Of a DNA stretch of 53,432 bases, positions 1-53,432 are shown piece after piece (positions within the stretch are counted from its first letter, which is position 1; each line of letters starts with the position of its first letter). Made by a program: the position numbers and the translations under genes. Under the pieces are notes generated by a model, which did not search any database, was not told the DNA's origin, and saw nothing but the letters and a program-made list of their open reading frames with translations. The DNA comes from Salinivirgaceae bacterium (GTDB lineage Bacteria > Bacteroidota > Bacteroidia > Bacteroidales > SZUA-534), in contig JAUXEM010000004.1 of NCBI GenBank assembly GCA_030620515.1, positions 1 to 53,432 on the forward strand. Direction: 5' to 3'.

Positions 1-79
1 AAAATGAATTTATATGTTCTTAGCTACTGACCTCAAATAATTTAAATTTTATGGTAAAAGTAGATTTTAAATTAAACTG

Positions 80-541
80 CTAAAATCCTGTTTTCACAGA
101 TATCATATCTTCTATTAAAATACCAACACAGCCTTCGTTTAAAGTAGAATCTTTGCTTTCTGGCATATCAGGTACTTCTAGCTCCAGTATAACCTCTTGT
201 GATTGCCTAGATGAGAACTCCAAATTAAACTCGAAATCATATTTACTATTGTCATAAAATATTGTTCCATCGCTTTTAACAATTTTAAACGAAACAATAT
301 TATCAAAAATATTTTGTGTACATATAGTAATTCTATAATCTTTACCTGCGTACAAAGTAAAAGGAATCTGCCTACTTTCCCCAGCCTTAAATAAATAACT
401 TACAGAGCTTTGATTATATGAATAAGCATACTTACTTTCAATAGTTCCACAAGCATCTTTATGGTAATAGAAACATTTCTGGCTGTATCCAAACAAAGGA
501 AAAATCAACAGAAAAAAATATAAGCCAACAACACGAAGCAT
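80..541 (-). CDS. secreted protein of unknown function, tandem paralogue 1
   Basis: Function not recognised. The 153-residue product starts with a signal peptide (hydrophobic stretch at about residues 3-19, ending in GYSQ), so it is probably exported. The mature part has an early Cys pair (KCFYYHKDAC), a short beta-rich body and the C-terminal signature GCVGILIEDM...TGF. The gene directly upstream (545-1063) encodes a clear paralogue with the same four cysteine positions and the same ending, so the pair is a tandem duplication. The gap is only 3 bases, which suggests co-transcription. The cysteines may form disulfides in the periplasm or outside the cell (inference). Confidence 0.75.
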   Translation of the reverse strand: MLRVVGLYFFLLIFPLFGYSQKCFYYHKDACGTIESKYAYSYNQSSVSYLFKAGESRQIPFTLYAGKDYRITICTQNIFDNIVSFKIVKSDGTIFYDNSKYDFEFNLEFSSRQSQEVILELEVPDMPESKDSTLNEGCVGILIEDMISVKTGF

Positions 542-544
542 TTA

Positions 545-1063
545 CTAGAATCCTTTTGTAGGTGTAATCATGTGTTCTATTAAAACACCAACACATCCCA
601 TTTCCTTATCTTTTCTAATAATTATCAGTTCCTCATTACCTTCCGATTTCGATAAAGTACTTTCCCCTGGTATTGATAGTTCTACAATTATATCGCGCGA
701 TTGAGTAACCGTAAATTCAAAATCAGTAGCAAATTCATCTGTACTATTATCGTAAAGTACATTTTTAGTTTCTCTATCTAAAATTTTAAAACCCATTCTA
801 TTACCTAAAATATGATCCCAACATAAAGAAATACGATAATCGCGACCATTATAAATAGACACTATGGTTTGTGACGATTGCCCTTTAACAAATAAGGCAC
901 TTCTAGAATCTTCATTTAATTTATAAAAAATATTTGCACTTGTAGTACAACTATCTCTTTGATATCCAAAACACTTCCTAACTTTATAATTATTTGATTG
1001 TGCATTAACAACAAATGGTAAAATCCCAATAACAACAATCAAAAGGCTTTTCAACAAATTCAT
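545..1063 (-). CDS. secreted protein of unknown function, tandem paralogue 2
   Basis: Function not recognised. The 172-residue product has an N-terminal signal peptide (residues 1-22, ending in VNAQ) and is a paralogue of the protein at 80-541. Shared features are the KCFGYQRDSC pair near the mature N-terminus, the central NGRDYRI.LC segment (KDYRITIC in the other copy), a DNS...FEF block, and the C-terminal GCVGVLIEHM...KGF. It is about 19 residues longer, mainly from a charged insertion before the last block. It is probably co-transcribed with the downstream paralogue and with the gene at 1077-1514. Confidence 0.75.
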   Translation of the reverse strand: MNLLKSLLIVVIGILPFVVNAQSNNYKVRKCFGYQRDSCTTSANIFYKLNEDSRSALFVKGQSSQTIVSIYNGRDYRISLCWDHILGNRMGFKILDRETKNVLYDNSTDEFATDFEFTVTQSRDIIVELSIPGESTLSKSEGNEELIIIRKDKEMGCVGVLIEHMITPTKGF

Positions 1064-1076
1064 TCGTATGGTATTA

Positions 1077-1514
1077 TCAATTCTTAAAAACTATTTTAAT
1101 ATTTTTTGTTGAAGGAAGAAACTCTTGTCCATCCTTACTCTCCAAAAGTATATTTTTTAAATATATAAATTTATAATTTATATATTTATTTAAAATTTCA
1201 TTTTTCATTTCGGTAGTCAAAACATTCGACTTTGAATTTAATGTAATGTTTTGACCAAGAGCTAATGCATTCATACTGAAACTAACTACCTTCAAGTCAT
1301 TTTGATTTACTGATAACAAATCAATATTAAGTAATGCCTCTCTATTAATCAGTATAGTATATGTATCAACAATTTTTTCACCTAATACAATTAAAGTATC
1401 TGTTTTATGGTCATAAATTTTCTCCGTATTACTTTGACTATAAGAAATATTGCATATGCTTACAAAAACCAATAGTAATATATTATTAGTAATTATTTTC
1501 ATCGAAAAAGTCAT
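1077..1514 (-). CDS. small secreted protein of unknown function
   Basis: Function not recognised. The 145-residue product has a signal peptide ending in ISYSQ. The real start is probably Met5 (base 1502), because MKIITNN followed by a hydrophobic core is a normal signal sequence and the first four residues add nothing. The mature protein shows no cysteines and no known motif. It lies 13 bases upstream of the tandem paralogue pair on the same strand and is probably the first gene of a three-gene unit encoding exported proteins. Confidence 0.65.
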   Translation of the reverse strand: MTFSMKIITNNILLLVFVSICNISYSQSNTEKIYDHKTDTLIVLGEKIVDTYTILINREALLNIDLLSVNQNDLKVVSFSMNALALGQNITLNSKSNVLTTEMKNEILNKYINYKFIYLKNILLESKDGQEFLPSTKNIKIVFKN

Positions 1515-2043
1515 ATTGTTTCACATTTGTTAATGCACCAAATTTAAGAAAAATAGATTAGTCAATGGTATATAATACCATAATTCCGCAAGCCCAATGA
1601 GGCTTTGTTAATAATCAGATAGTTAGATTAGTATTTATATAGAACTTTATACGAACCCATATAAGCATATGCGTTAACTTAATATATAATGTATTGATAT
1701 ACAACTAGCTCTGAGTATTAGCTCGGTGTATTTAGTGAATAAAAAAGTCTTTAGCCGAAAATTTGCTATAAATATTTTGGCTAAAGCTAATAACCACCCA
1801 CTTTGCAAACTACGCATAAATATCGTAGCTAAAATAATTCTACAGAGTAAATTACCCCGGGGCAAGCCCACGTGGCATTAAAAATCAAATTACAAACCTG
1901 CCCAACGGTCAGCCTGCCTGCTGCAGACAGGGCGGGTTTCAAAACAAAAAAAATTAAACGAGGCAACCTGCCCTACTAGCTATTCAGGCGGGGCCTCGGG
2001 GAATTACACCCAAAGAGATTCAATATAAATAATAAAAAAAAAA
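1515..2043. other. intergenic region with hairpins, no gene
   Basis: This gap of about 530 bases holds no convincing gene. A 65-codon reading frame at 1674-1871 (minus) has a composition unlike its neighbours and overlaps inverted repeats, so I do not accept it. One hairpin pairs 1749-1762 (CTTTAGCCGAAAAT) with 1774-1786 (ATTTTGGCTAAAG). A GC-rich palindromic repeat fills 1855-2008. Confidence 0.6.
1855..2008. repeat. GC-rich interspersed palindromic repeat cluster
   Basis: The AT-rich gap is interrupted by GC-rich inverted motifs: CCCCGGGG at 1855-1862, an AAACCTGCCC...GGGCGGGTTT hairpin with an inner CCTGCCTGCTGCAG core at about 1895-1940, and a second CCTGCCC...AGGCGGGGC hairpin at about 1966-1995, closing with CTCGGGGAATTACACC. 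Related CCTGCCTGC/GCAGACAGG palindromes occur at 3634-3656, 10495-10510, 19421-19456 and inside the mobile element at 52930-53111, so this is a dispersed family. Confidence 0.6.
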
Positions 2044-2073
2044 AGCTGCCTCAAAATTACTTTTGAGGCAGCT
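2044..2073 (-). terminator. intrinsic terminator of rocD
   Basis: A perfect 13-bp stem (AGCTGCCTCAAAA at 2044-2056 with TTTTGAGGCAGCT at 2061-2073) closes a TTAC loop. On the minus strand it is followed by a run of T (the A run at 2033-2043). It lies 25 bases after the rocD stop. Confidence 0.85.
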
Positions 2074-2097
2074 ACAATAACTAAAAATTATATGATA

Positions 2098-3318
2098 CTA
2101 TTCAAATTGCTTGAATGTCTCTTTAATTTTATCTAAAGCTTCGCGAAGCTGAGTCTCATTAATTGTTAATGGTGGAGCAAAACGGATAATATGACCATGA
2201 GTTGGTTTTGCTAATAAACCATTATCTTTCATGGCTACACAAACATCCCAAGCTGTTTTTCCGCCTTTTGGCTTAATTACAACAGCATTTAATAATCCTC
2301 TACCGCGAACTAGCTCAATCATATCAGAATCAATACTAGAAAGTTCTTTTCTGAAAATTTCGCCCATACGCTCAGCATTTTCAGCTAATTTTTCATCTTT
2401 AACAACCTCTAAAGCTGCAATAGCAACTTTGGCAGCAATTGGGTTTCCACCATAAGTAGAACCATGCTCACCTGGCTTAATACAAAGCATAATATCATCA
2501 TCGGCTAAAACACACGATACTGGGAAAACTCCACCTGAAACTGCTTTACCTAAAATTAAAATATCAGGACGAACATCTTCATGATCAACAGCTAGTAATT
2601 TACCAGTACGAGCAATACCTGTTTGCACCTCGTCGGCAATAAAAAGAACGTTATATTTCTTACATAATTCCGATGCTTTTTTCAAGTAACCGCTATCTGG
2701 AACATAAACACCTGCTTCACCTTGAATAGGCTCAACTAAAAAACCAGCTACGTTCGGATCTTGCAATTCTTTTTCTAATGCATCAATATCATTATATGGT
2801 ACATTTACAAAACCAGGAGTATATGGTCCATATCCTTCATAAGCATCTGGATCGGTACTCATTGAAATAATAGTGATTGTACGACCATGAAAATTCTCAT
2901 TACAGCAAATAATTTTTGCTTCGTTAGTAGGAATACCTTTTTTCATATATCCCCATTTGCGACAAAGCTTAATTGCTGTTTCATCAGCCTCAGCTCCAGT
3001 ATTCATTGGTAGTACTTTCTCGAAACCGAAGTATTTTGTTACATACTCTTCAAACTCACCTAACTGACTGCTATAAAAAGCACGTGAAGTTAAAGTTAAT
3101 TGTTTTGCCTGCTCAATCATGGCATTAACAATTTTAGGATGACAATGTCCTTGATTTACTGCTGAATAAGCCGATAAAAAATCAAAATATTTTTTACCAT
3201 CAGTATCCCATACATAAACACCTTCACCTTTATCTAAAACTACTGGTAGTGGATGATAGTTATGTGCTCCATATTTAGCTTCCCTATCCATGTAATCTTG
3301 TGCTGTCATCTTGCTCAT
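2098..3318 (-). CDS. rocD: ornithine--oxo-acid aminotransferase
   Basis: PLP-dependent class III aminotransferase that moves the delta-amino group of ornithine to 2-oxoglutarate, giving glutamate-5-semialdehyde and glutamate (cytoplasmic arginine/proline metabolism). At 406 residues it has the usual family length. Visible motifs are the [14 protein letters not shown]-like N-terminal block (residues 49-61), [13 protein letters not shown] (105-117) and FIADEVQTG with the cofactor-contacting Asp (226-234). The Schiff-base lysine is Lys258 in ILGKAVSGG. Met4 is an alternative start. The gene is monocistronic, with its own terminator at 2044-2073. Confidence 0.93.
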
Positions 3319-3442
3319 AAGTCTGTAATATTATTTAGTTTATACTCATTTTAAGCTTATGCAAGATTACAAATAAGCTTCGATTTTAACAACACTCTTA
3401 GATCGACTAAAAAAGTGTTTAATAACAAGGTTTTAAGGCTTT

Positions 3443-3474
3443 GGATGCTAGAGGCTAGACTTTAGATGTTAGAC
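3443..3474. repeat. TAGAC-type dispersed low-complexity repeat
   Basis: The tract is built of GATGCTAGA, GGCTAGAC and TTTAGATGTTAGAC units. Similar units occur at 3612-3630, 10541-10575, 18364-18417, 25145-25165 and 25313-25330, always between genes. The copies are degenerate and their orientation is not fixed. Confidence 0.55.
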
Positions 3475-3633
3475 TTTTCGAGAATAAAAAAAACATATAC
3501 GTAACTCATTGGCTGAGTATTCATTAGGATTTGTGACAGCCTGTATTAGCACTGAATTCACTACTGATTGCTGATTGTGATAATTAAAAATAAAAAAACA
3601 ACTTATTTAATTAATAGATCGTTAGATTTTGAG

Positions 3634-3656
3634 ACCTGTCTTGGCGGCAGACAGGT
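3634..3656. repeat. inverted repeat of the CCTGTCTGC family
   Basis: ACCTGTCT at 3634-3641 pairs with AGACAGGT at 3649-3656 around a GC-rich 7-base loop (TGGCGGC). It follows a TAGAC-type fragment directly, as the 10541-10575 copy lies near another CAGGCAGG motif. Confidence 0.55.
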
Positions 3657-3952
3657 ATGAGTAGTGATGTAATGTATAACACCTTGATATGTAAATCATT
3701 ACACCGAACGTCATTTCACTTTCATCATATACATTATCAACCACATACAAAACATTAACGAACCATTGTTAATAAACCAGAGGCTTTATGGACAAACTAT
3801 ATACAGTCAAGTTATTTATTAACAAATACTTAGTAGCAAATTGGGCTCTAGTATAAAACAATTATGTTGTTTGTATATTCACATTATTTCGTTGCGTGCA
3901 AATGCACGTTTCTAAACAAAAAGTATGCTTGCAACAATTTTATCAATGACAT

Positions 3953-4002
3953 ACTACCCGTGGTTTCACCACGGGCTAGTGATATTTGAGCCCTACAGGC
4001 TC
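3953..4002. repeat. two-hairpin intergenic element
   Basis: The first hairpin is CCCGTGGT (3957-3964) with ACCACGGG (3968-3975), extended by flanking ACTA/TAGT. The second is GAGCC (3988-3992) with GGCTC (3998-4002), followed by TTTACTAAT. Degenerate relatives are seen at about 7545-7595 (GTTAGTGATTGC, then GCTCT TTC AGAGC) and 27935-27975 (GATATTTGCCC...GGC). It is probably a dispersed non-coding repeat rather than a gene-specific signal. Confidence 0.5.
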
Positions 4003-4051
4003 TTTACTAATAACAACGTTATTCTATACTATAGCCGTAAATTGCATTAAA

Positions 4052-4082
4052 AAAAGCCTGCTAGGTAAACTAACAGGCTTTT
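4052..4082 (-). terminator. intrinsic terminator
   Basis: AAAAGCCTGCTAG (4052-4064) pairs with CTAACAGGCTTTT (4070-4082) with one mismatch around a 5-base loop. A-rich sequence on the left supplies the T tract for minus-strand transcripts. It lies 22 bases after the stop of the gene at 4105-4548. Confidence 0.8.
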
Positions 4083-4104
4083 GACAAATATCTTTTTAAA
4101 ATAC

Positions 4105-4548
4105 TTATTCAGCAGGTACTTCTGGTGCTGATACCTCAGGAGTTGGTGTTGGAGCGGCAGCTGGTGCAGGTGCAGCTTCAACAGTTTCGTATTTTGCATC
4201 ACCAAAGGCTAAAATTGGATAAAAAACAAATGGCAGTAAAACCATTCCAACTGTAAAGCCAGCTTCTTTACCAAAGTTTTTAGAAATTCCATGCGCAACT
4301 AACACATGCCAAACAATGCCTAAAATCCATCCTACAAAAGGTATAATACCTAATAAAATACCGAATACCCACCACCATTCTTTTCCTGCTACTTTTAGCA
4401 AAATTAAAACATTATAAATTGGAATAAGTATTGCCCAACCAGGTTGCCCTGCTTTTTCAAACATAATCCACACGGTTACAACCATAAATACTGCTACAAG
4501 AGCCATGAAAATCATAAAGAATGCTCCGAATGCCATTAATGCTTCCAT
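4105..4548 (-). CDS. small multi-pass membrane protein, DUF5684-like
   Basis: The 147-residue integral membrane protein has about four hydrophobic segments (roughly residues 8-30, 38-52, 60-84 and 96-115). The signature is KAGQPGWAILIPIYN followed by a KVAGKEWWW turn. This matches the pattern of the DUF5684-type family often mis-annotated as signal peptidase I. No catalytic Ser/Lys pair of a peptidase is visible, so I do not call it one. The C-terminal 30 residues are a Pro/Ala/Glu-rich soluble tail. The cellular role is unknown. It is transcribed divergently from the RDD gene at 4716. Confidence 0.75.
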   Translation of the reverse strand: MEALMAFGAFFMIFMALVAVFMVVTVWIMFEKAGQPGWAILIPIYNVLILLKVAGKEWWWVFGILLGIIPFVGWILGIVWHVLVAHGISKNFGKEAGFTVGMVLLPFVFYPILAFGDAKYETVEAAPAPAAAPTPTPEVSAPEVPAE

Positions 4549-4715
4549 AAATTTTTTTTTTGTTAATAAAATATTTATAGGAAAGATAACATAAAAATCA
4601 TTTTTTTACAAAACTTATGACAAACAAACTGTAGATAAAATATATTTTTGCATTTAAAACTGTAACTTTTAAATGTATACTACAACTAAATATTATAAAC
4701 CTTAAATTAATTGTA

Positions 4716-5285
4716 ATGGAAAAACGTATTGGATTTGGCAGAAGATTTGGAGCTTATGCAATAGACATTGTTTTTGTTATTGGCATATCCTTTATTTTAT
4801 GGAGTATTATGGGCGAGTTTTTAGAACGATTCATTGATTGGTCGAAAATAACGGATGAAGAAATTGAACAAAGCCAACAAATATTTGGCAATTTATCTGA
4901 CTTTTTGCTGACCATGTCGGCTTCGGTTGCCATAGCTGCTTTTTTATACAATATAATTGAAGGTTTTACCGGATATACGCTTGGCAAATTAATGCTAGGC
5001 ATTCAAATTGGGAATCAGAACGGAACTAAAGCAAGTGCAAACACACTAATGGTTCGATTTGCCCTTAAAAATATAAGTACACTATTTGGTTTAATAGGTA
5101 TGGTTACTTTAATTTCAGCTATTAATACCACAGGCTCTGCTTTAGGCATTGTCATTTTCATTGGCTGTTTCTTTGCTCTAGGAGAAAAGAAACTGGCTTT
5201 GCACGATTTAATTGCCAAAACAGCTATTTACCGAAAAAGCGAACTAGAGGATGGCACAGCCCAAGAAGAATCACCTTTTGAATAA
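4716..5285 (+). CDS. RDD family membrane protein
   Basis: The 189-residue inner-membrane protein has an RDD-domain layout: an N-terminal GFGRRFGAYAIDIVFVIG block (Arg-Arg then Asp in the first membrane helix), a central GYTLGKLMLGIQI segment, a conserved Arg in RFALKN, and a C-terminal KLALHDLIAKTAIY block. RDD proteins have been linked to transport or ion exchange, but the substrate here cannot be read from sequence. A possible -7 box TATTTTTG lies at 4643-4650 without a good -33 partner. The gene is convergent with the next one, with only 7 bases between the two stops and no hairpin terminator there. Confidence 0.85.
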   Translation: MEKRIGFGRRFGAYAIDIVFVIGISFILWSIMGEFLERFIDWSKITDEEIEQSQQIFGNLSDFLLTMSASVAIAAFLYNIIEGFTGYTLGKLMLGIQIGNQNGTKASANTLMVRFALKNISTLFGLIGMVTLISAINTTGSALGIVIFIGCFFALGEKKLALHDLIAKTAIYRKSELEDGTAQEESPFE

Positions 5286-5292
5286 GAAAATA

Positions 5293-7335
5293 CTATCGTA
5301 GTAATTTTATAATAGCTATTTCTGAAACTAGCATAAACAGCACTAACCATAGGAACAAAACACTTATAGATTTTCCTTGGTTTTGCTGTTTTATTTTTTG
5401 CTGCATATTCTTATTAACACTACTTATTAGATTGATATTGTTTACAGGAGAAGCTTCAATATAATCTTCTAACTCTTTTTCAGAATAGCTTTCCATTTCC
5501 GACTCTTTTCTATCGTAATTAAATGAAAAAGCTGCAATAGTATCTTTTTCAGAAATCAACTTCTGATAACCTGCTTCAAGTTCATTCTCATTAACAAACA
5601 CCTTTAATTTTCCATTTGCATAATTTGTTCTAGGAATTATTTCTTGCTTAGAAAATTTATCTACTAATTGAAATAAACCGTTAGAATTATTTGATTTTGT
5701 TTCTGCAATTATCGAAGGTTTTAAGAAATAATATAACTGGTCGAATTTTGAACTATACAAAACTGCATTATAAAACAATGGTACAAACAATGGATGCGTT
5801 GCTAAATTCGTATATTCATCATCTAATGGCAAGGCTAAAATTATTAAGCTGCCCTTTTCATAAGATTCTTGTACAACTAATGCACTACCCGATTCTGTTT
5901 CTAATAATATTTGAGCATTCGATTTAGTTGAAAATCGTAGAGGAAAATAACCCTCATAGTCAGGCAAACGCATATTACCATTAGTTTTCTTAATTGCTTC
6001 TTTAAAATATTGATGTTCCAAATTTAAACCCTGCATTTTTCCTTTTTCAATTTTCCAAGGATATAACCTTGGACCACCTAATTCATTTAATAATTGCTGA
6101 TATTTGCTTACATCTGCGTCTTTAGCTGGAATAAGAACCAATCTTTTTCCACTTGCAATAAAACTTTTCAATACAGTAATTAACCCTGATGATAGCTCAG
6201 TTAAACCGTTCAATATTACTACCTGATTTCGCTTTAAAACTTCATAATCAATATTCCTTAGCTTAGTCGAAGTGAAAGTGAAATTATTGTCGTCTTTAAA
6301 TAAAGCTTTAAAATAGTTGTTAGCTGAATTATTATTTAAAGTCAATACTTTAATTTTTTTATCAATAGAAAAACTAAAATAGAGCGTGTTATCAAATGTT
6401 ATTGGGTAATCAGATAATTCTATGCGAGCCAAATTTATTCCTATTTTCGATTGTACAAATGGTAATGTAATATTTGAACTGCTATTTTCAAGAATAGATA
6501 TATTTGACAATGCCTTTAAGCTATCGTTCACAAATAGATTAATCTGCCAATCGATAATTTCTTGTTGTGAATAATTTACAATACGAGCATGTAAAATTTC
6601 ATTTTTACCAATAAAATGACCGGGTGAATCGAACCAGACTGAATCGATATAAACATTGCTTACTTTTTTGTTTTCAAAAGGAACCAGAGTATAGTTTATG
6701 TATTTATTTTTGGGATAATCAGCTGTATTGAATATTGTTTTCTGAAAATCACTTAATAAATACTGATAAATTGAAGAGGTAGTATCAACTTTTTCAAAGA
6801 GCTGATTTTGTCGTTCCTGAACTTCGTATATACTCCTTATAATATGAGTTGATTTTATTTGTGAAACCCACTCAACAAACTGGTCTTTATTTATTAATTG
6901 TTGGTGCTTTAATTCAAAATTATTGGTGCTTAATAAAAACTGTGTATTATAATTATAAGCATTAGCAATTGCATGTGCTTTCATTTTGGCTGATTCAAGT
7001 AGAATGCCATACTTACCTTTTGCCTCCATGCTAAAAGAATTATCAACATACACACCTACTACCGATGATTGCTTTACTCTAATTTGATTATTCGAAACGG
7101 GAATATATGGTCGAGCAAAAGCTAATACTAAAAATACTAGAGCTAGAATTCTGGCTAATAATAACAGTAAATTTTTAAGTTTAGAACGTGATTTTGACTC
7201 TTTACGAATATTCTGTAAAAACTGAACATTACTAAAGTAAACAGTTTTGTACCGCCTGAAAGTAAACAAGTGAATTATAATTGGAGCCAAGACAGCTAAT
7301 AAAGCCCATAAAAAATTGGGATATATAAATTGCAT
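5293..7335 (-). CDS. BatA-domain membrane protein (aerotolerance-like)
   Basis: The 680-residue protein starts with the conserved BatA N-terminus: one helix, then LFTFRRYKTVYFSNVQFLQN and a second helix at about residues 57-80. A von Willebrand-like region follows at about 95-220 (VYVDNSFSMEAKG, a DxSxS-type MIDAS variant). A long beta-rich part and a glutamine-amidotransferase-like segment come next, and a single C-terminal helix closes it (about 657-677). Bacteroidota have many such proteins beside bat/moxR genes, but no such partner is in this window. It is probably anchored in the inner membrane with the middle exposed. The exact function is unknown. Confidence 0.85.
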   Translation of the reverse strand: MQFIYPNFLWALLAVLAPIIIHLFTFRRYKTVYFSNVQFLQNIRKESKSRSKLKNLLLLLARILALVFLVLAFARPYIPVSNNQIRVKQSSVVGVYVDNSFSMEAKGKYGILLESAKMKAHAIANAYNYNTQFLLSTNNFELKHQQLINKDQFVEWVSQIKSTHIIRSIYEVQERQNQLFEKVDTTSSIYQYLLSDFQKTIFNTADYPKNKYINYTLVPFENKKVSNVYIDSVWFDSPGHFIGKNEILHARIVNYSQQEIIDWQINLFVNDSLKALSNISILENSSSNITLPFVQSKIGINLARIELSDYPITFDNTLYFSFSIDKKIKVLTLNNNSANNYFKALFKDDNNFTFTSTKLRNIDYEVLKRNQVVILNGLTELSSGLITVLKSFIASGKRLVLIPAKDADVSKYQQLLNELGGPRLYPWKIEKGKMQGLNLEHQYFKEAIKKTNGNMRLPDYEGYFPLRFSTKSNAQILLETESGSALVVQESYEKGSLIILALPLDDEYTNLATHPLFVPLFYNAVLYSSKFDQLYYFLKPSIIAETKSNNSNGLFQLVDKFSKQEIIPRTNYANGKLKVFVNENELEAGYQKLISEKDTIAAFSFNYDRKESEMESYSEKELEDYIEASPVNNINLISSVNKNMQQKIKQQNQGKSISVLFLWLVLFMLVSEIAIIKLLR

Positions 7336-7641
7336 ATTATTCAGTAATTAATTATTTTAAAAGTAGCGTAATTTACAAAGAGATTATTTTTAACCCGAAA
7401 AAATAGGGACTTATTTATTGAGAAACTGTTTCGCTTTGAATAACAACAAATTAGCTTTATTGAATTAATTTATCAATACGACAAATTTGAGGTGTCAAAA
7501 TATCAAACAACATCATCACAAACCTCAATTAACTAAGCATATGGCTCAGCCCTATGTTAGTGATTGCGCTCTTTCAGAGCTATTTACAACTTCGTAAAGT
7601 AGAATTATAGAATTTGTTTTTTGTTTTTTTGACATTTACAT
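7336..7641. other. intergenic region with a degenerate hairpin repeat
   Basis: Just over 300 bases between the TonB receptor gene and the BatA gene. No gene was seen. A small hairpin GCTCT TTC AGAGC at 7568-7580, preceded by GTTAGTGATTG, resembles the second half of the element at 3953-4002. The TTTTTTGTTTTTTTG tract at 7616-7631 lies just after the receptor stop, but in the wrong polarity to act as its T tract. Confidence 0.5.
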
Positions 7642-10098
7642 TTAAAATCGAACTGATAATTTAAGATTTATTCTCCTACCTGTAAGACTATTCTCAACGG
7701 CGTATTTTCTGCCAGTATAGTCTTGTACCCATTCGTGTGAAATAGTATTATTATTATCAAGCAAGTTAAACACCTCTAAACTAAGCCATGAATCTTTAAC
7801 ATGATGCAAGAAATGACCTTTTGGGTAAACTTTACCTTCACTTTTTAGCACTTTCGAGAAGCCTATATCAACACGTTTATATGGTTTCATTCTACCAATA
7901 GCTTTGTATCTTGGCTCGTTTGGTGGTCCAAAAGGTAAGCCTGTAGCATAATTTATTTGTATGTGCATTTTGTAACTATGATTACCAGGCAGATAGTCTT
8001 GAAAAAATACACTAACATTCACTCTTTGGTCTGTAGGTCTAGGAACATAGCCCGGATCTACTTCCCCAATTACATTATTATCTTCATCGTAAACCGGCTT
8101 CATATCACCACGAATATTCTCTTCGGTTTTCATTAATGAAAAGCTTATCCAAGAATCTACACCTTTAACAAATTCACCATTAAGTTTCATATCTAGTCCC
8201 ATGGCATAACCATCGGCATCATTTTCACCAGAATAAATTACACGAACATTATCTACACTATAAGTAATAAGATCTTGTAAAACTTTATAATAAACCTCAG
8301 TCACTAACTTAAAGGGACGGTTCCAAACCCTAAAATTATAATCGCTACCCAAAACAAAATGTATTGATTTTTGCGATTTTATATTATAATTAATAGATCC
8401 TACTGAATCAGGCACTCTCATTTCTTTATAAAAAGCCGGTTGATAATAATACCCTGTTGAGAACCGGAAAACAAAATCGCTTTCCCAATTAGGAATGTAT
8501 GCCACATTAATTCGAGGGCTAACAATAAGTTCTTTATTTAAGTCCCAATAACTTGCTCTTATTCCACCTGTTAAATACAGCTCCGATGAATCTAAGCTAA
8601 ATGTATAAGTATCTTGTAGAAAGGCGTTGAATCTGTTCGAATTCAAATTATTATTACCTCGAATATAATATTCCATGCTAACTATCGAGTCTGTATAAGG
8701 CAAAGCATAACCTGCCGAATCTGTCATCTTCCATTCCGTTAAGTTGTCATCTATAATTTCTTTTTGCCACCTAGCACCCCACTGCCATTTATTTTTATAT
8801 TGCTCTAAAATACCTTTATGTTCAATATTGAAAACCGTAGCTTGTAAATAATTCCGTGCATGTTTTAAATAAGTTCCAACCCCTAAAGTACTTATACTAT
8901 CACCGAACGATTCTGAACCCAATTGCTTATCAACAGCATTTATATAGTATTGACTTTGTATATCGAAAGTTTCCTGTTCAAAAGTTCTAAATGCAGAACC
9001 AACAAGTTTTAGCTCCAGGTGGTCGTGTACGTTATATTCTAGTTCCAGTGCTCCTGTATAGGTTGAGAATTGGTCAATTTCCTGACCATCAAAATACATA
9101 CTTAATTCATATGCTTCTTGGTAGGTGCCAAATTTTGTTCTTCTATCTTCAGGAACAAATTTATATCTATTATTAGCATAGTTTCCTAAAAAGCTAAGTT
9201 TAAGCTTGTGCGTAATGTCGTAAGACATGCTTGTTTGAAAATCCATAAAACGAGGGTCATAATTCCCCTCTGTTTCTAAGGAATTTAAAAGATATTTTGT
9301 TGTTTTATACCTAAAACCTGAAATATGACGAAAACGATGATCTTTAGAATCGCCATAAACAGATAGCGAGGATCCCAATAGGCTAAGCGATACTGCACCA
9401 CCCCAGCCTCTGGGTTGTTTGTATTTAATATCTAAAACCGAGGACATTTTATCGCCATACCTAGCATCAAAACCTCCTGCTGAAAATAGTACAGAAGAAA
9501 CCATATCGGGATTAATAAAGCTCATTCCCTCTTGCTGACCAGAACGAATTAAAAAAGGTCGGTAAATCTCAATTCCATTTACATAAACTAAATTTTCATC
9601 GAAATTTCCACCTCGGACAGAATACTGTGAACTTAATTCATTGTTCGATGATACGCCAGGTAAAGTCTTAATCATTGCTTCCAAATTACCTGAGGCTTCC
9701 GGAATCATGCTCATTAATCTTGGATCTAAACGAGTAAGGGAAGTTTTTCTAATCTCTTTATCTTCAATGTGAATTTCTTCAATTTCTTCATGCGTAGGCT
9801 TTAGAATTACATTTAGCGCCACTTTACTGTCTTTAGAGACAAGAATAAGTGTATCTAATTGCAAATAGCCAATACTCGAAAAAGAAATAGTAACCTCATG
9901 TTCTGCAGGAATTACTAATTCATAAAAGCCATTAAAATCGGAGCTTGTACCTATAGGTTTTCCTTTAACCGAGATATTAACTAATTCAAGAATAGAACCT
10001 TGCTTGTTACCAATTTTTCCATGTATAGTTCCATATTGTGCACTAACAATACTTACTAAAGCAAAAATGAATATATTTATTATTATAATTTTCCTCAC
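7642..10098 (-). CDS. TonB-dependent outer-membrane receptor with N-terminal carboxypeptidase-like domain
   Basis: The 818-residue outer-membrane transporter has a signal peptide (1-20, ending in VSAQ). A CarboxypepD-regulatory-like beta domain spans about 22-105 (GTIHGKIGNKQGSILELVN...). The plug domain is at about 125-235, with LPGVSSNNELSSQYSVRGGNFDENLVYVNG-type motifs. A 22-strand-type barrel follows, closing on an aromatic C-terminus (LKLSVRF). It imports an unknown ligand using TonB energy. No SusD-like partner is adjacent, so it is not a classic SusCD pair. The plug motifs resemble other stand-alone Bacteroidota receptors. A good promoter is seen at 10121-10150. Confidence 0.9.
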   Translation of the reverse strand: MRKIIIINIFIFALVSIVSAQYGTIHGKIGNKQGSILELVNISVKGKPIGTSSDFNGFYELVIPAEHEVTISFSSIGYLQLDTLILVSKDSKVALNVILKPTHEEIEEIHIEDKEIRKTSLTRLDPRLMSMIPEASGNLEAMIKTLPGVSSNNELSSQYSVRGGNFDENLVYVNGIEIYRPFLIRSGQQEGMSFINPDMVSSVLFSAGGFDARYGDKMSSVLDIKYKQPRGWGGAVSLSLLGSSLSVYGDSKDHRFRHISGFRYKTTKYLLNSLETEGNYDPRFMDFQTSMSYDITHKLKLSFLGNYANNRYKFVPEDRRTKFGTYQEAYELSMYFDGQEIDQFSTYTGALELEYNVHDHLELKLVGSAFRTFEQETFDIQSQYYINAVDKQLGSESFGDSISTLGVGTYLKHARNYLQATVFNIEHKGILEQYKNKWQWGARWQKEIIDDNLTEWKMTDSAGYALPYTDSIVSMEYYIRGNNNLNSNRFNAFLQDTYTFSLDSSELYLTGGIRASYWDLNKELIVSPRINVAYIPNWESDFVFRFSTGYYYQPAFYKEMRVPDSVGSINYNIKSQKSIHFVLGSDYNFRVWNRPFKLVTEVYYKVLQDLITYSVDNVRVIYSGENDADGYAMGLDMKLNGEFVKGVDSWISFSLMKTEENIRGDMKPVYDEDNNVIGEVDPGYVPRPTDQRVNVSVFFQDYLPGNHSYKMHIQINYATGLPFGPPNEPRYKAIGRMKPYKRVDIGFSKVLKSEGKVYPKGHFLHHVKDSWLSLEVFNLLDNNNTISHEWVQDYTGRKYAVENSLTGRRINLKLSVRF

Positions 10099-10120
10099 TA
10101 CTTACATATTTTTCAAATGG

Positions 10121-10150
10121 CAAATGTACTTTTTATTTATTGTTTTCAAT
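10121..10150 (-). promoter_or_regulatory. candidate Bacteroidota-type promoter of the TonB receptor gene
   Basis: On the minus strand TACATTTG (10121-10128) matches the -7 consensus TAnnTTTG. ATTG (10147-10150) stands 18 bases upstream in place of the -33 TTTG. The predicted start site is near 10114, leaving a short leader before the ATG at 10098. Confidence 0.5.
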
Positions 10151-10698
10151 AATTTTTATAGCAGCCAATATCATTAGGTGTTTGATATTTATTAACTTAA
10201 TTTTAACATATAAATTGTCTTATTCTATTATATTTCTCTAATTAGCCTGTTCATAAAGTCAGAGTTTTAGAAAAAATAGTCGGAGTATTCCTTTATAATT
10301 AACTTAATATATGTAACTTATAAAGCATGGCACTATAGCAATATAGGCGCACCCCGCCTTTATGAACAAACTAAATATAGTATTACCTTGCTTAGGCAAC
10401 TGTTAAGGTTAAATGTTTGATAGTCACGGTGTGAGTGCTTTTGTAACGGCACTTGTTGTATTATTATAAACTCCTATTAATCAACCTATATGCCAAACAG
10501 GCAGGCAATTCACACCGTAAATTGCGGTTTTTAGGTATTAATAGATCGTTAGATTTTAGACATTAGATGCTAGACAAAAATATAATGACTTGAATATAAT
10601 ACCTTTAGGTAAATATTCGGTAATTTCATTCTCAGTTGATTGTCAACCTATTATAAAAACATAACGTACTATTGAGGTATTACACTAAATCAAAATAT
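10151..10698. other. intergenic region, repeats only
   Basis: About 550 bases between the divergent TonB receptor and YjbQ genes. I see no gene. The region holds a CAGGCAGGC motif at about 10497-10506 and a TAGAC-type repeat at 10541-10575. Confidence 0.5.
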
Positions 10699-11109
10699 AT
10701 GATTCAACAAATTGAATTTTCTATTCCAAATTGTTCCAAGGGCTTTCATCTTGTTACCTCACAAATAAAAAAGAACTTGCCAAAATTACCAGAAAATGGC
10801 TTACTTCACTTAATGATAAAACACACATCGGCTGGCTTAACAATTAATGAAAATGCAGATCCTTCGGTTCGTAATGACTTTGAAAGCTTTATGAATAAGC
10901 TTATACCCGAAAACGATCCTACTTACACCCATATTTACGAAGGAAGTGACGATATGCCAGCACATTTAAAAACATCGATAATTGGCTGTGAATTAACTAT
11001 ACCTATTTCTAATTATCAATTAAATTTAGGCACTTGGCAAGGTATTTATTTATGTGAGTTCCGAAACTGTAGCAGTTCTAGAAAAATAATAGCAACAATA
11101 CTATCTTAA
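10699..11109 (+). CDS. YjbQ/UPF0047 family protein
   Basis: The small (136-residue) cytoplasmic protein of the YjbQ family has the typical core: HLMIKHTSAGLTINENADPSVRNDF with the conserved HTSA and NE, then YEGSDDMPAHLK with the metal-site histidine, and LGTWQGIYLCEFRN near the C-terminus. Family members have been reported to show weak thiamine-phosphate synthase activity, but the true role is unsettled. I place the start at the ATG at 10699. A longer frame from a TTG at 10672 adds nine residues with no counterpart in the family. Confidence 0.88.
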   Translation: MIQQIEFSIPNCSKGFHLVTSQIKKNLPKLPENGLLHLMIKHTSAGLTINENADPSVRNDFESFMNKLIPENDPTYTHIYEGSDDMPAHLKTSIIGCELTIPISNYQLNLGTWQGIYLCEFRNCSSSRKIIATILS

Positions 11110-11228
11110 ATGGTATTACTACGAATATAGTGGGTAGTAGAATATCTTAAATTTAGTATTCTTTCAAAGAACATGTTTTTCTAACATTTATTACTACTGA
11201 ATATTACTACTTTTACCACCAAATAAAA

Positions 11229-11321
11229 ATGGATATTTTGAAGAAAGTATATTTCCCATCAATATTTTACTTTGTAGTCGCTATTTTAGTTGGCTTTCTT
11301 AAACGCTTTGGAGGGCTATAA
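11229..11321 (+). CDS. possible 30-residue single-helix membrane microprotein
   Basis: An ATG-started frame of 31 codons encodes MDILKKVYFP then a hydrophobic stretch (SIFYFVVAILVGFL) then KRFGGL and a stop. Charged residues flank a single membrane helix, the usual plan of bacterial membrane microproteins. It lies 66 bases upstream of iorA on the same strand. No Shine-Dalgarno sequence is seen. The evidence is composition only, so it may be chance in AT-rich DNA. Confidence 0.35.
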   Translation: MDILKKVYFPSIFYFVVAILVGFLKRFGGL

Positions 11322-11387
11322 GCTATTATTGCCTTTCCAATTTTTATAAAATTGTTTTTATTTTAATCACTCAAAATAATATTTAAA

Positions 11388-12989
11388 ATGCAAAAAGTAT
11401 TACTTGGTGTTGAAGCTATTGCTCAAGGAGCAATAGACGGTGGCATGTCAGGGGTATATGCATACCCAGGAACACCTTCAACCGAAATAACAGAATATAT
11501 TCAAAACAATAAGTACGCAAAAGAAAAGAATTTGCATAGTGCTTGGTCGGCAAATGAGAAAACTGCCATGGAATCAGCTTTGGGTATGTCTTATACAGGC
11601 AAGCGAACCATGTCGTGCATGAAACATGTTGGGCTTAATGTTGCTGCCGATTGCTTTATGAACGCATCGGTAACTGGAGTTAATGGCGGCTTTATTATTA
11701 CCGTAGCCGATGACCCTTCGATGCATAGTTCACAAAATGAGCAAGATTCAAGGTTTTTTGCAAAATTTGCACAAATTCCCGTTTTAGAACCTAGCAACCA
11801 GCAAGAAGCATACGACATGGCTTATTCAGGTTTTCAATTATCTGAAAAATTTGGTGTGCCAGTAATGATACGCATAACAACCCGTTTGGCTCATTCAAGA
11901 TCAATTGTAGAGCTAAAAGAGGTATTACCTGAAAACGAATTAAAACTTCCATCAAATCCTACTCAGTTTATTTTACTTCCATCTATTGCACGCAAGCAAT
12001 ACAAAGGGCTTTTGAATAAACAAAAGCAATTTGAACAAGATGCTGAAGTAAGCTCTTTTAATAATTATATTGAGGGTTCAGATAAATCTAAAGGAATTAT
12101 TGCTTGTGGTATTTCTATAAATTACTTAATGGAAAATTATCCTGACGGATGTCCACACCCTGTATTAAAAGTATCGCAATACCCTTTACCACGCAAGTTA
12201 ATTCAAAAGCTTTACGATGAGTGTACTGAAATATTGGTTCTTGAGGAAGGATATCCAATTGTAGAGGAGCATTTAAAAGGATACATGGAAAAAGAAAACG
12301 TTTCAGGTAGATTAAATGGTGCTTTACCTCGCGATGGGGAATTAAATCCTGATCTTGTTGCGCGAGCACTAAATTTGCCAACTACCGATAAAGCTGAAAC
12401 TTCAGACTTAGTTGCTGGTCGTCCACCTGCATTGTGTGCTGGTTGTAGTCATCACGATGTTTATACTGTTTTAAATAAAGTTATTGCCGACCATTACACT
12501 TTAGGGCGGGTATTTTCCGATATTGGTTGTTATACAATTGGTGCTTTACCTCCGTACAATGCAATTAACACTTGTGTAGATATGGGTGCATCTATAACTA
12601 TGGCAAAAGGTGCTGCCGATGCTGGTTTAGTACCTGCAATAAGTGTAATAGGCGATTCTACATTTACCCATAGTGGAATAACTGGTTTATTAGATGCCGT
12701 TAACGAAAACAGTCCTATTACCATTATTATTTCAGATAATGAATCAACATCAATGACCGGTGGTCAAGATTCAGCAGCAAAAGGAAAAATTGAAGAAATT
12801 TGCGAAGGTGTTGGTGTTCATCCTGATCATATAAAAGTTCTTTTACCAATAGCAAAAAACCATGATGAAATGTATAAGGTATTAAAAGAAGAACTTGACT
12901 TCAATGGCGTTTCTGTAATTATACCACGCAGGGTATGTATTCAGAAACATGCACGTGACATTAAAATGAAAAGGAAAAATCTAAAATAG
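11388..12989 (+). CDS. iorA: indolepyruvate ferredoxin oxidoreductase, alpha subunit
   Basis: TPP-dependent 2-oxoacid:ferredoxin oxidoreductase subunit that oxidatively decarboxylates aryl pyruvates (from aromatic amino acids) to aryl-acetyl-CoA, or runs in reverse for aromatic amino acid synthesis. The pyrimidine-binding domain (residues 1-190) has GVYAYPGTPSTEI. The TPP-binding domain (about 345-515) has PPALCAGCSHHD (346-357) and GDSTFTHSG...SDNESTSMTGGQ (422-460). At 533 residues it stops soon after RRVCIQKH. I see no C-terminal CxxCxxC ferredoxin module, although many archaeal IorA proteins have two [4Fe-4S] clusters there. It is followed after 6 bases by iorB, so the two are an operon. 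Confidence 0.92.
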   Translation: MQKVLLGVEAIAQGAIDGGMSGVYAYPGTPSTEITEYIQNNKYAKEKNLHSAWSANEKTAMESALGMSYTGKRTMSCMKHVGLNVAADCFMNASVTGVNGGFIITVADDPSMHSSQNEQDSRFFAKFAQIPVLEPSNQQEAYDMAYSGFQLSEKFGVPVMIRITTRLAHSRSIVELKEVLPENELKLPSNPTQFILLPSIARKQYKGLLNKQKQFEQDAEVSSFNNYIEGSDKSKGIIACGISINYLMENYPDGCPHPVLKVSQYPLPRKLIQKLYDECTEILVLEEGYPIVEEHLKGYMEKENVSGRLNGALPRDGELNPDLVARALNLPTTDKAETSDLVAGRPPALCAGCSHHDVYTVLNKVIADHYTLGRVFSDIGCYTIGALPPYNAINTCVDMGASITMAKGAADAGLVPAISVIGDSTFTHSGITGLLDAVNENSPITIIISDNESTSMTGGQDSAAKGKIEEICEGVGVHPDHIKVLLPIAKNHDEMYKVLKEELDFNGVSVIIPRRVCIQKHARDIKMKRKNLK

Positions 12990-12995
12990 ACAACG

Positions 12996-13589
12996 ATGAA
13001 AACAAATATAATATTAGCCGGAGTTGGAGGACAAGGTATACTTTCTATAGCCACTTCAATTGGCATGGCAGCTTTAAAGAATAAAATGTATTTAAAACAA
13101 GCTGAAACACATGGTATGAGTCAACGTGGAGGCGATGTATTTTCGCATCTTCGTATTTCAGACAAGCCAATTTATTCTGATTTAATTCCAAAGGGCAAAG
13201 CAGATTTAATTATTGCAGTTGAACCTATGGAAGCTTTAAGATATGTACCATATTTATCGGAAACAGGTTATTTGGTAACTAATACAAAACCTTTCAAAAA
13301 CATTCCGAACTATCCTGAAGTTGAAAAGGTTCTAAATCAATTAAAAAAGCTTTCAAATGTAATTATGCTTGACGCTGATGCTATTGCAGCAGAAATAAAG
13401 TCGAAACGATCGATGAATATGGTTATGCTTGGCGCTAGCTCTCCATTTTTGAACGGTATTACTTATAAAATTTTACAAGAAGGAATTAAGGATATTTTTG
13501 GCAAAAAAGGTGAAGATATTGTAAACAAAAACCTTGAAGCACTTGCATGTGGAAAAGCTGAAGCTGATAAAATTATAACTAAGAAATAG
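12996..13589 (+). CDS. iorB: indolepyruvate ferredoxin oxidoreductase, beta subunit
   Basis: Gamma-domain (POR_N-type) subunit that pairs with IorA in the cytoplasm. The 197 residues start with the hallmark NIILAGVGGQGILS (residues 4-17), then ETHGMSQRGGDV (38-49) and the conserved AVEPMEALRY segment. Length and motifs are standard. The 6-base gap to iorA and the terminator right after the gene define a two-gene operon. Confidence 0.93.
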   Translation: MKTNIILAGVGGQGILSIATSIGMAALKNKMYLKQAETHGMSQRGGDVFSHLRISDKPIYSDLIPKGKADLIIAVEPMEALRYVPYLSETGYLVTNTKPFKNIPNYPEVEKVLNQLKKLSNVIMLDADAIAAEIKSKRSMNMVMLGASSPFLNGITYKILQEGIKDIFGKKGEDIVNKNLEALACGKAEADKIITKK

Positions 13590-13615
13590 CTAAAAACAGA
13601 ATTAAATTACCATAA

Positions 13616-13651
13616 AAAGGTCTGTGAATTCATCGAAATTCACAGACCTTT
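13616..13651 (+). terminator. intrinsic terminator of iorAB
   Basis: A perfect 15-bp stem (AAAGGTCTGTGAATT at 13616-13630 with AATTCACAGACCTTT at 13637-13651) closes a 6-base loop. It is followed by CTGTTTATC, a weak T tract, 27 bases after the iorB stop. Confidence 0.85.
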
Positions 13652-13744
13652 CTGTTTATCTATCTGTTTTTAAAGTCGTTTTATTCTTCTATTTTATTTC
13701 TAATTTGTACATTAGTTCTTTGTTCAAGCATTAAATAAAGAGAT

Positions 13745-14404
13745 ATGAATATTTTAAAGATTACTTTAGTACTATTAATTATTAATTTGAGTTGGAATTT
13801 TGCAGAAGCGCAAAATACTCAAAGTTCAAAAATTAGAGAATCATTAAACATGCCTCATGTTTTGCATTCTATGAATTCATGGTATCTATACCAAATTAGA
13901 GGAAGCAATAAAACTGAATTAACATTGGAGGCGGTAGAATACTCTGAACTAAACTCCCAGAATAAAATTACTGGCATTCAATTAGAGTTATTTCTTGAAC
14001 CAGGTTACATTTCAGAAAGTGCACCTATAATAAACAAACACTACTTTGCATATATAGATGAAAGTGAATATCCTGAACTTACACTAGCTTTAAATAAAAT
14101 ATTAAGTAATTATAAGGCAAGAAAAAAAGAAGAGAAGCATGGTTCATTGGTTTATACAACTATTGATGGTATTACCTTTGGATATAGATATAATAGAGAA
14201 AATAATATAGCTTATGTTAGTTTTCCATCAAAAAATGGAGAGGTTAAATTCGAATTCCCCGACCCAGTTAAGATTTTTCAAGTATTACACAATAAACTTG
14301 ATATTGCTACAAAAAAACTTTATCTGCCAGAAAATATAGAAAAGATAAAAAAAGCAAAGAAAACAAAACAAGAAAAAAAGGATGTAATTATTGATGATAT
14401 ATAA
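13745..14404 (+). CDS. exported protein of unknown function
   Basis: Function not recognised. The 219-residue product starts with a signal peptide (1-22, ending in FAEAQ). The mature part alternates polar and beta-strand-like segments without cysteines. The last 20 residues are very Lys-rich (KIKKAKKTKQEKKD). A terminator follows, so the gene appears monocistronic. It is probably periplasmic. Confidence 0.75.
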   Translation: MNILKITLVLLIINLSWNFAEAQNTQSSKIRESLNMPHVLHSMNSWYLYQIRGSNKTELTLEAVEYSELNSQNKITGIQLELFLEPGYISESAPIINKHYFAYIDESEYPELTLALNKILSNYKARKKEEKHGSLVYTTIDGITFGYRYNRENNIAYVSFPSKNGEVKFEFPDPVKIFQVLHNKLDIATKKLYLPENIEKIKKAKKTKQEKKDVIIDDI

Positions 14405-14434
14405 AATGAGGAATTCAGAATATATAAATTAGAC

Positions 14435-14468
14435 AAAAAATAAAGCGGCAAAAGCCGCTTTATTTTTT
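14435..14468. terminator. bidirectional intrinsic terminator
   Basis: A 15-bp stem (AAAAAATAAAGCGGC at 14435-14449 with its complement at 14454-14468) closes an AAAA loop. The A and T flanks serve both strands, so it can end the gene at 13745-14404 (+) and the gene at 14467-14673 (-), whose stop codon lies inside the 3' arm. Confidence 0.85.
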
Positions 14469-14673
14469 AGTTTAGTACTGTTTCAAAACCAATACCACTA
14501 TCCGATTTTGTGTAATTATAAGCATCGGAAAATGCTTTAATACTTTTTAGTGTTTTGTCAGATGGAGAAAATTCTTGATGCAAAGCTCTTTTAATAAACT
14601 CGTTTGCTTCAAATTCTTTTTGTGCTCCCACCATCTTTTTCACATGATAAAATAAAGTAGAGATTCTAATCAT
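14467..14673 (-). CDS. small conserved-looking protein of unknown function
   Basis: Function not recognised. The 68-residue soluble protein has two predicted amphipathic helices (about residues 15-32 and 38-52), mixed charge and no signal peptide. It lies 97 bases downstream of the ECF sigma factor gene on the same strand, so it could share its transcript. It shows no features of an anti-sigma factor (no membrane helix, no zinc motif). The paired terminator and tidy composition support a real gene. Confidence 0.6.
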   Translation of the reverse strand: MIRISTLFYHVKKMVGAQKEFEANEFIKRALHQEFSPSDKTLKSIKAFSDAYNYTKSDSGIGFETVLN

Positions 14674-14770
14674 ACGCTCGAATTATTTTTAGTTTATAAA
14701 GATAAAACGAACACTTGAAGCAATTATTATCCATTGCTCAAAAAAAAAACTAGGTATTTTAGAATTGAAG

Positions 14771-15361
14771 CTATGCTTTTACCAAATCAATTTTTGATTT
14801 CTCAATTAGTTTCCTAAGATTTATAATAGCATAACGCATTCTACCCAAAGCAGTATTAATACTTACCTCCGTTTGATCAGAAATTTCTTTAAAACTCATA
14901 TCAAAATAATATCGTAGTTTCACAACCTCTCGTTGCTCGTCAGGCAAATCCTCAATTAGCAATTTTATATCGGCATTAATTTGCTCACTTACCAATAAAT
15001 CTTCAATAGTATCATCCGAAAATTTAGCTGAATTAAATAAAGGTGCTTCAATATCATCGTCGGCAATTGTTTTAATATGTTTTGCTTTACGATAATAATC
15101 TATAATTAAATTATGCGAAATGCGCATTACCCAAGATACAAACCTACCTTCTTCTTTATATTTACCAGCATGTAACGATTTTATAACTTTAATAAAAGTA
15201 TCTTGAAAGATATCTTCAGCTAATTCACGATTCTTAACAACTAGTAAAATGTATGAAAATACTTTATTTTTGTGTCTGTTAATTAACAATTCCAGACTTT
15301 GAGAATTACCACCCAAATACTGCTTAATTAAACTATAATCATCTAGATCACGTTTATCCAT
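14771..15361 (-). CDS. ECF-type RNA polymerase sigma factor
   Basis: The 196-residue sigma-70 family protein has region 2 at about residues 20-95 (LAEDIFQDTFIKVIKSL for core binding and -10 recognition, then RFVSWVMRISHNLIIDYYRK). Region 4 is at about 130-185 (LPDEQREVVKLRYYFDMSFKEIS with a helix-turn-helix at QTEVSINTALGRMRYAI). This is the common Bacteroidota RpoE-like group. No anti-sigma gene lies beside it. An unusually strong Shine-Dalgarno sequence precedes the start (see 15366-15374). The gene is divergent from uvrA. Confidence 0.92.
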   Translation of the reverse strand: MDKRDLDDYSLIKQYLGGNSQSLELLINRHKNKVFSYILLVVKNRELAEDIFQDTFIKVIKSLHAGKYKEEGRFVSWVMRISHNLIIDYYRKAKHIKTIADDDIEAPLFNSAKFSDDTIEDLLVSEQINADIKLLIEDLPDEQREVVKLRYYFDMSFKEISDQTEVSINTALGRMRYAIINLRKLIEKSKIDLVKA

Positions 15362-15365
15362 AACT

Positions 15366-15374
15366 ACCTCCTCT
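15366..15374 (-). promoter_or_regulatory. strong Shine-Dalgarno site of the sigma factor gene
   Basis: AGAGGAGGT on the minus strand sits four bases before the ATG at 15361. Good Shine-Dalgarno sequences are uncommon in this phylum, so this one fixes the start and suggests efficient or regulated translation. A second purine run (AAAGGAGGAAC) lies about 40 bases further upstream. Confidence 0.6.
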
Positions 15375-15577
15375 TTAGTTTAGCGTAATTATGTTTCTAT
15401 AAGCAGTTCCTCCTTTGTTTTAAGTTTATATTATTTAGGTATGAAACAAATATATAAAAAAAATATTCCATTGCTAATGATTTGGTCAAAAAATAAGTAA
15501 CCTTTGTATAAAAATAGAACATATTCAAGTAAGAAGTGTAATTACATACATGTATTACAGATAATTAGATATGAATA

Positions 15578-18379
15578 ATGGTTAAGAAAAAACAATCAAA
15601 ATATATTGAAATAAAAGGTGCTAAAGTTCATAATTTAAAAAATATAGATTTAAAAATTGAACGAAACAAGCTTGTAGTTATCACAGGATTATCAGGAAGT
15701 GGAAAATCGTCGTTAGCTTTCGATACATTATATGCCGAAGGGCAACGGAGATATGTAGAAAGCCTATCATCGTATGCCCGTCAGTTTTTAGGTAGAATTA
15801 ACAAACCTGAAGTAGACTTTATTAAAGGAATACCACCAGCTATTGCCATTGAGCAAAAAGTTAATACTCGAAACCCAAGGTCAACGGTAGGAACATCTAC
15901 AGAAATATATGATTATTTAAAACTACTATATGCCCGTATTGGTAAAACCTACTCTCCTATTTCTGGAAAAATTGTAAAAAAGCACTACACACAAGACATC
16001 TTAAATTACCTGAATAGTTTTCCTGAAAATACAAAAGCATTAATTCTCTCGCCTCTTCAGTTGGCAAACGGAAGAAGCATTGAACAGGCGCTAGACGTAC
16101 TTCAGCAACAAGGTTTCTCTCGTATTGAGGTAGATAATGCTATTATTAAAATTCAGGAATTCGATTTATCGAGCAAAAGCAAGAATATTAATATTGTAAT
16201 AGATAGAATACAAACCAACCCTGAGCAAGACACTTTGAGTCGTATTGCTGATTCAACGCAGACCGCCTATTTTGAAGGACATGGTACATGTATTATTAAA
16301 ATACTACTAGAAAACTCAACACCACAACAGTTTTTCTCAAACCAGTTTGAAGCCGATGGAATTACTTTTGAAGAACCATCGGTAAATATGTTTAGCTTTA
16401 ACAACCCACTTGGAGCTTGCCCTAAATGCGAGGGATACGGTCAAACTATTGGCATTGATCAAGACTTAGTTATTCCTAATAAAAGCCTATCGATATATGA
16501 AGAGGCTATTGCTTGCTGGAGAGGCGAAAAAATGAGTAAATGGAAAAATGATATAATATATAATGCCGATAAGTTCGATTTTCCTATTCATAAGCCTGTA
16601 AATCAATTAAGCAATGATCAAATAGAACTATTATGGACCGGGAATAAATATTTTAAAGGACTCAATAAATTTTTTAATTACATTGAAGAAAAAGCATATA
16701 AAATTCAGTATAGAGTAATGCTTTCAAGATATAGAGGTAGAACAACATGCCCAGATTGCAAAGGCTCACGTCTTAAAAAAGAAATTAATTATGTTATAAT
16801 CAATAATAAGTCAATATCAGAATTAGTTTCACTACCTATTAATGAATTATCAACTTTTATTAAGTATTTAGAACTGAATGAGCATGAACAGAAAATTGCA
16901 AAACGTTTATTTGTAGAAATTAATAATAGAATACAATTTTTACTCGATGTTGGCTTAGGGTATCTAACCCTGAATCGCCTTTCATCTACTTTAAGTGGTG
17001 GTGAATCGCAACGAATAAATTTGGCAACATCATTAGGTAGCAGCTTGGTAGGTTCTCTTTACATATTAGATGAACCAAGTATTGGCTTACACTCCAGAGA
17101 CACAGAATTACTAATTTCAGTTCTAAGAAATCTGCAAAAAATTGGCAATTCAGTAATAATTGTTGAGCATGATGAGGATATTATTCGAGCTGCTGATTAT
17201 ATTATTGATATTGGTCCATTAGCTGGCCGACATGGTGGTGAGGTTGTTTTTGCTGGTACACATGAGCAACTTTTAGAAAGTAAAAATAGCTTAACAACAA
17301 AATATCTTAACCACCAAATGACAATTCCTATTCCATTAACCAGAAAAAAGTGGAATAACTTTATATTATTAGAAGGTGCACGTGAGAATAATCTAAAAAA
17401 CTTAACTGTTAAATTTCCTCTCAACATATTAACTGTGGTTACTGGAGTGTCAGGCTCTGGTAAATCTTCATTAATTAATAAAGTACTTTATACAGCGTTG
17501 AAAAAACGATATGGAGGACATTCAGATCAATCTGGTCATTTTGATAGCTTAGGTGGCGATTTGCAATTAGTTACTGATGTTGAATTTGTTGATCAAAACC
17601 CAATAGGAAAATCATCACGATCAAACCCAGTTACTTATATAAAAGCTTACGATGAAATTCGAAAACTATTCTCGGAACAAAAAGCTTCAAAACTAATGGG
17701 CTTTAAACCATCGCATTTTTCGTTTAATGTTGATGGTGGGCGCTGCGACGAATGTCAAGGTGATGGTATTATTAGAGTTGAGATGCAATTTATGGCTGAT
17801 GTAGAGTTGGTTTGTGAAAGCTGTAAAGGTAAGCGCTTTAAGCAAAATGTTTTGGAAATTAACTACCAGAAGAAGAACATACATCAGATATTGGATATGA
17901 CCATTAGTGAAGCTGTGGAATTCTTTAGCACTAATAAAAATACTATAACCAATAAGATTGTTAAAAAACTACAAACCTTAATTGATGTAGGATTAGGATA
18001 TGTAAAGCTTGGGCAGTCGTCGAGTACTTTAAGCGGTGGCGAAAGCCAACGAATTAAACTAGCTTCGTTCTTAACAAAAGAAAAAAATAACCAACCAATG
18101 TTATTCATTTTTGATGAGCCAACCACAGGCTTACATTTTCATGATATAAATAATTTATTGAAATCGATTAATGCACTAATTAGCAAAGGCAATTCTATAA
18201 TAATAATAGAACATAACCATGAAATAATTAAAAATGCCGATTGGGTAATTGACATCGGGCCTGATGGAGGAAAAGACGGTGGCAGCATTATTTTTGAAGG
18301 AACACCTGAGCAACTGGTTAAGTGTAAAAAATCATATACAGGAAAATACTTAAAAAGCAGCTTAGAGTCTAGACTTTAG
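15578..18379 (+). CDS. uvrA: excinuclease ABC subunit A
   Basis: DNA-damage recognition ATPase of nucleotide excision repair, acting with UvrB and UvrC. The 933 residues contain two ABC ATPase modules: Walker A at GLSGSGKSSLAFD (about 37-49) and GVSGSGKSSL (about 627-636), with signatures LSGGESQRINLA and LSGGESQRIKLA. Zinc-binding cysteine clusters are CPKCEGYG with CPDCKGSR, and CDECQGDG with CESCKGKR. The DEPSIGLH and DEPTTGLH Walker B motifs are intact. Length is normal. It is monocistronic, with a terminator at 18460-18507. Confidence 0.96.
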   Translation: MVKKKQSKYIEIKGAKVHNLKNIDLKIERNKLVVITGLSGSGKSSLAFDTLYAEGQRRYVESLSSYARQFLGRINKPEVDFIKGIPPAIAIEQKVNTRNPRSTVGTSTEIYDYLKLLYARIGKTYSPISGKIVKKHYTQDILNYLNSFPENTKALILSPLQLANGRSIEQALDVLQQQGFSRIEVDNAIIKIQEFDLSSKSKNINIVIDRIQTNPEQDTLSRIADSTQTAYFEGHGTCIIKILLENSTPQQFFSNQFEADGITFEEPSVNMFSFNNPLGACPKCEGYGQTIGIDQDLVIPNKSLSIYEEAIACWRGEKMSKWKNDIIYNADKFDFPIHKPVNQLSNDQIELLWTGNKYFKGLNKFFNYIEEKAYKIQYRVMLSRYRGRTTCPDCKGSRLKKEINYVIINNKSISELVSLPINELSTFIKYLELNEHEQKIAKRLFVEINNRIQFLLDVGLGYLTLNRLSSTLSGGESQRINLATSLGSSLVGSLYILDEPSIGLHSRDTELLISVLRNLQKIGNSVIIVEHDEDIIRAADYIIDIGPLAGRHGGEVVFAGTHEQLLESKNSLTTKYLNHQMTIPIPLTRKKWNNFILLEGARENNLKNLTVKFPLNILTVVTGVSGSGKSSLINKVLYTALKKRYGGHSDQSGHFDSLGGDLQLVTDVEFVDQNPIGKSSRSNPVTYIKAYDEIRKLFSEQKASKLMGFKPSHFSFNVDGGRCDECQGDGIIRVEMQFMADVELVCESCKGKRFKQNVLEINYQKKNIHQILDMTISEAVEFFSTNKNTITNKIVKKLQTLIDVGLGYVKLGQSSSTLSGGESQRIKLASFLTKEKNNQPMLFIFDEPTTGLHFHDINNLLKSINALISKGNSIIIIEHNHEIIKNADWVIDIGPDGGKDGGSIIFEGTPEQLVKCKKSYTGKYLKSSLESRL

Positions 18380-18417
18380 AGACTATTTGATATATACTAG
18401 ACACAAGATGCTAGACT
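18364..18417. repeat. TAGAC-type dispersed repeat after uvrA
   Basis: Units GAGTCTAGACTTTAGAGAC, ATACTAGACACAAGATGCTAGAC follow one another. The tract overlaps the last codons of uvrA and belongs to the same family as 3443-3474. Confidence 0.5.
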
Positions 18418-18459
18418 TTATATATTTGAAATTTGTATTTTGATATTTGAAGTTTAATA

Positions 18460-18507
18460 AAAAAATGCCTCTTTGAAAAACACATTGTTTACAAAGAGGC
18501 ATTTTTT
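18460..18507. terminator. bidirectional intrinsic terminator
   Basis: A perfect 16-bp stem (AAAAAATGCCTCTTTG at 18460-18475 with CAAAGAGGCATTTTTT at 18492-18507) closes a 16-base loop. It lies between the convergent uvrA (+) and the SPFH gene (-) and has A/T tracts on both sides. Confidence 0.85.
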
Positions 18508-18525
18508 TTATTTAGTTTATTAAAA

Positions 18526-19338
18526 CTAGTTATTTCCTAATATTAATGGCAAGCCATCTTTAGTACTGCCGACAATAACAACTTTTGAGTTTGGCGATTT
18601 TGCCAATTCTAAAGTAGCCTCAATACCACGCATTCTTAAAAGCTGTGGAGTTAAACTAGAATTAATGATTTTATTAGCACGCGCTTCACCTTCAGCTTGA
18701 ACTCTTTTACGTTCTGCTTCAAGTTTCTCAGTCTCTAATCTAAACTCGTAAGCTAACTGTTCTTGCTCTTTTTTAAGTTTAGATTCAATTGCCTGCTTAA
18801 TATCAGCTGGTAGGTTTATTGAACGAATTAGTAAGGCTTTCATCTGAATATTATTCTCCATAAGCTTATCACCAGCTTCTTTAATAATAGAACTTTCCAC
18901 TTCCTGACGTTTAGTTGAATAAATTTCTTCAGCAGTATAACGTCCCGCAACTTGTCTTACTGTTGATCTAATCTCAGGTATAACAAGCAAATTAGCATAA
19001 TCCATCATAAAGCCTTCGTACAAATATCCAATACGATTATACACAGGATAAAAACGAACAGTTATATCAATGCTTACCGAAAGACCATTTCTATCAAGCA
19101 CATCCATTGGTTCTTCACTCTTTTGCTCTTGCACATTAAAAACATAAACTTTATTCCAAGGAGCAATCATATGAAAACCAGGACCATAAACATTATCTTT
19201 ATCCAATCCAACGCTAAAAGGTTTAAATAGAACACCACGCTCAGTAGCGTCAAGAGTTATAAACAACCTATTACCTAGTAAGATAATCACAAATAATACA
19301 GCAACTGCTGCAACTACAAAATTTTGAGGTTTTTTCAT
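18526..19338 (-). CDS. SPFH/prohibitin family membrane protein
   Basis: The 270-residue protein is anchored by one N-terminal helix (residues 7-27). An SPFH domain follows at about 30-190 (ERGVLFKPFSVGLDKDNVYGPGFH, a prohibitin-like beta start, then IRSTVRQVAGRYTAEEIYSTKR). A charged coiled coil at about 190-235 (EQEQLAYEFRLETEKLEAERKRVQAEGEA) closes it. Such proteins assemble into ring or cage complexes in the inner membrane and often modulate proteases. No FtsH or NfeD gene is adjacent. It is called prohibitin-like from the domain layout. The specific role is unknown. Confidence 0.88.
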   Translation of the reverse strand: MKKPQNFVVAAVAVLFVIILLGNRLFITLDATERGVLFKPFSVGLDKDNVYGPGFHMIAPWNKVYVFNVQEQKSEEPMDVLDRNGLSVSIDITVRFYPVYNRIGYLYEGFMMDYANLLVIPEIRSTVRQVAGRYTAEEIYSTKRQEVESSIIKEAGDKLMENNIQMKALLIRSINLPADIKQAIESKLKKEQEQLAYEFRLETEKLEAERKRVQAEGEARANKIINSSLTPQLLRMRGIEATLELAKSPNSKVVIVGSTKDGLPLILGNN

Positions 19339-19420
19339 TTTAATATTTTTTTAAAGATTATATGAAACACTTCACAATAAATCAAAAGGCTTCAAGTTAA
19401 TTTTAAATAATTATTTACAG

Positions 19421-19456
19421 CAAGCTGCCCACCTATGAACTTTGGCGGGCGGGGCT
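19421..19456. repeat. GCTGCCCAC...GGCGGGCGGGGC palindromic repeat
   Basis: A GC-rich pair of arms around GTGAAC-like sequence interrupts the AT-rich spacer between the SPFH and universal stress protein genes. It resembles the hairpins at 1895-1995 and has no gene-specific meaning that I can see. Confidence 0.4.
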
Positions 19457-19486
19457 GCTATGCATAGCCCATAAATTGGGATTCAA

Positions 19487-20362
19487 TTATGTTGCAGGCA
19501 TACTAAATACCACATGATGTTTAATTTTAGGAACAATACTCATAACAGGGATATTTGATGAGCGAATTATGCTTTTTGCAAACGATCCCATATAAGAATT
19601 AACAAACTCCAACTGTTGATGCGTTGTAATAACAATTAAGTCGCCTTTTTTTTCTTGGATAAAATTAAGTACGCCATCTACCCTATCGTTTACCTTTAAT
19701 ATTTCGCCTGAACAAGTAACTTCATGCTTTTCAATAAATTTCAATACTTGATTAAGTTGCAGTTCTAAGCGCTTATGTATTGTTTCATCAGTAAAAGTTT
19801 GGGCAGAAACTACATGAATAGTAGCATTAAATTTTATAGCCAAAGCTACAGCATCCACTGTTTTCTCTCGTGTTTCTTTTGCCAAATCGAGTGGTAAAAT
19901 AATACGTTCAATACAATCAACTTTAGGATGCTCTTTAATTGTAATTACCGGACACTTAGCTTCTGTAACAACCCTAAGAGCATTTGTACCAATAATCCAT
20001 TTTTTAATATTATCTACCGTACTAGTTCCCATTACAATAGTAGAAATATTACGCTCATCAACTGTTTTTAATATTGTGTCGCAAAGTTTTCCTTTTTCAA
20101 TTACAAAATCAATATCGGCATTTTTAGCAGATAAATGCTTTTTACAAAAATTCTCAAGATGTTTTTTTAGCTTATCCAAAAGTCTATCTCTTTCATCATC
20201 TGTGAAAAACTCAGACCAAATTGGATCAACTCCTTTTAACACATTTATTACCGTAACTTTACCCCCATATTTATTTATTAAGATATTTGCCATTTCTAAT
20301 CCAAAAACAGCTTTATCAGAATAATCTACAGGAACAAGAATATGACTCATTGGTGTATTCAT
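19487..20362 (-). CDS. tandem-domain universal stress protein
   Basis: The 291-residue cytoplasmic protein has two UspA folds in tandem. The first starts at HILVPVDYSDKA (residues 7-18) and ends around 142 with a clear ATP-binding-type GTSTVDNIKKWIIGTNALRVV loop (pattern G-2x-G-9x-G-S/T, partly degenerate). The second starts at RIILPLDLAKETREK (about 152) and has ITTHQQLEFVNSYMGSFAKSII near 250-270. Double-domain Usps are common in this phylum. Met5 is an equally possible start. It is transcribed alone and divergently from the nucleoside phosphorylase gene. Confidence 0.9.
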   Translation of the reverse strand: MNTPMSHILVPVDYSDKAVFGLEMANILINKYGGKVTVINVLKGVDPIWSEFFTDDERDRLLDKLKKHLENFCKKHLSAKNADIDFVIEKGKLCDTILKTVDERNISTIVMGTSTVDNIKKWIIGTNALRVVTEAKCPVITIKEHPKVDCIERIILPLDLAKETREKTVDAVALAIKFNATIHVVSAQTFTDETIHKRLELQLNQVLKFIEKHEVTCSGEILKVNDRVDGVLNFIQEKKGDLIVITTHQQLEFVNSYMGSFAKSIIRSSNIPVMSIVPKIKHHVVFSMPAT

Positions 20363-20565
20363 CTGTGTAAATATTATAGTTAATTACCAAATACAACCAC
20401 AAAATTAAAATAATCAGTTTAATAATTTTACTATTATTTTGCTTTATGCTTGTTGCATCTTTTTAATTACATTTGAGCTTTATACTGCAAATTTATAATT
20501 AATATTATATGATTATATTATAAAGACAATTATTATTCATTTTAACGATAAACTACTTACTAACG

Positions 20566-21438
20566 ATGAAACCTATTGGCGAATCAGAGCTTATATTAAA
20601 TAAAGATGGAAGCATATTCCATTTACACTTATTACCTAAGGATATAGCAGATACGATCATCCTTGTTGGCGATCAGGATCGTGTTGAAGTAGTATCAAGC
20701 TTTTTTGATACTGTTGAAATAAAAAAACAGAATCGCGAATTTATTACTCATACAGGTACTTTCAAGGGGAAACGTCTAAGTGTTATTTCTACAGGTATTG
20801 GTACTGACAATATTGATATTGTTGTTAATGAACTTGATGCTTTGGCTAATATTGATTTAAAAACTAGAACAGTAAAAAAAGAGCATCGCAAACTAAATTT
20901 TATAAGAATTGGTACGTCAGGAGCTTTACAAGCAGATATTCCTGTGGATACTCCAGTTGCTTCTGAAATGGCTATAGGTTTCGATGGGCTTATTAATTAT
21001 TATGCTAATCGTAATAATATCACTAATAATGAGATTGAAGATAAGTTTAAATCCTACATGGACTGGAATAAACAACTTACTTCACCTTATTTTGTTAATG
21101 GATCATCATATTTATTAGAAAAAGTAGCCTTTGACATGCGAAAAGGCATGACTATTTCAGCTCCAGGATTTTATGGACCACAGGGGCGTGTATTAAGATT
21201 AGCTATACAGGATGCAAGTATTAATGAGAAAATTACTGCATTTGAATATGATGATAATAAAATTACAAATTACGAAATGGAATGTTCTGCAATTTACGGT
21301 CTTTCAAAATTACTTGGACACAATGCTTTAACCATTTGCTGTATAATTGCCAACAGAATTAGAAAAGACTATAGTAAAGATTATAAAAAACCGGTAAAGG
21401 CCTTAATATTAACCATACTTGAAAGATTAGCTCAGTAA
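20566..21438 (+). CDS. nucleoside phosphorylase (uridine phosphorylase-like)
   Basis: PNP/UDP-family phosphorylase that cleaves a (probably pyrimidine) nucleoside with phosphate to base and ribose-1-phosphate in salvage. In its 290 residues, HLHLLPKDIADTIILVGDQDRV (about 19-40) corresponds to the conserved N-terminal HL...V..pGDp.Rv block. VISTGIGTDNIDIVVNEL (about 71-88) is the phosphate/ribose GIG motif. FIRIGTSGALQ (about 109-119) and YEMECSAIYGL (about 243-253) are the family signatures. The exact base preference cannot be read. It is followed after 2 bases by the SirB1-like gene, so they are co-transcribed. Confidence 0.85.
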   Translation: MKPIGESELILNKDGSIFHLHLLPKDIADTIILVGDQDRVEVVSSFFDTVEIKKQNREFITHTGTFKGKRLSVISTGIGTDNIDIVVNELDALANIDLKTRTVKKEHRKLNFIRIGTSGALQADIPVDTPVASEMAIGFDGLINYYANRNNITNNEIEDKFKSYMDWNKQLTSPYFVNGSSYLLEKVAFDMRKGMTISAPGFYGPQGRVLRLAIQDASINEKITAFEYDDNKITNYEMECSAIYGLSKLLGHNALTICCIIANRIRKDYSKDYKKPVKALILTILERLAQ

Positions 21439-21440
21439 AA

Positions 21441-22310
21441 ATGATTGATGAAAAAGAAATAAAGTCATTAATAAATCTTTTGGATGACCCAGACCGAAAT
21501 GTTTTTGAAGCGGTAAGGTCAAAACTAAATAATCTTGGAACTGAAGTGGTACATTATTTAGAAGAAGCATGGGAAAATTCTTTAGATGAACTATTTCAAT
21601 CTAGAATTGAGAATATTACACAAGATATTCAATTTAACAATATAAAATTAAAATTAAAGCAATGGGTTGAAAGTGGTTCAAACGATTTGTTGATGGGAGC
21701 TATTATAATTTCACAATACCAATACCCTGATATTAACAAACAAGAAATAGAAAATGGAATAGAAAAAATAAAGAAAAACATTTGGTTGGAGATTAGCACT
21801 CAGCTAACAGCTTTAGAGAAAACAAAAATCATTAATCATATACTTTTTGATGTTCATGGTTTTTCTCGTAATAGCAGTTTTCATAAATCAGCTCAAAGCC
21901 ATTTTATTAACCACCTATTTCAAACAAAAAAAGGAAGTCCAATAGCATTAGCCATTCTTTATGCAAGCATTGCACAAAGCTTAGACTTACCCATATATGG
22001 AGTAGCTTTACCAAAAAACTTTATTCTTTGCTATAAAGATTTATCAGGTTCTCCGTTTAACGAGGAAATTGAAAATGAAGTTTTGTTTTACATAAATCCT
22101 TTTAATAAGGGAGTAGTTTTTGGCAAAAAAGAGGTGACTCAATTTATTAAACAACAAAAATTAGAAAATAAACAGGCATATTTCAAAGCTTGTTCTAACA
22201 AAGAAACCCTAGTTATATTAATAAAAACACTAATAGAATTTTATAATTATAATTCTGACCATACAAAAGTAAATGATTATGAAACATTGCTTAAAATTTT
22301 ATACTTTTGA
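21441..22310 (+). CDS. SirB1/transglutaminase-like family protein
   Basis: The 289-residue soluble protein is of the SirB1 type (Transglut_core2). The recognisable block is KSAQSHFINHLFQTKKGSPIALA followed by ILYASIAQSLDLPIYGVALPKNFIL (about residues 150-195). It corresponds to the degenerate transglutaminase core seen in this family. The N-terminal 100 residues form a HEAT-like helical segment (SLINLLDDPDRNVFEAVRSKL). The biochemical activity is unknown, and the canonical Cys of the core is not evident here. It lies 2 bases after the nucleoside phosphorylase gene and 24 bases before the Wzz-like gene. Confidence 0.8.
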   Translation: MIDEKEIKSLINLLDDPDRNVFEAVRSKLNNLGTEVVHYLEEAWENSLDELFQSRIENITQDIQFNNIKLKLKQWVESGSNDLLMGAIIISQYQYPDINKQEIENGIEKIKKNIWLEISTQLTALEKTKIINHILFDVHGFSRNSSFHKSAQSHFINHLFQTKKGSPIALAILYASIAQSLDLPIYGVALPKNFILCYKDLSGSPFNEEIENEVLFYINPFNKGVVFGKKEVTQFIKQQKLENKQAYFKACSNKETLVILIKTLIEFYNYNSDHTKVNDYETLLKILYF

Positions 22311-22334
22311 CATCAATAAAAAATAAATCTATTT

Positions 22335-23258
22335 ATGACTGATCAAAAAAACACACCGCAAGAAATTGACTTAATTGAATTATTTGAAAACATTTGGAAT
22401 TGGGTAACTAGAATTTTCTTAGCTGTTTTATATTTCTTTTTGCGAAATATGCTATTTTTGATAATAGTAGTTGTTGTAGCTGGCATAACAGGCTTTTCAG
22501 CATCAAAACTTACAAAACCATTTTATAAAAGTGAACTTTTTGGTATCTCGCACACTATTAGCAATGTTGAAGTAATTCAATATATAAACAACTGGAATTA
22601 CGAGAATGAATTCTCAAAAACAGAATTGTTGAATATTAAAAGTATCACGGCAAAATATGTACTTGACTATAATAATGATAGTATTTGGGATAATGTAGAG
22701 GAAACAAGTGGCAGTATTGTAACAGATACTACCTTAATAAATATGAGAATGAATTATTCTTTCTGCATTAGAACTGAGCTTTACGACACAAGTCTTACGC
22801 AAAAAATTAAAGATAAAATGTTTATGTTTCTTGAAAAGAATAAGCGCGTAAAAAACATGAACCAAATTAGATTAATTCAAAAAAAAGAACTTATTAGTAA
22901 ATTAAAAAAAGAGATAAACGATATAGATAGTTTAAAGGATATACAATACTTTGAAAATAATAACAATAATAGTAAAGATGGCGATTTAATTGTTTTAAAC
23001 GAAAAAGAATTATTGCTGTTTCATAACGATATTATGCCCCTTTACGAACAACAACAAATAATTGAAAAAGAACTATTTTTATCAACAGAACCTTTTGAAA
23101 TTACTCAAGATTTTACTATTCCTAGAGTACAAGAAAACTCATTTATTAAAATAATTATAAAATATATTAAGATTGGATTTGCCATGGGCTTTGTTTTCAT
23201 TTTGTTATGGGATAGGCGAAAAGCAATTAGAAAACTAATTAAAGATTCTGCATTATAG
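22335..23258 (+). CDS. Wzz-like chain-length/polysaccharide co-polymerase-like protein
   Basis: The 307-residue inner-membrane protein has the Wzz topology: a cytoplasmic N-terminus with EIDLIELFENIWNWV, a first helix at about 38-58, a large charged, coiled-coil-rich periplasmic part (about 60-265), and a second helix near the C-terminus (about 272-290), ending in a basic tail. Wzz proteins set O-antigen chain length. The location supports this, because the gene ends exactly where the minus-strand polysaccharide locus ends (convergent). The usual Pro-rich motif before the second helix is weak here (PRVQENSFIKIIIKY), so assignment is by topology. Confidence 0.6.
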   Translation: MTDQKNTPQEIDLIELFENIWNWVTRIFLAVLYFFLRNMLFLIIVVVVAGITGFSASKLTKPFYKSELFGISHTISNVEVIQYINNWNYENEFSKTELLNIKSITAKYVLDYNNDSIWDNVEETSGSIVTDTTLINMRMNYSFCIRTELYDTSLTQKIKDKMFMFLEKNKRVKNMNQIRLIQKKELISKLKKEINDIDSLKDIQYFENNNNNSKDGDLIVLNEKELLLFHNDIMPLYEQQQIIEKELFLSTEPFEITQDFTIPRVQENSFIKIIIKYIKIGFAMGFVFILLWDRRKAIRKLIKDSAL

Positions 23259-23263
23259 AAATT

Positions 23264-23287
23264 AAAATCCGGCTTAGGTCGGATTTT
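23264..23287. terminator. bidirectional terminator between Wzz-like gene and polysaccharide locus
   Basis: AAAATCCG (23264-23271) pairs with CGGATTTT (23280-23287), followed by a T tract on the plus strand. The stop codon of the minus-strand FemAB-like gene lies in the loop. Confidence 0.7.
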
Positions 23288-24149
23288 TTATTTTAGATAC
23301 CGCCACCAACTTAAAAACAGATTGTAAAGAATTTGGTAAGAAGGGTAGCTTTCTAAAAAGAAACAAAATTTCAATTATAAAATTCAGAGGGAATCGTATA
23401 TGTACATTAAGCTTTAAAGGCAATTTATAAAACCCAAATTTCCTAATTAGAAAATCCTGAATTCCAGTATTATGCAATAAGGTTCGATAACCATCACTTA
23501 TATAATTGAATTCTCTATTCTTTAAATATTCCGCAGACAAAGTATGAAATAGTGCATAAGAGGCATAAAGCTTATTATACTCAGGTAATATTTTTAATTC
23601 AGAAATATTTGCTTCAAGTTTATCATAAAGGTTAATTTCACAATAACCAACCAACTCTTCGTTTTTAAATACCCCCCATAATTCAACAATATCTTTTGCT
23701 TTAGCAAAAGCTTCTAATTTTTTAAAAAACAACTCTTTATTTACTATAATATTTTTGAAGTAATACAATTGCACCTTTTCATAAACCTCAAATCCATATT
23801 GCTGAATATATTCAGCCTTCACTTGTTTTATCTCAAAATTATTGATTCCTTTTTTAATTTGATTACGCAAGTTAGATGAAGCATATTCACTTAACTCAAA
23901 ATGTTTATCTTTTATCACTCCGTACCAATCAGAATCTTTTAAAGTGTCAGAATAATAGGACCACCAAAGAAGTTTTCCTTTAAGTTTACTTAACACCTGG
24001 TTTGCATTAACAATAGGTTGTTTATCAACTTTCAACGGACCTCTTGGAATAATTATCTGGTTATATTCATGAAACAAAACTCCTTGATACTCAAAAAATT
24101 TAACTCCTTGATTTACTAAAAGCTCTTTATATTGATTGATCCAACTCAT
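23274..24149 (-). CDS. FemAB/GNAT-like acyl- or aminoacyl-transferase
   Basis: The 291-residue protein has a FemAB/BioF2-like GNAT layout. The middle segment SSNLRNQIKKGINNFEIKQV (about 93-112) matches the R-N-x-I-[KR]K-[AG] element of that family. WGVFKNEELVGYCEINLYDKLEANISELKILPEY (about 160-193) is a GNAT core strand-helix region. YISDGYRTLLHNTGIQDFLIRKFGF (about 218-242) is the conserved end. It is the last gene of the polysaccharide locus, 1 base after the GT2 gene. It probably adds an acyl or aminoacyl group to a glycan or its lipid-linked precursor (inference). Confidence 0.65.
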   Translation of the reverse strand: MSWINQYKELLVNQGVKFFEYQGVLFHEYNQIIIPRGPLKVDKQPIVNANQVLSKLKGKLLWWSYYSDTLKDSDWYGVIKDKHFELSEYASSNLRNQIKKGINNFEIKQVKAEYIQQYGFEVYEKVQLYYFKNIIVNKELFFKKLEAFAKAKDIVELWGVFKNEELVGYCEINLYDKLEANISELKILPEYNKLYASYALFHTLSAEYLKNREFNYISDGYRTLLHNTGIQDFLIRKFGFYKLPLKLNVHIRFPLNFIIEILFLFRKLPFLPNSLQSVFKLVAVSKIKNPT

Positions 24150-24150
24150 T

Positions 24151-25143
24151 TTATTTTCTCCAAAAAGCTAAACTATTTATAAACCCCATTAAAGTACCAA
24201 TACCATAAGAAAAATGCAGGCATAAAAATGCCCAAATAGTATAAACTAAATTCAGCTTATTTTTATTGAATAAAACAATTTTTGTTAAAAAAGCTAAATA
24301 TATAAACAGAACAAATACTGATAGCAAAATTGCATAAGGACAAACAAACAAAGCCAATAAAATTGGCAGCATAAGCGCTAATACAAATACAAGTGGTATG
24401 TAATGCCTAATGCTTAGCGATGATAGTTTTTTTGTTATTATAAGAGTTCTAGCATTCCAAAAACCATTTCCATAATTATTTTTGGCTAAAGCTAAAAATG
24501 TTTCGCGAGCAAAATAATCAACGAAATGCTCTGGAGATAACCAGATACTATATCCATTTAGCTTTATTCGTTTAGATAATTCTATATCATGATTACGTAT
24601 TAACTTTTCGTTATACACTCCCACTCTTTCAAAAACAGCTTTCGGATATAATCCAAAAGGTACAGTATCAACCTCAACTAATTCGTCAGTACCTATTCTA
24701 AAAACCGAATTGCCAACTCCAAATTTATTGGTTAAAACAAATTGTATTGCTCTTGATTTAGAATTATCATTTTTCACACAGGTATTAATTGCTCCACCAA
24801 TAATATCAATTTCCTCTTTTTCTAATAGTTGCTCTAATTCCGACAAGTAATTTTCAGGGTATTTAGCATGCGCTCCTGCAATCATCACTGTATCAAACTG
24901 TGCATTCTCAATTCCTAAATTTAACGCAAATGGTGTTTTTTGTTTGGCATTATGAATCACTTTCAAAAAGGAATAATTCTCTTGCAAAGTCGCCACTATA
25001 TTCAAAGTAGAGTCGGTACTTCCTCCATCTATCAGAATAATTTCAAATTCAGTATCCTCATAGCCATTATTTATTAATGATAATAAACAATCAGAAATAT
25101 ACTTTTCTTCATTTAAACACGGTATTACAATACTTATTCCCAT
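24151..25143 (-). CDS. family 2 glycosyltransferase, ExoA-like
   Basis: The 330-residue GT-A enzyme acts at the cytoplasmic face. The N-terminal nucleotide-binding part has ISIVIPCLNEEKYISDCL (3-20), then IDGGSTDSTLNI (about 38-49, catalytic acid-metal region) and AGAHAKYPENYL (about 89-100) in the DxD position. The C-terminus has three hydrophobic helices (about 245-325), as in the ExoA/succinoglycan type that add sugars to lipid carriers. The sugar specificity is unknown. Confidence 0.85.
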   Translation of the reverse strand: MGISIVIPCLNEEKYISDCLLSLINNGYEDTEFEIILIDGGSTDSTLNIVATLQENYSFLKVIHNAKQKTPFALNLGIENAQFDTVMIAGAHAKYPENYLSELEQLLEKEEIDIIGGAINTCVKNDNSKSRAIQFVLTNKFGVGNSVFRIGTDELVEVDTVPFGLYPKAVFERVGVYNEKLIRNHDIELSKRIKLNGYSIWLSPEHFVDYFARETFLALAKNNYGNGFWNARTLIITKKLSSLSIRHYIPLVFVLALMLPILLALFVCPYAILLSVFVLFIYLAFLTKIVLFNKNKLNLVYTIWAFLCLHFSYGIGTLMGFINSLAFWRK

Positions 25144-25361
25144 TTTAGATATTAGATGTTAGATATACTCTGTAAGAAAACTCCAACAATTTCGTTACTC
25201 TTGCATTTTAATCAGTCAGTTACAAAAGTAAACTCATGATTTTTTTAGCCTTAGGCTAGTCGAAAGCCTCATTCTTGAGGCCCTTTTATCAGAGATCGAG
25301 TTTTCTTGCAAGCACTAGATACTAGATTTTACTTTTAACTATTTGTTCTTTTTATTTTTTG
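25144..25361. other. intergenic region inside the polysaccharide locus
   Basis: This 218-base break in an otherwise tight operon holds TAGAC-type repeats at 25145-25165 and 25313-25330 and a small inverted motif (GCCTCATTCTTGAGGCCC) at 25266-25283. It may carry a weak promoter, but I cannot identify boxes. Confidence 0.45.
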
Positions 25362-26498
25362 TTATTTTACTTTTAACATGCTATTATACAATTCAATAAG
25401 CTTACTCTCTTGCGAATGCCAATTCCATTGTTCTTGTGTTAATCTAATTCCATTTTCCGACATTTGTTTCATTCTGGCTTTATCATTTATTAGTTTGATT
25501 ATTTCACTAACTCCTGATTCTATATTGTTGTAGTCTATACATATTCCAGTGCTTTCTTTCTCGACATAAGTTTTAAGCAATTCAAAATTATTAGTAATTA
25601 CTGGCAAGCCATGCTGCATGTATTCAAATATTTTTGTGGGGAGTGATTCTTTATAGTTTGGTATGGGCTGCAATAATGAAATACCAATATCTGCTTTGTT
25701 TAAAAAGCTGGTAATCTCAGAGAAATCCACTTTACCAAAAATATTAATTCTCGATTCCAATTTATTTTGCATTATATACAATTCTAGTTCCGTATTTAGT
25801 TTAAATGGACGAACCTCACCTACTAAATCAAGATATACATTATATCCATGATCTACCAATTCCTTAATAACTTCAAGCATTTCCCAAATTCCACGTAAAG
25901 AATGAACAACTCCTGAATAAATAAATTTTATAGGATATGAATAGTCGGTTTGCTCATAGTTTAAATTATTTGCTATGGGATAGTTTAAAACTATCGTAGA
26001 TTTATTTTTAGAATATTGATTTAAATATGATTGTTCGGCTAATACTAATTCATTATAAAATAATAAGGAAATTTTCTCGAAAAGAAGATAAATCATGCTA
26101 ACAATCTTTCTCAACGATTTTGGTAACCAATCTTTCGAAATTAATGAGATGCTAATATTTTCATGAATATCAAAAACAACTTTCTTTCCAACTAAGCTAA
26201 GAATAATTCCACAAAGCATTAATTCAGGATCATGAAAATGGTATATTTTTGCTTTTTGTTGCAAAGCTAAACCTAACATTTTAAATGTAACAACTAGCAT
26301 TCTTTTTAGTCTGCCTGTTGGCAATACAATTGGAAAAACTGTTACTCCTTGTTTAGTAATTGGTTTTTCAATAGGTGCTATTAAAGTTACATTAAATCCA
26401 TTATTAGCTAATGAAACACACTCCTTGTAAAAAATGCGAATATCGAACGGTGGATGTACCGAAGTTAAATGACAGATTTTAGTTTTTTTATTCGTCAC
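25362..26498 (-). CDS. family 4 glycosyltransferase
   Basis: The 378-residue GT-B enzyme has an N-terminal domain with HLTSVHPPFDIRIFYKE (10-26), the phase-4 start typical of WbuB/capsular glycosyltransferases. Its C-terminal nucleotide-sugar domain shows KFIYSGVVHSLRGIWEMLE (about 203-221) and the E-7x-E motif region KESLPTKIFEYMQHGLPVI (about 284-302). It probably adds one sugar of the repeat unit. Neighbours are GT2 and the flippase. Donor and acceptor are unknown. Confidence 0.85.
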   Translation of the reverse strand: MTNKKTKICHLTSVHPPFDIRIFYKECVSLANNGFNVTLIAPIEKPITKQGVTVFPIVLPTGRLKRMLVVTFKMLGLALQQKAKIYHFHDPELMLCGIILSLVGKKVVFDIHENISISLISKDWLPKSLRKIVSMIYLLFEKISLLFYNELVLAEQSYLNQYSKNKSTIVLNYPIANNLNYEQTDYSYPIKFIYSGVVHSLRGIWEMLEVIKELVDHGYNVYLDLVGEVRPFKLNTELELYIMQNKLESRINIFGKVDFSEITSFLNKADIGISLLQPIPNYKESLPTKIFEYMQHGLPVITNNFELLKTYVEKESTGICIDYNNIESGVSEIIKLINDKARMKQMSENGIRLTQEQWNWHSQESKLIELYNSMLKVK

Positions 26499-26563
26499 GT
26501 TTATATTTTTACCGCTAATGCGCTAATTAAAAAATATTTTTAATCTGAATTCTATTGTAAACT

Positions 26564-27838
26564 TTAACATTTAATTGAGCTCTCGTATTTAGCAATTAAA
26601 ACAAAATTAAAAACTCCCACAATACTATAGCTAATTATTTCAATGGCTAAATAGGCATATAAAAACTCCTCAATAGATTTAAACGGAAGCCAATTTAACA
26701 AAAGTATTAATAAAAAGTATATGCTTTGCCATATAGACAAAACTCCAATTTTTTGGAATGCTGTAAATGTAATATTGAATGGTGATATAACAAATTTAAA
26801 AGCAAAAGCCCACACTAAAATAGATGCATAAGACCCTGATGCTCCCCATTGTTTACCAAATACAAATTTAAAAATAGGCTCGCCAAAAAACTGAATTACA
26901 ATTCCAAATACTAATGCAAATATCAAAAGACTTCCAAATGTACCAAAAGCTTCTTTTCTAATACTTTGCTTTAGATTATTCTTTTCGGTAAAGCGTTGTA
27001 ACAAAACCTGTGACAATGACGCTGTTACTAAAGACAATGGTATTATTAAAACCATTCTGGCTAAATCAAAATAACCTGTAAGCTCTTCGTTAAACAATCT
27101 GTTTAAGATAATAATAGGAAGTAATAAGCTTAAAGCATTAAATAACGAGGGCAAGCCATTTTTCAAAGGGAAGGCTTTATATTGTTTTGCAATGTCAATG
27201 TAATCTGTATATTTAAATTTACCTTTTAAGGTAGCTTTAATTTTAAATGCAGTGCGTATTATTACAACAATTTGCCCTATTATATCGCCAATAAACAAAC
27301 CAAACGATTTTCCAATATAACCAAATCCGGCTTGAGCAATTCCCTCACTTGCTCTACGTATTACTTTATTAGACGAGGATAATGAAAAACGTTTTTCTCT
27401 TATTAAAAAAAAATTTAGAGCTTGTGAAATACTAAAAACAAGAATTGTTAATGGAATTACTAGGAACCAACTTGTATAAGCTTTAGGAAAATTAAGCCAT
27501 TCAATTAATATATTTTGAAACAATAGGAATAGCACAAAAGATAAAAGCGAAAAAACAAAAGCCAAAAGAGCACTAAGCTTAAATAATTTTATACTATCAA
27601 TCTTTTTTTCTGGCAACAAAATAGTTTGCTCGTATCTTAATGACGAAACAGTAGCTAAAATCCCTACCACGCTCATGTACACAGCAAACGCACCAAAATC
27701 GGCAGGTAAATAAACTCTACGTAGTACAATTTGAAAACCTATAACAATTAGCTGAGCAATAGCCGTACCTGAAACAAGAATACTTAGGTTTTTAACTATT
27801 GGGCTATTTAACAATCGTTGCAACAATGTCATTTTCAA
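26564..27838 (-). CDS. polysaccharide flippase (Wzx type), second copy
   Basis: The 424-residue protein has 12 predicted hydrophobic segments and the Polysacc_synt/MATE-like start KNLSILVSGTAIAQLIVIGFQ (15-35), then FGAFAVYMSVVGILATVSSLRYEQ. Such proteins move lipid-linked repeat units across the inner membrane. It is unrelated in detail to the other flippase at 42768-44180, so the locus holds two different ones. Its neighbours are the GT4 gene and, upstream, the PglE-like gene. Confidence 0.88.
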   Translation of the reverse strand: MKMTLLQRLLNSPIVKNLSILVSGTAIAQLIVIGFQIVLRRVYLPADFGAFAVYMSVVGILATVSSLRYEQTILLPEKKIDSIKLFKLSALLAFVFSLLSFVLFLLFQNILIEWLNFPKAYTSWFLVIPLTILVFSISQALNFFLIREKRFSLSSSNKVIRRASEGIAQAGFGYIGKSFGLFIGDIIGQIVVIIRTAFKIKATLKGKFKYTDYIDIAKQYKAFPLKNGLPSLFNALSLLLPIIILNRLFNEELTGYFDLARMVLIIPLSLVTASLSQVLLQRFTEKNNLKQSIRKEAFGTFGSLLIFALVFGIVIQFFGEPIFKFVFGKQWGASGSYASILVWAFAFKFVISPFNITFTAFQKIGVLSIWQSIYFLLILLLNWLPFKSIEEFLYAYLAIEIISYSIVGVFNFVLIAKYESSIKC

Positions 27839-27999
27839 ATAATTAAACTACATATAGTTTCTATTTCAAATGCAAACTTAATGTATTAAGCTTGCGTTTA
27901 CAATAGAGGCTTTCATAAAAAAGACTCATTTCGCAACTCGGATATTTGCCCTTAAAAGGCTTTATATAAACTCTATTCTGATTATACGATTTATGTATA
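27839..27999. repeat. short spacer with a degenerate two-hairpin element
   Basis: The 161-base spacer contains GATATTTGCCCTTAAAAGGC (27940-27959), which resembles the second half of the repeat at 3953-4002. No gene. Confidence 0.35.
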
Positions 28000-29133
28000 T
28001 TATCTATTCAAAACTTTAAGCATAGCATTCACTACCCTTTCCTTTTGTTCCATAGTAAGGTTTGAACCCGAGGGTAAACATAATCCATCTTCAAACAATT
28101 TCTCCGATGTTCCGTCCACATAGGCTGGATATTTTTCAAAAACAGGCTGCAAATGCATTGGTTTCCATAGTGGACGAGTCTCAATATTCTCTTTCTCTAA
28201 AGCCAAACGAATATCTTCACGTGTTATTCCACCTGTTAACTCAGGATTAACCAAAATAGTAGTTAACCAATAGTTTGAATAGGCACCGGGGCGTTGTCTT
28301 AAAAATGTTATTCCGTCAATTTTCCCAAGCTCCGATAAGTAATAGTCAAAATTTGCTCTACGCTGCTTCACCCTAGCATCAATAACTTCAAGCTGACCGC
28401 GACCAATACCTGCTACAATATTACTCATTCGGTAATTATAGCCTATTTCTGAATGTTGATAATGAGGAGCATTATCCCTAGCTTGAGTTGCTAAAAAACG
28501 AGATTCTACTATAGCTTCTCTATTTCTAGAAATTAATGCACCACCACCACTTGTTGTAATTATTTTATTTCCATTAAACGAAAGAATAGAGTAATCACCT
28601 AACGAACCACACCTTTGGTCTTGATATTCACTTCCCAAAGCTTCTGCAGCATCTTCAATTACAGGTATTTCATATTTCTTGGCAATTTCAAGGATTGGTT
28701 TCATCTTGGCAGGCATGCCATAAAGATGTACAACAATAATTGCCTTAGGTATTCTTCCTTTTTCAATTCGGTCTTTTATTGCTTCTTCTAACAGCTCTGG
28801 ACTCATATTCCAAGAATCCTTTTCAGAATCGATTAGAATAGGTGTTGCCCCTTGATAAACAATAGGATTAACAGTGGCCGAAAAAGTAAATGATGATGCA
28901 AGAACCTCATCGTTTTGTTTAACACCAATCATTATTAGAGCTAAGTGAATAGCTGCTGTACCTGAGCTTAGGGCTGAAACATGCGGAATGCCAATGTATT
29001 CGCCTAATTCTTTCTCAAAACCATCAACATTTGGACCTAATGGTGCAATCCAATTTTTATCAAAAGCCTCTTGTATATATCCTTGCTCTTTTCCACTCAT
29101 GTGTGGAGATGAAAGCCAAATTTTTTCGTTCAT
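28000..29133 (-). CDS. PglE-like sugar 4-aminotransferase (DegT/DnrJ/EryC1)
   Basis: PLP-dependent aminotransferase that converts a nucleotide 4-keto-6-deoxy sugar to the 4-amino sugar. Residue numbers use the ATG at 29133 (377 residues); a GTG at 29160 would add nine residues and overlap the upstream gene. SALSSGTAAIHLAL (about 53-66) and VIEDAAEALGSEY (158-170) are the family blocks. The PLP lysine lies in SFNGNKIITTSGGGAL (Lys190), almost the PglE/UDP-N-acetylbacillosamine-type sequence. Next to it are a PglD-like acyltransferase and PglC-type domains, so the likely product is a UDP-4-amino sugar such as Qui2NAc4N or a bacillosamine relative. No PglF-like 4,6-dehydratase is in the window. 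Confidence 0.85.
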   Translation of the reverse strand: MNEKIWLSSPHMSGKEQGYIQEAFDKNWIAPLGPNVDGFEKELGEYIGIPHVSALSSGTAAIHLALIMIGVKQNDEVLASSFTFSATVNPIVYQGATPILIDSEKDSWNMSPELLEEAIKDRIEKGRIPKAIIVVHLYGMPAKMKPILEIAKKYEIPVIEDAAEALGSEYQDQRCGSLGDYSILSFNGNKIITTSGGGALISRNREAIVESRFLATQARDNAPHYQHSEIGYNYRMSNIVAGIGRGQLEVIDARVKQRRANFDYYLSELGKIDGITFLRQRPGAYSNYWLTTILVNPELTGGITREDIRLALEKENIETRPLWKPMHLQPVFEKYPAYVDGTSEKLFEDGLCLPSGSNLTMEQKERVVNAMLKVLNR

Positions 29134-29147
29134 ATCTAAATAATTAC

Positions 29148-31058
29148 TTATTGAAAACACTCCTCTTTTAGGGGCTTCCTAAGGACGGTAAAGATAATAA
29201 TTTTTATATCGAGCCAAAATGACCAATATTTCATATAAGCTCTATTAATCCTTACTTTATCAGGAAATATAACTTCATCATTATGTTGCTGTGGATTATC
29301 TTGATTTAATAATAATTCCTCTTCATTTGCATATTTTAGAGTAGCTACACCTGTTAATCCAGGTTTAAGACTTAAAATTTCTTTATCGTCACCTATTAAC
29401 ATATCTGCATAGCCAGAAACATCTGGACGCGGACCAACAAAACTCATATCGCCGCGAATTATATTCCAAAGTTCCGGTAATTCATCAATTTTTGTCCTTC
29501 TCAAAATTTTACCAAATTTAGATATACGGTGAAATTCTGCAGAAGCAACCGAGGTATTTGATATTACTTTAGCCATGGTTCTAAACTTATGAAGTTCAAA
29601 CACTTTACCATTTTGCCCAACCCTTGATTGACTATAAATTATAGGCCATCCATTTAGAATTCCTATAAAAAGAGATGTCAAAAGCAGAAAGGGTAATAAA
29701 ACGATAAATACTATAGTTGCGATTATATAATCTGTTGCCTCTTTAACAAAACGGCTACCAGGTTTATCTAAATTAAAATCAATATGTAATTCTGTAATTT
29801 CCTGATGACGAATAAGAAATGACAAGGAAAACAGAAAAAGGAAGATAGGAACGCTAAATAAACTATTCCCACTAAAAAACACAAATAATAAACTTGTGAA
29901 GAGCATTAAAGAAAAAAGCGTATACTTTTTAAAATACAGTATTCCGTAATACACAGATATTATTAAAAATAGCAATGCAAATACAGCACCTACTATACCT
30001 GAATAAAGTAATGCTGATATTATTGGATTATGAGGGTAATCAACAAGCTCCTTATTTTCATTAAATTCTTGCCCAAAAGCTTGAAGATAAGAAAAGCCAC
30101 TACCAAATACTTTATTAATAAATGGTTGCTGCTGATAATATTCAATAGCGTATTCCCATTTATTAAAATGGAAAGCGTTTGATGTTAGCTCTTGAGTATT
30201 ATTTAAGTACACATTTACATGATGTGTTACCTGATGTACAATCTTATTTTCATTTAAAGAATTAATTACAATCCCAAAAAGAACTACACCAAACAAGAGC
30301 ATTAGTGAATTATTCCTAATATTCTTTATTTTTGCTTGTTTAGAATTTATTAATGTAATAATATTAGTAATTATTAATCCAACTAACAACAAAACTAATA
30401 TTATAATACCTCGATATGAAAATGAAAATAGAATATTAATTAACAATGTTCCAATAATTAATTGAATAAACAAACTTTTGCTCATACTCTGCTTTTTAAT
30501 AAGTAGAGGTATATAACTTATTATTCCTAGGAAAGAATACAATGAATAAAAATTTTTGTCTGAATTAATCGATGTTCCAAAAGGAGTATCAACAGGGAGA
30601 ACTATCCCTTTTAGTTGAAGCATAAACTTAACTAAACCTATTAAAGCTACGACTATTGATGACATACCTATAAACCTAGCTATTTGCTTAAATATTAGTC
30701 TTAAAGTATCTGATTTTTTTGATTGATGGATTAAAGTAAAATAATAAAACAGGAATATCAGTCCCACTACTAATTCAAAAAAGTCTTTAATATTTCGTTC
30801 TAAAACCCTTCCAGTAATAATAATGCCCATAATATAAAAAAGACTTAGTATTAATAATGGGTTGTAGGTTTTAAGGAATTCTACAAGAAAATTTTTCTGC
30901 AAATAAAACTTACGATAATTAACAAAGAAAAAAGCAGAATATATAATGAATGTGGGTATGAATAGGTATTTTACTCCAGGTAGGGTCATTCGGAGGAACC
31001 ACAAGAGAATCATTGCAGAAAACACAAACACACTTCTTGAAACATTTGATTTGGGCAT
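29148..31058 (-). CDS. fusion of O-antigen polymerase/ligase and PglC-type phosphoglycosyl transferase
   Basis: The 636-residue two-part membrane protein carries a Wzy/WaaL-type polytopic domain at residues 1-415 (about 11 helices). It has the periplasmic signature FGSGFSYLQ (318-326) and DYPHNPIISALLYSGIVG (340-357) with probable catalytic His343. Residues 437-632 are a complete monotopic phosphoglycosyl transferase: a re-entrant helix (443-466), SQSRVGQNGKVFELHKFRTM, RRTKIDELPELWNIIRGDMS with the Asp525-Glu526 dyad, and LKPGLTGVATL. It could both start and polymerise a glycan. A short linker (416-436) joins the parts. The reading frame is continuous and the PGT part has all key residues. 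The N-terminal part is paralogous to the protein at 40915-42744. Confidence 0.9.
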   Translation of the reverse strand: MPKSNVSRSVFVFSAMILLWFLRMTLPGVKYLFIPTFIIYSAFFFVNYRKFYLQKNFLVEFLKTYNPLLILSLFYIMGIIITGRVLERNIKDFFELVVGLIFLFYYFTLIHQSKKSDTLRLIFKQIARFIGMSSIVVALIGLVKFMLQLKGIVLPVDTPFGTSINSDKNFYSLYSFLGIISYIPLLIKKQSMSKSLFIQLIIGTLLINILFSFSYRGIIILVLLLVGLIITNIITLINSKQAKIKNIRNNSLMLLFGVVLFGIVINSLNENKIVHQVTHHVNVYLNNTQELTSNAFHFNKWEYAIEYYQQQPFINKVFGSGFSYLQAFGQEFNENKELVDYPHNPIISALLYSGIVGAVFALLFLIISVYYGILYFKKYTLFSLMLFTSLLFVFFSGNSLFSVPIFLFLFSLSFLIRHQEITELHIDFNLDKPGSRFVKEATDYIIATIVFIVLLPFLLLTSLFIGILNGWPIIYSQSRVGQNGKVFELHKFRTMAKVISNTSVASAEFHRISKFGKILRRTKIDELPELWNIIRGDMSFVGPRPDVSGYADMLIGDDKEILSLKPGLTGVATLKYANEEELLLNQDNPQQHNDEVIFPDKVRINRAYMKYWSFWLDIKIIIFTVLRKPLKEECFQ

Positions 31059-31060
31059 TA

Positions 31061-31714
31061 TTAACTAATTAATACTGCTGGAGACCCAAAATAAGTACCA
31101 GCTTTTTTTAGATTTCTTATTACTATGGAACCTGCTCCAATTAAAATATTTGACTGTATTTTTCTTCGAGGAATAATCATTGATTTGGTTCCCATATAAA
31201 CTTTTTCTTCAAGAATGCATTCACCTCCCAAATCAACAGTAGCCATAATTGATGAAAAATCCCCTATCTTGCAATCATGACCAATATTTGTCCCACTATT
31301 AATATAAACGCACTTCCCAAGTTTAACATTAGTTGATATAATGCACTTTGGACAAATTATTGAGCCTTCACCAATTTCAATAAATTTCCCTTCAATAACA
31401 TCTTTATCAACATAAGTAAAGAATTTCACCTGTCCCTTCAACCTATTGTAAATATTCTCTTTCAAAACGGGATCTGCAACAGATAGAATAACATAGTCAT
31501 TGATACTAAATTCCATTTCCGAGATTCGACCTACTATTTTCAAGTTTGATGGATAGCCCTCTAATGCACCCATATTATCATCCAAAAAACCCATCAAACT
31601 CCATTCTAAAGAATCTGAATATGTTAGACTAAACCATGATTCAATTTCGCGACCTGCTCCACCAGCTCCAATTATATATACTTGCTTTTTATTTTGCACT
31701 ATACCCTGAATCAA
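31061..31714 (-). CDS. PglD-like sugar N-acyltransferase (left-handed beta-helix)
   Basis: The 217-residue acyltransferase of the PglD/NeuD group has an N-terminal Rossmann-like sugar-nucleotide part (QVYIIGAGGAGREIESW, 11-27) and a hexapeptide-repeat beta-helix from about 105 to 200. The probable catalytic base is His146 in SGTNIGHDCKIGDF. PglD itself moves acetyl from acetyl-CoA to a UDP-4-amino sugar. Here the neighbours are an ACP, two KAS III enzymes and an SDR, so the donor is probably a hydroxyacyl group from the ACP or CoA. The start overlaps the SDR end by 26 bases. Confidence 0.8.
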   Translation of the reverse strand: MIQGIVQNKKQVYIIGAGGAGREIESWFSLTYSDSLEWSLMGFLDDNMGALEGYPSNLKIVGRISEMEFSINDYVILSVADPVLKENIYNRLKGQVKFFTYVDKDVIEGKFIEIGEGSIICPKCIISTNVKLGKCVYINSGTNIGHDCKIGDFSSIMATVDLGGECILEEKVYMGTKSMIIPRRKIQSNILIGAGSIVIRNLKKAGTYFGSPAVLIS

Positions 31715-32444
31715 TTAATAAATTTGTACCTGTAATCTTTGTACTTAAATCTGATAATAGGAATAAACATCCATTCGCTACATCTTCTGAAGCTATCCAA
31801 CCTAGGGAATGCATTGCCTTCAACTCAACTTGGTTTTCATCTGGTATTTCATTAAAGAATTGCTTTGCCATAGGTGTATCAGTTACATAACCAGGAGAAA
31901 TTGTATTTACTCTAATGTTTTTAGATGCCAATTCTAGTGCTATAGCCTTTATACCAGAAGACAGCATCCCTTTACTGGCACAATAACCAACCAAACCTGG
32001 TTGACCTAAAGCTCCCATTACTGATGATATTACAATAAAACTAGCTCCTTCTTGAGATAAATTCTTCTTCTTCGAAACCGTTTTCATTATTTCAAAAGCA
32101 GAAATAGCATTGGTTCGTATTTGAATTTCATAATCAGATATTTTATGCATTTTAAAAGGTTTTGTAATCTCAATACCAGCTGCATGAATAAATCCAAATA
32201 TCTTGCCTAATTTAGAAACACTTTTTGAAATTATGCTATCTACTTCATCTGTATTATTCACATCGACTGAATAATATAAGTGATTTTCTCCATTCAATTT
32301 ACTTAAAGTCTCTTCTAAACGTTGAACATTTCGTCCTATTAAAATACAATTAGCCCCACATTTACTTAATGTGATAGCACATTGCCTTCCAATACCTGAA
32401 GAAGCTCCTGTTATTATAATATTTTTACCTTTCAACGAAATCAT
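31689..32444 (-). CDS. SDR-family 3-oxoacyl reductase (FabG-like)
   Basis: The 251-residue classical short-chain dehydrogenase/reductase has a TGASSGIGR cofactor motif (12-20), the ISSVMG serine (140-141), and Tyr154 and Lys158 in GYCASKG. The order and length are FabG-like. In the cassette it would reduce the 3-oxo group made by the KAS III enzymes on the dedicated ACP (inference). It shares one base with the upstream KAS III stop (TAATG-type coupling). Confidence 0.83.
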   Translation of the reverse strand: MISLKGKNIIITGASSGIGRQCAITLSKCGANCILIGRNVQRLEETLSKLNGENHLYYSVDVNNTDEVDSIISKSVSKLGKIFGFIHAAGIEITKPFKMHKISDYEIQIRTNAISAFEIMKTVSKKKNLSQEGASFIVISSVMGALGQPGLVGYCASKGMLSSGIKAIALELASKNIRVNTISPGYVTDTPMAKQFFNEIPDENQVELKAMHSLGWIASEDVANGCLFLLSDLSTKITGTNLLIDSGYSAK

Positions 32445-33502
32445 TATACTTCAATTAATTTTAGATATTCTAGTTTTTTACAATTAATTATTGCACTTCC
32501 ATAAGTTAATCCAGCACCATATCCCGAAAGCAATAAGTTCTTATCAGTTTGTTCAATCTCACCTTTTAAATCACTTGTTATTGCTAAAGGTATCGATACT
32601 GAACTTGTATTTCCAAATCGGTCAATATTTATCACTAACCTTTCTTTATCAAGCCCAAGTTCATTACCAATTAAGTTAATAATAAATTTATTTGATTGAT
32701 GTAGTACATAAGAAGACATTTCTCCTTTTCTAAATCCAGAAAAATCAAGGGTTTCAGCTATATTTTTAGCCACAACCCTCATCGTAAAATCAAAAACCTC
32801 TCCACCATTCATCATTAATTGTGTATTATTCCTAATACTACCATCCTCATACTCTTGATTATCTAAACTTTGGGTTGAGATTGGATTACGACATCCACCA
32901 TCAGGTATTTGGATTACGCTTGATCCTTTCCCATCAGAATTTAAAGATATAAAAACCGGAGCGGCACTTTTATCTTTTTCTATTAATGTAGCTGCTGCAC
33001 CATCTCCAAACATTAATGATGTACTTCTATCCTTTTTACTCAATATCTTTGACATTGTTTCTGCAGTAATCAGCAATACCTTATCTATATTGTCCATTTT
33101 AGCAAGAGACATACAAAATGCCAATCCACTAATATAACCAGCACATCCTGCATTTATATCATAGGTAAATATCTCTGTCGATAAACCCAATTTTTCTTGA
33201 AGAATATTGGAAGTAAAAGGGATCTTATAATCAGGTGTTTGACTTAGAAAAACAATAGCATTAATAGAGTTTTTATCAATATCTAAATCTTCAATTAATT
33301 TATTAGCTGCATAAAAACCTAAATCAGACGCACAAACGTCATCTTCCACAAAACGTCTTTCTTTAATTCCAGTAGTTTTAATAAATTTCCTAAGCTCCTT
33401 TTCAGAAAAAACAGAATTTACAGCATCTGTTTTTACAACTTTCTTAGGAACTGCAGAACATATTCCTTTTATTGCTACTCCACTAATACAAGTCTTTCCC
33501 AT
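32444..33502 (-). CDS. beta-ketoacyl-ACP synthase III homologue, copy A
   Basis: FabH-like condensing enzyme, 352 residues. The catalytic triad is complete: Cys120 in DINAGCAGYISGL, His268 in YVLHQSNKF and Asn298 in FGNTSSVSIP. KAS III joins an acyl-CoA or a short acyl primer with malonyl-ACP. It lies 5 bases after the ACP gene and is tandem with a second, diverged KAS III (33752-34750). It belongs to the acyl-assembly cassette rather than to housekeeping fatty acid synthesis, because it is embedded between glycan genes. Confidence 0.9.
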   Translation of the reverse strand: MGKTCISGVAIKGICSAVPKKVVKTDAVNSVFSEKELRKFIKTTGIKERRFVEDDVCASDLGFYAANKLIEDLDIDKNSINAIVFLSQTPDYKIPFTSNILQEKLGLSTEIFTYDINAGCAGYISGLAFCMSLAKMDNIDKVLLITAETMSKILSKKDRSTSLMFGDGAAATLIEKDKSAAPVFISLNSDGKGSSVIQIPDGGCRNPISTQSLDNQEYEDGSIRNNTQLMMNGGEVFDFTMRVVAKNIAETLDFSGFRKGEMSSYVLHQSNKFIINLIGNELGLDKERLVINIDRFGNTSSVSIPLAITSDLKGEIEQTDKNLLLSGYGAGLTYGSAIINCKKLEYLKLIEV

Positions 33503-33507
33503 AATTA

Positions 33508-33741
33508 CTATTCAAATTGCTCAGCTCCAATTAAATTAATTATATCTTTCAATAGCTTAACATCCTTTAATTGCATGGCTGTAATTTTAACGTTGAAATT
33601 TTCACTCGCAATAGCAATAACTGCTAATACTGCCATTGAGTCCCATTCAGCCAAACTAGATAACTCAGTATCTTGTGTAACTTCTATATCTTCAATTTCT
33701 AATTCTTCAACAAACAAGTCAATAAATTCTTCTATTTTCAT
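33508..33741 (-). CDS. acyl carrier protein
   Basis: The 77-residue acidic helical protein carries the phosphopantetheine attachment serine at Ser35 in EWDSMAVLAVI, the usual DSL-type motif with Met at the third position. The size and three-helix pattern are standard for an ACP. It stands alone between two KAS III genes (10 and 5 bases away), so it is probably a dedicated carrier of the cassette and not the fatty-acid ACP. Confidence 0.88.
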   Translation of the reverse strand: MKIEEFIDLFVEELEIEDIEVTQDTELSSLAEWDSMAVLAVIAIASENFNVKITAMQLKDVKLLKDIINLIGAEQFE

Positions 33742-33751
33742 AATTTTATTT

Positions 33752-34750
33752 TTAAATATCTAATATTAAAGCACCATAAGATAAACCTACACCAAACCCA
33801 ACCAACATAAGCTTATCACCTTTTTTAATTTTCGATTGAGCTTGTAAGTTTTTAATTGCAATTGGAATAGTTGCAGAAACGGTATTTCCACTATTCTCAA
33901 AATTAATGCAAAATTTCTCCTTTGCAATACCTATTCTTTTTCTTAAAAAATTCAACATATATTTATTTGCTTGATGGAAGACAAAAAAGTCTATTTCATC
34001 CAAAGATTGATTATTTTTATATAAAGTATCAGCTACTAACTTTGGAATAGTTTCAATGGTAAAATTGAAAATTTCTGGACCATCCATATATAAATGATCA
34101 TTCGATGTTATATTATTTGTCCCATATGAATATTCACTATTATCAATACCACATTTCGAACGCAAACCACCATTTTTAACTATCAGCTTATCAAATCCAC
34201 TACCATCAGTACCTAATACGAAATTCCCAATTGAATTGACATCTTCATTACTTATAATTGTTGCTGCTGCTCCATCTCCAAATATTGATCGATTTGATCT
34301 ATCCTCTTTATGGATGTATTTTGAATATGTTTCAGATACTACAAAAAGAATATTTGCAGCTATACCTGCACTTAACAATCCTTTGCATATAGATAAACCA
34401 TAAATATACCCAGAACACCCTAAATTAAAATCAAATGCTCCAATATCTTTTCTTAATCCCAATTTGTCTTGCAAAATACATGCTGTCGTTGGAAGATGAT
34501 AATCGGGACTTTGAGTACAAAGGATCACATAATCAATTTCTTTTTTATCAAACCTTGTTAATAATTTCTGACTCGCACCAATGGCTAGGTCAAGTGCTGT
34601 TTCATTTGTGTCAACAATATGTCTATTTATAATCCCAACTTTTTTTTCAAAGTTACTACTATTCCAATCAGGAAATTCTTTAGCTAATTGATTATTTGAT
34701 AATATATTAGTCGGTAAGTAAAATTCTATTTTATTTAAAATTGACCTCAT
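33752..34750 (-). CDS. beta-ketoacyl-ACP synthase III homologue, copy B
   Basis: FabH-like condensing enzyme, 332 residues. The triad is complete: Cys112 in FNLGCSGYIYGL, His259 in FVFHQANKY and Asn289 in SGNTVSATIP. It shares the fold and motifs with copy A but is clearly diverged, which suggests different primer specificity (for example one for acetyl-CoA and one for a 3-hydroxybutyryl primer; inference). It is first in the cassette and is followed after 10 bases by the ACP gene. Confidence 0.9.
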   Translation of the reverse strand: MRSILNKIEFYLPTNILSNNQLAKEFPDWNSSNFEKKVGIINRHIVDTNETALDLAIGASQKLLTRFDKKEIDYVILCTQSPDYHLPTTACILQDKLGLRKDIGAFDFNLGCSGYIYGLSICKGLLSAGIAANILFVVSETYSKYIHKEDRSNRSIFGDGAAATIISNEDVNSIGNFVLGTDGSGFDKLIVKNGGLRSKCGIDNSEYSYGTNNITSNDHLYMDGPEIFNFTIETIPKLVADTLYKNNQSLDEIDFFVFHQANKYMLNFLRKRIGIAKEKFCINFENSGNTVSATIPIAIKNLQAQSKIKKGDKLMLVGFGVGLSYGALILDI

Positions 34751-34801
34751 TGCAAATGTATTTTAAGCGAAATTAATGTTTTTTTTAGAATAAACGTCAA
34801 A

Positions 34802-35410
34802 TCAAGATCCCTTAAACGCCTCCATTGTAGCAGAAGTTTCAGAACTGATCCCTTCCGAAACTAAAACTTTCTTGATTGTTAATAATATAATTTTCATATC
34901 AAGTAAAAAGGAAATATTATCAACATAAAAAACATCGAGTTCAAATTTATTCTCCCATGAAATTGCATTTCGTCCATTCACTTGTGCCCATCCGGATATT
35001 CCAGGCTTAACTTCATGTCTGCGCTTCTGAAAATCGTTATATAGTTCCAAATATTCTGGTAATAAAGGACGTGGACCAATTAAAGACATATCACCCTTTA
35101 TTACATTAAGTAATTGTGGTATTTCATCTAAAGATAATTTACGAACAATTTGTCCAATTTTGGTTAATCTCTGCTTATCTGGTAATAAGTTACCACACCT
35201 ATCCTTTTTATCGTTCATTGTTTTGAACTTAATAATTTGGAATAACTTACCATTTTTCCCTGGTCTAATCTGGGTAAAAAAAGGCTTCCCTGAATTAGCA
35301 ACTATCAAAAATAGAATAATTAGAAAAAACAATGGTAACATCAATATAAAGGTCACAAGGGCACAAATTAAATCACAAAACTGCTTAAACTTCGGGTATA
35401 TCATATGCAA
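34802..35410 (-). CDS. PglC-type phosphoglycosyl transferase (initiating enzyme)
   Basis: The 202-residue small monotopic PGT loads a sugar-1-phosphate onto undecaprenyl phosphate. It has a membrane-inserted helix at about 10-35, TQIRPGKNGKLFQIIKFKTMND (about 46-67), SLDEIPQLLNVIKGDMSLIGPRP (about 93-115) with the Asp-Glu dyad, and VKPGISGWAQVNGRN. It is distinct from the PGT domain fused to Wzy at 29148-31058, so the locus has two initiation enzymes. Confidence 0.9.
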   Translation of the reverse strand: MHMIYPKFKQFCDLICALVTFILMLPLFFLIILFLIVANSGKPFFTQIRPGKNGKLFQIIKFKTMNDKKDRCGNLLPDKQRLTKIGQIVRKLSLDEIPQLLNVIKGDMSLIGPRPLLPEYLELYNDFQKRRHEVKPGISGWAQVNGRNAISWENKFELDVFYVDNISFLLDMKIILLTIKKVLVSEGISSETSATMEAFKGS

Positions 35411-35416
35411 AATTTC

Positions 35417-36412
35417 TTAAATTACCCCTTTCAATAACGTTAGTAACCAATTATCTATTCTATAGCTTTCATAGACTTTGCAATCTATATCTTCATAATC
35501 TGAATCTAAAAACTGGTCAGAAATTATAATACTATCTTTATCTACAATCATAATATTGGCAGGATTGTAAAAATCATAAGTTTTAATATCTGAATTAGTA
35601 GTAATTAATTTTCTCTTAGCCCCTAACATTTCAATCGTTCTCATTGTTAAACCTGTTTGAGCAGGATGTTGAGCATCAATTACAATATTGCTTTTTGCAA
35701 TAACATCTAAAACATCAGCTTTTGCCAGTGGCTTTAAACTAAATTCAGAAAGCTTTGCTTTAGTTAATACCCCATCAAAATATTTCATTTTATAAAAAGC
35801 AATCCTACTTGTTAAAAACTGAAAGAAAAATACCTTTTTATTTCTTTTTTGAGCAATACTTCTAAACTCCTTAATGAATTTGTATCTATCGCTATGAATT
35901 GTACCTACAAATGTAAATTCATACTGATTATTTTTATTTAACCTACTTATTTCAGCATACTCTTTTAAATAGAATAGCGGCTTGAACTCAAGCTTATACT
36001 GTTCACAATCTATTTTATCAAAAGATAATACTTTATCACATAAATGCAACTTATCTAGTGGTCCTTTTGTATGATTTAATGAATCCCATAAATAATATAC
36101 GATCTTAACATTCTTATGTGTGCTTTTCAGATCGACAATAAACTTTTGGGTGATTGCTTCTCCCCTAATAAGAAGAATGATATCGTAATTTTGACCTTTT
36201 GTTTTCACAACAATTTCATCAAAATAGTCTTGTGTCCATTTTCTAATAAGATAAGGAAAGTAACGGATAAAAAATTTAACCCAAAAACCTAACGATGGTC
36301 TTTCTTCAAAACAATGAGCTTCACCACCCATTTGCTCAATAATATTTCTAATTGCCTCAGAGTATGCCCCCAAGGGAGCAACAACCATAATTTTTTTTCC
36401 ATTCAGTTCCAT
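35417..36412 (-). CDS. CgeB-like glycosyltransferase
   Basis: The 331-residue GT-B-type protein resembles CgeB/LPS-core glycosyltransferases. It has an N-terminal Rossmann-like block (IMVVAPLGAYSEAIRNIIEQMG), YYLWDSLNHTKG in the middle, and a C-terminal nucleotide-sugar part (FTFVGTIHSDRYKFIKEF and AQTGLTMRTIEMLGAKRKLITTN). The C-terminal motif with NxxE-type residues fits a GT4-like donor site. Sugar unknown. It shares one base with the epimerase stop (translational coupling). Confidence 0.7.
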   Translation of the reverse strand: MELNGKKIMVVAPLGAYSEAIRNIIEQMGGEAHCFEERPSLGFWVKFFIRYFPYLIRKWTQDYFDEIVVKTKGQNYDIILLIRGEAITQKFIVDLKSTHKNVKIVYYLWDSLNHTKGPLDKLHLCDKVLSFDKIDCEQYKLEFKPLFYLKEYAEISRLNKNNQYEFTFVGTIHSDRYKFIKEFRSIAQKRNKKVFFFQFLTSRIAFYKMKYFDGVLTKAKLSEFSLKPLAKADVLDVIAKSNIVIDAQHPAQTGLTMRTIEMLGAKRKLITTNSDIKTYDFYNPANIMIVDKDSIIISDQFLDSDYEDIDCKVYESYRIDNWLLTLLKGVI

Positions 36413-37554
36413 TACTTAAACAAACCTTTTTTCTTCATTTCTTCAAGAGAGTCTTCATAATTGTCTGTTTTTACTTCCTGATCATTAACCCATTCTGCGA
36501 ACTTACTAATACCTTGTTTAAAGCTCCATTTAGGTTTAAAACCTAATTTTGTTGTTATTTTTGTCAGATCTGCAAAATTATGTCGTATATCTCCTAATCT
36601 ATAGTTACCAGAAATACTAATATTGACAGTACTATTATAAAGCTCCTTTAAAGAAATAGCAACAGTCATTACATCTATTGGTACTCCCGCTCCTACATTA
36701 AAAACCTCACCATTAGCTTCTTTTCTCTCAATACCCAAAATTGTTGCCTCAACTACATCGTCTATAAATACAAAGTCTCGCGACTCTTTACCATCTTCAA
36801 AAACATTAATATCATTACCATTTTTCATTCGCGTTGAAAAAATTGAGAGTATTCCAGTGTATGGATTTGAGAGAGATTGCCCTGGTCCATAAACGTTTTG
36901 ATAACGGAATGCCACAGGAGCAATTCCAATTGTTGGACAAACAGTCATTACTAACTGCTCTTGCACCTGTTTAGTAATACCATAAACTGAAGTTGGATGT
37001 ATGATAGAATCTTCCGTTGTACCAACTAATTCTAAAGGTTCTGAACAACCGTCATATTTAACTTCAAAATCATCTCCTAACATATCTTGTTCCACACGTT
37101 GTAGAGGGTAAACATATCCCTTTTCTTTGCTAAGATACATTCCTTCACCATAGATTGAACGAGATGATGCTATAACAACCTTTTTAACATTATGAGATTC
37201 ATTGGCTAATATGTCGAGTATTTTTGACGTTCCACCAACATTTACTTCGGAATACCTGTCTATCTCATACATTGATTGGCCTGTTCCTGTTTCTGCTGCA
37301 TAATGAACAATAATTGATTGGTCGTTAATTGCTTTTCGCAAATCTTCAGAAGACTCTACACTACCTTTAATAAAGGTTACCTTATCTTTAATCGAATTAT
37401 AAAGTGGAGAATCAAAATCTGGGTTTTGACCATGAATTTGTTTTGATAAATTATCTAAAACCGTAACCTTATAGCCCTTTTTAATTAAAGCTAAACTCAG
37501 GTTTGACCCAATAAAGCCAGCGCCGCCAGTAATCAAAATGTTTTTCTCGCTCAT
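36412..37554 (-). CDS. NAD-dependent sugar epimerase, dTDP-L-rhamnose 4-epimerase-like
   Basis: Extended SDR, about 380 residues, with [12 protein letters not shown] for NAD. The active site is Tyr-x3-Lys in SVYGITKQ. The sequence has HYAAETGTGQSMYEIDRY, ASSRSIYGEG and a long YGPGQSLSNPYTGILSIF block. These resemble dTDP-L-rhamnose 4-epimerase (making dTDP-6-deoxy-L-talose) more than GalE or UDP-GlcNAc 4-epimerase. The rml genes upstream would supply its substrate. The start is set at the ATG at 37554, which overlaps the previous stop as TAATG. The longer start at 37572 is less likely. Confidence 0.65.
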   Translation of the reverse strand: MSEKNILITGGAGFIGSNLSLALIKKGYKVTVLDNLSKQIHGQNPDFDSPLYNSIKDKVTFIKGSVESSEDLRKAINDQSIIVHYAAETGTGQSMYEIDRYSEVNVGGTSKILDILANESHNVKKVVIASSRSIYGEGMYLSKEKGYVYPLQRVEQDMLGDDFEVKYDGCSEPLELVGTTEDSIIHPTSVYGITKQVQEQLVMTVCPTIGIAPVAFRYQNVYGPGQSLSNPYTGILSIFSTRMKNGNDINVFEDGKESRDFVFIDDVVEATILGIERKEANGEVFNVGAGVPIDVMTVAISLKELYNSTVNISISGNYRLGDIRHNFADLTKITTKLGFKPKWSFKQGISKFAEWVNDQEVKTDNYEDSLEEMKKKGLFK

Positions 37555-38156
37555 TAATTTATTTTTTTCCAAGTTTTACTATCAAAATCATACTGTTTCA
37601 CAACCTTTGCAGGGATACCTACTGCAATTGTGTAGGGTGGAATATCTTTGGTAACAACTGACATTGCTCCTATTATAGCTCCTTTTCCAATTGTAACACC
37701 CCCAAGAATACATGCCGATTCACCAATCCAAACATTATCTTCAATGACAATAGGTTTAGATGAAATTGGTTGTTCACCATATGGGACAGTAATGTCATAT
37801 ATCTCATTATCACTAAAATTACCGTGATTTAAATCTGATATATATATTTTACTTGCCATTAAGACATTGTCCCCGATCTCCACTTTCTTATATGCTGAAA
37901 TATGCACAAAATCATTTATCTCAACACCACTACCAATAACTAAGGCTTTTATACTCTTTGGTAAATTGTAATTACACACCTCTAACCTACATTTATGACC
38001 ACAGGTAAAACCTTTACCTAAAGCAATATTTTTAAAACTCCTAATATCAATTGGAAACCTTATTAAACGAACTCCAGGATAAAATATTCGAGTCAAAATA
38101 GTACAAACAACAATATAAATTTTATTATAAAATGAATACTTAGTTAAAATTGACAT
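37554..38156 (-). CDS. hexapeptide-repeat acyltransferase (CatB/WbbJ type)
   Basis: The 200-residue left-handed beta-helix acyltransferase is usually an O-acetyltransferase of glycans. A membrane-like start (1-30) precedes it. Its repeats run from about 60, with ISDLNHGNFSDNE (catalytic-His-type region), VIEDNVWIGESACILGGVTIGKGAIIGAMSVVTKDI and IPPYTIAVGIPAKVV at the end. It overlaps the epimerase start as TAATG. It probably acetylates a sugar of the repeat unit (inference). Confidence 0.82.
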   Translation of the reverse strand: MSILTKYSFYNKIYIVVCTILTRIFYPGVRLIRFPIDIRSFKNIALGKGFTCGHKCRLEVCNYNLPKSIKALVIGSGVEINDFVHISAYKKVEIGDNVLMASKIYISDLNHGNFSDNEIYDITVPYGEQPISSKPIVIEDNVWIGESACILGGVTIGKGAIIGAMSVVTKDIPPYTIAVGIPAKVVKQYDFDSKTWKKIN

Positions 38157-38169
38157 ATTACTTAGTTTT

Positions 38170-38877
38170 TTATTTAAACACTCTTAATATTAACTGTAGT
38201 AATGAATATACTCTAATTGATATCTTTTTAAAAAATGAGTTTGGACTTTTAATTCCTGCAGGAGAAGCATTTGAATCATGCCTTCTATATAAAATTAATT
38301 CCTTATTTACTAAACCCACTTTATAAAAAAACTCACCAATAAGAGTAAGCCAATAATCATGAGCACAAAGTATAGCATTATGGGGAAAAGGCAATGCCTT
38401 TTCTAAAATTGATCTTTTAAACCCCATACATGCTCCAATATAGGATGGTTTTAATAAATGTCTTACAAAACCTGTCTTCATGTTTCCTAATTTAAAGTGA
38501 GACCCTTTTGTAGTAATTAAATCCTCATTTACATGAGTTGCATCAGAAATAACTAAATCAAATTTTTCCAAATAATTACACATTGTGAAAACCTTGTCCT
38601 TTTTCCATACATCATCTTGATCCGATAAGAAAATTATCTCTCCACTTGATTTATTAATTGCATTCTCAAAATTACGTGTATATCCTCTACTTGTATTATT
38701 GAAAAATATTTTTATTCGCTGATCTTTTATTCTTTTTATTATATCAACTGTATTATCACTGGAATAATCATCGGATACAATAACTTCGTCAAATTCAGAC
38801 AATTGACACAAAATAGAAATCAATTGTTCATAGATATATTTTTCTCCATTATAGGTTGCAATACAAACACTTATCAT
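38170..38877 (-). CDS. family 2 glycosyltransferase, rhamnosyltransferase-like
   Basis: The 235-residue GT-A enzyme is cytoplasmic. ISVCIATYNGEKYIYEQL (2-19) is the start block. The DxD-type motif lies in FLSDQDDVWKKDK (about 74-86), a form common in rhamnosyltransferases. ICAHDYWLTLIG (about 168-179) is the conserved acceptor end. It shares 4 bases (ATGA) with the upstream polymerase gene, so they are translationally coupled. Confidence 0.82.
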   Translation of the reverse strand: MISVCIATYNGEKYIYEQLISILCQLSEFDEVIVSDDYSSDNTVDIIKRIKDQRIKIFFNNTSRGYTRNFENAINKSSGEIIFLSDQDDVWKKDKVFTMCNYLEKFDLVISDATHVNEDLITTKGSHFKLGNMKTGFVRHLLKPSYIGACMGFKRSILEKALPFPHNAILCAHDYWLTLIGEFFYKVGLVNKELILYRRHDSNASPAGIKSPNSFFKKISIRVYSLLQLILRVFK

Positions 38878-40067
38878 ATAGTTATTCCACCTTTTTGTTC
38901 GACCAATTCTAAACGTTTCATACTAACATACGCAATAACAACAAAACCAATCCCCATTGAATTCGTTATATAAGGATTAAATAATGACTGTACATACATT
39001 AAAAAAATCCCAAAACAATATCCAATTCCAACAAGTACGTTTTGCTTCAGTCTAAATATAATTTTAACACTATCAAATAATATATATATCCAAATACCAA
39101 GGCCTAAAACACCTTGTTTATGGAATATTTCAAGATATGACATTTCCATATGCACTTCTCTTAAAGGAACTCCAACACCAAAACCATGTCCCATAAAAAA
39201 AGAAAAAAAAGTTATTCTCTCAACAACCTGCATAATAGTTTGTATGCGAACACTATCACCACCAGTCCTATTACCATCAAGTCCTGCAAAACTAATAAAA
39301 ATAAAAATGAAGACTGCCAAAAAAGCAAGAGTAAAAATAAAAAGCTTTACAATTGATACTTTAAAATAATTTTTGTTTAAAATATATAATCCACTAAGAA
39401 TATAAGCAAGAATAGCCATTACCCAAAAACCTCTAGTTTGTGTGAAAAATATTGCTGTCGCTAATAAAGTACTTTGAATAGATAAAACTCCTTTATCTAG
39501 ATTATAGAACAACAGAGCTATTGGAAGATATACAAACCCTTTATAGAAAAGAATTCCTGTTATTCCCCTGTACCTAAAGTCTGAAAAATTATGTAATAAA
39601 TTATAGATATCGTCAAAATCATAGAAAGAAAAATTCAATAATAAGATATAGAGAACATAAATAACAGAGATAATTAGTGAAACCTTTTTAAAAAGTTCTT
39701 TAACTTGAATAACACTTTCAATATTTTTAATATAAAAAAAGATAAACAAAATAGACAAAAAGTAACTTAATGATTTTATATCTATAACTATGTTTTCTCC
39801 ACCACCGTTAATATATCCTATTATAATACTATAAATCAAAATTACACAGTAATATAAAAAAATCACAGCAATATCTTTAGGAATAGACTTACGTTTTAGA
39901 ACTAAAAGAGAACCTATAAAAAGCATTAGAAAAAAATTTACAATTCGTAATGTTAATCCCCCAAATATTAATAATATCTGCCCACTTCCAAATGCAAACA
40001 ATTCAATAAATATTATGAATCCTAATAAATTTCTAAATTCTGTATTTCTCAATCTTAAAAGCTCCAT
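38874..40067 (-). CDS. O-antigen polymerase/ligase-like membrane protein
   Basis: The 397-residue polytopic protein has about 11 hydrophobic segments and a late periplasmic loop with MGHGFGVGVPLREVHMEMSYLEIFHKQG. The GHGFG and HMEMSYLEIFHKQG parts fit the Wzy/WaaL pattern with candidate catalytic His residues. It is the third Wzy/WaaL-type protein of the locus and the shortest. It cannot be told from sequence whether it polymerises repeat units or ligates them to lipid A core. Confidence 0.78.
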   Translation of the reverse strand: MELLRLRNTEFRNLLGFIIFIELFAFGSGQILLIFGGLTLRIVNFFLMLFIGSLLVLKRKSIPKDIAVIFLYYCVILIYSIIIGYINGGGENIVIDIKSLSYFLSILFIFFYIKNIESVIQVKELFKKVSLIISVIYVLYILLLNFSFYDFDDIYNLLHNFSDFRYRGITGILFYKGFVYLPIALLFYNLDKGVLSIQSTLLATAIFFTQTRGFWVMAILAYILSGLYILNKNYFKVSIVKLFIFTLAFLAVFIFIFISFAGLDGNRTGGDSVRIQTIMQVVERITFFSFFMGHGFGVGVPLREVHMEMSYLEIFHKQGVLGLGIWIYILFDSVKIIFRLKQNVLVGIGYCFGIFLMYVQSLFNPYITNSMGIGFVVIAYVSMKRLELVEQKGGITI

Positions 40068-40073
40068 TTTTTT

Positions 40074-40925
40074 TTAAATCTTATTAAATATTGCCTTAAC
40101 TGATATTCTTGAATACTCTTTATTCTTGAAAGAAAATTGCTTAATCAATCTAACAGTTAATCTTGCCTTGTAAGCAACAAAATTAAACATATTCGACTTG
40201 AAAAACTCTTTCTCAGCCCTCAATATAGTTTTATACCTCTGAACTGAAACCGATTCTTCAAACGATAAAACTGAAAGGTTGTGTACTATACTTGTTCCTA
40301 TAACGTAAATTTTCTTTTTATATTTATTTGCTAAATTAAAAAACCAATGATCTAACATGTCTAAAGGGTATTTTTCACTAAATCCATTTAAGCTTTCTAT
40401 AAAACGAATACGAATAACTGTTCCCGAATTTATTCCTGTAACAGATGCAGATTGGATTCCTAAAACCACTTCGTTAATTGGTTTACAATATCCTCCAATT
40501 GACATGACACTAGGTGATATTGGATCTCCTTGAATAGAAACTACTCTTGGCATAAAACATATTAAGTTGTTGTCATGAACATTCTCCTGCATGCTACCTG
40601 ATAAAATACTAAAATAGTTTTCAGGTAAAAAAGTATCTTGATCTAATAAAAGCAACCATTTTTTCTTATCCTGATTAGCAATTTTGATTGCATAATTATA
40701 AGCAGAAGCAATTCCAGGATTCGATGGATTATGTATATATTTAATATTAAGCTTTTTGAAATAAACTTCTTCTTCTACAATGAGAGAATTGTCATAAATA
40801 AGGACATCTAGTTTTTCATTAAAATATGTTAATGATTTATTTAATGTCTTTAATGTTTCTGATTCTGACATTTTGCAATTGTACAAAACAACTACAGCAT
40901 GTAATTCTAATAACTTAATATTCAT
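40074..40925 (-). CDS. family 2 glycosyltransferase, RfbF/WbbL-like
   Basis: GT-A enzyme of about 283 residues. HAVVVLYNCK is the start block, IKYIHNPSNPGIASAYNYAI follows, and the DxD-type motif is in WLLLLDQDTFLPENYF. This LLDQDT form is typical of RfbF-like rhamnosyltransferases, and the rml genes in the locus supply dTDP-rhamnose. I start it at the ATG at 40925, because a longer frame from 40973 adds 16 basic residues that have no GT2 counterpart and overlap the upstream gene more. It overlaps the end of the upstream polymerase by 11 bases. Confidence 0.82.
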   Translation of the reverse strand: MNIKLLELHAVVVLYNCKMSESETLKTLNKSLTYFNEKLDVLIYDNSLIVEEEVYFKKLNIKYIHNPSNPGIASAYNYAIKIANQDKKKWLLLLDQDTFLPENYFSILSGSMQENVHDNNLICFMPRVVSIQGDPISPSVMSIGGYCKPINEVVLGIQSASVTGINSGTVIRIRFIESLNGFSEKYPLDMLDHWFFNLANKYKKKIYVIGTSIVHNLSVLSFEESVSVQRYKTILRAEKEFFKSNMFNFVAYKARLTVRLIKQFSFKNKEYSRISVKAIFNKI

Positions 40926-42744
40926 TCTTATTAAAATATTTAATTTCTTCTTTATCAAATAGACTTGGAACAATACTCAAAAATAAAAACACAGGAACAG
41001 AAAAATGAGAATTACCACTAATTATTGAAAATACAAAAACCATAATAAATGGGAAATATAATATTTCATTTTTACTTCTTAGCTTTAAATATGAAATTAT
41101 TACCCAAATTATAAATATAACATAAACAACTCCACCTATTATCCCAGAGTATAAAAATGATGAAATTATTGGATTATGAGGATAATCAATCTTACCTAAC
41201 TTCTTCTTGTAAAATTCTAAATAATCAAATCCACTACCAAAAAATTTTTTGAAAAATGTTTGGTTTTTGAAAAATTCGTATGCAAGTGCATACCTTGTTA
41301 ATCTTCCATTTCCATCCCACTCTAAAGTTTCATTTTGGCTAAAAGACAGTGTATCCAATACATAATTAACTACTTGTTTACTATTATTAGTTCGTTTTAA
41401 TTTTACGTCGGATATAATCAATTGAGTATTTGGCAATTGATAATTAAAGAATCCTAAGCAATTTTTTTCATCTTTTATAAATTCATATTCGCAATTAATT
41501 TGATACCATGATTCTTCAGTCAAAGTATCAATGTTTTTTTTCAAATCAAAACTCCTAATGCCATTAATATCCTTGGTATTTTCTCCTAATGCAAATCCTG
41601 CCATTATCGAATTTACATCGCCAATTACAGGTTTACATTTATATTCTAATTCGTATTGATGAGCGCCATGAAAATAAATTCGCCTTCCTCTATATAACAA
41701 AGACCATAAACCAGGTAATGCATCATCTTTAGATAGTTTAATTCCTTTTCCATATGGAGTTTCAACAATTGCTACTCGTAGTCCTTTTGCATTATGTGTC
41801 CAATATAACATATCAAATTCAAAATCACCATTTGCAATCAGATTATCATTTAATTTAGAAACATATCTCACATTATTCATTTTCAACTTATCAGAAAATA
41901 TTTCATAATTTGCATTTGGATTAATCATATTGTAATACCTGTATGCTAATTGAGAAATATTTTCAAGAGTATTTTCAGATAGAAAATAGGCGATTTTTAA
42001 TTTATTAAATGACAATGCCGAAATGAAAATAAGTCCTATTAGAACACCAATGAAGACTTTAAAATTGTTTCCTCTTAATGAAATATAAAATATATAAGCA
42101 TACAAAATAAAAAGAAATATTAAACCTCTTCTTGATCCTGAAAAAAGGACAACCAATGAAAATATTATTGATAACAATGCTTTTAATGGAATACTATACC
42201 TAAAATGCACTTTTACCTTTAAAACTATATATAATCCTATTAAATATGCCAATGAAAAGAAATTCACATCAGACATTAATGATGTAGAGTGATATGCAGA
42301 ACTAATAGTAATAAAACCCGCAAAATTCAAAAGCCCTAAAATAGCTACTGGAACAAGTAAACTAACCCAAGTAAAACCAAGTATTTGAAGAAATTTATTT
42401 ATATCTATTTCTTCTTTTCGTTCTTCCCAGAAAAATATAAATGATATGATAACCAACATATGAAATATATCGGAAACTAAAACGGATGTAAATTCAAATT
42501 GAACTACAAAAGGAATAAAATATAAAATACAAACTATTATATATAAAAAATATTTTCTACTTGCATTAAGCATACCTATAAAGGACAATGATCTTATATT
42601 TACAATTAAAAACACTATCCATAATGGTATAAATATATATATCATACCAGGAATAGCCATTCGCAAAACAAAAGCACTAATAACAAAGTTAAAAAACCAT
42701 GAAGTAAGTTCTATTCCATTAAACTTTTGTAAAATATTTCTCAT
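40915..42744 (-). CDS. O-antigen polymerase/ligase with inserted carbohydrate-binding-like domain
   Basis: The 609-residue Wzy/WaaL-type membrane protein has N-terminal helices (residues 12-250) and C-terminal helices (528-592). Both flank a long periplasmic loop (about 255-525). The loop contains an inserted beta-sandwich-like module at about 298-453. It starts NLIANGDFEFDMLYWTHN and ends LIISDVKLKR, the outline of a CBM4/9 or galactose-binding-like jelly roll. The usual loop end is intact: FFGSGFDYLE (501-510) and DYPHNPIISSFLYSGIIG (520-537), with candidate catalytic His523. The same loop in the paralogue at 29148-31058 lacks the insert. The insert may hold or measure the growing glycan (inference). 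Confidence 0.85.
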   Translation of the reverse strand: MRNILQKFNGIELTSWFFNFVISAFVLRMAIPGMIYIFIPLWIVFLIVNIRSLSFIGMLNASRKYFLYIIVCILYFIPFVVQFEFTSVLVSDIFHMLVIISFIFFWEERKEEIDINKFLQILGFTWVSLLVPVAILGLLNFAGFITISSAYHSTSLMSDVNFFSLAYLIGLYIVLKVKVHFRYSIPLKALLSIIFSLVVLFSGSRRGLIFLFILYAYIFYISLRGNNFKVFIGVLIGLIFISALSFNKLKIAYFLSENTLENISQLAYRYYNMINPNANYEIFSDKLKMNNVRYVSKLNDNLIANGDFEFDMLYWTHNAKGLRVAIVETPYGKGIKLSKDDALPGLWSLLYRGRRIYFHGAHQYELEYKCKPVIGDVNSIMAGFALGENTKDINGIRSFDLKKNIDTLTEESWYQINCEYEFIKDEKNCLGFFNYQLPNTQLIISDVKLKRTNNSKQVVNYVLDTLSFSQNETLEWDGNGRLTRYALAYEFFKNQTFFKKFFGSGFDYLEFYKKKLGKIDYPHNPIISSFLYSGIIGGVVYVIFIIWVIISYLKLRSKNEILYFPFIMVFVFSIISGNSHFSVPVFLFLSIVPSLFDKEEIKYFNKNEY

Positions 42745-42767
42745 TGGTGAATTAATTACTCTGAAAA

Positions 42768-44180
42768 TTAAATATTCTTATTCAACAAAATATATTTTAA
42801 CTTATTGATTTGATTTCTTTTGAAGGATATAAATAAAAAACCACTACAAGCAAACATATATAGAACATTAATTATAAAATAATTTTCATCAAGTATAAAT
42901 TCTCTAAACAATACAAATAGAATAGATGAGACTGCAAATAATATCAAACGAAGATCAACTAATATTGTATTAAAATACTTTATTGTAAATACAAAATATA
43001 AGGTAAACAATACAAAATGTGTAAACATGCTAACATACGATGCTCCTACATACCCAAATTCAGGAATGATGAAAAAATTAAGAATTAAATTTACGACAAG
43101 AGTAACAAACACAATAAGTACTCTTATGTTTTGATGATTAGAAATAGTAAGTAATACGGCATAAACAACCGAAAATACTCTAAAAAGCAAAACAAAACTT
43201 AATGGAATGGTTAATGAAATTGAAGCACTATATTTCTCAGAATATAATAAAGTTACGATATCATTAGAAAAAAGGTTAATGAAAACAAATAGTAAAATAC
43301 CAATAGAAGCAATCGCTTTATTTATAAGTAATGCCTCCATCTTAAATTTAAATAAGTCTTTAGGAAATAATTTAGCTAGATATGGTAAAAATACATTATT
43401 GAATAAATCCGTAAAAATCAATAATAATAAAATAATTTTAAAAAATGCAGAATACAATGCTAAAGCCTCATTTCCTACATAATAAGCAATCAATTGCGTG
43501 TCAATTAATAGATAGAATATGCCAATAATATAGTGGGCTCCAAATGAGAATGAATTAATAAATAGATAGCGTTGAATTTCTTTGTTAATTTGTATTTTAA
43601 ATTTAAATTTTGAACCATAAATAGAAGTCAATACTATTAACTGTAAGAATCTTACTAATAATAATCCATATGCAATAAATAAAACATCTAACTTAAATAA
43701 ATAATATATTATAACTAGAATAATTAAACTTGCTGTATAGAATAAAGCTAACCAGCTTTCTATCTTAAACATATTTTTCGCTCGGAAAATTGCGAAAAAA
43801 TACGTTGTATTTGAAGTAATTATCGCATTTACAACAAAGATAATCCCAATTGTAAGATTATTTCCTGAATATAATAATAATAGATATACAAGCCCTCCAA
43901 TTAATGATAATATTGAAAAACCTACTTTTTGTATAAGGGTATTTATAACATAATCACTAAAACTAAATCTATCTTGAGGAATATCTCGTTGTGCCATCAA
44001 AGAAAATCCAAATTCCGCAATAACAGATAATAGCCCTGCAAGAGAGACTCCAAAAGAAAGCAATCCAAAATCTTCTAAACTCATTAATCTAGCAAGTATT
44101 ATATAAATAACACTACCAGATACAATCCGACTTAAAAATGTGAATAAAGATAGTCCTATGTTCTTTGCTAACGACGCCAT
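42768..44180 (-). CDS. polysaccharide flippase (Wzx type), first copy
   Basis: The 470-residue membrane protein has 12-14 hydrophobic segments. The start SLAKNIGLSLFTFLSRIVSGSVIYIILAR and the following LMSLEDFGLLSFGVSLAGLLSVIAEFG are typical of the Polysacc_synt/RfbX group. It exports lipid-linked repeat units across the inner membrane. It lies between the CBM-bearing polymerase and the CDP-glycerol-transferase-like gene. Confidence 0.88.
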   Translation of the reverse strand: MASLAKNIGLSLFTFLSRIVSGSVIYIILARLMSLEDFGLLSFGVSLAGLLSVIAEFGFSLMAQRDIPQDRFSFSDYVINTLIQKVGFSILSLIGGLVYLLLLYSGNNLTIGIIFVVNAIITSNTTYFFAIFRAKNMFKIESWLALFYTASLIILVIIYYLFKLDVLFIAYGLLLVRFLQLIVLTSIYGSKFKFKIQINKEIQRYLFINSFSFGAHYIIGIFYLLIDTQLIAYYVGNEALALYSAFFKIILLLLIFTDLFNNVFLPYLAKLFPKDLFKFKMEALLINKAIASIGILLFVFINLFSNDIVTLLYSEKYSASISLTIPLSFVLLFRVFSVVYAVLLTISNHQNIRVLIVFVTLVVNLILNFFIIPEFGYVGASYVSMFTHFVLFTLYFVFTIKYFNTILVDLRLILFAVSSILFVLFREFILDENYFIINVLYMFACSGFLFISFKRNQINKLKYILLNKNI

Positions 44181-44191
44181 ATCAAATATAA

Positions 44192-45364
44192 TTATAACAT
44201 AGAGATTTCTTTCATCAACCTTTTTGAGTTATCTCCGTGATGAAATTCATTATATAAATTCTTTCTTTGTTGATAAATTTCATCATTAAGAATTCTATCT
44301 CTAACTGAAACCAACAATTCAAGTACCTGTCTCCAATTAGTTGCAACTAAACCACATTCAATATCATCATAACTGAAATATAATTCTCGAGTATCTAAAA
44401 GGTAAGCATCTATATCAAACGGTGCTAGAATAATTGGTTTGTTTGTTAATAAAAAATCAAAATAAACTCCTGAATAATCAGTGATTAATACATCAACATC
44501 TTTTAGCAAATCATTTAATTCAAAATCATATTTATCTGTTAAATGAATAATACGCTTATTATTAGTTTTCTTTCCGATATACTTATCAATATAATGTCCC
44601 TTTGATATTAAAATTGAATTGCTTTTTATTAAATATTGGCTCCACTCATTTTCATCAAATCCAAAGCTATTGAAAGGTCTAAAATTATCATTCTCCGATC
44701 TGAATGTTGGCAGATAAAAAATCTTTGTCGGTTTATTAAATTTCACATCCCATTTTTCTACTAATGGGTGCAGTTCTTTTTCAAAAAGCAGATCACATCT
44801 AGGATATCCGGATAAAATCACTTTCTCAAATGGAATATCAAATGCAGAACTTAACTTATGGCTAAAAGTCTGTGCTGTAGATACAACAAAAAGATTTCGA
44901 TTACCTCCAATAAATGGATATACATATTTAATTATCCATTTATCAATAAGTGAGTAATTTGCAAATTTATTGTCCCAACCAATTTTTTTCATAGGTGCAC
45001 CATGCCATATATTAATTAATTTAGCACCATTAATAAACAATCTATTAACATCAACATTTCCATTACTAAAAATTACTTTTCCAGCAATAAGCGAGTACCA
45101 TATTCCCTTCAAGCTATGCACAAATTGAACATTATTTTTCTTGGTCTTTAGTTTCTGAAATACATTGTTGTTTTTAGTAAGCCAGATTACTTTAATCTCA
45201 GGATTGTTTTTTATAATATACTCAAAAATAACTTTTGAATTATCTGCATATTTCTCACCATACCAAGCACCAAACACCCATATATTTTTATTTCTAGGAA
45301 TCATTTTTTGAATCCACCAAAAAGGAATGAAAAGTGTATATAAAATATATTTAAATATTTTCAT
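44192..45364 (-). CDS. CDP-glycerol glycerophosphotransferase-like protein (TagB/TagF family)
   Basis: The 390-residue GT-B-like transferase has an N-terminal amphipathic/hydrophobic helix (5-20). The conserved WHGAPMKKIGW block (120-130) has the family His121. DVLITDYSGVYFDFLLTNKPIILAPFDIDAYL (about 289-320) is the CDP-binding region. Family members transfer polyol phosphates from CDP-glycerol or CDP-ribitol. Here the upstream genes are PEP mutase plus cytidylyltransferase and phosphonopyruvate decarboxylase, so the donor may be a CMP-phosphonate (CMP-aminoethyl- or hydroxyethyl-phosphonate). That is an inference from context. Confidence 0.83.
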   Translation of the reverse strand: MKIFKYILYTLFIPFWWIQKMIPRNKNIWVFGAWYGEKYADNSKVIFEYIIKNNPEIKVIWLTKNNNVFQKLKTKKNNVQFVHSLKGIWYSLIAGKVIFSNGNVDVNRLFINGAKLINIWHGAPMKKIGWDNKFANYSLIDKWIIKYVYPFIGGNRNLFVVSTAQTFSHKLSSAFDIPFEKVILSGYPRCDLLFEKELHPLVEKWDVKFNKPTKIFYLPTFRSENDNFRPFNSFGFDENEWSQYLIKSNSILISKGHYIDKYIGKKTNNKRIIHLTDKYDFELNDLLKDVDVLITDYSGVYFDFLLTNKPIILAPFDIDAYLLDTRELYFSYDDIECGLVATNWRQVLELLVSVRDRILNDEIYQQRKNLYNEFHHGDNSKRLMKEISML

Positions 45365-45382
45365 AATAATAAAATTCCAAAC

Positions 45383-46510
45383 CTATTTAATTAAAAAGTT
45401 CATAAATCCAATCTTGTTATCTACAGGCAGAATGGTTGGTCTACCTAAATTATCTCGCGAGCCTACTTTTACTTTTATTTCAAGTAGCGAAGGACCTTGC
45501 ACATCAGAAATCGAATTTAATACATTATCTAGTTCAGTTGCAGTAAATACACTTTGAGCATATTTATACCCATTAGCTAATGCTATTTGGGGAATATTGA
45601 TATTGAAACCAACAGTAGGTTGTCCTCCAACAGATTCATGCGCTCCATTATTTATAATAATATGAACTAAATTTTCAGGAGCAGCAGCTCCTACAATTGC
45701 AAGTGCACCCATATGCATTAGTAAAGCTCCATCACCATCTAAACATATAAAGTTCTTTTCTGGCTGACTTATAGCTAAACCAAGTGCAATCTGACTTGAA
45801 TGCCCCATCGATCCAACGGTTAAAAAGTCAGAATGATGAGGCTGATTAAGTTGCTCTCTAATTTCAAATAATTCTCTTGAGGTTTTCCCAGTAGTTGAAA
45901 CAATTATCACATCACCTTTTAATTGTTTTACGATTTGTAAAATGGCATCCTCTCTCGAAAGTTCACAAGAATTAATAATTCCTTCTTTGAGGTTGTATTT
46001 TTCAAAAGTTCCCTTTTTTATTATCAAAGCATGAGGAGCATTGGTTTCTTTAATTTTATTCAATACAATAATTAGTTCTTCATAAGCTTTATCTTCTTCC
46101 ACACTTAAAATAGCATATGGAATATGCATCGCATCCAATAAGTCTAAAGTAACTTCACCTTGGGTAACATGTTGCGGTTCGTCTTTAATTCCAGGCTCCC
46201 CTCTCCAGCCAATCATTAATAATACTGGAATATTATACACCTTTTTATCGGTTAATGATAAAAGAGGGTTAACAGCATTCCCAATTCCTGAGTTCTGCAT
46301 ATAAACCAAAGGTGTATTACCGGTACCCATATGATATCCTGCAGCTAATGCAATAGCATTGCCTTCGTTAGCAGCAATAATATGGTTTGTTTTTGGTGCA
46401 TTATCAGTAATGTATGCGCAGATATCTTTTAATAAAGAGTCAGGTACACCACTATAGAAGTCAACCTTATTTTCTTTTAGCCAGTTAAAAAAGCTTGCTG
46501 GATTAATCAT
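45383..46510 (-). CDS. aepY: phosphonopyruvate decarboxylase
   Basis: TPP-dependent enzyme that decarboxylates phosphonopyruvate to phosphonoacetaldehyde and so pulls the unfavourable PEP mutase reaction forward. It is about 375 residues from the ATG at 46510 (TAATG overlap with the aepX stop). It has YSGVPDSLLKDI (the PPD signature), NEGNAIALAAGYH with the TPP glutamate, and LDGDGALLMHMGALAIVG followed by IIINNGAHESVGGQPT (the GDG...NN TPP-Mg site). A longer start at 46558 would overlap aepX by 49 bases and is less likely. Confidence 0.92.
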   Translation of the reverse strand: MINPASFFNWLKENKVDFYSGVPDSLLKDICAYITDNAPKTNHIIAANEGNAIALAAGYHMGTGNTPLVYMQNSGIGNAVNPLLSLTDKKVYNIPVLLMIGWRGEPGIKDEPQHVTQGEVTLDLLDAMHIPYAILSVEEDKAYEELIIVLNKIKETNAPHALIIKKGTFEKYNLKEGIINSCELSREDAILQIVKQLKGDVIIVSTTGKTSRELFEIREQLNQPHHSDFLTVGSMGHSSQIALGLAISQPEKNFICLDGDGALLMHMGALAIVGAAAPENLVHIIINNGAHESVGGQPTVGFNINIPQIALANGYKYAQSVFTATELDNVLNSISDVQGPSLLEIKVKVGSRDNLGRPTILPVDNKIGFMNFLIK

Positions 46511-47811
46511 TATTTTGTTCCTGGAATTAGTTCTAATATTTCTTTTATTGACAAACATTTATCATTAGCATCAAAAGATCTACCGTTAGATAAAATAGAT
46601 TTCGCTACGTCCACCATTGCAGGGTAGGATGCTCTAAGCATGTGATTAGCATAAATCACAACATTAACTCCCCAATTTGAAAATTCTACTTCTGTAATAT
46701 GATTAAATGTAGAAGGAACAACAATAATTGGTGTTGATGAATTATTTTGACGGAATTTCTCACAGAATTCTTTAATATCGAAACCTGTTTTTTCTTTACT
46801 GTGAATCATGATACCGTCAGCACCAGCTTCCACATAGGCAAACGCACGTTCTAAAGCATCTTCAACAGATTTTCCAAGAATTAAGCTTTCTACACGAGCA
46901 ATAACCATAAAATCATCAGTCACTTGTGCATTTTTACCAGCTTGTATTTTGCTACAAAAATCATCTATAGTATCTTGGGTCTGTGGTACGGCAGTTCCAA
47001 ATAATGAATTCTTTTTCAATCCTGTTTTATCTTCAATAATTACTGCAGATATACCATGGCGTTCTAAAGTACGAACAGTAAATACAAAATGTTCCACTTT
47101 GCCCCCAGTATCACCATCATAGATAATAGGTTTTGTCGTGCATTCTAGTGTGTCATTTAAACCATGCATACGAGTAGTAATATCAACAGCCTCAATGTCA
47201 GGTTTTCCTTTAGAAGTAGAGTCCGTTAAACTACTTGACCACATTCCATCAAATTCCTGTGTAACACCATTAATTTCCACCTTAATGTTTTCAGCAATTA
47301 GTCCAGTTAAACCACTGTGCGATTCTAAGATGCGAACAATCGGTTTAGCCTGAATTAGTCGACGAAGCCTTTTCATTCGTATTTCAGGAGTAGTCCCAAT
47401 CGATTTTAAATTCTCGTTAAGCTGAGTAGAAGAGATGCCTTTAGTGTAAGGAATGTCAATCACTTTTCCTCCCCAGGCTGATATCGTATCGATTACGGCT
47501 TGTCTGGTTTTTTTCTGAATACCTTCTTTCCAATCGTCACCATGAACCACAAAATCAGGTTTCTCAGCTAACAAGTTCGGTACATAATCTAAAGTATTTT
47601 GAGGAATAACTTTTTTAACCCCTTTCAAATTCTCAACAATTAGTTTACGTTGTTTAAAACTCAAAAAAGGGAGTCTTTTATAGCTCGCTATTGCCTCATC
47701 AGTAAGTACACCAACTGTTACTTCACCAAGCTTTGCACCTTCATTAATAATATTTAAATGTCCTGGATGAATTAAATCCGCACTCATTCCGATATATACT
47801 CTTTTACTCAT
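46510..47811 (-). CDS. aepX: PEP mutase fused to an N-terminal cytidylyltransferase
   Basis: Two-domain enzyme of about 433 residues from the ATG at 47811. Residues 1-140 form a nucleotidyltransferase with the HxGH motif ([10 protein letters not shown], about 14-23) and GISST near 125-129. Residues 150-433 are PEP mutase with the diagnostic [10 protein letters not shown] loop (about 260-269) and the metal-site region YDGDTGG (about 231-237). PEP mutase makes the C-P bond of phosphonopyruvate. The fused domain would activate a phosphonate as the CMP ester. PEP mutase and the next gene correspond to AepX and AepY of the B. fragilis aminoethylphosphonate polysaccharide, but no AepZ aminotransferase is seen here. 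The longer start at 47835 is less likely. Confidence 0.9.
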
Positions 47812-47816
47812 AATAA

Positions 47817-48824
47817 TTAATTTTTCAAATACCACTCAATAGTTTTTATAATCCCACTCTCAAAATTCTCATCGGCTTTCCAGTCCAATTCTTGCTCAAT
47901 TTTGGTGGCATCAATGGCATAACGCCTATCGTGTCCAGCTCTATCATGCACAAAAGTAATTTGATCTTTATATGAACCTGATGCTTTAGGTTGCTTTTTA
48001 TCTAAATACTTACAAATGTGATTTACTATATCCAAATTTGTTTTCTCGTTGCGTCCACCAATATTATAGGTTTCTCCTGATCTTCCTTTATGACAAACCA
48101 GATCAATACCAGTACAATGATCTAATACATATAACCAATCACGAATATTTTTACCATCACCATAAATTGGAATATTTTCACCATTTATAGCTTTCTTAAT
48201 AATTACCGGAATTAACTTCTCTCCATGCTGTTTCGGACCATAGTTATTTGAACAGTTACTTGTAGTAACATCCATTCCGTAAGTATGAAAATAGGCACGA
48301 ACTAAAAAGTCTGAACTAGCTTTAGCTGCAGAGTACGGTGAATTAGGTGCATAAGGCGTAACTTCCTCAAATAAACCAGTTTTGCCTAATGTTCCATATA
48401 CCTCATCAGTTGATATATGGTGAAAACGACATTGTTCATATCCCTCTTTATATTCAAAAGGAGCATTCATCCAATACTTACGAGCTACATCTAATAAAGT
48501 AAATGTCCCATTTATATTGGTTTGAATAAATACTTCCGGTCCTGAAATAGAATTATCCACATGCGATTCTGCTGCAAAATGAATTACACCCCTTATATCA
48601 TAGGTTTTAAATAGATATTCAATCAATTCTCTATTACATATATCTCCTTGAACAAAAGTATAACATTCATTATTTTCAATCTCCGAAAGATTATCTAGAT
48701 TTCCAGCATATGTTAATTTATCTAAATTAATTAAATTGTATTCTGCATATTTATTTATAAAATATGGGATAAAATTTGATCCTATGAAACCAGCTCCACC
48801 AGTTACTAATATTGATTTATTCAT
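47817..48824 (-). CDS. rmlB: dTDP-glucose 4,6-dehydratase
   Basis: Extended SDR that oxidises and dehydrates dTDP-glucose to dTDP-4-keto-6-deoxyglucose, the second step to dTDP-rhamnose. About 335 residues. It has [17 protein letters not shown] for [27 protein letters not shown] with the catalytic Asp-Glu, and the active Tyr-x3-Lys in [36 protein letters not shown] is the RmlB hallmark. The start at 48824 overlaps the end of rmlD by 8 bases. Confidence 0.96.
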
Positions 48825-49692
48825 TATCATTTATTTTTTTTAAACATTTAACTAGTGAATCTTTCCAATAAGGAATTTCTATTTTGAAATCTTGTTTGAT
48901 CTTTGTTTTATCAAGTACCGAATAATTCGGTCGATTAGCTTTTGTAGGAAATTCTGAACTCCTAACAGGCTGTATTATAGTCTTTATGTCTGAAATTTCT
49001 AAAATTGATTTTGCAAAATCGTACCATGATGCAACGCCTTCATTTGAATAATGATAGACTTTTGGCTCTTTGATATCCTGATTTGTTGATAATATTTGCA
49101 GAATTGACATTGCTAAGTCAGCAGCATATGTCGGAGTACCAATTTGATCGAACACTACTTTTAATTCTTTTCTTTCTTTTGCAACACGTAAAATTGTTTT
49201 CACAAAATTATTCCCAAATGAAGAATATAACCAAGACGTACGAATTATTTGAGCATTTATTGGCAATTTAAATATCTCTTCTTCACCCTTTAGTTTAGAA
49301 AAACCATAATAATTAATAGGATCGGTATTGTCAATTTCTGCATAGGGTGTAAAATTATTCCCTTTAAATACATAATCCGTAGAAACGTGAATTAATTGAC
49401 CCTTTGAATTATACATTACTTTTGCCAAATTTGCTGTAGCTTTTGAATTGATCTTCAATGCTAAATCTTGCTCATCCTCCGCTTTATCAACTGCTGTATA
49501 GGCGGCACAATTTATTATGGTATTTATTTGCTGTTCTTTTACAAAATTTGCTACTGCTTCATAATAGGTAATGTCTAATTCAGCCACATCTGTAAAATGA
49601 AAAGTAAAATCAGTAAAGCTATTGGCAATTTCACGTAATTCGCTACCCAATTGTCCATTACTACCAGTAACTAAAATTATTCTGCTATTCAT
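48817..49692 (-). CDS. rmlD: dTDP-4-dehydrorhamnose reductase
   Basis: Last step to dTDP-L-rhamnose, a NADPH reduction of dTDP-4-keto-L-rhamnose. About 291 residues from the ATG at 49692, which overlaps the rmlC stop by 8 bases. A longer start at 49713 adds seven non-family residues. It has ILVTGSNGQLGSELREI, NCAAYTAVDKAEDE, STDYVFKG and YYGFSKLKGEE with the Tyr-x3-Lys pair. Confidence 0.95.
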   Translation of the reverse strand: MNSRIILVTGSNGQLGSELREIANSFTDFTFHFTDVAELDITYYEAVANFVKEQQINTIINCAAYTAVDKAEDEQDLALKINSKATANLAKVMYNSKGQLIHVSTDYVFKGNNFTPYAEIDNTDPINYYGFSKLKGEEEIFKLPINAQIIRTSWLYSSFGNNFVKTILRVAKERKELKVVFDQIGTPTYAADLAMSILQILSTNQDIKEPKVYHYSNEGVASWYDFAKSILEISDIKTIIQPVRSSEFPTKANRPNYSVLDKTKIKQDFKIEIPYWKDSLVKCLKKINDNE

Positions 49693-50254
49693 ACAAATTT
49701 GTATTAAAATCAAACAATTCTGCTTCTTTGAAACTCACGCCTCTTTTATCCTTTTCAGAAAGCATTAACTTTTTTAAATCAATAGTCCAATCAACATTTA
49801 AATCAGCATCATCAAAATTTATACTTCTTTCTGATTCTGGTGAGTAATAGTTATCACATTTATAACTAAAAATAGCTTCCTCACTTAATACTAAGAAACC
49901 ATGAGCAAAACCTCGAGGAATGAAAAACTGTTTTTTATTTTCATCACTCAAAACAATACTTGCATACTGTCCAAAAGTAGGTGAACCTTTTCTTATATCC
50001 ACAGCTATATCCAAAACTTCACCTTTGATTACTCGAACCAATTTAGATTGAGCATTTGGAGGTAACTGATAATGTAAACCTCTTAAAACACCTTTAGTTG
50101 ACATTGATTCATTATCTTGAACAAACCTTGTCCGTATAACAAGTTCAAAAAAACGTTGCTCATTGAAGGATTCAAAGAAATAACCTCTGCCATCATTAAA
50201 AATTCGAGGTTCTATAATTTTTACATCAGGTATATTTGTTTCAATTACAGTCAT
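49685..50254 (-). CDS. rmlC: dTDP-4-dehydrorhamnose 3,5-epimerase
   Basis: Cupin epimerase, 189 residues. DGRGYFFESFNEQRF (about 22-36), VLRGLHYQLPPNAQSKLVRV (about 57-76) with the catalytic His, and FIPRGFAHGFLVLSEEA (about 110-126) are the family motifs. It converts dTDP-4-keto-6-deoxyglucose to dTDP-4-keto-L-rhamnose. It sits between rmlA (3 bases) and rmlD (overlap). Confidence 0.96.
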   Translation of the reverse strand: MTVIETNIPDVKIIEPRIFNDGRGYFFESFNEQRFFELVIRTRFVQDNESMSTKGVLRGLHYQLPPNAQSKLVRVIKGEVLDIAVDIRKGSPTFGQYASIVLSDENKKQFFIPRGFAHGFLVLSEEAIFSYKCDNYYSPESERSINFDDADLNVDWTIDLKKLMLSEKDKRGVSFKEAELFDFNTNLYE

Positions 50255-50257
50255 TAT

Positions 50258-51130
50258 TTATTCTGTCAAATTTAGTAAATACTGTCCATATCCATTTTTA
50301 CTTAATGGTTTGGCTAGTTCTATTAGCTGTTCTTTGGTTATATAGTTCATAAAATAAGCAATCTCTTCAGGGCATGCTACCTGTAAGCTTGTTCTTTTTT
50401 GAATTGTCTCAATAAAATTACTAGCCTCAATTAAACTTTCATGAGTGCCTGTATCTAACCAAGCAAAACCTCTACCCATCAACTCAACTTTTAAAGAATC
50501 TTGCTTTAGATATTCTTGATTAACTGTAGTTATCTCAAGCTCTCCACGATCAGATGGCTTTATATTTTTTGCAATTTGAACAACATTATTTGGATAAAAA
50601 TACAATCCAACAACTGCATAATTTGATTTAGGATTTTTCGGCTTCTCTTCTATGGAGGATACCTTCCCATTCTCGTCAAATTCTGCAACCCCATAACGGT
50701 CAGGATCATTTACATAATATCCAAACACAGTAGATTTATTATCAACTTCAACATTCTTACGAGCACTGCTCAATAACTCAGGTAATCCGTGGCCGTAAAA
50801 TATATTATCTCCTAAAACAAAACAAACATCATCATCTCCAATAAATTTGTCTCCAATAATAAAAGCTTGAGCAAGTCCATCGGGAGAAGGCTGCTCAGCA
50901 TATTCCAAATTAACTCCCCAATTCTTACCAGACCCCAATAAACGCTTAAACCCAGGTAAATCTTCAGGTGTAGATATAATCAATATATCTTTTATTCCTG
51001 CTAACATTAATGTTGTTAGGGGATAATATATCATTGGTTTATCATAAATAGGTAACAATTGTTTCGATACTCCTTTAGTAATGGGATAAAGTCTCGTACC
51101 ACTTCCTCCTGCTAAAACTATTCCTTTCAT
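50258..51130 (-). CDS. rmlA: glucose-1-phosphate thymidylyltransferase
   Basis: First enzyme of dTDP-rhamnose synthesis, 290 residues. [36 protein letters not shown] is the nucleotide-binding signature, with the catalytic [17 protein letters not shown] gives the metal Asp, and [19 protein letters not shown] the sugar site. It is the first intact gene of the locus. It has a good ribosome site (see 51136-51143) that lies in the remnant of a UDP-sugar dehydrogenase gene. Confidence 0.96.
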
Positions 51131-51133
51131 AAT

Positions 51134-51253
51134 CTACCTCCCTATCCCATAATATTTAAAACCAATCTTTTCTAACTTTTCACCATCAAGAATACTTCTA
51201 CCCTCGAAAACAAAAACTGCCTTCATCATATTGTTGTATATTTTTTTATTCAT
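51134..51253 (-). pseudogene. remnant of the C-terminus of a UDP-glucose/GDP-mannose-type dehydrogenase
   Basis: The 39-codon frame reads ...MMKAVFVFEGRSILD...GFKYYGIGR and stop. This is the last beta-strand and tail of Ugd-type dehydrogenases, whose tails read like DGRN..D......GF.Y.GIGR. The rest of the gene is missing. A few more codons (RYFVELGITE) continue upstream until a TGA at about 51286. A second shorter copy lies at 52687-52722. It ends four bases before rmlA. Confidence 0.75.
51136..51143 (-). promoter_or_regulatory. Shine-Dalgarno site of rmlA within the dehydrogenase remnant
   Basis: AGGGAGGT on the minus strand is five bases before the rmlA ATG. It also forms the last codons (GGG AGG TAG) of the dehydrogenase remnant, so the old gene end seems to have kept its role as ribosome site for rmlA. 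Confidence 0.55.
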
Positions 51254-51307
51254 TTCAGTTATTCCTAATTCTACAAAATACCTTTTTCAATAAGAATACA
51301 TTCACTA

Positions 51308-52669
51308 CTAATCAATAATTTCCCAATATCCGCCTCTAGCTGAACCTATTCTTACAATAAAATTCTGTTTCTTAAGTTTTGAAATATTCTCTTCAATCTT
51401 TCTATCTGATATTCCAATCAGCAAAGATAACTCTTTGGCCGATATTTTATTATTTATTCTTATTTGATTTAGGATTGCAATCTGGTTCTTTGTTAACTTT
51501 TCTCCGACCTTTTCTCCGACCTTTTCTCCGACCTTTTCTCCGACCTTTCCTTTTTTAAAGACTTTTACTTGTATAGCATCATTTAAGTCTGAAACATTAA
51601 ATTCTAAATCAGGGTATTCCAGAAACCATTCTCTCAAACGCTTAAATCCTGTTCCGTATTTTTCAATATCGCCAGTTAAATAAAAAGCCTCGGTTGTTAA
51701 TTTATTTCTATGTCTAGTTGTATAATTATCGGTATTAAGCTCTTCTACTGTTAGTCCACCCATCAGCCGTCCTGGGTTTGTTATTTCAATACTCTCGTCG
51801 TAAATTTTGATTATAACATCCGTTGGATTGGTATAATCGCGATGAACTATTGCATTTAGCAATAATTCGCGCAATGCTGGTATCGGATATTGCCACCGTT
51901 CATCACGTTTCAAAGTATCCCCTCCAATAACAAGCTCTAAACGAATATTCTTCTTTATAAAATCAATAGCTTCTTCAACTGCAAGAACCAATGGGCTACG
52001 AATCATTAAATCATCAATAATTGTAGTTTGAGATTTAAATCTACCTATATGAATATTTGTATGATGATTTCCAAATAAAAGCTCAGCAGCTCTACTAAGT
52101 TTACCATTACTTTTAACTAAGTCGAGTTTAACAAAATCATTCTTCAAACTACCTGATGGCTTAAATCTACCTGATTTAGATATCCTTTTTTCAAACAACT
52201 CTAAAGCTTCATTATCTAAATCTTCAAATTTAGCATCAACTTCAAAAGAATCGAAAGAGTAGTTTAAATTAATAAACCTCATTTCTGTTATTTCATCAAT
52301 ATTGAGTTTATGATTTGAGTTATGTCTTCTAATAAAAACTCTATCCTTAAAGGAAATTGGTTTTAAAGGAAATTCATCTACTGTTATTACAACAATATTT
52401 TTTTTATTTATTACATAGTTTTCAATATCAGGAAAAACAGCAGGTTCTATATTTTGCTTTATTTCGTTTATCCACTTTTGGATTGTTTCATCAGTTAAGG
52501 AAATACCAACAACACTTTTATCATCTTTTACACCTAAAAGAATTATACCTCCTTTTTTGTTCGACATAGCCACAATTGTTTCATGCACTGCCTTGCTAAA
52601 AGATGATTTAAATTCGAGTGTATCGCTTTCACCCTTATTAATGATATATAAAAGCTCCTTTTCTGTCAA
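51308..52669 (-). CDS. AlbA_2/HATPase-type ATP-binding regulator-like protein
   Basis: The 453-residue protein has an AlbA_2 (Schlafen-like) N-terminal domain: ESDTLEFKSSFSKAVHETIVAMSNKKGGIILLGVKD, about residues 14-49. A HATPase_c_4-like domain at about 260-365 has LRELLLNAIVHRDYTNP, EITNPGRLMGG and EKYGTGFKRLREW. A VGEK x4 linker at about 376-392 leads to a winged helix at about 395-453 (ISAKELSLLIGISDRKIEENISKLK, ending GGYWEIID). These proteins are usually regulators or accessory proteins of unknown target. The start is a TTG at 52669. No ATG lies upstream in frame. Confidence 0.85.
   Translation of the reverse strand: MTEKELLYIINKGESDTLEFKSSFSKAVHETIVAMSNKKGGIILLGVKDDKSVVGISLTDETIQKWINEIKQNIEPAVFPDIENYVINKKNIVVITVDEFPLKPISFKDRVFIRRHNSNHKLNIDEITEMRFINLNYSFDSFEVDAKFEDLDNEALELFEKRISKSGRFKPSGSLKNDFVKLDLVKSNGKLSRAAELLFGNHHTNIHIGRFKSQTTIIDDLMIRSPLVLAVEEAIDFIKKNIRLELVIGGDTLKRDERWQYPIPALRELLLNAIVHRDYTNPTDVIIKIYDESIEITNPGRLMGGLTVEELNTDNYTTRHRNKLTTEAFYLTGDIEKYGTGFKRLREWFLEYPDLEFNVSDLNDAIQVKVFKKGKVGEKVGEKVGEKVGEKLTKNQIAILNQIRINNKISAKELSLLIGISDRKIEENISKLKKQNFIVRIGSARGGYWEIID
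51498..51545 (-). repeat. four 12-base tandem repeats coding VGEK
   Basis: The unit TTTTCTCCGACC occurs four times in direct, exact succession at 51498-51509, 51510-51521, 51522-51533 and 51534-51545. It encodes the VGEK linker between the HATPase and winged-helix domains of the gene at 51308-52669. The units keep the frame, so copy-number change would lengthen or shorten the linker only. Confidence 0.8.
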
Positions 52670-52686
52670 AATATAATTCTCTTTAT

Positions 52687-52722
52687 CTATCTCCCTATCC
52701 CATAATACTTAAAACTAATCTT
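52687..52722 (-). pseudogene. second remnant of a dehydrogenase tail
   Basis: The minus-strand frame KISFKYYGIGR and stop matches KIGFKYYGIGR of the remnant at 51134-51253. The upstream part is lost: the sequence jumps from the shared TTCTTATTGAA to the tail. It lies immediately after the broken HTH copy at 52746-52928, as the first remnant lies after the intact copy. Confidence 0.65.
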
Positions 52723-52745
52723 CTTCAATAAGAATACAATCACTA

Positions 52746-52928
52746 CTAATCAATCATTTTCCAATATCCACTTCTAGCTGAACCTTTTCGTCAAAGAGAA
52801 TTCTGCTTCTTTAGTTTTGAAATATTCTCTTCAATCTTTCTATCTGATATTCTAATGTGCAAAGATAATTCTTTGACCGAGATTTTATTATTTATTCTTA
52901 TTTGATTTTAAGTCTCAATCTGGTTCTT
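52746..52928 (-). pseudogene. broken duplicate of the winged-helix end of the 51308-52669 gene
   Basis: The 61-codon frame is collinear with the last 61 codons of the gene at 51308-52669. It reads KNQIET-stop-NQIRINNKIS...VKELSLHIRISDRKIEENISK...KQNSL-stop-RKGSARSGYWKMID. There are two in-frame stops and several substitutions but no indels, so it is a decayed duplicate. The upstream domains are missing, cut by the mobile element at 52930-53111. Confidence 0.8.
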
Positions 52929-52929
52929 T

Positions 52930-53111
52930 CCTAAGTTGAGCGATTCGAGCGTAGCAAAGTAGCGCTTTACTAAGGTATAACCCCGACCTAGGAATTGCCT
53001 ACCTGCTGCAGGCAGGTTGTTTATAACAAATCGAGTGAAACGAAGATCTGTGAAACTTGCAATTGCTCAGTAAATTGAGCGAATTATCGATATCAAATCG
53101 CTCAATTTGGG
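52930..53111. mobile_element. 182-bp MITE-like element with terminal inverted repeats
   Basis: The ends CCTAAGTTGAGCGATT (52930-52945) and AATCGCTCAATTTGGG (53096-53111) are inverted repeats with 14 of 16 matches. TCTTT flanks both sides (52925-52929 and 53112-53116), a likely 5-bp target duplication. The parallel unfilled sequence at 51481-51500 (TGGTTCTTTGTTAACTTT) matches the joined flanks. Inside lie a CCTGCTGCAGGCAGG palindrome (about 53001-53017) and a second TTGAGCGA hairpin near 53072-53111. No open frame of useful size is present, so a transposase must come from elsewhere. Confidence 0.7.
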
Positions 53112-53432
53112 TCTTTGTTAACTTTCCAGTAACCTCTTCTATCCGCACCTATCCGCTCAATGACGTTTAGTTGTTTGAGTTTTTTAATTCTTTCTTTTGT
53201 TACGGTTACTCCTTTATTTATTTTTGTTGCAATTTCTTTAATTGTAACTTCTGGCTTATCTTTCATTACAGATAATATTTTTTCTTCAATGGTTTAATGG
53301 TCGGTATTCTTTTTGAATAATGTAACCTTAAAACCGTCTGCTATTTCCTCATATTTCAGCTCAATGCTTCCATATTCACAGCACTGCTTAATAATCCTAC
53401 TTATTCCTGAACCATAGCGTTCTATTTTTCCA
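53102..53432 (-). pseudogene. AlbA/HATPase-type regulator fragment, interrupted, runs off the window
   Basis: The minus strand reads GKIERYGSGISRIIKQCCEYG (the HATPase_c_4 end), FKVTLFKKNTDH, a TAA at 53294-53296, then in the same frame TIEEKILSVMKDKPEVTIKEIATKINKG and on to RRGYWKV, then a TGA borrowed from the mobile element at 53102-53104. The sequence after the stop still makes a good winged helix, so this is one gene split by a nonsense codon, or a gene whose HTH part is read separately. The start lies beyond 53432. Confidence 0.7.

Follow-up and report, generated by a model that had tools for sequence, protein, structure and literature searches.

A PF04932-superfamily membrane protein from uncultured Bacteroidales with a CBM4/9-like domain in its catalytic periplasmic loop

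In the window, the whole 53,432-nucleotide stretch of Salinivirgaceae bacterium DNA analyzed here (contig JAUXEM010000004.1), one gene encodes a membrane protein, P0001, in which the catalytic loop of a PF04932-superfamily core is interrupted by a beta-sandwich domain of the CBM4/9-like type. The parts are known, both the PF04932 core and the CBM4/9-like fold; in the open-access papers searched we found no description of their combination, a PF04932 core with a CBM-like loop insert. The reading that we somewhat prefer is that P0001 is a lipid-linked-glycan transferase and that the inserted module holds a glycan beside the active site.

Little is understood of the way in which Wzy and WaaL enzymes select a chain and an acceptor, or of the sensing of chain length, in part because sequence similarity among the core enzymes is low. 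In the family described here, the presumed glycan reader is a separate domain in the catalytic loop, and natural variants carry no, one or two copies of it, so that the question of chain and acceptor choice becomes testable.

The gene and its interrupted core

The coordinates of P0001, of its parts and of three neighboring genes in the window are as follows.

40915..42744, minus strand: P0001, membrane protein of 609 aa, PF04932 superfamily, carrying the CBM4/9-like insert (ORF and PF04932)
42007..42708, minus strand: residues 13-246 of P0001, predicted TM1-TM9, transferase core (hydropathy; helices in a low-confidence model)
42127..42135, minus strand: SRR motif of P0001, S204-R206 (alignment; PMC10920833)
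41383..41853, minus strand: residues 298-454 of P0001, inserted CBM4/9-like beta-sandwich domain (profile, model, fold matches, CBM_4_9 in relatives)
41176..41304, minus strand: residues 481-523 of P0001, catalytic-loop signature comprising the R481/R484 helix, FGSGF and DYPHNP with H523 (invariant columns)
40957..41142, minus strand: residues 535-596 of P0001, predicted TM10-TM12 (hydropathy)
29148..31058, minus strand: P0002, an insert-free paralogue in which a PF04932 core is joined to an initiating sugar-phosphate transferase, Bac_transf (PF02397) (Pfam, hydropathy)
38874..40067, minus strand: P0003, a second PF04932-like protein (weak Wzy_C) with Glu replacing His, a candidate repeat-unit polymerase (profile)
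42768..44180, minus strand: Wzx-type flippase, directly upstream of P0001 (PF01943)

The ORF of P0001 is real, with 609 codons' worth of amino acids and no internal stop; it lies where a preliminary description of this DNA had placed the gene, on the minus strand, which that description did not give. The hydropathy profile has 12 peaks and a single large segment, residues 247-534, between peaks 9 and 10; judging by how charges are distributed over the short loops, this segment is outside the cytoplasm. About 12 TM helices and a big TM9-TM10 loop are what is expected of PF04932 proteins.

The PF04932 profile (Wzy_C, O-antigen ligase; curated cut-off 31.7 bits) matched intact P0001 in two pieces, the best at residues 191-260, with a total of 24.6 bits; both pieces counted together in the P0001 frame gave 36.6 bits. 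When residues 263-470 were removed in silico, one continuous match over positions 2-149 scored 41.7 bits, above the cut-off. P0001 is therefore a normal PF04932 domain interrupted by an insertion, and it is a member of the PF04932 superfamily, since the cut-off is reached once the insert is excised. Neither NCBIfam nor PHROGs contained a family matching P0001. No WaaL match came out of PDB profile searches with the core, and a fold search with the full-length model, which is of low confidence, gave matches to the insert alone, both results being still compatible with relatedness.

The residues R205, R206, R481, R484, D520 and H523 are all invariant in the alignment (n=13 proteins), and the SRR motif is unchanged in 13/13 aligned relatives. 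By its order in the chain, this motif is likely the counterpart of the first WaaL Arg. The catalytic-loop signature and His523 had been described as retained, and both are in place, His523 within DYPHNPIIS and FGSGF ahead of it. The PHNP-type core is rare: it occurred in 18/393 genomes drawn from the order and, among 395 genomes drawn across the phylum, in the own genome only.

Fold, conservation and distribution of the insert

Our insert profile puts the domain at residues 298-454, one residue beyond the 298-453 first proposed, and it begins NLIANGDFEFDMLYW and finishes LIISDVKLKR, as had been read. The insertion site lies in the periplasmic loop from predicted TM9 to TM10, just ahead of the R481/R484...H523 segment. 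The extra loop length in P0001 is ~205 residues, made up of the ~157-residue domain and its linkers. The loop of the paralogue P0002 is indeed short, its segment by hydropathy being residues 269-348 as against 247-534 in P0001.

The insert was predicted alone with 15 aligned copies (pLDDT 83.3, pTM 0.81), and the model contains ten strands and no helix of at least four residues. The structure prediction that the preliminary description had proposed as a check thus returned a beta-sandwich and not another fold. With this model, the best Foldseek match was the CBM4 of CelK (3p6b, E 6e-7), and other best matches were a porphyran-binding CBM (8xmz), a hyaluronan-binding module (4d0q) and a CBM16; CBM4, CBM16 and CBM22 modules account for most of the top structural matches. 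VIA-align paired the insert with a CBM4-2 variant (2y6k; Z 13.5, rmsd 2.4, 136 residues), which is one of several tied matches headed by the GH51 arabinofuranosidase 6zps (Z 13.8). By model and structural matches alike, the insert is a beta-sandwich jelly roll of the CBM4/16/22 type. Phage tailspikes, insecticidal Cry proteins and Eph receptors are also among its matches, and sugar binding is therefore not proven by the fold on its own.

The CBM_4_9 profile (PF02018; curated cut-off 25.9 bits) gave the window copy of the insert 13.3 bits, under the cut-off, and it matched 11/15 insert copies at E up to 1. Three whole relatives scored above the cut-off (L105, 34.0 bits; L040, 31.7 bits; L046, 26.5 bits), and L064 fell narrowly under it at 25.8 bits. 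The insert profile in turn matched the sequence of 3p6b weakly (E 0.021). Run blind on 395 Bacteroidota genomes, it matched only two places besides the window, one in a GH9 cellulase, whose N-terminal domain is CBM_4_9-like (24.3 bits, just below the cut-off), and one in a domain of a putative secreted protein (loci L057 and L058, respectively). Fold, relatives' scores and blind search bear out the proposal of a CBM4/9-like jelly roll inside the catalytic periplasmic loop.

Across 20 copies of the insert, W315, Y364 and G383 never vary, and 17 to 20 copies retain the motif W347...Y351-x-G353-R354-x-I356-x-[YF]358; some of these conserved residues are likely scaffold. The window protein has F and A in place of W384 and W385, two aromatics that are conserved in most relatives' inserts.

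Relatives were gathered by a whole-genome search and a contig scan. Single-protein scans of IMG/VR and GTDB contigs found no relative of P0001, and tblastn against plasmids found no match to it; an alignment query of the contigs gave 20 loci, and the organisms in the contig scan are MAGs labelled Salinivirgaceae, Marinilabiliales, Bacteroidales or Bacteroidetes. The insert domain occupies the identical site in 17 relatives, all uncultured Bacteroidales, in one or two copies, and its presence in P0001 is therefore not chance. By the insert profile, 12 of these are further full-length single-copy members, and L040 and L064 hold two tandem copies each. One copy in L101 and two in L105 were read from the sequence, the latter aligning with the insert profile at an hhalign E of 6e-25, and L042 is an insert-bearing fragment cut by the contig end.

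The preliminary description would have given up a lectin role if all members had the same insert without ligand-binding surface residues. Not all members have it: the P0002 type, L078 and L107 have short loops without it, and the loop of L077 is somewhat longer than theirs. Other members carry other sequences in this loop. A different insert of ~450 residues is present in L045, L047 and L104, and one clade (L051, L102 and L103; 1125-1127 aa) has four beta-rich repeats there, each of ~155 residues and arranged in tandem.

L045, 4761-7361: 866-871 aa class, ~450-residue loop insert, no Pfam match in the insert
L047, 12225-14825: 866-871 aa class, ~450-residue loop insert, no Pfam match in the insert
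L104, 7002-9617: 866-871 aa class, ~450-residue loop insert, no Pfam match in the insert
L051, 6834-10211: four-repeat type
L102, 7484-10864: four-repeat type
L103, 8315-11698: four-repeat type

L050 has one repeat related to the four-repeat type, and L076 and L106 have further inserts. When shallow alignments were compared profile to profile, the insert showed no homology with either the four-repeat type (A5) or the ~450-aa type (A6), and the first repeat of the four-repeat type matched CBM_4_9 weakly (E 0.012 and 0.017). In a tree of the cores only, the insert-type labels clustered; the rows of L035 and L036 were cut at the wrong SRR motif, and the many long branches and open forks allow no count of insertion events. 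Elsewhere in the own genome (L112, 1321-2919 on contig C133), a PF04932 match is split by ~120 extra residues in the same loop, with a different sequence.

Ligase-type or polymerase-type transferase

The preliminary description called P0001 an O-antigen polymerase, and this assignment is not established, as the His is of the GT121 type and relatives' loci hold separate polymerase candidates of other families. The family PF04932 includes polymerases, and P0001 shares its operon with the Wzx flippase directly upstream. P0001 might accordingly be a repeat-unit polymerase (Wzy), with a module that grips the growing chain and gives processivity or sets its length, a role with which the varying domain number across the family also agrees; we put the chance of this at a little short of even. 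The catalytic-type residue speaks against it. According to PMC10920833, the GT121 ligases carry a His together with two Arg, and in the same clan's polymerase families this His gives way to Asp or Glu, GT127 being the exception. H523 is invariant in 13/13 proteins, and P0001 lacks the Asp/Glu of the clan GT-C1 Wzy polymerases; R205/R206, R481/R484 and H523 are likened to the WaaL Arg/Arg/His by order alone. P0003, nearby on the same strand and in the same operon, has Glu where P0001 has His. In addition, the relatives' loci contain separate polymerase candidates of other families, above cut-off in L032 (PF14296) and L034 (EpsG) and weaker in L040 and L046.

The His type and these separate candidates together favor a ligase-type or second transferase. 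Two observations count against this: the own genome encodes several further His-type PF04932 proteins, and many loci carry two flippases, so two pathways may share one locus. On balance, and by virtue of its His, P0001 looks slightly more like a ligase, which joins a finished chain, than like a repeat-unit polymerase.

Among the other genes of the window, P0002 scored 36.6 bits with PF04932 and 170 bits with Bac_transf; fusions of its type are conserved in six other genomes (47-55% identity), in several of which a DegT aminotransferase (69-76% identity) adjoins the fusion. A PEP mutase-cytidylyltransferase fusion and a TPP enzyme resembling phosphonopyruvate decarboxylase (45383-47835, minus strand) suggest that the glycan of the window locus is phosphonate-decorated; six rumen loci (L033, L035-L039) have the two close to their insert-bearing gene as well. 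The polysaccharide locus also contains two KASIII-like ketoacyl synthases and an SDR (31689-34750, minus strand), which are unusual in such a setting. The ORF at 22335-23258 is Wzz-like in appearance and gave no Pfam match. A role of the module as a Wzz substitute is unsupported; the genome has three PF02706 genes.

The proposed role of the module and its known counterparts

As an inner-membrane PF04932 transferase, P0001 would take a glycan off undecaprenyl pyrophosphate and join it to a periplasmic acceptor. From its place at the entrance to the catalytic loop, the module may bind a glycan, be it donor chain or acceptor, and a glycan kept next to the active site would set the choice of substrate or allow the enzyme to stay on long chains. 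We infer sugar binding from the fold and the conservation of the insert; length control, a role that the preliminary description had suggested, found no support and stays a hypothesis. The 13.3 bits of the window copy with CBM_4_9 and the replacement of W384/W385 by F/A count against glycan holding, as does the use of the jelly-roll fold for protein binding in Eph receptors and the CBD-1 of BcsB.

This last point leads to another view of the insert, as a docking or structural domain that binds no sugar and either engages a partner protein, possibly Wzz, a transport component or the other transferase, or keeps the active site at a distance from the membrane. Eph receptors are among the matches, and the CBD-1 of BcsB docks BcsC (PMC11379886), an example that keeps this explanation alive; the sequence-unrelated inserts at the same site in other members are what a spacer would permit. 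However, carbohydrate-binding modules make up most of the top structural matches, and a cellulase's CBM_4_9-like domain is picked up by the insert profile; we regard a docking or structural role as unlikely, if worth keeping in mind. PF04932-type folds also include protein O-transferases, and PglD/PglE/PglC-like genes (PF17836, PF01041, PF02397) adjoin members in the window, L047, L102 and L104, but such first-sugar genes also initiate ordinary O-antigens and the locus resembles a variable surface-polysaccharide cluster, so that a Bacteroidales protein O-glycosyltransferase (oligosaccharyltransferase) with a module recognizing the glycan or the protein acceptor is very improbable. Returning to a glycan-holding module, a wider extension would be a Bacteroidales transferase class in which jelly rolls, gained and duplicated to varying numbers in the catalytic loop, bind polysaccharide and act as a chain selector or ruler that determines which chain is joined or how long it is; we consider this a long shot.

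Like WaaL (GT121; structure 7TPG), P0001 belongs to the PF04932 superfamily, has ~12 TM helices and has a last large periplasmic loop with what are, judged by residue order, counterparts of its Arg/Arg and catalytic-type His (PMC10920833); unlike WaaL, it has the ~157-residue CBM4/9-like domain and linkers at the start of that loop. The two-domain GT121 ligase WadA, with its fused GT25, likewise pairs an O-ligase-type core with a second carbohydrate-active domain (PMC10920833). However, WadA has a catalytic glycosyltransferase domain that is appended, whereas P0001 has a binding-type fold inserted in the catalytic loop. The insert shares its fold with CelK CBM4 (3p6b), CBM4-2, CBM16 and CBM22 modules, although those belong to secreted plant-polymer glycoside hydrolases and not to a membrane glycan transferase.

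Taken as analogies, the closest working counterparts of the module are the carbohydrate-binding domain of Wzt and the jelly rolls of BcsB. The Wzt domain reads O-antigen chain ends and is, as proposed for the P0001 module, a jelly roll in O-antigen assembly (PMC9445017), but it is cytoplasmic, C-terminal on an ATPase and part of another pathway; the likeness is one of analogy, with no claim of homology. BcsB, of the bacterial cellulose synthase, has CBD-like jelly rolls in the periplasm, next to a polysaccharide synthase of the inner membrane (PMC11379886), although there the jelly rolls belong to a separate subunit and the catalytic enzyme is a different one, while in P0001 the module lies within the catalytic loop itself.
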